Origin: a virus
Strand: one strand, 5' to 3'
Length of the DNA: 26,428 nucleotides
IMG/VR virus record: IMGVR_UViG_3300023178_000226
Coordinates: 1-26,428 of that record
Shown one piece after another: positions 1 to 26,428 of this stretch. Each line of letters opens with the position of its first letter. Within the stretch, counting starts at the first letter, position 1. The position numbers and the translations under genes are program-made. The notes beneath the pieces were generated by a model, which was not told the origin of the DNA, made no database searches, and saw nothing but the letters and a program-made list of their open reading frames with translations.

Positions 1-2
1 AA

Positions 3-65
3 GGCGAATTAAAAAGACGAGGTATTGATTTAATTTCATTTAGAGCAAAGAGGCCAATAGGATGA
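3..65 (+). CDS. C-terminal end of an upstream gene (partial)
   Basis: An open frame enters from the left edge and ends in TGA at 63-65. It leaves 20 residues that are rich in Arg/Lys and end in AKRPIG. The stop overlaps the next ATG (ATGA at 62-65), the usual translational-coupling pattern in this genome, which supports it as the tail of a real gene. Too little is visible to name the product. Confidence 0.6.
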   Translation, partial: GELKRRGIDLISFRAKRPIG

Positions 66-358
66 TTAACTTTAAACAATTTATTTCAGAAGACTGGCAG
101 AAAGTAAATAAATCTGATAATACTGATGGACTCTCACAAAAAGCTGTTGATGCTTATCGTAGAGAAAATCCAGGTTCTAAATTACAAACGGCTGTGACAA
201 AAGACCCTAAAAAATTGAAAAAGGGTTCTAAATCAGCAAAAAGAAGATTATCATTCTGCCGTAGAATGAAAGGTATGAAGAAAAGATTGACAAAGCCAGA
301 AAACGCTAGGGATCCAGATTCAGCGATTAATAAGGCATTAAGACGATGGAATTGCTGA
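62..358 (+). CDS. DUF6321-family basic protein with a capsid-targeting-like N terminus
   Basis: 98 aa, strongly basic in the middle and C-terminal parts. Residues from GLSQKAVDAYRRENPGSKL through the KKLKKGSKSAKRR stretch and the C-terminal NKALRRWNC match my memory of DUF6321, a small domain common in marine T4-like phages and of unknown function. The N terminus MINFKQFISE resembles the capsid-targeting sequence of T4 internal proteins (form MKTYxEFIAE), which the gp21 prohead protease cuts after I/L-x-E. I infer that the first 10 residues may be a packaging tag and the basic remainder a DNA-associated head protein. The start is coupled to the upstream stop by ATGA. The domain call is fairly sure; the capsid role is inference. 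Confidence 0.75.
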   Translation: MINFKQFISEDWQKVNKSDNTDGLSQKAVDAYRRENPGSKLQTAVTKDPKKLKKGSKSAKRRLSFCRRMKGMKKRLTKPENARDPDSAINKALRRWNC

Positions 359-361
359 TAA

Positions 362-1243
362 GTGACACAATATAGCACACAGACAAATGATTTTTTAAAT
401 AACAATCGTAATATTTACGAAGTTGTTTATACAGCAAATGGTGCTAATGGTGATATAGTATCAACAGATAATAGATTACCAGTTGATGCAGTCATTAAAT
501 ATGGTAGTTCAAATACTGTCAGTAGTGGTAATTGGGGTTTAGATGTAGCATTAGGAAATATACCAGGTTATAGTAACATTCATAAATTTGGTGCTGCTCC
601 TTCTATGTCACAAAACCAAACAGGCAGTGTTTGGGATAAAGATGATACAATATATCCATGGAGTGCATGGGATACAGCAGGTAATGTAACAATAGCAACA
701 ACCGCAGTAAATGGATCAACATCAACACTTGATAATGGTCTATCTGTTACATTAGTTGGTTTAGATGATAATTATGAAGCTGCAACTGAAACACTTACGA
801 TTAGTGGTTCAAGTGCAACAGGCACTCAAGTGTTTAAAAGATTATATCGTGCTTATGTAACAGATGGTGCGAGTTCTAATCAAACGCAGATAAGAGTATC
901 TCGTGGTGCAACAGAAGTATTGAGAATTAACATTGGCAAATCTCAAACGCTAATGGCAATTTATACTGTTCCTGCTGGTTATACTGGTTATTTGTTACAA
1001 GGAACCGCTTCAGTTCAGTATGGTGCTGATGCAACGGGTGATATGTTTGTAAGATATTTTGGCCAAGATACATTTAGAGTTGGCCACAGTTTTGAGGTTT
1101 CAGGTGCTGGAGGACAATACATTTATCCTTTCAGTGTGCCAGTGGCGATACCTGAAAAATCCGATATTGATGTAAGAGTAACTGTTCGTTCTAATAACGC
1201 TAGAGTTACGGCTGCATTTGATTTATTGCTTATACAGAATTAA
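362..1243 (+). CDS. Virion structural protein (beta-rich)
   Basis: 293 aa with a GTG start three bases after the previous stop. There is no signal peptide or membrane helix. The composition is Gly/Ser/Thr/Asn-rich with alternating hydrophobics, typical of a beta-sandwich virion protein. The second half, with RVSRGATEVLRINIGKSQ, YTVPAGYTGYLL and FEVSGAGGQYIYPF, resembles a conserved structural protein of marine T4-like phages that I recognise only by pattern. It sits between putative capsid-internal genes, which fits a head or tail surface component. The exact position in the particle cannot be read from the sequence. An AAAGGAG-type ribosome site follows it for the next gene. Confidence 0.6.
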   Translation: MTQYSTQTNDFLNNNRNIYEVVYTANGANGDIVSTDNRLPVDAVIKYGSSNTVSSGNWGLDVALGNIPGYSNIHKFGAAPSMSQNQTGSVWDKDDTIYPWSAWDTAGNVTIATTAVNGSTSTLDNGLSVTLVGLDDNYEAATETLTISGSSATGTQVFKRLYRAYVTDGASSNQTQIRVSRGATEVLRINIGKSQTLMAIYTVPAGYTGYLLQGTASVQYGADATGDMFVRYFGQDTFRVGHSFEVSGAGGQYIYPFSVPVAIPEKSDIDVRVTVRSNNARVTAAFDLLLIQN

Positions 1244-1261
1244 AATAAAAGGAGACTATAA

Positions 1262-2284
1262 ATGTCAGATAATAAAACTTTAAGAGCTGTTGCAGATGTT
1301 GCTCGAAGCATTATGGTGGGAGAAGCCTTAAAGGGTGACCAGCATAAAATCGACAAAAACAAAAACAACAAGATTGATGCTCATGATTTTGAAATGTTAA
1401 GAAAAGAAAAGGACATCAAAGAGGAAAAAGTTGAATGTTCTAAATGTAATGGTAAAGGTTGTGAGCATTGTGACAACAAAGGTTATCACATGGAAGAATC
1501 TGGTGGTAAAGACCATAAAGTGAAAAAAGAAGATAAATGTCCTGTTACAGGTGAAGATGAATGTAAATGTGAAGAAGTTGAACAATTAGATGAAAAAACA
1601 CCAACAAGACAACAAGTGAAACAAGCAATTGGTATTGCTCGTGACAAACGCTATGCTGGTGGTAATATGACAGGTGCAGTTAAGGCTATGAATAAAATTA
1701 ACAAAGGCCTTGCAGGTCATCCAAAAGTTTCTGATGAGTTAAGAAAACAAAACGAAGAAACTGAACAACTTGATGAATATAAACCACATGAAAGTGGCGT
1801 TACTCGTATTCAAGGTCGTGCTTATGGTGCTTCTAAACCAGAAAAACACGCAGTTGATACGATGAAAGGTCCAACTAGGAAGGAACTAGAAAAAATGGAT
1901 AAGAAAAAACCATTCAAAGAAATGTTAGAGTTGTATGCTGAAAAAGGTTTAAAATCATTAGCAGAAATGACAATGACAGAAGAACCTGACCAAGAGACTT
2001 ATGAAAAAGAAGTCACTAAGGCTAAAAAGAAAGCAACAGAAAAGAAAACACCCGAAGAAGAAGCTGGTGTAGCAAAAGCTGCTGTTCAATCAGTTAAAAT
2101 TGAAGAAGAAGTTGAGCAAATCAATGAAAGACCTATGACTGATGCTGAAATGGCAAAGCGTGAGGATATTGTTAAAGGTATGAAAAAAAGTCTTAATGGG
2201 TTTAAAGATAGATACGGTGATAAAGCAAAACAAGTAATGTATGCTACTGCTACTAAACAAGCGATGAAAGAGGACGAGGAATAA
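1262..2284 (+). CDS. Multidomain capsid-internal-like protein with EF-hand, Cys cluster and repeated I/L-x-E sites
   Basis: 340 aa, very rich in Lys and Glu. Segments in order: an EF-hand-like loop (residues 31-42, D-x-N-x-N-x-K-I-D, Asp at position 12 instead of Glu); a DnaJ-like Cys cluster CSKCNGKGCEHC (59-70) with more Cys at 93, 101 and 103; a helical segment at 112-165; and a C-terminal module with RYGDKAKQVMYATATKQAM, a pattern I have seen in many marine phage proteins. Acidic linkers end in QLDE (111), QLDE (172) and QINE (289). These match the I/L-x-E consensus of the T4 gp21 prohead protease, so the protein may be cut into separate pieces in the head. Ribosome site GGAGA is 7 nt upstream. 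The cleavage and packaging roles are inferred. Confidence 0.65.
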   Translation: MSDNKTLRAVADVARSIMVGEALKGDQHKIDKNKNNKIDAHDFEMLRKEKDIKEEKVECSKCNGKGCEHCDNKGYHMEESGGKDHKVKKEDKCPVTGEDECKCEEVEQLDEKTPTRQQVKQAIGIARDKRYAGGNMTGAVKAMNKINKGLAGHPKVSDELRKQNEETEQLDEYKPHESGVTRIQGRAYGASKPEKHAVDTMKGPTRKELEKMDKKKPFKEMLELYAEKGLKSLAEMTMTEEPDQETYEKEVTKAKKKATEKKTPEEEAGVAKAAVQSVKIEEEVEQINERPMTDAEMAKREDIVKGMKKSLNGFKDRYGDKAKQVMYATATKQAMKEDEE

Positions 2285-2288
2285 AAAA

Positions 2289-3953
2289 ATGTCTAAACGA
2301 TTCAGAGAATTATCACACAAACTAACTGAAGCTCAGGCGGTTGTTGAAGAAGGAAACAAACCAACCAATCCTGAACTTTGGGCTCGTGCTAAATCAATGG
2401 CTAAGAAAAAGTTTGATGTTTATCCGTCCGCATATGCAAATGGTTGGGCATCAAAATGGTATAAGTCAAAAGGTGGCGGTTGGAAGACGGTCAGTGAAGA
2501 AGTAGAACACCTAACAGAGTTATCACCTAAAACTTTAGGTTCATATGTTAAGAAAGCATCAAAAGATGCTTCTGACCATTCTTTTGACCATGGTGATGAT
2601 GAACATCGCCAATATGGAACTCCAGGTCATGATCCTGATGCTGATAAAGATTTGGAAGATAGAGAACGCAAAATTCAAAATCGCCAAAAAGGTGTTAATA
2701 CAGCTACAAACAAATTAGTTAAAAAAGCTACTAATGAAGAAGCAACCTATACTGAAGCTGTTGTAAGATTGAATCCAAAATCATTCTTAAAAGTAAAAGG
2801 TCCAAGTTCAGCTTATGATGCTGGTTATACAGCTGCTAAATCTGGTAAAAAATATGGCGAGAATCCACATCCTAGAGGTTCAAAAGAACATTTAGATTGG
2901 TCTAAAGCACATAACACAGCTCGTGCTAATAAAATTCATGGCGAGGAAGTAGATTTAGAAGAAGGTCATTATGAAGTGGTTTATAAACACCCACAATATA
3001 AAAACCATCGTGCTCATGTAATCAAAGCAAAAAATGAGAAACACGCAGAATCTAAATTTTTAAGTTATGGTAATCCATATCAAGTTAAAAGTGTGAGAAA
3101 AGTTCAAATGAAAGATATTGATGAAGAAGTAAAACAAATTGATGAAATTTCAAAACAAACTGCTCATAGTTATGTGAAAAAAGGTATGAGTAATCTTACC
3201 GGTATGGCTGCTGACCGTGCTTTAACAAAAGACAGAGCAGAAAGAGATGAACTTAATCGTAAGATTAAAAATAGAAAACAAGGTTTATCTCAAGCTGTTA
3301 ATAAGTTAGCAAAAGAAGATGCTGAAATACCCGCTCTTATGAAAAAACCTGTTGAAGAAGGCTATTACAAAACTCAACAGATTAATAAAATGGAAGATGA
3401 GAGATTAGCAAAACAGAAAAAGGCTTCAACAGGTTTTGCGAAAGGTCCGCATCCTGACCTTCTTAAAAAGGCCAGAGAATGGGATAAAAAACATCCTCTT
3501 CCAAAATGGCAAGATAAAACACCTAAGGGTTATGGTCCAAATGAAGAAGTTCATCCAGATACCTACAAGGCACAATCTGTTTATGATAATGCTCACAAAG
3601 CTGCTACTAAAAAAGGACACAGTGAAATGGAAGCACATAAACAAGCCTCTGCTGTGATGAAAAAGAAACATCCTGGTTTTTCAGCAACAAGAGGTGAAGG
3701 CCAAGTTTATAAAGAATCAGCTGCAGACCGTATGTTAAAGTTGCTTAAACAAAAACAATCCGAGAAAAATTGGGCATCTAATATTAAAGTGCCTGATTAT
3801 TCACAAGTAAAAAGAAAAGAACCTATTGACTTAAGTAAAGTGAATACGGTTAAAGAAGCATATAAAAATGCTAAAAAGAAAATGAAGGAAAAGCCCGAAA
3901 CATTTCAGGCTGAACCAGAATTGAAATCGGACATTAATAAAGATGTTCAATAA
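2289..3953 (+). CDS. Large capsid-internal-like polyprotein with DUF5872 and duplicated helical modules
   Basis: 554 aa, lysine-rich. After a short leader ending in KLTE (14), residues 24-67 look like DUF5872 (NPELWARAKSMAKKKF then GWASKWYKSKGGGWK). A helical module occurs twice (78-146 and 287-343; both have SYVKK, then an RxRKIxNRxxG-type stretch, then NKL). Residues 175-215 carry an AYDAGYTAAKSGKKYGENPH...GS..H..W pattern resembling ribosome modulation factor. Residues 227-275 form a small basic domain. Sites of the I/L-x-E type close most segments (LTE 77, LEE 225, IDE 279, IDE 286). I infer a head-packaged polyprotein processed by a gp21-like protease. It starts 5 bases after the previous stop. 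Parts are recognised by pattern only and no activity is known. Confidence 0.65.
   Translation: MSKRFRELSHKLTEAQAVVEEGNKPTNPELWARAKSMAKKKFDVYPSAYANGWASKWYKSKGGGWKTVSEEVEHLTELSPKTLGSYVKKASKDASDHSFDHGDDEHRQYGTPGHDPDADKDLEDRERKIQNRQKGVNTATNKLVKKATNEEATYTEAVVRLNPKSFLKVKGPSSAYDAGYTAAKSGKKYGENPHPRGSKEHLDWSKAHNTARANKIHGEEVDLEEGHYEVVYKHPQYKNHRAHVIKAKNEKHAESKFLSYGNPYQVKSVRKVQMKDIDEEVKQIDEISKQTAHSYVKKGMSNLTGMAADRALTKDRAERDELNRKIKNRKQGLSQAVNKLAKEDAEIPALMKKPVEEGYYKTQQINKMEDERLAKQKKASTGFAKGPHPDLLKKAREWDKKHPLPKWQDKTPKGYGPNEEVHPDTYKAQSVYDNAHKAATKKGHSEMEAHKQASAVMKKKHPGFSATRGEGQVYKESAADRMLKLLKQKQSEKNWASNIKVPDYSQVKRKEPIDLSKVNTVKEAYKNAKKKMKEKPETFQAEPELKSDINKDVQ
2520..2726 (+). repeat. Protein-level repeat, copy 1 (SYVKK module)
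   Basis: Codes for residues 78-146 of the 554-aa polyprotein. It shares with copy 2 (3147-3317) the order LS/IS-x-x-T-x-x-SYVKK, a charged helix with ERKIQNRQKG, and NKLVKK. The two are related at protein level but diverged in DNA. Each copy follows a predicted I/L-x-E cleavage site, so cleavage would release them as separate units. Confidence 0.6.
3147..3317 (+). repeat. Protein-level repeat, copy 2 (SYVKK module)
   Basis: Codes for residues 287-343 of the 554-aa polyprotein: ISKQTAHSYVKK, then LNRKIKNRKQG, then VNKLAKE. It is the shorter partner of the module at 2520-2726 and lacks the His/Asp-rich insert found there. It follows directly after the KQIDE site. Confidence 0.6.
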
Positions 3954-3962
3954 TAATTAATA

Positions 3963-3989
3963 TTGAGTGAAAACTAAATACATTATAAT
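3963..3989 (+). promoter_or_regulatory. Candidate promoter before the 4017 gene
   Basis: The 63-base gap after the polyprotein gene holds a perfect TATAAT at 3984-3989, preceded by TTGAGT at 3963-3968. The spacer is only 15 nt, so the -35 match is weak. A good ribosome site AGGAGA (4005-4010) follows, 6 nt before the ATG at 4017. This is the only sizeable gap in the structural block, which makes a promoter plausible but not certain. Confidence 0.4.
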
Positions 3990-4016
3990 TTAAAAATTTA
4001 AATTAGGAGAAAAAAG

Positions 4017-4358
4017 ATGGCTTTATGGTCAAACACAGATGCTAATACAAGTGTGCCTAAGTCCGCACCTTCATTAGTTAATCTATCAAACACACAGGCA
4101 AATAGTAATTTGCTTTATGCCAATACAACAACCGGTGCCTTTATCGCTGGTGCTAAAAAAGGTGTATTTGGTGTTGATACAACAGAACAAGGCGTTGCAA
4201 ATAATCCAAAAGGCGGTCACGCAGGATGGGTTATGAGAACAGAAGGCACAGGTGGTCGTTCAGGTCGTGTTCACATCGAAACTTTAGTTGCAATGGGTTC
4301 TATGACTGGTGATGGTGGTGCTGTTGCTAACGATGATGTAACATTTGCAGATAGTTAA
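4017..4358 (+). CDS. Small virion structural protein family of marine T4-like phages
   Basis: 113 aa, Gly/Ala/Thr/Asn-rich, with no membrane helix or signal. The core AGWVMRTEGTGGRSGRVHIE followed by TLVAMGSM is a pattern I associate with a short conserved virion-protein family in marine T4-like phages. A role as a small head or tail decoration protein is possible but not shown. It has its own strong ribosome site and a candidate promoter just upstream, which suggests high expression, as expected for an abundant particle protein. The start is supported by AGGAGA at 4005-4010. Confidence 0.55.
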   Translation: MALWSNTDANTSVPKSAPSLVNLSNTQANSNLLYANTTTGAFIAGAKKGVFGVDTTEQGVANNPKGGHAGWVMRTEGTGGRSGRVHIETLVAMGSMTGDGGAVANDDVTFADS

Positions 4359-4363
4359 GATAT

Positions 4364-4864
4364 ATGAGATTCAGACAATATTTGTCCGAACTCTATAACA
4401 TAGATCAAGGACAGGCGGAAAAGAAACACGAACCAACAAATGAGGGTTCGTCATCCATTTCTAATCCAAAGATTAGAGCGGAGATTAATCTACGCCTGCT
4501 AACCCAATTGGGTTTTTTAAGAAGTTTTGTAGGTAACCATCTTACTCCACATTCTGGCATACAAGCGATTCGTAAAGTGTTGCATGAGTTTTCATTAGAC
4601 TTACCAGCACTTTACGATATCGATCCAGAGGGTGATGAGTTAGCTATAGAACTTGACCAGTTTGGTCATGTTTTTAATTATGATGAAACCAATGAGTTTG
4701 GAAAAACTGACGAGGTTTCAAAAGATCCACAAGTTCATTACATTTATATAATATACTACTTGGATGATAGAGGACAATATGATTTTCATGCAGAAATTGT
4801 CGATGAAGAAGGTTTAGATTATATTATCAATGATGATGAGGAAGATGACGAAGATTTAGAATAG
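4364..4864 (+). CDS. Acidic protein of unknown function with a capsid-targeting-like leader
   Basis: 166 aa. The N terminus MRFRQYLSE again has the T4 internal-protein leader form with a predicted cut after L-S-E (residue 9). The body (about residues 30-110) looks globular, with helices around INLRLLTQLGFLRSFVG and IRKVLHEFSLDLPALYDI. The C terminus is extremely acidic (DDEEDDEDLE). I do not recognise the family. It lies 5 bases after a structural gene and 1 base before the next gene, so it is co-expressed with the head block. The leader suggests head packaging, as inference only. Confidence 0.55.
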   Translation: MRFRQYLSELYNIDQGQAEKKHEPTNEGSSSISNPKIRAEINLRLLTQLGFLRSFVGNHLTPHSGIQAIRKVLHEFSLDLPALYDIDPEGDELAIELDQFGHVFNYDETNEFGKTDEVSKDPQVHYIYIIYYLDDRGQYDFHAEIVDEEGLDYIINDDEEDDEDLE

Positions 4865-4865
4865 A

Positions 4866-5258
4866 ATGTTATTTAATGATTTGAATAATGATAATGTGAT
4901 GATATATGCAGTTAAAGCTTATGATAAACCAAATTGTATTATGAGCGAATTTAAAGATGATATGAAAAGATTCAATTATCTTAAAAGACTGTTTAAAAGA
5001 TATCGTAGTTTAGGTGAAATAAGAGAACGATTGGTGATAAATCATTTAGTTGTTCTTTGTAATGTTTTTACACCAGAAATAGCAACAAGGCTGTTATTTT
5101 ATAAAATGGCAAAAGAAGATTACTCGGTGTTGAAAACATACTTAACCTTTTTAAATGTTATGCCAAATTATGTAAGAGGCATTAAAGGTAAAGATATAGT
5201 TTCATCTGAAATACCATTAGACATTACAATAGTTAATTTGTTAAGAACAATAAAATGA
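4866..5258 (+). CDS. Conserved hypothetical protein (DUF7207-like)
   Basis: 130 aa, predicted mostly helical and soluble. The pattern AVKAYDKPNCIMSEF, then YLKRLFKRYRSLGEIRERL, then NHLVVLCNVFTPEIATRLLF matches a conserved protein I remember from marine T4-like phages, probably the family named DUF7207. Function is unknown. It begins one base after the previous stop and overlaps the next gene by ATGA. Constant co-location with virion genes suggests a head or assembly role, but nothing in the sequence proves it. Confidence 0.65.
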   Translation: MLFNDLNNDNVMIYAVKAYDKPNCIMSEFKDDMKRFNYLKRLFKRYRSLGEIRERLVINHLVVLCNVFTPEIATRLLFYKMAKEDYSVLKTYLTFLNVMPNYVRGIKGKDIVSSEIPLDITIVNLLRTIK

Positions 5259-5596
5259 TAAAAGAAGAAGAAAATCCAAGAAAAATGTATCATAAACATT
5301 TTGTAAAGGCTATGAAGGCCATGCCTGGAAGCCAAATACAAGCAAAACATAAAGCTGAAATGGAAAGATATAAAAAAATGATGGGTAAATCATTTATTGA
5401 TCAAGTTGCACCTAAAAAAATGGCCAAGTTTGATAAAAAGATTAAAGAAGATGCACCAACCGTAAATGTGGGTGGTGGTCAAGTGGCAGGTTTGGGTGTT
5501 GGTGCTCAAGGCGAACCCGGTATTAAAAAAAGAAAAAGACATGAAAGAGGTCAATTGTTACCATTTTATGCCTTTGTAAGGAGAAGAACAAAATAA
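5255..5596 (+). CDS. Basic conserved phage protein, unknown function
   Basis: 113 aa and basic. The N-terminal part is a charged helix (MYHKHFVKAMKAMPGSQIQ). The middle carries a Gly-rich motif, EDAPTVNVGGGQVAGLGVG then QGEPGIKKRKR, which I recognise as recurrent in marine T4-like phage proteins of this neighbourhood. The C terminus is Arg-rich (FVRRRTK). The start is coupled by ATGA to the previous gene, and the stop overlaps the next ATG (TAATG). Function is unknown. It could be another small head-associated basic protein. Confidence 0.6.
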   Translation: MIKEEENPRKMYHKHFVKAMKAMPGSQIQAKHKAEMERYKKMMGKSFIDQVAPKKMAKFDKKIKEDAPTVNVGGGQVAGLGVGAQGEPGIKKRKRHERGQLLPFYAFVRRRTK

Positions 5597-6099
5597 TGTT
5601 TGGTATTGGTGGAGTGATTAAAATCGTTGCTATCTTAATTATTGTTTTAGTGCTTGCAGGAGGTTTTTGGCATATTTCAAATCTAAAAGCAAACCTTGCA
5701 ATATCAGAAGCTAATAATGCTAAGTTAGAAGATGGAATTCAAAAGCAAAAAGAACTTGTTGAATTAATGCAACAAGACATTGAACAAATTCAACATATCA
5801 ATAGAGAATTACAAGATGTTAATACTAAAAATCAAGAGCAGTTAAAGCAACTGACTGATAAATTTAGTGTTAATGCAAAAGGTGAAAAAAGAGATTTTGG
5901 TGCAATTGCAGCCTCAAAACCAAAATCAATTGAGAGATTGGTTAATCGTGGAACACAAAATGTAGTTAGATGTTTAGAACTATTGACTGGCGCTTCACAT
6001 ACTGAAAAAGAATTAAATGCTAAATTGACAAGTGAGACTAACCGTGAATGTCCTGATATCGCAAATCCGAATTTTATTCCTACTGTTCCTACTAATTAG
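5596..6099 (+). CDS. i-spanin-like protein: N-terminal membrane anchor plus coiled coil
   Basis: 167 aa. Residues about 8-28 form one hydrophobic helix (IVAILIIVLVLAGGFWHI). They are followed by a long heptad-like region (about 30-90, rich in Gln/Glu/Leu) and a periplasm-type C-terminal part with two Cys. This is the layout of an inner-membrane spanin (Rz/PseT.3 type), which joins an outer-membrane lipoprotein to fuse the membranes at lysis. The overlapping lipoprotein gene in another frame (from 6032) matches the classic Rz/Rz1 arrangement. The family cannot be confirmed by sequence motif, because spanins diverge fast. It opens the lysis block. Confidence 0.65.
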   Translation: MFGIGGVIKIVAILIIVLVLAGGFWHISNLKANLAISEANNAKLEDGIQKQKELVELMQQDIEQIQHINRELQDVNTKNQEQLKQLTDKFSVNAKGEKRDFGAIAASKPKSIERLVNRGTQNVVRCLELLTGASHTEKELNAKLTSETNRECPDIANPNFIPTVPTN

Positions 6100-6442
6100 T
6101 TTAACGGGTTGTGCCACCTTTAAGTTATGGGGTGACGATGATGTTGAACCAATAGAGATACAGACAAAGGCTGTTGAAAGAACACCACTCAATCTGCCTG
6201 ACCCACCATCTATAAAACCAAGAACACCAACATGGTATGTGGTTACACCAGAAAATGTTGAAGAGGTGTGGGCTAAACTGAAAGAACAAAATGCAGATTT
6301 GGTTTTATTTGCTGTCACTGATGATGGTTACGAGGAACTATCAGTTACAATGGCGGAAATAAGAAACTATATAAAAGCACAAAAAGTAATTATTGTAAAA
6401 TATAAAGAATACTACGAACCAGAGAAAAAGGAAACAAAGTGA
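6032..6442 (+). CDS. Lipoprotein overlapping the i-spanin gene (probable o-spanin)
   Basis: 136 aa from GTG 6032, or 132 aa from the in-frame GTG at 6044. A hydrophobic signal ends in the lipobox LTGC (residues 22-25), so the mature protein should be lipid-anchored at Cys25. The first 68 bases overlap the i-spanin gene in the +1 frame, as in Rz/Rz1 pairs. The mature part is Pro-rich at first (LNLPDPPSIKPRTPTWYVV), as in many o-spanins, then has an alpha/beta-looking domain. It is long for an Rz1-type protein, so an extra function is possible. No clear ribosome site precedes either start, so translation may depend on coupling. Confidence 0.6.
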   Translation: MRLTVNVLISQIRILFLLFLLISLTGCATFKLWGDDDVEPIEIQTKAVERTPLNLPDPPSIKPRTPTWYVVTPENVEEVWAKLKEQNADLVLFAVTDDGYEELSVTMAEIRNYIKAQKVIIVKYKEYYEPEKKETK

Positions 6443-6870
6443 AACAATTTTTAATTTTATTACTATTTTTACCATTATTTGCCTTTGCTAAAGATAAAGA
6501 TGGTGTAACCTATGACTATAAAATAACACGAGTGATTGATGGTGATACTGTGGCTTTTGAAGCGCCCTTTTTACCTGACCCATTGAAAAAAGAATTGAGT
6601 ATTCGTGTATATGGTGTTGATACACCAGAAAAAAGTTGGCGTGGTCAATGTGATAAGGAAAAAGAACTAGGTGAGGCTGCATCAAAATTTACAAAAATGG
6701 TATTAAAGAAAGCCACCCATGTTCAGGTTGTAATTATGGATTGGGATAAGTATGGTGGTAGAGTTTTAGGTGATGTTCTTATTGAAGGTAATAGTTTAAG
6801 AAAATTATTAATTGACCAAGGTTATGCCAGAGAATACTATGGCGATAAAAAGGAGAGTTGGTGTAAATGA
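6439..6870 (+). CDS. Secreted thermonuclease (SNase-like) family protein
   Basis: 143 aa. A signal peptide (residues 1-17, LLLFLPLFAFA then KD) precedes an SNase-like fold. The key residues are present: VIDGDT (33-37), Arg56 in IRVYGVDTPE, Asp61, Glu64 and Arg108 in YGGRVLGDV. These line up with the catalytic Arg/Asp/Glu/Arg of staphylococcal nuclease, a Ca-dependent DNA/RNA nuclease. The secretion signal puts it in the periplasm or outside the cell. GTG start, coupled by GTGA to the lipoprotein gene. Its place in the lysis block suggests activity late in infection or against DNA entering from other phages; that role is inference. Confidence 0.85.
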   Translation: MKQFLILLLFLPLFAFAKDKDGVTYDYKITRVIDGDTVAFEAPFLPDPLKKELSIRVYGVDTPEKSWRGQCDKEKELGEAASKFTKMVLKKATHVQVVIMDWDKYGGRVLGDVLIEGNSLRKLLIDQGYAREYYGDKKESWCK

Positions 6871-7268
6871 AAAAACTAATAATCACACTATCAGTTTTAT
6901 TATTATCTAGTTGTGCGGCTTGGGACGCATACAACATGGCCAAATTTGATAATAATGAATACTATTTAATCAACAAAATTCATACTAATGCTGTTTTAGG
7001 TAAAGAAGAATGTGGTAATCCAAAGGTTAAGTATTATGTTGGTAATATTTGGAGACATTCAAATGAGTTTGCAAATTACTCATCATCAATACCTAATAAT
7101 GAGGAAACCGTTACAATGTCCGTTGCATTGTTGAAAATCACAAAAGGTTTAAATGACAAGTATGAAAAAGAGGACAATGTAAGCAAACATTACTGCGAAG
7201 CTAAATTTGAATCAATTAAGAAAAATGCAGTAACCATTCAAAATGTAGTTGGAGGGAAACCACGATGA
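6867..7268 (+). CDS. Lipoprotein of unknown function
   Basis: 133 aa. A short Lys-led signal (MKKLIITLSVLLLSSC) has the lipobox LSSC with Cys16 as the acylation site. The mature part is soluble-looking, with Cys residues (GKEECGNPK, HYCEAKF) that could pair in the periplasm. I do not recognise the family. It starts by ATGA overlap with the nuclease gene and ends by overlap with the next one, so all are one transcript. It might be a second envelope or lysis component or a surface-exclusion lipoprotein. The sequence does not decide. Confidence 0.7.
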   Translation: MKKLIITLSVLLLSSCAAWDAYNMAKFDNNEYYLINKIHTNAVLGKEECGNPKVKYYVGNIWRHSNEFANYSSSIPNNEETVTMSVALLKITKGLNDKYEKEDNVSKHYCEAKFESIKKNAVTIQNVVGGKPR

Positions 7269-7516
7269 GTTTAGAAGAACAATTAGAAGAATTACTTAAG
7301 TCTGATAATACAAGCGTAACTGATTTTGTAGTTGAAGCACAAAACTATAAAGATATGTTTGATGCTAAAGAAATCACACATGATGAATACAAAGAATTAT
7401 TATTAGATTTAGAAAATACAAAAGTTATTGAAGCAGCAGCCGGTGATTTGAATGTTAGAACTAAATTAAATGAATTAATTTCAACTATGATTACTGTTGG
7501 TTCTCTAGTGGTTTAA
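7265..7516 (+). CDS. Small acidic helical protein, unknown
   Basis: 83 aa, acidic, predicted helical (SLEEQLEELLKSDN, DEYKELLLDLENTKVIEAAAG). The C-terminal 15 residues are more hydrophobic (ISTMITVGSLVV). There are no Cys and no signal. It is coupled to the lipoprotein gene (ATGA) and lies inside the lysis/envelope block. The family is not recognised. The hydrophobic tail could touch a membrane, but it is short for a helix that spans one. Confidence 0.6.
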   Translation: MSLEEQLEELLKSDNTSVTDFVVEAQNYKDMFDAKEITHDEYKELLLDLENTKVIEAAAGDLNVRTKLNELISTMITVGSLVV

Positions 7517-7529
7517 TTTAGGAGAAAAC

Positions 7530-7868
7530 ATGGGAGAAGATATTAAAAAAGCTGGATTCCATCCAGCAGACACCAATGGTGATGGTAAGGTAACCAAAGC
7601 TGAACAACAAATGTACCTAGAGTTTAAGCGTAAGCGTTTAGAAGATGAAGATGCTATGCGTGATGCTCAACGAGTAATGACATGGTTTGCTTTGTTTGGT
7701 ATGTTACTTTATCCATTCGCAGTTGTTCTTGCACAATTGGTTGGTTTAGACGGTGCAAGTAAAATTCTAGGCGATATGGCCGCAACATACTTTGTTTCAG
7801 TTGCAGCTATCGTTATGGCGTTTTTTGGTAAAACTGCATACGAAAGTAAAAATAATACAGACAAATGA
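7530..7868 (+). CDS. EF-hand membrane protein, possible holin
   Basis: 112 aa. Residues 14-25 form a textbook EF-hand loop (DTNGDGKVTKAE, with ligands at 1, 3, 5, 7, 9 and 12). A charged helix follows, then two membrane helices (about 49-70, TWFALFGMLLYPFAVVLAQL, and about 84-103, FVSVAAIVMAFFG). Small size, two helices, a charged N terminus and a position beside spanin-like genes fit a holin or pinholin-like protein. Ribosome site AGGAGA lies at 7520-7525. I have seen close relatives in marine phages without an assigned function. Holin is a context-based guess; the EF-hand and membrane calls are firm. Confidence 0.7.
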   Translation: MGEDIKKAGFHPADTNGDGKVTKAEQQMYLEFKRKRLEDEDAMRDAQRVMTWFALFGMLLYPFAVVLAQLVGLDGASKILGDMAATYFVSVAAIVMAFFGKTAYESKNNTDK

Positions 7869-8002
7869 GCACATTAGAAGAAACAACAACCTCGGAAGAA
7901 ATTAGATGTAAGAACTGTAAGTGCAAAGCACATTGTGGTATTACTTGCATGGAATGTTGGGAATGTAATGAATGTTCATGTGTCATTTGTGATGAAGAAT
8001 AA
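7865..8002 (+). CDS. 45-aa cysteine-rich microprotein
   Basis: 45 aa with 10 Cys, arranged as RCKNCKC...HC...TC.EC..C.EC.C..C, plus one His, after a 14-residue polar start. This number and spacing would suit two metal (Zn or Fe) sites, or a disulfide knot if exported, but no signal is visible. It is coupled on both sides: its ATG overlaps the previous stop (ATGA at 7865) and its TAA overlaps the next ATG (TAATG at 8000-8004). That makes it a real gene despite its size. No family is recognised. Confidence 0.75.
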   Translation: MSTLEETTTSEEIRCKNCKCKAHCGITCMECWECNECSCVICDEE

Positions 8003-8451
8003 TGCCTGAAGAGAAAATAAACAATCTTAAATTAGATGTTGAACTGCTCAAACGAGATGTTGAGCAGTTTGACACCATTTGTGATAGGATTACAGCATCT
8101 ATTGAAAAATTACAAGAGGCTAATCAAAACCTTGTAAAGATGATATCATTACACGAACAGCGCCATGACCAACACGAAAAGATTGAAGAAGATTTAGATG
8201 ATGATGTAAAAGATTTACATTCCAGAATCACCACACTTAACCGTGAGATACATGATAGAATTGACCAAGTAGAACATCATATCACTCAAAGAATAGATGA
8301 ACTTCGGTCAGATTTAATGAAACACAAACAAGAAGATAGAAACCCTTTTGTCAAATGGGCAGATATTGATAAAGTCAAATGGTTTTTAATTGGTGTTGTT
8401 TTAGCCATTGGTTTTTTATTAGGTAAAATTGATATCTTTTCCTTAATTTAA
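8002..8451 (+). CDS. Coiled-coil protein with a C-terminal membrane anchor
   Basis: 149 aa. Residues about 5-115 are a long, highly charged helix with heptad-like spacing (two parts, broken near the His-rich LHEQRHDQHEK at 50-60). A single membrane helix follows near the C terminus (about 127-145, WFLIGVVLAIGFLLG). This tail-anchored coiled-coil shape resembles XhlA-type lysis helpers and other small phage membrane proteins. It closes the lysis/envelope block, and a promoter for the replication genes follows at once. The exact role is unknown. Confidence 0.65.
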   Translation: MPEEKINNLKLDVELLKRDVEQFDTICDRITASIEKLQEANQNLVKMISLHEQRHDQHEKIEEDLDDDVKDLHSRITTLNREIHDRIDQVEHHITQRIDELRSDLMKHKQEDRNPFVKWADIDKVKWFLIGVVLAIGFLLGKIDIFSLI

Positions 8452-8452
8452 C

Positions 8453-8481
8453 TTGACAATATATTTCATTTGTGATATGGT
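8453..8481 (+). promoter_or_regulatory. Sigma70-type promoter with extended -10, start codon 6 nt downstream
   Basis: TTGACA (8453-8458) is followed by a 17-nt spacer and TATGGT (8476-8481), with TG at 8473-8474 giving an extended -10. The primase ATG lies at 8488, only 6 nt past the -10, where transcription would be expected to start. No ribosome site is visible before the ATG. This predicts a leaderless or nearly leaderless mRNA for the DNA metabolism operon. Confidence 0.75.
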
Positions 8482-8487
8482 TTCACT

Positions 8488-9522
8488 ATGTCACTCATTA
8501 TAGATTCCAAATATACAAAGATGATTTCTTACCGCTTGAGAAACTTCAAGCAAAAGAAAGATTATCTATTCAACTTTTCTTGCCCGTTCTGTGGCGATTC
8601 TGCCACAAACCAAAGAAAGGCCAGAGGTTATGTCTATCAAAAAGGCAATAATCTATTCTATATGTGCCATAATTGTAGTGCAGGTACGAATGTCGGCAAT
8701 TTAGTCAAATTTGTGGATCCATCTCTACATAAAGAGTATATCCTAGAACGATATAAGAATGGCACACAAAGAACTAAAAACTATAAAAGAAAAGCCATAG
8801 ATATACGACCACCCAAGTTTGATAAAGTAGAAAAACAAAAGGTGTTTGACCATGCAGAATGGTGTAATCAATTGCCTGATAATCATTGGGTAATTGACTA
8901 TATAAAAGGTCGAAAGATACCAAAAGAACATTGGGGTCGATTACTGTTTGCACCAAAATATAAACAGTTCATTGATAATCTTGTTCCAAACCATGATAAG
9001 CAACTACTGGATGACGCCAGGTTAGTTATACCTTTCTATGATGAGTATAACAATCTAGTTGCTGTTTCCGGTCGTGCCTTAGAGACTGGTGACAAACTTA
9101 TTCGTTATGTAACTATAAGAACTGTTGAGAGTGATAAGAAACTTTTGTATGGTTTAGATAGAGTTGATTTATCCAAGACTGTCAAAATTGTTGAAGGACC
9201 TCTTGATAGTCTATTCTTAAGTAATTGTGTGGCTTCAGCGGATGCTAATTTATTTTTAGCGTCAAAAAGCATTGAATGTGCTAGTAAAGTGCTGGTGTTT
9301 GATAATGAGCCAAGAAACAAAGAAGTCGTCAAGTTAATAGAGGATGCAGTCAATTCAAACCAAAATGTAGTCATTTGGCCGAAAAAACTATCTGGCAAAA
9401 AAGATATAAATGATATGATTTTGTCCGGTATGGCCGTGGATGAGATAGAAAAAATTATAAGTAGTAATACCTTCTCTGGTTTGGAGGCAAAGACAAATCT
9501 AGTATATTGGAAAAAAGTATAA
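8488..9522 (+). CDS. 61: DNA primase, T4 gp61-like
   Basis: 344 aa, the size of T4 gp61 (342). It makes RNA primers for lagging-strand DNA synthesis together with the replicative helicase. It has an N-terminal zinc ribbon CPFCGDS (32-38) with CHNC (60-63). The RNA polymerase domain includes RLVIPFYDEYNNLVAVSGRA and a TOPRIM core: Glu236 in KIVEGPLDSL and the acidic motif FDNE (271-274). The start at 8488 gives the N terminus I expect for the family (S-I-I-D-x-K-Y), although no ribosome site precedes it; the promoter sits immediately upstream. It is the first gene of the primase-ThyX-RNR operon. Confidence 0.9.
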   Translation: MSLIIDSKYTKMISYRLRNFKQKKDYLFNFSCPFCGDSATNQRKARGYVYQKGNNLFYMCHNCSAGTNVGNLVKFVDPSLHKEYILERYKNGTQRTKNYKRKAIDIRPPKFDKVEKQKVFDHAEWCNQLPDNHWVIDYIKGRKIPKEHWGRLLFAPKYKQFIDNLVPNHDKQLLDDARLVIPFYDEYNNLVAVSGRALETGDKLIRYVTIRTVESDKKLLYGLDRVDLSKTVKIVEGPLDSLFLSNCVASADANLFLASKSIECASKVLVFDNEPRNKEVVKLIEDAVNSNQNVVIWPKKLSGKKDINDMILSGMAVDEIEKIISSNTFSGLEAKTNLVYWKKV

Positions 9523-9523
9523 T

Positions 9524-10174
9524 ATGAAAATTAATTTAGTGAGTTTTTCTAATTCTGCCATCGAAGATGCAGACAATATTACTGATTTGGTAGCTTACTG
9601 CGCTAGGGTCTCGAATCCCGGTAATCAGAGCAATAAAGAAACCAGCGAGAAGTTGATTCGCTACTTGATTAGTCATCAACACTGGTCTCCGTTAGAGATG
9701 GTACATATGTGTCTTGAAATAGAGACAACCCGAGATATCGCAAGACAAATGTTGCGACACCGGTCCTTTTCATTTCAGGAATTCAGTCAAAGATATGCTG
9801 ATCCTGTGAAAGAACTTGACTTTGTGGTTAGAGAAGCCCGACTACAAGACACAAAAAATAGACAAAATTCTATTGATACTGATAATGAATATATAAAAGA
9901 AAGATGGGAACAAGAACAACTTAAAGTTATTCAAACTTCCAAAAACGCATATCAGTGGGCAATAGAAAATGGTATTGCAAAAGAGCAAGCTCGCTCTGTT
10001 TTGCCCGAAGGTAATACTGTATCAAAATTGTATATGAATGGAACATTAAGAAGTTGGATCCACTATATACAACTACGAGCCGCAAACGGAACACAAAAAG
10101 AACACCAAGAAATAGCATTCGCCTGTGCAGAGGTCATATCCAAAGTGTTTCCAATGGCAAAAGAATTTATATAA
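9524..10174 (+). CDS. thyX: Flavin-dependent thymidylate synthase
   Basis: 216 aa, the usual length. ThyX methylates dUMP to dTMP using methylene-tetrahydrofolate, FAD and NADPH. The signature motif is present at 78-91 as RHRSFSFQEFSQRY, matching RHRxxSxxExSxRY. Gln85 is present where Asn is common. The C-terminal part has EQARSVLP and LRSWIHYIQLRAANGTQ, the conserved substrate-binding region. It starts 1 base after the primase stop. It supplies thymidine nucleotides alongside the RNR genes that follow, a common pairing in marine phages whose hosts also use ThyX. Confidence 0.95.
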   Translation: MKINLVSFSNSAIEDADNITDLVAYCARVSNPGNQSNKETSEKLIRYLISHQHWSPLEMVHMCLEIETTRDIARQMLRHRSFSFQEFSQRYADPVKELDFVVREARLQDTKNRQNSIDTDNEYIKERWEQEQLKVIQTSKNAYQWAIENGIAKEQARSVLPEGNTVSKLYMNGTLRSWIHYIQLRAANGTQKEHQEIAFACAEVISKVFPMAKEFI

Positions 10175-10207
10175 ACTTGTTTTAAATTATTAGATTTGGA
10201 GTATTTA

Positions 10208-12007
10208 ATGGACAACTTTGTTCATGGTATCAATGTAGATTACACACGAGATTCACTATTTGACCAACTAGGTCTCAAAAGATTAAAAGAAAGTTACATG
10301 AAAGATGATGAGAATTCTCCACAAGAAAGGTTCGCTTATGTATCAAGTGCTTTTGCAAGTAACAAAGACCATGCTCAACGGCTTTACGAATATAGTTCTA
10401 AGCATTGGTTGTCTTATTCTACTCCTATCCTCAGTTATGGCCGCAGTAAGCGTGGTCTGCCTATATCTTGTTTTCTACCCTATCTTGATGATTCGGCAGA
10501 AGGTCTGGTTGAAACACTATCAGAAGTAAATTGGTTGTCAATGTTAGGTGGTGGTGTCGGTATTGGTATCGGCATCCGTTCATCAGATGATAAGTCTGTT
10601 GGTGTTATGCCCCACCTTAGAACATATGATGCTTCTTCATTGGCTTATCGTCAAGGAAGAACAAGGAGAGGTTCCTATGCGTGTTACCTAGACATATCTC
10701 ATCCAGATATTGAAATGTTCCTAGAGATGAGAAGGCCAACAGGTGACCAGAATATGCGATGCCTGAATCTACATCACGGTATCAACATCACTGATGATTT
10801 TATGCGGATTATTGAGAGGTGTATGATTGATGCTGATGCAGATGATTCATGGCACCTCAAAGACCCACACACCGGTCTAACAAAAGAAATTGTATCAGCA
10901 AAAGAACTTTGGCAACGCATACTTGAAATTCGTATGCAGACTGGCGAACCCTACTTACATTTTATTGATACATCAAATGATAAAATGCCACAATGGCAAA
11001 AAGATTTAGGCCTGTCAATCAGACAATCTAACCTTTGTTCTGAAATCATTTTACCAACCAACGAAGAACGAACAGCTGTATGTTGTCTATCTTCTGTTAA
11101 TTTGGAATACTATGATGATTGGAAAAAAGATGAATTGTTTTTAAAAGATGTTGCTGAAATGTTGGACAATGTGTTACAACATTTTATTGATAACGCTCCT
11201 GACCAGGTTGCACGAGCAAAATATTCAGCTACACAAGAACGAAGTATTGGAATTGGTGCATTAGGTTGGCATGCCTATCTACAAAAGAATAATATTCCAT
11301 GGGAATCAGCACAGGCTGTTGGTAAAAACAAACGAGCATTTGAACACATACGAACCAAATTAAATGAAGCAAACAAAGAACTTGGTCGTAAAAGAGGTTC
11401 AGCGCCCGATGCCAAAGGCACAGGTAATCGCTTCTCACATTTAATGGCGATTGCACCAAATGCTTCATCAAGCATTATTATGGGTAATACATCACCAAGT
11501 ATTGAACCCTATCGTGCAAATGCTTATAGACAAGATACGCTATCTGGTGCTTATCTAAACAAAAACAAATTCTTGGATAAGATTATTAAGAAAGCTTGTG
11601 ATAATGATGGTAAATTAGATTACAATGAAATCTGGTCATCTATTATTGCAAACGATGGTTCAGTTCAACATTTAGATTTACTTGACGATTGGCAAAAAGA
11701 TGTATTTAAAACAGCAATGGAACTAGATCAACGCTGGGTAATACAACATGCAGCTGATAGACAAGAATGGATTGACCAAGCACAAAGCCTAAATGTATTT
11801 TTTAGACCTGATGCTGATATAAGATATATTCATGCTATACACTTCTTAGCATGGAAAGCTGGTTTGAAAACCATGTATTATTGTAGAAGTGAAAAGATTG
11901 GCAAGGCCGATAAAGTCGCCAAAAAAATTGAAAGAGAAGTAATTAAAGAAATTGATTTAACACAAATTGCACAGGAAGAAACCGTGTGTATTGCGTGTGA
12001 AGGATAA
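10208..12007 (+). CDS. nrdA: Ribonucleotide reductase class Ia, alpha subunit (no ATP cone)
   Basis: 599 aa from ATG 10208. GGAG (10198-10201) sits 6 nt before this ATG; a longer frame from TTG 10196 would place the ribosome site inside the gene. It reduces NDPs to dNDPs. Catalytic residues visible: Cys88 (LPISCFLP), Asn275-Cys277-Glu279 (NLCSE), the partner Cys in TAVCCLSSVNL, the radical-path Tyr557-Tyr558 (MYYCRSEK), and the C-terminal CxxC (594-597) that thioredoxin reduces. The N-terminal ATP-cone of cellular enzymes is absent, so dATP feedback inhibition should be lost. The operon continues with thioredoxin-fold genes and the beta subunit. Confidence 0.95.
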   Translation: MDNFVHGINVDYTRDSLFDQLGLKRLKESYMKDDENSPQERFAYVSSAFASNKDHAQRLYEYSSKHWLSYSTPILSYGRSKRGLPISCFLPYLDDSAEGLVETLSEVNWLSMLGGGVGIGIGIRSSDDKSVGVMPHLRTYDASSLAYRQGRTRRGSYACYLDISHPDIEMFLEMRRPTGDQNMRCLNLHHGINITDDFMRIIERCMIDADADDSWHLKDPHTGLTKEIVSAKELWQRILEIRMQTGEPYLHFIDTSNDKMPQWQKDLGLSIRQSNLCSEIILPTNEERTAVCCLSSVNLEYYDDWKKDELFLKDVAEMLDNVLQHFIDNAPDQVARAKYSATQERSIGIGALGWHAYLQKNNIPWESAQAVGKNKRAFEHIRTKLNEANKELGRKRGSAPDAKGTGNRFSHLMAIAPNASSSIIMGNTSPSIEPYRANAYRQDTLSGAYLNKNKFLDKIIKKACDNDGKLDYNEIWSSIIANDGSVQHLDLLDDWQKDVFKTAMELDQRWVIQHAADRQEWIDQAQSLNVFFRPDADIRYIHAIHFLAWKAGLKTMYYCRSEKIGKADKVAKKIEREVIKEIDLTQIAQEETVCIACEG

Positions 12008-12025
12008 ATTTAAAGGAGAATAACT

Positions 12026-12274
12026 ATGGCAAAATCTGCTATACGATTTACAGCATCTTGGGATACCATAGGTGCAACACTTGCTGAAAATGTTACAACA
12101 GCTGACAGTGAACTTTCCGTTTCGGTTGTTGATATTGATGAAAATTCAGCAACAGCTGAAACATACAATGTAACACAAATTCCAACTTTTGTATTATTGG
12201 AAGATGGCGTGGAAGTTAATAGATTTGTTGGTATGAAATCCATACCAGAGATAAATGATTGGTTAAATGGATAA
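12026..12274 (+). CDS. Thioredoxin-fold protein lacking the active-site cysteines
   Basis: 82 aa, aligning without gaps over the start of the next gene product: FTASWDTIGA (8-17) against FAASWCQPCK (8-17). Both redox cysteines are replaced (Asp13, Gly16). The cis-Pro segment QIPTFVLLEDG and the C-terminal helix IPEINDWLNG are kept, so the fold should be intact while dithiol chemistry is impossible. There is no Cys at all in the protein. Ribosome site AAAGGAG is 8 nt upstream. It lies between RNR alpha and the active thioredoxin. It may be a binding partner of RNR or a decoy or assembly factor; function unknown. Confidence 0.8.
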   Translation: MAKSAIRFTASWDTIGATLAENVTTADSELSVSVVDIDENSATAETYNVTQIPTFVLLEDGVEVNRFVGMKSIPEINDWLNG

Positions 12275-12284
12275 GAGGAACTAA

Positions 12285-12533
12285 ATGAGCAAAAAGATTT
12301 TAAAGTTTGCAGCTTCTTGGTGTCAGCCATGTAAAATGCTGAGCAAGACAATTGCAGGAATGGAAATAGAAACACAAATTGAAGAAATTGACATTGACGA
12401 ACAGGAAGAATTAGCAATACAGTATCAAATTCGTTCAGTACCAACTCTAGTTATGTTAGATGATGATAAAGAGGTAAAACGAGTAACAGGTATGCAATCA
12501 TCAACACAACTGGAGGCATGGATAAATGGCTAA
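12285..12533 (+). CDS. trxA: Thioredoxin
   Basis: 82 aa, short for thioredoxin (about 105) but comparable to small phage thioredoxins/glutaredoxins such as T4 NrdC. The active site WCQPC is at residues 12-16 and the cis-Pro motif SVPTLVML follows. The C-terminal helix ends LEAWING. It should reduce the C-terminal CxxC of the phage RNR alpha subunit after each turnover. It overlaps the start of nrdB by 8 bases, so it is made with the RNR subunits. It is a paralogue of the Cys-less protein just upstream. Confidence 0.92.
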   Translation: MSKKILKFAASWCQPCKMLSKTIAGMEIETQIEEIDIDEQEELAIQYQIRSVPTLVMLDDDKEVKRVTGMQSSTQLEAWING

Positions 12534-13515
12534 AGATGAAGTTAATCTACTTAAAGAACGAAGCAGTTTTAAACCTTTCTACTATCCTTGGGCATATGAT
12601 GCCTGGTTAAAACACGAACAGTCACATTGGTTACATTCAGAAGTTCCAATGGCAGAAGATGTAAAAGATTGGAAAAATAAACTCACACAACCACAAAAAC
12701 ATTTTCTGACGAACATCTTTCGTTTCTTCACACAAGGTGATGTTGATGTTGCTGGTGGTTATGTAAAGAATTATCTTCCATATTTTCAACAACCAGAAGT
12801 TCGTATGATGCTATTAGGTTTTGCTGCTCGTGAAGCACTTCATGTTGCCGCTTATTCTCATCTGATTGAAACTTTAGGTATGCCAGAATCCACATACAAC
12901 GAATTCCTAGAATATGAAGCGATGAAAAACAAACACGATTATGTGTTAGACATTAGCTCAAGAAATGGTGATAAACAATCCACTGCTACTCATATTGCTG
13001 TGTTCTCTGCCTTTACGGAAGGTATGCAATTGTTTTCATCATTCATTATGTTATTAAACTTCCCACGCCATGGTTTAATGAAAGGCATGGGTCAGATTGT
13101 GACATGGTCTATTGTTGATGAAACCATGCACACCGAAAATATGATTAAATTGTTCCGAACATACATAGAGGAAAATAAATCTATTTGGAACGACACTTTA
13201 AAGTCTCGTATATATACTATTGCAGAGAAAATGGTCGAACTTGAAGATAAATTTATTGATTTAGCTTTTGAAATGGGTGACATGCCTGATTTGACTGCCG
13301 ACCAAGTTAAACATTATATTCGTTACATTTGTGATAGACGACTTATTTCATTAGGCCTAAAAGGGGTGTATAAGGTGAAGAAGAATCCACTCTTATGGGT
13401 TGAAGAAATGATTAACGCACCTACCCACACCAATTTCTTTGAGAACCGTGCCACTGATTATGCAAAAGGTGCTTTGAAAGGTTCTTGGGAAGATGTTTGG
13501 GGTCAGGCTGCATAA
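12526..13515 (+). CDS. nrdB: Ribonucleotide reductase class Ia, beta subunit
   Basis: 329 aa. The beta subunit holds the di-iron centre and the tyrosyl radical that drives the alpha subunit. Metal ligands and radical Tyr are visible: Glu103-x-x-His106 with Tyr110 in REALHVAAYSHL, Glu165 in FTEGMQLF, and Glu199-x-x-His202 in VDETMHTEN. The acidic first ligand is within QGDVDVAGG (70-78). The start overlaps the thioredoxin gene. The need for iron and a reducing partner may explain the Fe-S assembly genes that follow. Confidence 0.95.
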   Translation: MAKDEVNLLKERSSFKPFYYPWAYDAWLKHEQSHWLHSEVPMAEDVKDWKNKLTQPQKHFLTNIFRFFTQGDVDVAGGYVKNYLPYFQQPEVRMMLLGFAAREALHVAAYSHLIETLGMPESTYNEFLEYEAMKNKHDYVLDISSRNGDKQSTATHIAVFSAFTEGMQLFSSFIMLLNFPRHGLMKGMGQIVTWSIVDETMHTENMIKLFRTYIEENKSIWNDTLKSRIYTIAEKMVELEDKFIDLAFEMGDMPDLTADQVKHYIRYICDRRLISLGLKGVYKVKKNPLLWVEEMINAPTHTNFFENRATDYAKGALKGSWEDVWGQAA

Positions 13516-13527
13516 CAAGGAGAAAAT

Positions 13528-13737
13528 ATGTTAGATTTAGTATCAAAAGTATCTTTTTTAAAAGATTGGGTAATGGCTCGCTGGGCTGAAAGAACATCAT
13601 GGGACGGTACAGTTCTTATTGCCGTTGGTGTTTTAGGCTTACTTGCCAGTCCATTAGTTAAACTTGCATCATGGGTAGCCGTTGGTTACGGTGCATGGAC
13701 TCTTTGGAAAAAAGAAGATACCAAAAAGAAAAAATAA
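13528..13737 (+). CDS. Small membrane protein
   Basis: 69 aa with a moderately amphipathic N-terminal part, then two hydrophobic stretches (about 28-42, TVLIAVGVLGLLASP, and 46-60, LASWVAVGYGAWTLW) and a Lys-rich tail (KKEDTKKKK) probably in the cytoplasm. Ribosome site AAGGAGA is 6-7 nt before the ATG. It sits between nrdB and the Fe-S genes. I have the impression of seeing similar small proteins in marine T4-like phages but cannot assign a function. Confidence 0.65.
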   Translation: MLDLVSKVSFLKDWVMARWAERTSWDGTVLIAVGVLGLLASPLVKLASWVAVGYGAWTLWKKEDTKKKK

Positions 13738-13740
13738 TAT

Positions 13741-14076
13741 ATGATAACCATTGAACAATCTGCCACCGATAAAATCATAAACCTTATCCAAGACGAAGAA
13801 GACAAGGATAAAATAAAAGGTTTAAGATTATTTGTTGAAGGTGGTGGATGTTCAGGTTTTCAATATGGTTTCACATGGGACCAAGAAATAAATGAAGATG
13901 ATTTCGTGTTTGATTTAGAAGGCACGGAACTTAAAGTTATTGTTGATGCTATGTCATCACAATATCTACAAGGTTCAACTATCAAATATACCAAATCAAT
14001 GATGGCTGAACAATTTGAAATTAAAAATCCAAACGCTTCTTCAAAATGCGGTTGTGGTTCTAGTTTTGCAGTATAG
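13741..14076 (+). CDS. iscA: A-type iron-sulfur carrier (IscA/ErpA/SufA family)
   Basis: 111 aa, the standard size. The three Cys that bind Fe or a [2Fe-2S] cluster are in place: Cys37 in VEGGGCSGFQYGF, and Cys103/Cys105 in KCGCGSSF near the C terminus. The family delivers clusters from the IscU scaffold to client enzymes. Only 3 bases separate it from the membrane protein stop, and IscU follows 7 bases downstream. Which of IscA, ErpA or SufA it is closest to cannot be told here. A phage-borne pair of carrier and scaffold implies cluster building or repair during infection. Confidence 0.92.
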   Translation: MITIEQSATDKIINLIQDEEDKDKIKGLRLFVEGGGCSGFQYGFTWDQEINEDDFVFDLEGTELKVIVDAMSSQYLQGSTIKYTKSMMAEQFEIKNPNASSKCGCGSSFAV

Positions 14077-14083
14077 GAGTTAA

Positions 14084-14497
14084 ATGGCTTATTCAGATAA
14101 AGTTTTAGACCATTACGAAAATCCAAGAAATGTGGGTTCATTGGATAAAAATGATCCAACTGTTGGTACTGGTATGGTTGGTGCTCCTGCCTGTGGTGAT
14201 GTAATGAAGTTGCAGATACAAGTCAACGATGAAGGAGTTATCACTAATGCGAAGTTCAAGACTTACGGCTGTGGCTCAGCGATTGCAAGCTCGTCTCTTG
14301 TCACTGAATTACTCAAGGGAAAGACGCTTACAGAAGCAGAAACAATTAGAAATTCAGCAATCGCAGAAGAACTATCTCTGCCACCTGTTAAAATCCACTG
14401 TTCAGTTTTGGCGGAAGATGCGATAAAATCAGCAATACAAGATTATAAAAAGAAACAAAGTCAAAAAGACCTATCTATACCAGTTGTAGGAGTATAA
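14084..14497 (+). CDS. iscU: Fe-S cluster scaffold protein IscU
   Basis: 137 aa. Cluster ligands fall at the same residue numbers as in E. coli IscU: Cys37 and Asp39 (APACGDVM), Cys63 (YGCGSAIASSS), and Cys106 (KIHCSVLAEDA). The chaperone-binding motif LPPVK is at 99-103. HscA/HscB recognition is therefore kept, so it can work with the host cysteine desulfurase and chaperones, none of which is encoded in this window. The tail after residue 120 is somewhat longer than in E. coli. It follows the A-type carrier in the same transcript. Confidence 0.95.
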   Translation: MAYSDKVLDHYENPRNVGSLDKNDPTVGTGMVGAPACGDVMKLQIQVNDEGVITNAKFKTYGCGSAIASSSLVTELLKGKTLTEAETIRNSAIAEELSLPPVKIHCSVLAEDAIKSAIQDYKKKQSQKDLSIPVVGV

Positions 14498-14676
14498 TGA
14501 AAACACTTGACCATACCTGTCATAATTGTCAATCTGAGTTTGCAATTAATTATATAGAAACTGTATGTGAATCTGACCCATCCTTTTGTCCATTTTGTGG
14601 TGAATACTTGGTGCTTGATGAGGACCTAAATAAAAGTATGAACAACACTTATGGAGAGGATGAGGAAGAATATTGA
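14497..14676 (+). CDS. 59-aa zinc-ribbon protein
   Basis: 59 aa with two Cys pairs, CHNC (8-11) and CPFC (31-34, followed by Gly), plus a Cys at 24. This is a zinc-ribbon layout with an acidic C-terminal tail. It overlaps the iscU stop by TAATG and the next start by TTGA, so it is part of the chain. Such ribbons may bind nucleic acid or protein; no specific family is recognised. The metal could also be Fe given the neighbours, but CPFCG is typical of Zn. Confidence 0.7.
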   Translation: MKTLDHTCHNCQSEFAINYIETVCESDPSFCPFCGEYLVLDEDLNKSMNNTYGEDEEEY

Positions 14677-15134
14677 GTTGGACATATAATGGTAAAGAAT
14701 TTACTGAGGAACACATTGGCGAATATTTTGGTATCGTTTATCTTATAACAAACCTACAAACAGGCCGCAAATATGTTGGCAAAAAGTTTTTCACACAGGC
14801 AGCTCGCCGACAAATCAAAGGCAAAATAAAGAAAACGAGAAAACCGTCCAATTGGTTATCATATTGGGGTAGTAATAAAATACTCCAAGAAGATGTAGAA
14901 AAACAAGGTGAGGAAAAATTCACACGAGAAATTTTACATTTGTGTAAAACAAAAGGTGAATTATCTTATTGGGAAACATACGAAATATTCAATCGTCACG
15001 CTTTAAGAACTGATGAATACTATAATGATTGGGTTAGTTGTAAAGTAAGAAAGAACCACCTTGAGAAGAAGCCGGATTCTATTAGGTTTGCTCCTAAACT
15101 TAAACGCTCACAAAATACAAGACCTTATCATTGA
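14673..15134 (+). CDS. GIY-YIG nuclease-like protein
   Basis: 153 aa. The N-terminal GIVYLITNLQTGRKYVGKKF (19-38) is a GIY-YIG core, with Tyr and the following Lys/Arg region. NWLSYWGSNKIL and ILHLCKTKGELSYWETYEIF contribute the expected helix and catalytic Glu. The family makes DNA strand breaks in homing, repair or restriction; here the domain is free-standing with no clear DNA-binding extension, as in T4 Seg-like relatives. The TTG start at 14673 is supported by GAGGAAG about 5 nt upstream and by the 4-base overlap. No ATG is available before the core. Whether it is a homing nuclease is unknown. Confidence 0.75.
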   Translation: MSWTYNGKEFTEEHIGEYFGIVYLITNLQTGRKYVGKKFFTQAARRQIKGKIKKTRKPSNWLSYWGSNKILQEDVEKQGEEKFTREILHLCKTKGELSYWETYEIFNRHALRTDEYYNDWVSCKVRKNHLEKKPDSIRFAPKLKRSQNTRPYH

Positions 15135-15320
15135 ATGGACTTAGATAAAGAAACAATACCTTTTTGGTATGATGTTGATGAATATACACCAAGGGTGATT
15201 ATATATAAAAAACCACCTGAACCAATATATTTAATTGAGAAAGATGGTAGAATTTATATAAAGAATTTTTCAACGATTGTTGAGGAATTGGACCTGGAGC
15301 TACCTCAGCACCGGACATAA
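15135..15320 (+). CDS. Small hypothetical protein
   Basis: 61 aa, starting directly after the GIY-YIG gene stop. It is aromatic- and acid-rich (DKETIPFWYDVDEY) with a short beta-like stretch PIYLIEKDGRIYIKNFSTIV. No Cys, no signal, no membrane helix. The family is not recognised. Its contiguity with the neighbour is the main support. Confidence 0.5.
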   Translation: MDLDKETIPFWYDVDEYTPRVIIYKKPPEPIYLIEKDGRIYIKNFSTIVEELDLELPQHRT

Positions 15321-15357
15321 GCTATGTATAAAATATTGCTGCTCGGAATAGGTAATA

Positions 15358-15633
15358 ATGAACGAAGATATCAAAAAAGATATAGAAAAAGAAATAAGAA
15401 CTTGGCATCCAGTCATAAGAGACTATTGGTGGGTTAAATTTTCTAACTACAAAGGCAATATATTATTATTCGTTGGCTCTATTATTACAGGTGAAACAAT
15501 GACCAGATATTTTACTGACGAAAATAATGCTGTTTATTTCATCAATTGGTTATTTCACCAAGACCCATCTCTTCCGCTCAATACAAAAGAACCAAAATTG
15601 CCTAAAACTCGCTTGACAAAAAAATCAAAATAA
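15358..15633 (+). CDS. Hypothetical protein with a Lys-rich tail
   Basis: 91 aa. A charged N-terminal helix (NEDIKKDIEKEIR) precedes an aromatic-rich alpha/beta part (WHPVIRDYWWVKFSNYKGNI, ILLFVGSIITGETMTRYFTD) and a basic C terminus. The hydrophobic segment ILLFVGSII is short and reads as a beta strand rather than a membrane helix. The family is not recognised. It ends within the next promoter: the -35 box lies inside its last codons. Confidence 0.5.
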   Translation: MNEDIKKDIEKEIRTWHPVIRDYWWVKFSNYKGNILLFVGSIITGETMTRYFTDENNAVYFINWLFHQDPSLPLNTKEPKLPKTRLTKKSK

Positions 15634-15641
15634 TATATAAT
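15613..15641 (+). promoter_or_regulatory. Perfect-consensus sigma70 promoter, start codon 5 nt after the -10
   Basis: TTGACA (15613-15618), an exact 17-nt spacer and TATAAT (15636-15641) make a perfect consensus promoter. The ATG of the next gene is at 15647, 5 nt after the -10, so transcription should begin at or within the first codon. No ribosome site is present. It likely drives the small-gene cluster as a host-polymerase early promoter. Confidence 0.85.
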
Positions 15642-15646
15642 CCACG

Positions 15647-15883
15647 ATGATAAAAAACGAAACTACATTTGTGTTTTGCATTAAGTGGTTATCAACAATT
15701 GGTGCCTGCGGTTGTGCATTTGCAAGTGCAATGGACTGGTATCCACTTAATGTGTGGTTAGGTTGCCTTGCAGGCATAGGTTGGGTTTATATTGGTTATC
15801 TATGGAAAGAATCGAGTATTATTATAATTAATGTAATGATGGCAGTTATTTACGGTGCAGGTATAATTAGGTCGTTTATATGA
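15647..15883 (+). CDS. Small polytopic membrane protein
   Basis: 78 aa with two or three hydrophobic segments (about 9-27, 34-50 and 56-76). The pattern KW-x-ST near the N terminus and the regular spacing of helices resemble the 75-aa protein at 17588-17815, so the two may be distant paralogues. Similar small membrane proteins occur in marine T4-like phages. It begins right at the predicted transcript start. Three Cys lie in the first half. Function unknown; candidates include a membrane-remodelling or superinfection-exclusion role. Confidence 0.65.
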   Translation: MIKNETTFVFCIKWLSTIGACGCAFASAMDWYPLNVWLGCLAGIGWVYIGYLWKESSIIIINVMMAVIYGAGIIRSFI

Positions 15884-16026
15884 TTTCTGATGATGAGGCT
15901 GAAAAAATAATTGAAGACATGGAATATCTATACGGCAAATTACCTAATCCAATCCACGAACCTAAGCGTTCATTATTTTACTTAAAAATGTATAATTATT
16001 ACCTAAAACGAAAAGGTAAGGTATAA
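15880..16026 (+). CDS. 48-aa hypothetical protein
   Basis: 48 aa: an acidic start (MISDDEAEKIIEDMEYLYG), then a basic aromatic helix (RSLFYLKMYNYYLKRKGKV). It starts by ATGA overlap with the membrane protein gene. The opening resembles a short conserved phage protein that begins MISDEEAE, known to me only as an unnamed family. The stop overlaps a late promoter box. Confidence 0.6.
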   Translation: MISDDEAEKIIEDMEYLYGKLPNPIHEPKRSLFYLKMYNYYLKRKGKV

Positions 16027-16035
16027 ATATTGACA
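16022..16035 (+). promoter_or_regulatory. T4-type late promoter box fused to a TTGACA
   Basis: TATAAATA at 16022-16029 is identical to the T4 late promoter -10 consensus. It is followed immediately by TTGACA (16030-16035), but with only a poor -10 (TTAAAT, 16053-16058) 17 nt later. The next gene starts at 16081 with AAGGA at 16068-16072. A late-type start near 16035 would give a leader of about 45 nt. Confidence 0.55.
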
Positions 16036-16080
16036 AAGACCAAAAGTCTAATTTAAATTATTTCTCAAAAGGAAAATAAA

Positions 16081-16236
16081 ATGCCAGGTTATCAATCAAG
16101 CGGCACAGAAGCCTTACTGGAACTTGCCCAAACAAAACTCAACGAAGACAAAGCCAAAGAAGAGCTTGAACAGTTTTCTAAATCTAAAAAATCAGAAATG
16201 GAGAGAATGGTCGAAGCTTTTTCTGACTGCGGTTAA
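16081..16236 (+). CDS. 51-aa hydrophilic helical protein
   Basis: 51 aa. After MPGYQSSGTEALLELAQ it is a highly charged helix (NEDKAKEELEQFSKSKKSEM) ending in a Cys-Gly. AAGGA ribosome site is 8 nt upstream and a late-type promoter precedes it. It ends 4 bases before the next ATG. No family recognised. A longer overlapping frame from 16124 is rejected in its favour because this one has the ribosome site and ordinary composition. Confidence 0.6.
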   Translation: MPGYQSSGTEALLELAQTKLNEDKAKEELEQFSKSKKSEMERMVEAFSDCG

Positions 16237-16240
16237 TCAT

Positions 16241-16387
16241 ATGAAATTATATTTGCCTCTTTTATTACTCATTTGTGTTATTATTGGTATAGTTAAAGTT
16301 CAAGGTAGAACACGAATTGAGGAAAATAAAATTAGTGTTGAAAGTGAAGAGTGGCGCTCAACCATCACACCCATATATGATGAATGA
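16241..16387 (+). CDS. 48-aa single-pass membrane peptide
   Basis: 48 aa with one N-terminal membrane helix (MKLYLPLLLLICVIIGIV) followed by a charged tail of about 28 residues. Positive charges just after the helix (KVQGRTR) suggest the tail is cytoplasmic. The ATG at 16241 follows the previous stop by 4 bases. Its C-terminal codons overlap the start of the next gene. Function unknown. Confidence 0.6.
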   Translation: MKLYLPLLLLICVIIGIVKVQGRTRIEENKISVESEEWRSTITPIYDE

Positions 16388-16619
16388 TGCTAACAATGTT
16401 ATTAGTATATTAGATAGAATAAAGAATTCAAAATTTTACGAGGTTGATGTAAGTTTTGCACACCCGTATAAACTCCCAAAAAATATACCTTTTGAGGTAT
16501 TAATTAATGATGGTGAAGCCAAATTTAAAGTTTTGGCAGCTAATGAAGACGAAGCACATATTAAAGTGTTTGAGTATTTAAACAGCATAGATGATGATCC
16601 TTATGACCAAACAACATAA
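16377..16619 (+). CDS. Small hypothetical protein
   Basis: 80 aa from ATG 16377 (a second ATG follows at 16380); the frame is open from TTG 16317 but that start would overlap the previous gene by 71 bases. The sequence reads as a compact alpha/beta domain: SILDRIKNSKFYEVDVSF, then IPFEVLINDGEAKFKVLAAN, then EDEAHIKVFEYLNSI. The latter resembles a short substrate-like strand-helix unit seen in other phage small proteins. No catalytic motif. Unknown function. Confidence 0.55.
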   Translation: MMNDANNVISILDRIKNSKFYEVDVSFAHPYKLPKNIPFEVLINDGEAKFKVLAANEDEAHIKVFEYLNSIDDDPYDQTT

Positions 16620-16755
16620 AAGAATAAAACAAAGAATCGCCACACAATACGCATTGTTTCGTGGTGATTTGCCATATGGCCACAAAGTAGAAAAAGATAA
16701 AACAAAATACAATCGCAAGGTTAAACACAAGGAGAATTTAGATGTTGTTGAGTGA
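16603..16755 (+). CDS. 50-aa basic protein
   Basis: 50 aa, strongly basic: KQHKRIKQRIATQYALFRGD, then PYGHKVEKDKTKYNRKVKHK. The KTKYNRK motif recurs, as I remember it, in small proteins of marine T4-like phages. The gene overlaps the preceding one by 17 bases and the following one by 14. Likely a nucleic-acid or ribosome-associated peptide by charge alone. No ribosome site stands out, so coupling to the upstream gene is probable. Confidence 0.6.
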   Translation: MTKQHKRIKQRIATQYALFRGDLPYGHKVEKDKTKYNRKVKHKENLDVVE

Positions 16756-16996
16756 TGATGCTAAAAAAAGAATTATTGGTGCCATGACAGAAATGAGTGG
16801 TAGTATGTTAAGAGTTGAAGCAGAAAAAGATTTACAGAAAACGATTATTAATGATTTATTTGAAGAATTAAAGATTCCTAAAAAAGTTCTAGGTAAAATG
16901 GCAAGAGTTTATCATAAACAAAACTTTGCAGAAGAAAAAGCTACACACCAAGAATTTGAAGAACTATATCATATCATAACCGGAACAAATGATTGA
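16742..16996 (+). CDS. DsbA-like double-stranded DNA-binding protein (probable)
   Basis: 84 aa, soluble and helical. The arrangement MTEMSGSMLRVEAEKDLQKT, then LFEELKIPKKVLGKMARVYHKQN resembles T4 DsbA (89 aa), a protein that binds double-stranded DNA near late promoters and helps late transcription. The ribosome site AAGGAG (16730-16735) supports the ATG at 16742. Identification rests on remembered motif similarity (RxEAEKDL and ARVYHKQN), so it needs a profile search. It fits a genome that carries T4-type late boxes. Confidence 0.55.
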   Translation: MLLSDDAKKRIIGAMTEMSGSMLRVEAEKDLQKTIINDLFEELKIPKKVLGKMARVYHKQNFAEEKATHQEFEELYHIITGTND

Positions 16997-17204
16997 GTGT
17001 TGGAATCAATATATTGAATTGGCTAAAGAACCTTTACCATCATCAATTGATTATCATTTGTGGTTTTGGTTTATAGTAGGTAACACATTACAATTTATTC
17101 CATTGATTAAATGGATAAACACAGATTGGCCTAACGAGACTGGTGAAGAATGGGTGACCAGATGTCGTAATTTTGATAAACAAGATAGTTGGTGGAAATT
17201 ATGA
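16989..17204 (+). CDS. Small aromatic-rich protein, possibly membrane-associated
   Basis: 71 aa. The middle is hydrophobic and aromatic (DYHLWFWFIVGNTLQFIPLI), followed by a Trp-rich polar end (WINTDWPNETGEEWVTRC). The hydrophobic part could form one membrane helix. It starts 8 bases inside the previous gene and ends by ATGA overlap with the next. No family recognised. Confidence 0.55.
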   Translation: MIECWNQYIELAKEPLPSSIDYHLWFWFIVGNTLQFIPLIKWINTDWPNETGEEWVTRCRNFDKQDSWWKL

Positions 17205-17371
17205 ACATTAAATACAAGAAAACAAAAAAATGTGCGGTCTGTGGTAAAAAAGACCAAAAAGAAAAATATATCACCCTAACAAAACAAAAAATAAAAGTGG
17301 GTGATAGATTGAAAATATTAGAAGAAGTTATTTTATGTGAAGAGTGTGCTACACTCGGAATGGGAGTATAA
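17201..17371 (+). CDS. 56-aa zinc-ribbon protein
   Basis: 56 aa from ATG 17201, which overlaps the previous stop (ATGA). Two Cys pairs, CAVC (near residue 11) and CEEC (near residue 47), are separated by a basic beta-rich loop (KYITLTKQKIKVGDRL). This is a treble-clef/zinc-ribbon layout. An upstream TTG at 17189 is in frame but less likely. It ends two bases before the next start. Function unknown. Confidence 0.65.
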   Translation: MNIKYKKTKKCAVCGKKDQKEKYITLTKQKIKVGDRLKILEEVILCEECATLGMGV

Positions 17372-17372
17372 T

Positions 17373-17591
17373 ATGATTGATATGTTTGAAAACTCACAAC
17401 AAGAAGGTCAAATTTATGATTACATTGATGACCTAGGATTTTATGCAAGTAATCCAGAAGAAGGATGGGCTCATAAAAAGAAAATGTATGAGATTATTTG
17501 GGAACTACAATCTCAAATGAAAACTCTTCCTACATTTGCAGAAGAAAAACAGTGGGTCAAAGATAGAAAAGAAACACTAGGTATCAAATGA
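17373..17591 (+). CDS. Small acidic hypothetical protein
   Basis: 72 aa from ATG 17373, supported by GGGAG at 17362-17366; the frame is open further upstream, but that would run through the previous gene. Acidic N-terminal half (MIDMFENSQQEGQIYDYIDD), then a Trp-containing helical half (KKKMYEIIWELQSQMKTL) and a basic end. No motif or family recognised. Confidence 0.55.
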   Translation: MIDMFENSQQEGQIYDYIDDLGFYASNPEEGWAHKKKMYEIIWELQSQMKTLPTFAEEKQWVKDRKETLGIK

Positions 17592-17815
17592 CCTTTGATA
17601 TCAAATGGATTTCAACCACTTTATTAATTGGTGGTGCAACAGCATTATCACTCAAGGTTCAAAACTTTGAGTATTGTTTTCCAATATTTGTATTAGCACA
17701 TACGATATTGGCTTATGAATTTAGTATGAGGCATAAAAATCTGCCTCTGTTTATACAGAATTGTTATTTTATTGGACTTAATTCTATTGGCGCTTATGTC
17801 TGGCTTATAAAATGA
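17588..17815 (+). CDS. Small polytopic membrane protein, relative of the 15647 gene
   Basis: 75 aa with three hydrophobic segments (about 8-20, 27-44 and 56-74). KWISTTLLIGGATALSL aligns in style with KWLSTIGACGCAFASAM of the protein at 15647-15883, so they look like diverged copies. Starts by ATGA overlap and ends by ATGA overlap. Unknown function; small paired membrane proteins of this kind are frequent in marine T4-like phages. Confidence 0.6.
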   Translation: MTFDIKWISTTLLIGGATALSLKVQNFEYCFPIFVLAHTILAYEFSMRHKNLPLFIQNCYFIGLNSIGAYVWLIK

Positions 17816-18213
17816 GATATCGTTATATTCCAGAGCAACTTGAGGCAATAAATACAGATACAACTAAAATAAACGAATTCAAAGAAGATGGTGCGTTAAA
17901 ACTTTTATTCAAATACGCTTTTGATCCTGAATATAAGTTTCTGTTACCTGAAGGTGACCCACCCTTTACACCCGATCCTAACGAGATTGGTGAGACACAT
18001 GGTCTATTTAAACCAGAAATACGAAAGCTCTATGTCTATACAAAAGAGAACCCGAACATGGAGCCTTTCAAAAGAGAAATGCACTTTATAAGTTTGCTTT
18101 CCGATATTCATATTTCAGAAGCAAAAATTTTACTGGCAATAAAGGACCAAAACTTGGGAAAATTATATCCTAATATTACTCATCAATTAGTTAAGGAAGC
18201 GGGCCTCTTATGA
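17812..18213 (+). CDS. DUF6433-family protein
   Basis: 133 aa. The conserved part is the C-terminal half: KPEIRKLYVYTKENPNMEPF, then KREMHFISLLSDIHISEAKI, then LLAIKDQNLGKLYPNIT. This is the pattern of DUF6433, a soluble protein present in nearly all T4-like phages and of unknown function. ATGA overlap with the membrane protein gene before it and with the gene after it. It strengthens the T4-like assignment. Confidence 0.85.
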   Translation: MRYRYIPEQLEAINTDTTKINEFKEDGALKLLFKYAFDPEYKFLLPEGDPPFTPDPNEIGETHGLFKPEIRKLYVYTKENPNMEPFKREMHFISLLSDIHISEAKILLAIKDQNLGKLYPNITHQLVKEAGLL

Positions 18214-18425
18214 CCAATGTCATATCTATCCGAGATAAAATTAATGAGAAAATGAATCTACTTGAAAGATATGTAGAACTTAATCTACATCAAGTGGATC
18301 AATATCGTGTCCGAAAGTTGCTTGAAGAAATACATAAATATTATTCTCTACTAGAACCCGAAGACAGACAATATGTTGATATCATTGACGATATTGTTGG
18401 AAGGAATAATGACAAATGGTTTTAA
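18210..18425 (+). CDS. Small helical protein (paralogue of the next gene)
   Basis: 71 aa, helical and charged. The core VDQYRVRKLLEEIHKYYSLL is related to VDDVGVRQKLHHILNFYRDR of the following 56-aa protein, with matching QVD, VR, L and Y positions. Coupled to DUF6433 by ATGA, and its end overlaps the next start by 10 bases. No known family. Confidence 0.55.
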   Translation: MTNVISIRDKINEKMNLLERYVELNLHQVDQYRVRKLLEEIHKYYSLLEPEDRQYVDIIDDIVGRNNDKWF

Positions 18426-18586
18426 AAGACTGTAAAGAACTTGTAATGTTATTAAACAGTTTGATTGTTGATTTAAGAACTCACATATACCAAGTTGATG
18501 ATGTTGGAGTGAGACAAAAGTTACACCATATACTTAATTTTTACCGTGATAGGCTTGATAAGCTTGAAATAAAAGAAGATGATTGA
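18416..18586 (+). CDS. 56-aa helical protein (paralogue of the previous gene)
   Basis: 56 aa: KELVMLLNSLIVDLRTHIYQ, then VDDVGVRQKLHHILNFYRDR, and an acidic end. The second half aligns with the protein from 18210, which suggests tandem duplication. AAGGAATAAT upstream (18401-18410) could serve as ribosome site. The gene overlaps both neighbours by 8-10 bases. Confidence 0.55.
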   Translation: MVLKDCKELVMLLNSLIVDLRTHIYQVDDVGVRQKLHHILNFYRDRLDKLEIKEDD

Positions 18587-18713
18587 TAAATTTATTGATT
18601 TTATGATGCTCCTGTGTATTATAACACTAGCCTTTTTTATACTTCCCATTTATATTTCAGTGTATATTATTTGGAGAATATTGCATTTTATACTTAATTT
18701 GTTTTATAAATAG
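18579..18713 (+). CDS. 44-aa membrane peptide
   Basis: 44 aa and almost wholly hydrophobic: FMMLLCIITLAFFILPIYIS followed by VYIIWRILHFILNLF, which would form one long or two short membrane helices with a single Arg between. The ATG overlaps the previous gene by 8 bases, and AAAGAAGA serves as a weak ribosome site. It is last in the small-gene cluster, and its stop falls inside the late promoter of the tail fibre gene. Holin-like size, but function unknown. Confidence 0.55.
   Translation: MIDKFIDFMMLLCIITLAFFILPIYISVYIIWRILHFILNLFYK
18705..18712 (+). promoter_or_regulatory. T4-type late promoter for the tail fibre genes
   Basis: TATAAATA is an exact match to the T4 late promoter -10 box. 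A near match TATAAATC follows at 18716-18723. The tail fibre ATG is at 18747, with CAGGA at 18734-18738. A start about 6 nt past the first box would give a leader near 28 nt. Late structural genes follow directly, which is the expected context. Confidence 0.75.
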
Positions 18714-18746
18714 AGTATAAATCATACATTTCACAGGACTGAATAA

Positions 18747-20249
18747 ATGGCAATTCAACGAATTACTTCCGGTATACTTGAAGATGATATAACCATAACA
18801 GGAACACTAACGGGTAATGTAACCGGAAACTTGACTGGTGATGTGACTGGTAATTTAACGGGTGATTCTTTTGGTAATCACACAGGTGCCGTAACCGGTG
18901 ATGTGACAGGTAATGTAACTGGCACAGCGGCTACAATTACAACAACATTAGATATAGCCTATGGTGGTACAGGCGCAACCAGTTCAACATCAGCACTAGA
19001 CAATCTTCTACCTGGTGGCGAGGCTTCGGGATATGTCCTTAAAACCGGTGGTGCTGGTTCATATTATTGGGGTTCTGCTAATGTAACATCATCTAATACA
19101 TCGGTTGGTTCAATAGTAAATTCAACCAGAATCATAACAACAGCTACTGCTTCTCAAACCGTATTCACCACTCCAACTTATACACAAGGCGCTAACCAAT
19201 TAAGAGTTTACATCAACGGTGTGAGACAATTTCCAAGTGCTTATACAGAAACAAGTAATACATCATTTACTTTAAGTACAGGTGTTGCATCGGGAAGTGT
19301 TGTTTTAGCTGAAGTTGATGGTTATATTGATTATACTGTTAATGCTACCGATGTCATATTTTCACCGACAAGTGATGTAACAGCAAATAATGTTCAAGAT
19401 GCTATTGCAGAGGTTGGTTCAGACTTAACTAACCTAGTTGTTCAAACATCTGGAATTGCGGATGCTAATGTTACAACAGCTAAACTTGCTGATTCTGCTG
19501 TTACAACAGCTAAAATTGGTGATGGTGAGGTTACTGTCGCAAAAATATCAGCAACGGGCACCGCTTCATCTGGTACATTTTTAAGAGGTGATGGTGCTTG
19601 GCAAGCTGCTGGTGGTTTTTCCAATATGGAAGTGTTTACATCTCCAGGAACATGGACCAATCCAGGCCAAGTTACAAAGGTTAAAGTCACTGTTGTGGGT
19701 GGTGGTAGTGGATATTTTGTTCAACCAGGCAGTTGGCCCGTGGGAACTCAAACAACAACACCCGGTGGTACATCTTCTTTCGGTTCTTATTGTTCCGCTA
19801 CTGGAGGCACAGGTTGGAGCACAACCACACCTGCCACAGCTGTCATATCAATTGCTCCTGGTGGAGGTTTAGGTGGTGCTGGTACAGGTGGTGATTTAAA
19901 TATTCCGGGTACTCAATGGTTTGATTCATCAGGTAGTTTAAGTAATGTTCCTCGTGGCGCACCGCAACCTAGCGGTCCTCAAGATTTTAGTCGAGGCGGC
20001 GATACTTACATAGGAAGAGGTGCCTCTTCAACTTCAAATGCTGTGTATGGTGGCGGAGGTTGGACAGATGCCAGCGTATCTAATACTGGTGGTGGTTTTG
20101 GTGGTGCTGGTGGTGGAACAGCCATTGAAGTTATGGCAATACCAACATCGCCGGTTCCAATAACTGTTGGCTCAGCTGGTCCAAATCTAACAAGTCCCAA
20201 TGCCTCAGGTAGAGGTGGTGCCGCTGGTGTAGTAATAGTAGAATATTAA
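18747..20249 (+). CDS. Tail fibre / adhesin protein 1
   Basis: 500 aa. Residues 19-59 are a GxVTG repeat with period 4, likely a fibrous beta or triple-helical shaft, followed by YGGTGATS, a fibre motif. Residues about 140-215 look like a compact beta domain (LRVYINGVRQFPSAY). Residues about 240-285 are shaft repeats (TTAKLADSAVTTAKIGDGEV) ending in ISATGTASSGTFLRGDGAW. The C-terminal 200 residues are a Gly-rich domain that ends GAAGVVIVEY, like the glycine-rich receptor-binding tips of T4-type adhesins. It should bind the host surface. A T4-type late promoter lies just upstream. Confidence 0.85.
   Translation: MAIQRITSGILEDDITITGTLTGNVTGNLTGDVTGNLTGDSFGNHTGAVTGDVTGNVTGTAATITTTLDIAYGGTGATSSTSALDNLLPGGEASGYVLKTGGAGSYYWGSANVTSSNTSVGSIVNSTRIITTATASQTVFTTPTYTQGANQLRVYINGVRQFPSAYTETSNTSFTLSTGVASGSVVLAEVDGYIDYTVNATDVIFSPTSDVTANNVQDAIAEVGSDLTNLVVQTSGIADANVTTAKLADSAVTTAKIGDGEVTVAKISATGTASSGTFLRGDGAWQAAGGFSNMEVFTSPGTWTNPGQVTKVKVTVVGGGSGYFVQPGSWPVGTQTTTPGGTSSFGSYCSATGGTGWSTTTPATAVISIAPGGGLGGAGTGGDLNIPGTQWFDSSGSLSNVPRGAPQPSGPQDFSRGGDTYIGRGASSTSNAVYGGGGWTDASVSNTGGGFGGAGGGTAIEVMAIPTSPVPITVGSAGPNLTSPNASGRGGAAGVVIVEY
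18801..18923 (+). repeat. In-frame 12-nt tandem repeats in tail fibre gene
   Basis: About ten units of roughly 12 bases (form GGT AAT GTA ACC) code the G-[ND]-[VL]-T stretch, residues 19-59 of the fibre. Units differ mainly at third codon positions. The repeat could expand or shrink and so change shaft length. Confidence 0.75.
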
Positions 20250-20259
20250 GGATATTTAA

Positions 20260-21204
20260 ATGGCAAATACAAAGATTAATTCTGAGCAAATAGAAACCAG
20301 TGCAATTACAACAGACAAACTTGCACCAGGTCAAGTCACCTCAGCTAAATTAGGTCCAAATGCTGTAACTGCACCAAATATAGGTCCAGGCGCTGTAACT
20401 TTTCCAAAAATATCAGCAACAGGCACAGCATCATCTAGCACATATTTAAGAGGTGATGGTTCATGGGCATCAGCAAAACCATCATATGCAAGAGAGCGTG
20501 AAGTTTTTTGGAATCCAGGAACATGGACAAAACCATCTACTACAAGTTCAGTTAATGTTTTGGTTGTTGGTGGTGGAGGTTCAAATGGTGTTCAACCCGG
20601 TCAAGGTACAGGAAACTCAGGCGCCGCTTCATCATTTGGTTCTTTTGTAACTGCCAACGGTGGTGTTGCTGGTTCACATCAGTCAAATTCACCACAAAAC
20701 CACGGTTTACCAGGAACCAGTACCTATAATTCTGGTACGGCTACAGTGATTGGCAAAAGCGTTCACAATTTGCCAGGTGGTGCTTTTCCGGGTTATGGTC
20801 AAAACAGTATTGATCCAGCTATACCACAAATAAATTCTAACACACCCGTAGCTTATGGTAATTTAAGCGGTGGCGGCACACCTTTTGAACAAATTCAGTT
20901 TTGGGCTGAAGGAAGTTTTGCGGCTGGCATATACACAGGCCCAACACTAAATTATGTAAAAGTTAAAACCAACGCAAACTTACCAATCATAGCCTACGGT
21001 GCAGCTGCTAGAAGAGATGATGGAACAGGCACATATGGCAATCCAAGTTACTCAGGCAATGCTGGCGGTGCAGGTGGTTGGGCTGAAGTTCAATCAATTC
21101 CTGTTTCAGGTCCGGTATCCGTAACCATTGGTGCTGGTGGTACAGCGCATCCAAATGGTGATAGTCACCATGGTATGAATGGTATAGTTATTGTAGAATA
21201 TTAA
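20260..21204 (+). CDS. Tail fibre / adhesin protein 2 (paralogue)
   Basis: 314 aa. It has a short N-terminal shaft (AITTDKLAPGQVTSAKLGPN, AVTAPNIGPGAVTFPK), then ISATGTASSSTYLRGDGSW, then a Gly-rich tip domain starting FWNPGTWTKPS and ending NGIVIVEY. Each module matches the second half of fibre 1, so this is a shortened copy with a diverged tip. It starts 10 bases after fibre 1 with AAGGA upstream. Likely an alternative or second receptor-binding tip. Confidence 0.8.
   Translation: MANTKINSEQIETSAITTDKLAPGQVTSAKLGPNAVTAPNIGPGAVTFPKISATGTASSSTYLRGDGSWASAKPSYAREREVFWNPGTWTKPSTTSSVNVLVVGGGGSNGVQPGQGTGNSGAASSFGSFVTANGGVAGSHQSNSPQNHGLPGTSTYNSGTATVIGKSVHNLPGGAFPGYGQNSIDPAIPQINSNTPVAYGNLSGGGTPFEQIQFWAEGSFAAGIYTGPTLNYVKVKTNANLPIIAYGAAARRDDGTGTYGNPSYSGNAGGAGGWAEVQSIPVSGPVSVTIGAGGTAHPNGDSHHGMNGIVIVEY
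20405..20466 (+). repeat. Module shared with fibre 1 (19541-19602)
   Basis: About 60 bases coding ISATGTASS(G/S)T(F/Y)LRGDG(A/S)W occur in both fibre genes with clear DNA similarity. A second shared block is the gene junction (GTAGAATATTAAGGATAT at about 20239 and 21194, each running into an ATGGCAAA start). Both support an unequal duplication of the tip part. Confidence 0.7.
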
Positions 21205-21215
21205 GGATATTATAA

Positions 21216-21533
21216 ATGGCAAAAAAAGCATTAATTAGTTACATTGAACCTAGAGGTGTTTATGGGTTTCGAGTGGTTGATGTTGTGGAATCAGGTAATG
21301 AATATGAAACTTCAAATAATTTAGAATGGAAAAATTGTCCTGACCATGTTATAGCTGATGATTATTGGTACTCAATGCAATATAATCAATTCAAACTGTC
21401 TGACATTGGAAGTGCAAAACTTCCTGGAAATCATAATCCTATTCCAGATTTAGCTACAGATGATGATGGAAATCTGCTTGAAGAAGCGGAATATGATTGG
21501 GAAAATGAAACTTGGGTTAGAGTTACTTTATAA
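21216..21533 (+). CDS. Small tail-fibre-associated protein
   Basis: 105 aa, soluble, acidic, aromatic-rich. The pattern KALISYIEPRG, then YGFRVVDVVESGNEYETSNN, LEWKNCPDHVIADDYWYSM resembles small proteins found next to fibre genes in marine T4-like phages. The junction before it (AATATTAAGGATAT then ATGGCAAA) copies that before fibre 2. It may be a chaperone or an additional fibre component. Role inferred only from position. Confidence 0.55.
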   Translation: MAKKALISYIEPRGVYGFRVVDVVESGNEYETSNNLEWKNCPDHVIADDYWYSMQYNQFKLSDIGSAKLPGNHNPIPDLATDDDGNLLEEAEYDWENETWVRVTL

Positions 21534-21553
21534 TTTTTTTTTGAAAGTATATT

Positions 21554-22768
21554 ATGAAAACAAAAGATACGGTGAAGTTCTTTGAGCAAAACAAATATGT
21601 TCATCTTAAAGATTTTTTAGATATAAACAATTGTGGTGAACTTACACAAATACTCCAAAATTTAGTTGCAACCGGCCAAACAACCAAGGATTCACAATGT
21701 CCTAAGTCTGAGGCTATTCATGGCAACATTACCTTTGATACACTTCTTAATGATTTAACACCACACTTTGAAAAGGCCTGTGGTAAAAAACTATATCCAA
21801 CATATTCATACGCTCGTCTTTATAAACCAGGTGAGACGCTAACTATCCATTCAGACCGTCCAGCTTGTGAAATCAGTGCTACTATTACATTAGGGTTGCA
21901 AGGAAAAGCTTGGCCAATATTCATGGCCGACCCAGCCTTTGATGAAAGTGAGGCTGAGAAATATAAATCACAAGGCACCGGCCAATTTGAAAATATCAAA
22001 GTTAAAAATATATCAAAGGTGAATATGAGTGTTGGTGATGCTGTTTTATATCGTGGCATGGATAAAATACATTGGCGTGAAGAATTTGAAGGTGAATGGC
22101 AGGCACAAGTATTTTTACATTATGTTGACCAAGATGGTCCACACGCTGACCAAAAATATGATGGCCGTGAAAGCTTGGGTATTTCAAAAACAGATGTCAC
22201 ACAAAGAGATGGACAGAGGATTTTAACAGATGCTGCTGTATTTCAAAACCATTTATCACTCAAATTTTGTCAAAGAATCATTAAAGAATATTCAAAGAAA
22301 AAGCACACTAAAGAAGAACCTTACATAGGAGGTAGCGGTGATAGTGGTACTGTTGATAGAAATATAAGAGATGTTCAAAGATTGTTATTACCACAAAATC
22401 AAGGCATTGGTGGTATTCTTACATCAACAGCACTCAATTCTAATCACTATTGGTGGCAATATGATATCACCCACAGTAACCAAACAGAATTTTTAATGTA
22501 TGAACCTGACGGCCACTACAATTCTCATGTTGATACCTTTCATGCACATAGTAACGAAACACGCAAATTAACCGCATTGGCATTTTTAAATGATGATTTT
22601 GAAGGCGGTCAATTTTATATCAATGCAAATGGTAATCTGTATTACCCACCACAACAAGCAGGAACAGTATTAGTTTTCCCGTCTTTTATGGTACATGGTG
22701 TTGAACCTGTTACAAAAGGGATTAGATACTCTGTTGTCACATGGATGGTAGGACCATATTTTAAATAA
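21554..22768 (+). CDS. Double-domain 2OG-Fe(II) oxygenase
   Basis: 404 aa made of two tandem double-stranded beta-helix units. The C-terminal unit is complete: His325-x-Asp327 (HVD), His381 (FMVHGVEP) and Arg391 (KGIRYSVVTW) for Fe(II) and 2-oxoglutarate, as in PiuC/prolyl-4-hydroxylase types. The N-terminal unit keeps His99-x-Asp101 (IHSDRPACE) and a distal His173 (KIHWREEF), but where Arg is expected it has EWQAQVF, so 2OG binding may differ. Substrate unknown; such oxygenases are frequent beside fibre genes in marine T4-like phages and may modify proteins, DNA or glycans. The ATG is 20 bases past the previous stop. Confidence 0.85.
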   Translation: MKTKDTVKFFEQNKYVHLKDFLDINNCGELTQILQNLVATGQTTKDSQCPKSEAIHGNITFDTLLNDLTPHFEKACGKKLYPTYSYARLYKPGETLTIHSDRPACEISATITLGLQGKAWPIFMADPAFDESEAEKYKSQGTGQFENIKVKNISKVNMSVGDAVLYRGMDKIHWREEFEGEWQAQVFLHYVDQDGPHADQKYDGRESLGISKTDVTQRDGQRILTDAAVFQNHLSLKFCQRIIKEYSKKKHTKEEPYIGGSGDSGTVDRNIRDVQRLLLPQNQGIGGILTSTALNSNHYWWQYDITHSNQTEFLMYEPDGHYNSHVDTFHAHSNETRKLTALAFLNDDFEGGQFYINANGNLYYPPQQAGTVLVFPSFMVHGVEPVTKGIRYSVVTWMVGPYFK

Positions 22769-23340
22769 TGGAAAAACCAAATTTTATTGAAGTTTATAAT
22801 AATGTTTTAGAACCAAAATGGTGTGATGACACCATTGAGTTGTTTGAAGAATTCAGTCAAAAGGGTCTTACTTTTAGCCGAACTAAATTTGATAAAACAA
22901 CATCACACATAAAAGACGATGAAATGTTATTTTGTTCATCACTCAACTTTGAGCACATAGCCATAGATTATTATGATTATTTTACCCACAACTTTAAAAC
23001 TAAAGCTTTGGATCCCTATATTGAAAAGTATTCTATTTTAAATAATTTTGACTTGGGTTTTTATGAAATAAAGATGCAAAAAACATTACCTGGCCAAGGG
23101 TATCATACATGGCATTGTGAAGAGGGTGATAGAACAATAAACAATAGAAAATTAGCATGGACAGCATATTTGAACGATAATTTTGAGGCTGGTGAAACTG
23201 AATTTTTATATCAACAATATAGATACAAACCTAAAAAGGGCGATGTTGTTATTTGGCCAACAGCATTCACTCATGTTCATAGAGGCAATCCGCCCATAGA
23301 TGGTATAAAATACATACTAACGGGTTGGATAGAAATTTAA
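22768..23340 (+). CDS. 2OG-Fe(II) oxygenase, single domain
   Basis: 190 aa with the prolyl-4-hydroxylase-like core. The metal motif reads H-C-E (His116, Glu118 in GYHTWHCEEGD) instead of the usual HxD. The distal His169 lies in FTHVHRGNPP, and Lys181 (DGIKYILTGW) sits where Arg/Lys binds 2-oxoglutarate. Hallmark strands AWTAYLNDNFEAGETEFLYQ and GDVVIWPTAFTH are clear. The start shares one base with the previous stop, so it is made with the double-domain enzyme. Substrate unknown. Confidence 0.85.
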   Translation: MEKPNFIEVYNNVLEPKWCDDTIELFEEFSQKGLTFSRTKFDKTTSHIKDDEMLFCSSLNFEHIAIDYYDYFTHNFKTKALDPYIEKYSILNNFDLGFYEIKMQKTLPGQGYHTWHCEEGDRTINNRKLAWTAYLNDNFEAGETEFLYQQYRYKPKKGDVVIWPTAFTHVHRGNPPIDGIKYILTGWIEI

Positions 23341-23633
23341 TGCCTGGTGTTTATAAAGAAAAAGAATGTCCAAAATGTGGCATCAAACACCGTAAACGAG
23401 GTAAATATTGCTCTCAATCGTGTGCTTCACGATCATTGGTGATGCCAGAAGAGGCCAAAGAAAAGATAGCAGAATCAATGAAAGAGCAGATGAAGTCACC
23501 GGACCGAATTGCTCAAACAAGACTAGCAAGAGAAGGTCATTCTGTAAATCCAGATGATTTTGCCATTGCTATACCTGATATTAAAGAAATGCCCGATGAT
23601 TATGACAATTGGGAAAAAGGAGAAGATTGGTGA
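23340..23633 (+). CDS. Zinc-finger protein of unknown function
   Basis: 97 aa from ATG 23340 (TAATG overlap); the frame extends upstream only through the previous gene. The N-terminal finger CPKCGIKHRKRGKYCSQSC (11-29) has four Cys in a treble-clef-like order with a basic middle. A helix (EEAKEKIAESMKEQM) and an acidic C terminus follow. This type of finger occurs in phage DNA-binding and homing-endonuclease-associated proteins, but no nuclease motif is present here. Confidence 0.65.
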   Translation: MPGVYKEKECPKCGIKHRKRGKYCSQSCASRSLVMPEEAKEKIAESMKEQMKSPDRIAQTRLAREGHSVNPDDFAIAIPDIKEMPDDYDNWEKGEDW

Positions 23634-23875
23634 TTGTACCGTTATCAGAATTAGATGTTTATGATGAGGGTGAAATTGATTGTCTTAAAATAACTGATAA
23701 AGAATACCATGACCGCATACAGGCCATGGGTCTTAAATGTAAAATGCCTTGCCGTGTTGACGGTAAGTTATATGGAAATTATAGAGTATCTGTTGGTCAA
23801 GGTTATACAACCACGCTAGCAATACGAAAAAGTGATGCAAAAAACATTTATATTAGTTATAGTCCTTCTATGTAG
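23630..23875 (+). CDS. Small hypothetical protein
   Basis: 81 aa from GTG 23630, which overlaps the previous stop (GTGA) and has AAGGAG at 23617-23622. Mostly beta-like (IVPLSELDVYDEGEIDCLKI, then YRVSVGQGYTTTLAIRK). No motif recognised. The last 41 bases overlap the next gene in another frame. Confidence 0.5.
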   Translation: MIVPLSELDVYDEGEIDCLKITDKEYHDRIQAMGLKCKMPCRVDGKLYGNYRVSVGQGYTTTLAIRKSDAKNIYISYSPSM

Positions 23876-24206
23876 CGGATGTGGTATATTAGTCAAAGAA
23901 CTTGGTATAGTTGGCACCACATCAACCGCCACAGAGACCACCTATTCTACCTACGAAGTGTTAGAAGCGGCCAAAACGGGTGCTGATATCGTAGTGTATT
24001 CAGAAACAGGCAAAACCACCACCGATATTGCACTATCAGAAATAACTCAAAAAGATTGTAAGTTTTTTGATTGTAAGGAGAGGTCGGTTGAAGAAATCTT
24101 CCTCAACCAACCAAGAGTGAAAAGAATTACAGGTCAGTCCTGTGGAACACGAATGTATTCCGATTGGCCTTGCATGGAGGCCGAAGGTTGCATAATACTT
24201 GAATAA
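23835..24206 (+). CDS. Cys-rich lipoprotein
   Basis: 123 aa from ATG 23835. The signal MQKTFILVIVLLCSGC has a lipobox-like LCSGC end, with Cys16 as the probable lipid site. The mature part is Thr-rich (TTSTATETTYSTYEV) then has six further Cys in KDCKFFDCKE, QSCGT, PCMEAEGC, likely disulfides in the periplasm. Last gene of the plus-strand run, before a convergent minus-strand operon. Could be an envelope or exclusion protein; unknown. Confidence 0.65.
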   Translation: MQKTFILVIVLLCSGCGILVKELGIVGTTSTATETTYSTYEVLEAAKTGADIVVYSETGKTTTDIALSEITQKDCKFFDCKERSVEEIFLNQPRVKRITGQSCGTRMYSDWPCMEAEGCIILE

Positions 24207-24264
24207 TGATTGTCAATCCGAATATACAGAATACCACACAAACAACCTACCATACCGGCCTTAA

Positions 24265-24483
24265 TTAAGATTTCAACCACAGTATATACTTCTTCAAAAA
24301 CTTCAATTCAAACGCCTTTCGGTATCTATCAAACACCATATAAACAATATTGGTTGGCCAAAAACAGATAGTCCAAATAAAATCAAACGGTGTATGAATA
24401 GCAAACAGAAAGTTTTTCACATAGCGTGTTGTGTAACTGGCGATACAGAAACCCACCAGTAAATAAGCAATTAAATAGTCCAT
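24265..24483 (-). CDS. Small membrane protein
   Basis: 72 aa with one clear membrane helix at the N terminus (MDYLIAYLLVGFCIASYTTR) and a second hydrophobic region (FDFIWTICFWPTNIVYMVFD), ending basic. It overlaps the nucleotidase gene by 13 bases, with GGAG 11 nt before the ATG. Last gene of the minus operon. It meets the plus strand at 24206-24265, where no GC-rich hairpin terminator is visible. Function unknown. Confidence 0.6.
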   Translation of the reverse strand: MDYLIAYLLVGFCIASYTTRYVKNFLFAIHTPFDFIWTICFWPTNIVYMVFDRYRKAFELKFLKKYILWLKS

Positions 24484-24974
24484 TTGTATAATTTCTCCAA
24501 TGTTTTTTCATAATCTCCCATGTGACGAATACCATATCCCGCTGCTTTTGTAGTCCAGTCATTGATATTGGATATTCTATCATCAATGAGAATGTCACCA
24601 GGCTGACAATGTTTCCACTTATCAGCACTGTATGGGCCTAAAAATAATGGAATACCAGGAAAGTATTCTTCCACCCAATGCGATTTATCCCACCAGGCCC
24701 AACCCATTTGAGTATCACTTGGTATCGCTGAGAGAAATCGTAACTCTAAATTCTTTTCTTCACAAAATTGCTTGAGTTTAAATACGAAGTTGTGAGCCCC
24801 ATCCATAACGGGCAACTTACTGTATAGTCTTCGGTCTTTAGCCAGTTTTAACCAGTTTGTGCGGTCATATTTGTATTCACCACGCTCTTCAGGTCGATAA
24901 CCCAATACCTTTTTACCATAACCATGAAAGTCCACCACCACACCATCTAAATCACAATACAATATATTATTCAT
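24471..24974 (-). CDS. HAD-family 5'(3')-deoxyribonucleotidase-like phosphatase
   Basis: 167 aa. HAD motif I is DLDGVVVDF (8-16, nucleophile Asp8, acid Asp10), motif II is likely in FLSAIPSD, and motif IV is GDILIDDR (126-133). Length and layout match the small 5'-nucleotidases (NT5C type) found in many T4-like phages. It would remove phosphate from nucleoside monophosphates, perhaps balancing pools made by RNR and ThyX or removing a modified base. Starts by ATGA overlap with a 31-aa membrane peptide gene. Substrate inferred from family only. Confidence 0.8.
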   Translation of the reverse strand: MNNILYCDLDGVVVDFHGYGKKVLGYRPEERGEYKYDRTNWLKLAKDRRLYSKLPVMDGAHNFVFKLKQFCEEKNLELRFLSAIPSDTQMGWAWWDKSHWVEEYFPGIPLFLGPYSADKWKHCQPGDILIDDRISNINDWTTKAAGYGIRHMGDYEKTLEKLYKWTI

Positions 24975-25066
24975 ACTAATCCTAAATTAATTAACCAACC
25001 ATACACATAAAAACCTAATAATACACAGGCATTTACAAACCCTAATAACCACCACCATATACTCAT
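24971..25066 (-). CDS. 31-aa membrane peptide
   Basis: 31 aa: MSIWWWLLGFVNACVLLGFY and YGWLINLGLV, one membrane helix with a Trp cluster near its start. The ATG (25066-25064) comes just after the methyltransferase stop, and the TGA overlaps the nucleotidase ATG as ATGA. Such exact coupling on both sides supports a real gene. Function unknown. Confidence 0.6.
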   Translation of the reverse strand: MSIWWWLLGFVNACVLLGFYVYGWLINLGLV

Positions 25067-25067
25067 A

Positions 25068-25661
25068 TTAATTAAACCATTTCAAAGAAGTTGTGCCATT
25101 AAAACCTTTGGTCCAAACAAACCAACCATAGGCCACCGCATTACTTGTCTGATTCGCAAAGTCACCATTCATCGCACATTGTATCCTTGATGAACTGATA
25201 TACACCGTTTCGGGTGGTGAACTCAAATATAATGCCTTTCGACCTTTACCCTCCAAGTATCGTATGGGTAAAAACAATGCCATTTTCTTACCTGTCTGTA
25301 AGATATTCAAACCTTTTTCTATCCATGCGTCCAGTACATGATAGGGTGGATTTGTAATGATATTCATATCCGTTTCTAAATTGGTGATATCCAGAAAGTC
25401 CTGTACCGTGCCATAGCCTCTATCAATTAAGTCAGAACTCACCACCTCATAACCATAGTCAATCATTACCTTGGATAAATGCCCCTCACCACACGCACAC
25501 TCCCATATTGGACCAGAGAATTCTTCCATTTCCAATAACATTCGCACTGCCGCTGGGTCAGTCGCATAGTAGTCATTCTTTTCTCTATCCAATTCAGAAT
25601 GAACCGATGCCGCCATATTACTATATACGGCGTTTTTATTGCCTACCCAATCTTTACTCAC
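25068..25661 (-). CDS. DNA N6-adenine-type methyltransferase
   Basis: 197 aa from GTG 25661, which gives GTGA overlap with the upstream gene, a CGAGG ribosome site, and an N terminus (MSKDWVGNK) that fits the family; an in-frame GTG at 25673 is less likely. DYYATDP (30-36), motif I ECACGEG (54-60, SAM binding) and motif IV NPPY (104-107, catalytic) are clear. This is an amino-methyltransferase acting on adenine (or cytosine N4) in DNA. No partner restriction enzyme is visible, so it may protect phage DNA from host cutting. The target site is unknown. Confidence 0.85.
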   Translation of the reverse strand: MSKDWVGNKNAVYSNMAASVHSELDREKNDYYATDPAAVRMLLEMEEFSGPIWECACGEGHLSKVMIDYGYEVVSSDLIDRGYGTVQDFLDITNLETDMNIITNPPYHVLDAWIEKGLNILQTGKKMALFLPIRYLEGKGRKALYLSSPPETVYISSSRIQCAMNGDFANQTSNAVAYGWFVWTKGFNGTTSLKWFN

Positions 25662-25825
25662 ATTACCTCGCACGAACTCGCATAACTCTTATATGGTTTA
25701 TACGAAGTTAGGATTCCGATTTGTTTCGTTACCCAATCATCCGCAAAGTTTTTTATATTAAAGCTGGTCGATACCTCATCAAAGTTACCGTCCTTATAAT
25801 TCACTATCACTTTCACTTTATACAC
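25658..25825 (-). CDS. 55-aa hypothetical protein
   Basis: 55 aa from GTG 25825 (CTAGGAGAA just upstream as ribosome site). A beta-like start (YKVKVIVNYKDGNFDEVSTS) leads to FNIKNFADDWVTKQIGILTS and a Tyr-rich end. The stop overlaps the methyltransferase GTG. No family recognised; the reading frame fills what would otherwise be a 160-base gap. Confidence 0.6.
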   Translation of the reverse strand: MYKVKVIVNYKDGNFDEVSTSFNIKNFADDWVTKQIGILTSYKPYKSYASSCEVM

Positions 25826-25826
25826 A

Positions 25827-25985
25827 CTATTCTCCTAGATTTACACAAGGGTTAAAACCTTTATCAGACGACCAGACCACTTCTCCGACCATACAGTCGC
25901 TCATACGACCTGTTTTCTCTAAACCAACAAAACCCCAAAATATCACACCTAATACTAACATTATACCTATCACTAACAATTTCAT
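25827..25985 (-). CDS. 52-aa single-pass membrane protein with two outer cysteines
   Basis: 52 aa. An N-terminal helix (KLLVIGIMLVLGVIFWGFVG) is followed by a 28-residue domain with Cys31 and Cys47 (SDCMVGEVVW and NPCVNLGE) that may form a disulfide in the periplasm. The AGGAG ribosome site lies inside the previous gene's last codons. One base separates it from the next gene. Function unknown. Confidence 0.65.
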   Translation of the reverse strand: MKLLVIGIMLVLGVIFWGFVGLEKTGRMSDCMVGEVVWSSDKGFNPCVNLGE

Positions 25986-25987
25986 AA

Positions 25988-26329
25988 CTATCTCCTATAT
26001 AAGTAACCGCCTGCCCAATCAGCAAACTTTTCTAACATTTCCACATCATTTAACACATTAAACCTCACACCTTTGGCTGGTGCTTTCCAACTCGCAGGTT
26101 TATACATATCGCCACTACTTTTCTCAACAAAGGCATGCACACCACGCTGTTTTATTCTACCGTCTTCCGATACATAACCGTTGATTATCTTATAGTATTT
26201 CTTACCCTCTTCCACTACAAAGTCAAAGTCCAAGGTAGAATATTCTCTGTACCGTACCAACATTTGCTTGATAATCCGATTGATATTGTTTAAAACCAAC
26301 ACCTCTTTATTCTCTATCACTATGTCCAT
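25988..26329 (-). CDS. Conserved phage hypothetical protein
   Basis: 113 aa, soluble. The C-terminal half GVHAFVEKSSGDMYKPASWK, then APAKGVRFNVLNDVE and FADWAGGYLYRR, is a pattern I have seen in many marine T4-like phage proteins of unknown function. GGAGG (about 26337-26341) precedes the ATG. Its last codons AGGAGATAG double as the ribosome site for the next gene. Confidence 0.7.
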   Translation of the reverse strand: MDIVIENKEVLVLNNINRIIKQMLVRYREYSTLDFDFVVEEGKKYYKIINGYVSEDGRIKQRGVHAFVEKSSGDMYKPASWKAPAKGVRFNVLNDVEMLEKFADWAGGYLYRR

Positions 26330-26427
26330 TATCTCGCCTCCAAATACATATTCATATTAAACTCACCCTTTGCTACTGCATCTTTTAACCTTGGTGGTAC
26401 ATAACCTTTTGTAAAGAGCGCTTGTAA
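26329..26427 (-). CDS. C-terminal end of a gene entering from the right edge (partial)
   Basis: 32 residues are visible: LQALFTKGYVPPRLKDAVAK, then GEFNMNMYLEAR, ending in TAA overlapping the next gene's ATG by one base (TAATG). No family can be named from this fragment. Confidence 0.55.
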   Translation of the reverse strand, partial: LQALFTKGYVPPRLKDAVAKGEFNMNMYLEAR

Positions 26428-26428
26428 A

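Follow-up and report, generated by a model that had tools for sequence, protein, structure and literature searches.

Genes 62-358 and 4364-4864 of a marine T4-like phage fragment very likely encode T4-type internal proteins, judging from the form of their N termini and the conservation of these leaders among relatives. The fuller explanation, in which their products are internal head proteins that are targeted to the head, cut, packaged and delivered to the host, is in our judgment a likely one. The window, i.e., the whole stretch of DNA analyzed, is a virus fragment of 26,428 bases that makes up the whole of its database record, with 51 genes and no head genes. Its gene content (including a T4-type primase, NrdA/NrdB, ThyX [by sequence], an Rz-like spanin, and a DUF7207 protein) and gene order assign it to the Kyanoviridae, a family that counts phages of SAR11, OM43, Prochlorococcus, and Synechococcus among its members, close to Pelagibacter phage HTVC008M and Methylophilales phage Melnitz. 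Positions 62-5258 belong to a block that in both phages is flanked by the gp41 helicase gene on one side and the primase/ribonucleotide reductase genes on the other. The features of this block are as follows.

62..91, + strand: leader of gene 62, MINFKQFISE, a T4-type capsid-targeting sequence (CTS) by its register (F4, F7, I8, E10), with a predicted gp21 cut after E10
92..358, + strand: mature DUF6321 module (P1; PF19846), 88 residues, pI 10.6, predicted cargo from its composition and its homologue gp137 in the S-CREM2 virion proteome
362..1243, + strand: leaderless homologue of a virion protein (S-CREM2 gp176, in virions with 20 unique peptides; 33% identity over 240 columns)
1262..2284, + strand: modular protein without leader, with EEVEQLDE-like linkers between modules (sites after residues 111, 172, and 289) and a module common with Melnitz
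1571..1594, + strand: linker EEVEQLDE, possible gp21 site
1754..1777, + strand: linker EETEQLDE, possible gp21 site
2105..2128, + strand: linker EEVEQINE, possible gp21 site
2289..3953, + strand: modular protein with a WAK and two SYV-like modules; N terminus not a CTS (register failed, relatives of the first module leaderless)
2496..2519, + strand: linker EEVEHLTE just 5' of an LSxxTLxSYV module, possible gp21 site (SYV module right after [ILV]xE in 8/8 contexts)
3123..3146, + strand: linker EEVKQIDE just 5' of the second SYV-like module, possible gp21 site
4017..4358, + strand: MALWS... protein without leader, by position and N terminus the counterpart of S-layer-domain genes at the same place in HTVC008M, Melnitz, Sf-CH8, and S-SM1
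4364..4390, + strand: leader of gene 4364, MRFRQYLSE, a T4-type CTS that gp21 is predicted to cut after E9 (family invariant at F3 and E9)
4391..4864, + strand: mature acidic protein (P6), 157 residues, pI 4.3, predicted cargo (AlphaFold2 model; no PDB match at E <= 0.001)
4866..5258, + strand: DUF7207 gene (PF23837), leaderless syntenic anchor; S-CREM2 homologue gp159 absent from the virion list

The CTS of T4 is 10 residues long; targeting involves residues 4 and 7, processing involves residues 8 and 10, and the gp21 cut falls after L/I-x-E (PMC9026906). The leader of gene 62 is an exact fit to this register, and that of gene 4364 (F3, Y6, L7, E9) has the same spacing with one residue fewer in front. 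The first-pass annotation had named three such leaders within a single leader-bearing block extending from 62 to 5596. All three N termini were located as claimed, and the T4 register was found at 62 and 4364 but failed at 2289; the block as one set was not supported. Only 62 and 4364 match among the window genes, and those at 362, 1262, 4017, and 4866 are leaderless. The N terminus of gene 2289, MSKRFRELSHKLTEAQ (ending KLTE), was rejected as a CTS. It is out of register, and its first module has leaderless relatives (L003 and L004) that start MSKK(K/R)L..PKPTNP.

An I/L-x-E near the start, the sign by which the leaders had originally been recognized, occurs at chance level: 10 of the 51 window genes carry it, versus 8.6 expected from interior windows and 8.3 from shuffles. 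The corresponding counts were 31 versus 30.7 and 26.0 for HTVC008M and 37 versus 28.5 and 30.6 for Melnitz. A tighter pattern was matched only by genes 62 and 4364, versus 0.3 to 0.5 matches expected. The strict motif, ^M.{1,3}[FY]..[FY][ILV].E, was narrowed after the leaders had been seen, though in line with the published T4 rule, and measured background rates predict about 0.01 to 0.05 hits among 51 genes. Across 260 loci (2.15 Mb), it opened 98 of 3,284 distinct first-ATG frames versus 8 of 8,379 internal ATGs (p = 9e-45), i.e., it was some 30 times commoner at gene starts, and shuffling the N termini of frames with a Shine-Dalgarno-like sequence gave 0.22 hits versus 23 observed. Some of these loci had been collected along with leader-bearing families, and the loci are kin by descent, so that whole genomes make a fairer test. 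Applied to gene starts of T4 (169 kb), our positive control, the strict motif retrieved IPII, IPIII, and gp61.1 only; in HTVC008M, among the nearest isolates, no real gene was found to start with a strict-motif leader.

In 80 IMG/VR loci, the DUF6321 module, which lies behind the leader in gene 62, was read in 52 distinct contexts, with position -1 occupied by E in all 52 and position -3 by I, L, or V in 41, versus 20% for other upstream glutamates. Wherever the module opened its own ORF, it was preceded by a 9- to 10-residue leader of CTS form (MLTFIQFLEE, MISFKEFINE, MKTFIQFIEE, MKKFIQFIEE, MLSFKEFISE, and the looser MKITEFVTE); otherwise, it came last in a large protein. Gene 62 and a polyprotein of P-TIM68 are homologous from the predicted cut onward, marked here by a slash (ISE/DWQKVN versus TNE/DWQKVN). 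The podophage HTVC023P served as a negative control: it has the module near its capsid gene, in a leaderless copy, and has neither gp21 nor gp23. A 109-kb contig (G003) with a looser leader lacks both gp21 and gp23 and is thus uninformative either way. P1 itself is basic and helical, and searches of Pfam, PHROGs, PDB sequences, and PDB folds returned nothing on its function beyond DUF6321.

The gene 4364 family diverges fast outside the leader. Among ten sequences, with identity to the window copy down to 23%, just six columns are invariant, and F3 and E9 of the leader are two of them. Orthologues begin MKNFKNHIAE (Melnitz, 21306-21701), MRFKNYLTE (L096), and MRFREYLQE (L222); that of HTVC008M (113582-113995) starts MKSFKDFQNVNE, which is off register. 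In L096, L222, HTVC008M, and Melnitz, the relative lies directly upstream of the DUF7207 gene. Leader residues are thus conserved in this family, and likewise in stand-alone DUF6321 proteins, which never vary at M1, F7, and E10 and hardly at F4. AlphaFold2 modeled the acidic P6 (mean pLDDT, 65) with residues 1 to 29 at low confidence or disordered and a body of helix-helix-strands-helix; no match to a function was obtained in Pfam, PHROGs, PDB sequence, or PDB fold searches (none of the last at E <= 0.001), and no orthologues were found in published virion proteomes.

A gp21 protease (Peptidase_S77) was present in HTVC008M, Melnitz, Sf-CH8, P-TIM68, S-CREM2, and T4, as well as in 6 of 10 IMG/VR records tested; the window, itself a fragment without head genes, has none. 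The propeptide of the Melnitz major capsid protein gp23 ends FLSE/A, like the leaders, at a site read from its sequence. The cut-site motif together with the protease in relatives suggests that the leaders would be cleaved by gp21.

Virion proteomes of relatives point to packaging of proteins with such leaders. That of S-CREM2 lists 52 of 219 proteins (PMC10665884, Table 3). All three S-CREM2 proteins with the strict motif are listed (p = 0.013), and a slightly relaxed motif selected six annotated gene starts, five of which are listed (hypergeometric p = 0.003). The five leader-bearing proteins in the S-CREM2 virion list are the following.

gp6: S-adenosylmethionine (SAM) lyase, MKDFDSFLEE
gp13: no assigned function, MKDLHSFLTE
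gp14: kinase-like, MKRFDAFLTE
gp136: no assigned function, MQTFSMFFSE
gp154: cytidylyltransferase, MKNFSSFLTE

Carry-over of abundant proteins could not be ruled out by the authors of the S-CREM2 study (PMC10665884); since a targeting leader is common to these virion enzymes, genuine packaging is the better reading. A SAM lyase with a CTS-type leader is also encoded by AG-345-L05, and the kinase reported in S-CRM01 virions starts MISFDQFLSE, at only 32% identity to S-CREM2 gp14. The cytidyltransferase-like T4-GC190 was found in purified S-SM1 virions by Sullivan et al. 2010 (PMC3037559). The S-SM1 gene for it lies in a block syntenic with the window and starts MKKFSAFLNE/A; when position 9 is left free, all 80 of 80 environmental relatives retain this leader. 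The available portions of these cyanophage proteome reports describe no targeting leader (PMC10665884, PMC3037559). Two further listed S-CREM2 proteins are homologous to the window's genes: gp176, to gene 362, and gp137, to gene 62 (59% over residues 8 to 98). The latter occurs as a polyprotein that lacks a leader rather than as a stand-alone copy, and was detected in virions with 4 unique peptides and 4.1% coverage (PMC10665884). The neighboring genes from 362 to 3953 probably encode proteins of the virion or the core that do without a CTS leader.

The original proposal of capsid targeting with a cut site of gp21 type is supported for 62 and 4364 by register, conservation, gp21 in relatives, and the S-CREM2 and S-SM1 virion data, but not for 2289. 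A 9- to 10-residue leader, with aromatics at positions 4 and 7 or one residue earlier, would draw P1 and P6 into the prohead core, a targeting step that we regard as well supported. A gp21-type protease would then remove the leader after ISE or LSE, and mature P1 and P6, if packaged in the phage of the window as their relatives suggest, would stay with the DNA in the head and, by analogy with T4, would probably be delivered with it to the host. The first-pass annotation had also suggested a store of anti-host effectors. For the wider leader-bearing class this is plausible, a SAM lyase with the same leader being encoded by S-CREM2 and AG-345-L05 and present in the S-CREM2 virion proteome; for P1 and P6 themselves, an anti-host role is plausible but a guess. 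Neither resembled IPI*, the T4 restriction inhibitor, or another known inhibitor in sequence or fold (Pfam, PDB sequence, and PDB fold searches). A reading of L016:2794-3582 as an ADP-ribosyltransferase drew no support from Pfam or PDB and is kept as a lead.

A rather less probable but serious alternative is that the leader docks P1 and P6 on the gp22 core and is cut by gp21, with their job being head assembly and not that of delivered effectors. Such a role has precedents in T4, where an IPIII mutant has a head assembly defect and an assembly role for IPIII has been proposed, and where the core proteins gp67, gp68, and gp22 are cut by gp21 (PMC9026906). It would also fit the lack of a recognized effector domain in P1 and P6 (Pfam and PDB searches) and the position of the DUF6321 module near the capsid gene of HTVC023P. 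However, the same leader is carried by enzymes without an evident assembly job (SAM lyase, kinase, and nucleotidyltransferase), and the gene 4364 family changes fast outside the leader.

DUF6321 is also found in large modular proteins, where it follows [ILV]-x-E, and this raises the tentative idea that gp21 may also dice polyproteins: the products of 1262-2284 and 2289-3953 would be cut at their [ILV]xE linkers, with each module packaged singly, and the DUF6321 module would be one that can also enter by itself behind a CTS leader. Besides the DUF6321 contexts above, modules in related proteins sit directly after [ILV]xE in 8/8 (SYV), 36/59 (WAK), and 24/38 (CWPGY) contexts, and some polyproteins have an internal CTS-like segment before a module (LSFKDFIAE/RCWPGY and, in S-WAM1, KSFKEFLEE ahead of a SAM-lyase-like module). 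The coverage of just 4.1% for gp137 is compatible with dicing but also with poor detection, and acidic interdomain linkers are common. Since total [ILV]xE sites are not above composition shuffles (7 versus 6.0 for 1262-2284; 10 versus 6.2 for 2289-3953), dicing stays hypothetical and the argument for it turns on the positions of the sites. Extended further, and we think it doubtful, marine T4-like phages might possess a swappable cargo system, in which modules enter the head singly on a CTS or within leaderless polyproteins (window 1262-2284 and 2289-3953, P-TIM68, S-SM1 GC119, and S-CREM2 gp137), gp21 dices the latter at [ILV]-x-E into many packaged or injected proteins, and modules pass from one format to the other with the break at the cut site; if so, one gene would deliver a set of effectors. 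The notion that N termini rich in F, I, L, and E resemble the T4 leader by coincidence holds for the loose criterion and for the 2289 N terminus but is highly improbable for 62 and 4364, for which it is largely refuted by conservation and virion data, with strict-register enrichment, the T4 positive control, and the podophage negative control also against it.

Our search of open-licence papers for capsid-targeting sequences together with marine T4-like phages yielded work on T4, giant phages, and phage P1 only, and a separate search of such papers found none that names DUF6321. A review notes that cyanomyoviruses lack alt, and the term "internal protein" is absent from its text (PMC2984593). 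A T4-type tag in Kyanoviridae would explain the unexpected enzymes in cyanophage virions (SAM lyase, kinase, and NMNAT-like nucleotidyltransferase). The leader would also provide a sequence rule by which packaged, possibly injected proteins can be predicted from genomes, and the role of T4-like internal proteins would become directly testable in further hosts.

Compared with T4 IPI, IPII, IPIII, and Alt, the two proteins share a leader of about 10 residues with aromatics at 4 and 7, I/L at 8, and E at 10, a gp21-type protease in relatives, small size, and related proteins in virions; P1 is additionally similar to T4 internal proteins in size and basic charge. In contrast, the mature parts have no sequence similarity to those of T4, P6 is acidic with a leader of 9 residues, the DUF6321 module is also found in leaderless modular proteins, and for the window's proteins cleavage and ejection are predictions. 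The virion enzymes of S-CREM2, S-CRM01, and S-SM1 have the leader form in common with P1 and P6, GC190 even lying in the syntenic block, but belong to recognizable families, whereas searches assigned no function to P1 or P6. Removable N-terminal propeptides are likewise found on head proteins of the giant phages phiKZ and SPN3US, where a gp21-like protease cuts after x-E, in some propeptides at several sites (PMC10052503, PMC9026906); the cut motif in phiKZ, however, is S/A-X-E, and the 10-residue CTS of T4 is not described there.

S-adenosylmethionine lyase (PF23780), encoded in loci compared with the window (L-numbers), bore T4-type capsid-targeting (CTS) leaders in cyanophage S-CREM2 (MKDFDSFLEE) and in AG-345-L05 (MKTFKEFLEE); the leaders were degenerate in P-TIM68 and S-N03, and in S-WAM1 a CTS-like segment was internal, ahead of the lyase module.

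L264 3837-5081, minus strand: the lyase, also in L280, L281, L282 and L283
L263 7013-7726, plus strand: S-CREM2 virion protein gp156 (PF01909, E=0.00034)
L006 13272-14528, L192 1609-2742, L002 478-1596, L250 930-2105: DUF6267 proteins with CTS-like leaders
Starts at L046 4279, L060 4284, L210 4758, L224 2765 and others: SINIxGDFNGNLYVN family, ~100 residues

The PF01909 domain of gp156 is a polymerase-beta-like nucleotidyltransferase domain. In the DUF6267 proteins the Pfam domain began right behind the leader, and in some of them a KxDG motif (VTVKWDGAPAI) recalls those of nucleic-acid ligases. The SINIxGDFNGNLYVN family, without a match in Pfam, bore CTS leaders (19 first-ATG matches), its gene often lying immediately 3' of that for DUF6321, a module also found in the window.

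Window 5255-5596: basic protein containing IKE (predicted cut after E) then DAPTVNVGGGQVAGLG
Window 5596-6442: Rz-like spanin gene, second frame overlapping at 6032-6442
Window 12026-12533 and 13741-14497: thioredoxin-like tandem pair, and an IscA-like gene next to an IscU-like one

The basic protein was similar to leader-bearing proteins from other phages, e.g., MKTFKQFVSEQPTNSVGNGG in L048. The overlapping frame, with its lipoprotein-like N-terminus, is probably Rz1. As read by eye from the sequences, the putative thioredoxin-like pair adjoins NrdA/NrdB, and the putative IscA-like and IscU-like iron-sulphur scaffold genes neighbour each other.

L284 (T4) 18966-19130, minus strand: gp61.1, N-terminus MKTFKEFIKE, predicted cut before D
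L016 2794-3582, plus strand: 262-residue protein, leader MKTYKQFIIE, predicted cut before A

T4 gp61.1, annotated as hypothetical and encoded next to primase gene 61, begins with a full CTS motif. The L016 protein returned no match in Pfam and PDB searches; it looks like an ADP-ribosyltransferase from its YHGTS...GRAYVTTD stretch, and could be a marine equivalent of T4 Alt, a head protein whose capsid-targeting propeptide is processed by gp21.

Follow-up and report, generated by a model that had tools for sequence, protein, structure and literature searches.

The stretch of viral DNA analyzed here (the window) is a whole IMG/VR virus record of 26,428 bases, in which a primase gene is followed, in order, by thyX, nrdA, two thioredoxin-like genes, nrdB, an open reading frame (ORF) of 69 aa, and HesB- and NifU-type genes. 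The thymidylate synthase gene thyX (9524-10174; plus strand, as for every feature located here up to the NifU-type gene; PF02511) belongs to the same cluster as nrdA (10196-12007), which encodes the large subunit of a class I ribonucleotide reductase (RNR; PF02867/PF00317; NCBIfam PRK09102, 747.8 bits against a cut-off of 620) and whose translation ends in the C-terminal tail CIACEG. A ribosome-binding-like sequence, TAAAGGAGAATAAC, can be read directly at 12011-12024, with AAAGGAG lying 7 bases 5' of the ATG of the first thioredoxin-like gene (P0001; 12026-12274). This gene encodes a cysteine-less protein of thioredoxin fold, hereafter pseudo-Trx, in which WDTIG replaces WCxxC, and it is followed in tandem by a gene for an active-type thioredoxin with the motif WCQPC (P0002; 12285-12533). 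The small-subunit gene nrdB comes next (12526-13515; PF00268; NCBIfam PRK09614.1-5, 446.3 bits against a cut-off of 237). Shortly 3' of nrdB lie the genes for a HesB/IscA-type Fe-S protein (13741-14076; PF01521, 62.3 bits) and a NifU-type Fe-S scaffold (14084-14497; PF01592, 177.7 bits; phrog_8429), and in two other viral loci (L101 and L266) a HesB-type gene stands directly upstream of the thioredoxin gene. Elsewhere in the window, after the tail-fibre genes, an ORF of 404 aa (21554-22768) matches phage protein families annotated as ferrochelatase and as 2OG-Fe(II) oxygenase. Genes of unknown function are sometimes interspersed with phage nrdA and nrdB, according to an excerpt of one study (PMC3653736).

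The preliminary description of this DNA had noticed two tandem 82-aa proteins of thioredoxin fold, the first of which carries WDTIG at the WCxxC site and is free of Cys but keeps the cis-proline and the overall length; translations, alignment, profile searches and structure models bear out both observations. Both ORFs are intact and 82 aa long. Pseudo-Trx has no Cys among its 82 residues and hence lacks the CxxC of a redox-active thioredoxin; judged from its translation, the protein is incapable of dithiol exchange. Its P53 occupies a proline column that is invariant in all 99 active thioredoxin relatives, which by alignment is the cis-Pro position. Pseudo-Trx (38.3 bits) and P0002 (61 bits) both exceed the curated PF00085 cut-off of 23.5 bits, and both miss the cut-off of 96.8 bits of the NCBIfam thioredoxin equivalog TIGR01068 (42.2 and 72.1 bits, respectively). 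AlphaFold2 predicts a confident thioredoxin fold for pseudo-Trx (pLDDT 89.9, pTM 0.78) with the same order of structural elements as in the P0002 model (pLDDT 94.1); the active-site helix is modelled to start at residue 16 in pseudo-Trx vs. residue 14 in P0002. When the pseudo-Trx model was compared with the PDB using Foldseek, the 50 matches listed were mostly thioredoxins or thioredoxin fusions (TM by query 0.79-0.88). The best of them, 9bxs_E (TM 0.85), comes from a ribonucleotide reductase complex of Bacillus subtilis, and the sequence group of this chain is labelled thioredoxin. The G+C content of the pseudo-Trx gene by codon position (0.49, 0.42, and 0.17) is coding-like.

The residues that pseudo-Trx has lost are not evenly spread. 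It retains 12 of the 18 columns that are conserved in at least 85% of the 99 active thioredoxins, a threshold of our own choosing, and the six it lacks are C13, P15, C16, K17, R50, and V52, the last through a conservative change to Ile, which occupies this column in 5% of the active proteins. R50 and V52 lie just before the conserved Pro, and all six losses fall on the active-site/cis-Pro face. No single active relative lacks more than four of the 18 columns, and the difference in losses between the four active-site columns and the other fourteen gives a Fisher p of 0.005. Over residues 13-28, one of five segments and picked after all five had been viewed, pseudo-Trx has a mean identity of 16.5% to 75 active thioredoxins, the lowest mean of any active protein being 28%; outside these residues its mean identity of 39% is within the range of the active proteins. 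Compared with the L266 thioredoxin, 2 of 16 positions are identical within residues 13-28 vs. 37 of 65 in the rest (p 0.0017), and compared with that of a third locus, L021, 4 of 16 vs. 28 of 64 (p 0.25).

To the best of what sequence scans of viruses reveal, pseudo-Trx is rare. These scans rely on exact short peptide matches and their counts are among the matches listed, such that distant copies of pseudo-Trx may escape them. Among 2.9 million viral contigs, a scan with pseudo-Trx returned one full-length relative, on contig L001 (IMGVR_UViG_3300018428_002377), whose protein is 100% identical; the second match (L002) is a fragment in which the contig end falls before the active site. Contig L001 is 99.87% identical to the window: of 8,964 positions in the alignment, 12 differ, all of them outside the genes for pseudo-Trx and P0002. 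The two contigs are thus independent assemblies from a single virus population. Pseudo-Trx is therefore not an assembly artefact, since a second IMG/VR contig carries the identical gene. It nevertheless comes close to being unique to the contig in which it was first noticed, a result that the preliminary description had named as refuting its proposal: the two known copies, identical to one another, come from two contigs of one virus population.

Further viral scans were made with P0002, NrdB, NrdA, NifU, and ThyX and with two alignments as queries. A scan with patterns that spare the active site found 77 loci, all 77 with a thioredoxin, of which L001 has the one copy without CxxC and three end before or within the motif; CxxC is not scorable in the contig-end fragments L002, L086/L328, L310, and L319. 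When 480 viral loci were reduced to 225 distinct nrdA-nrdB intervals by merging identical ones, 135 contained a single CxxC thioredoxin and 88 none. The remaining two comprise L001, with a CxxC thioredoxin and pseudo-Trx, and L060, with a truncated thioredoxin. The search of RNR operons for a cysteine-less copy that the preliminary description had proposed thus finds the pair in 1 of 225 intervals. The truncated gene (L060:5396-5581) retains only the C-terminal part of a thioredoxin, identical to that of L054, the N-terminal half being unrelated sequence. An active thioredoxin stands in 135 of these intervals, and among the NCBIfam models is one for a glutaredoxin fused to NrdB (PRK12759, which the NrdB of the window matches below cut-off), so redoxins are functionally tied to the nrdA-nrdB slot. 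The nearest NrdB relatives with both genes (L021, L022, L023/L006, L024, L026, and L027; 90-96% identical) have a single CxxC thioredoxin and no pseudo-Trx.

Pseudo-Trx was also sought beyond these contigs. A scan of genome contigs for a host or prophage copy produced 212 pattern matches and no relative. Among cultured phages, 234 records match pseudo-Trx at E values up to 10, all at less than 60% identity, and the four examined for the motif all have C-x-x-C. In the open-licence PMC literature, screened by titles and the starts of abstracts, no pair of a cysteine-less and an active thioredoxin in a phage RNR operon was found. Two other loci deserve mention. Tandem thioredoxins occur at L011:5691-6243, both with CxxC (WCPPC and WCGPC); the cluster around them does not resemble an RNR operon but looks like one of tail/baseplate genes. 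A typical thioredoxin with WCVPC occurs in the first annotated ORF of a record of an ssRNA phage (NC_073930; L262:154-564), where it is unexpected and possibly reflects a chimeric assembly.

The origin of pseudo-Trx was addressed with phylogenetic trees. By sequence, it is related to the thioredoxins of the RNR slot, its best identities being 49% to the L266 and 48% to the L101 thioredoxin; in both of these clusters a HesB-type gene, the thioredoxin gene and nrdB follow one another, and the L101 cluster also shows nrdA upstream. On a tree built from 100 thioredoxins (hits of at least 70 aa), the branch of pseudo-Trx is long, at 1.51 changes per column. A later tree, thinned from 222 rows to 76, groups pseudo-Trx with the L101/L266 thioredoxins at 100/97, and in two comparisons constrained trees with pseudo-Trx in the L021 group beat the free search by 11.4 and 19.3. 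For a comparison of four trees, L261-L263, L320, L321, L324, L326, and L327 were dropped and the alignment was thinned to 49 rows; relative to the free tree (0), placement in the L021 group scored -2.8 (p-AU 0.50) and placement with L101/L266 -7.7 (p-AU 0.38), and the test rejected none of the four. Recent tandem duplication of P0002 is the least favoured origin: the two neighbours are 34% identical, and placing them together lies 20.5 log-likelihood units under the best tree (p-AU 0.208). Judged from these sequences, pseudo-Trx is unlikely to have arisen by recent copying of the gene next to it.

P0002 itself pairs with the L006 thioredoxin in the 100-thioredoxin tree (100/97; 76% identical), and the thioredoxins of L021, L024, L026, and L027 lie elsewhere. 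As these tree positions differ while NrdB is 90-96% identical across the same viruses, relatives seem to have exchanged the thioredoxin that stands between nrdA and nrdB, and redoxins may be swapped at this site with particular frequency. A compensated frameshift behind the rewritten segment was considered at the DNA level against six relatives and rejected: only L101, at an offset of +12 bases, beat shuffled sequences (p 0.002), and that match is in frame, by four codons. This hints that CxxC may have been lost via a short deletion and a balancing insertion rather than substitutions.

What, then, might pseudo-Trx be? Our best explanation, to which we give a probability of about one in two, is that of a non-catalytic, fold-retaining derivative of thioredoxin that serves as a candidate protein-binding module on a member of the co-encoded RNR/Trx assembly. 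Its ancestor would be a relative of the thioredoxins that many such phages keep between nrdA and nrdB, to which it is homologous. In one virus lineage the Cys-x-Pro-Cys-Lys motif and, from the cis-Pro loop, the Arg have been lost and the active-site helix rewritten, with the core of the fold kept. A point against the explanation is that a large share of this divergence may be older than the cysteine loss, falling in a time when the protein was still active. The C-terminal Cys pair of NrdA is presumably reduced by the neighbouring P0002, and the dead copy would persist as a small binding module of altered specificity. The RNR/Trx module is the first candidate partner because of the position of the gene, and pseudo-Trx is probably a binder of that module. 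An altered specificity is indicated by the loss of the Arg and of the active-site face together with an unusual acidity: the net charge of -9 is the second lowest of 76 thioredoxins compared, and the four Lys and Arg residues are the fewest. The loss of conserved substrate-docking residues, as read from the alignment, speaks against a simple model in which the same clients are bound and not reduced. Counting further against this explanation are the confinement of pseudo-Trx to one virus population, with its two identical copies, and the fact that very close relatives live without it.

The chief rival, which we regard as possible but doubtful, supposes that pseudo-Trx is a surplus thioredoxin recently inactivated: once a second thioredoxin had arrived, the active site of the older one was lost, and that gene now drifts without function. 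It would account for the confinement of pseudo-Trx to one population and for its long branch, and the setting is suitable, given an active thioredoxin next door, thioredoxins apparently exchanged in this very slot, and a truncated remnant of one in the same slot of L060. However, the gene has no stop, matches its neighbour in length and has a ribosome-binding-like site. Moreover, in a simulation of neutral divergence from four relatives, with indels left out, 1.2-4.2% of genes stay stop-free, and the columns of the fold are retained where the active-site face is lost. The gene does not look like a decaying one: its frame is intact and its losses are concentrated at the active-site face. Of the earlier proposal that a fold conserved without redox chemistry implies a new job, the premise stands, in that the fold is predicted to be retained (AlphaFold2), the redox site is lost (alignment), and the pattern of loss across alignment, regional identities and simulation is unlike uniform decay; the new job itself would be the candidate binding role set out above.

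A narrower form of the binding-module explanation would make pseudo-Trx an RNR accessory factor that docks on NrdA or NrdB as a thioredoxin does but leaves it unreduced; in this way it would regulate turnover or keep the active thioredoxin close at hand. The location of the gene between nrdA and trx-nrdB, the retention of the cis-Pro and G69 columns, and the best PDB match of the predicted model, a thioredoxin in an RNR complex, are consistent with such a factor. It is nonetheless unlikely, as R50, K17, and the CxPC face, which are the expected client contacts, have been lost and all near relatives manage without pseudo-Trx. More specific still, and quite unlikely in our estimation, would be a viral RNR with a dedicated non-catalytic subunit of thioredoxin fold, derived from an operon-type thioredoxin by rewriting of its active-site helix, that binds the assembly of NrdA, NrdB, and thioredoxin and regulates or tethers it.

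Accessory phage genes are often restricted to single lineages, as pseudo-Trx is, and its unusual, acidic surface would also suit an inhibitor or decoy of a host protein (host thioredoxin, thioredoxin reductase, a protease adaptor, or a defence protein), but the gene sits in a nucleotide-synthesis cluster and we consider this role very unlikely. The weakest reading, and a highly improbable one, is the analogy with T7, where excerpts of two studies have a redox-inactive thioredoxin suffice (PMC3997047; PMC6570768): a DNA polymerase is found in 0 of 31 ORFs of the window (a genome fragment) scanned against family libraries, the pseudo-Trx gene belongs to the RNR cluster, and the rewritten part of the protein, which has also lost the Arg before the cis-Pro, corresponds to the active-site region through which host thioredoxin binds gp5 in T7.

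Several known systems provide context for the binding-module explanation. The phage thioredoxins between nrdA and nrdB (for example, L101, L266, and L021; PF00085) share with pseudo-Trx the fold, a length of about 80 aa, a place beside nrdB and up to 49% identity, but all 99 compared have WCxPC, in contrast to the cysteine-less WDTIG protein. HyaE/HupG are chaperones not known to perform CxxC chemistry. Their family (PF07449) also has the thioredoxin fold, although pseudo-Trx matches it at 16.4 bits, below the cut-off of 22. Another parallel is offered by the plant proteins NCP and RCB, whose thioredoxin-like domains, with a solved NMR structure, lack CxxC and are negative in the insulin reductase assay, and for which a role in protein-protein interaction has been proposed, according to an excerpt of that work (PMC6570768); unlike pseudo-Trx, these are proteins of large size, and the plant setting in which they act is unrelated. 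In T7, as far as excerpts of the literature go, E. coli thioredoxin is the processivity factor of gp5 in a role without redox chemistry (PMC3997047), binding through its active-site region (PMC6570768), but this is an ordinary host thioredoxin with its cysteines rather than a phage-encoded dead copy, which here has no link to a polymerase.

Pseudo-thioredoxins without chemistry are thus already known in plants, as is a host thioredoxin in such a role in T7. Our claim is a modest one, because the evidence comes from one virus population. A phage-encoded, wholly cysteine-less thioredoxin that shares its RNR operon with an active relative would nevertheless offer a compact test case for the passage from redox enzyme to binding module, and pseudo-Trx could reveal a new control of viral dNTP supply.
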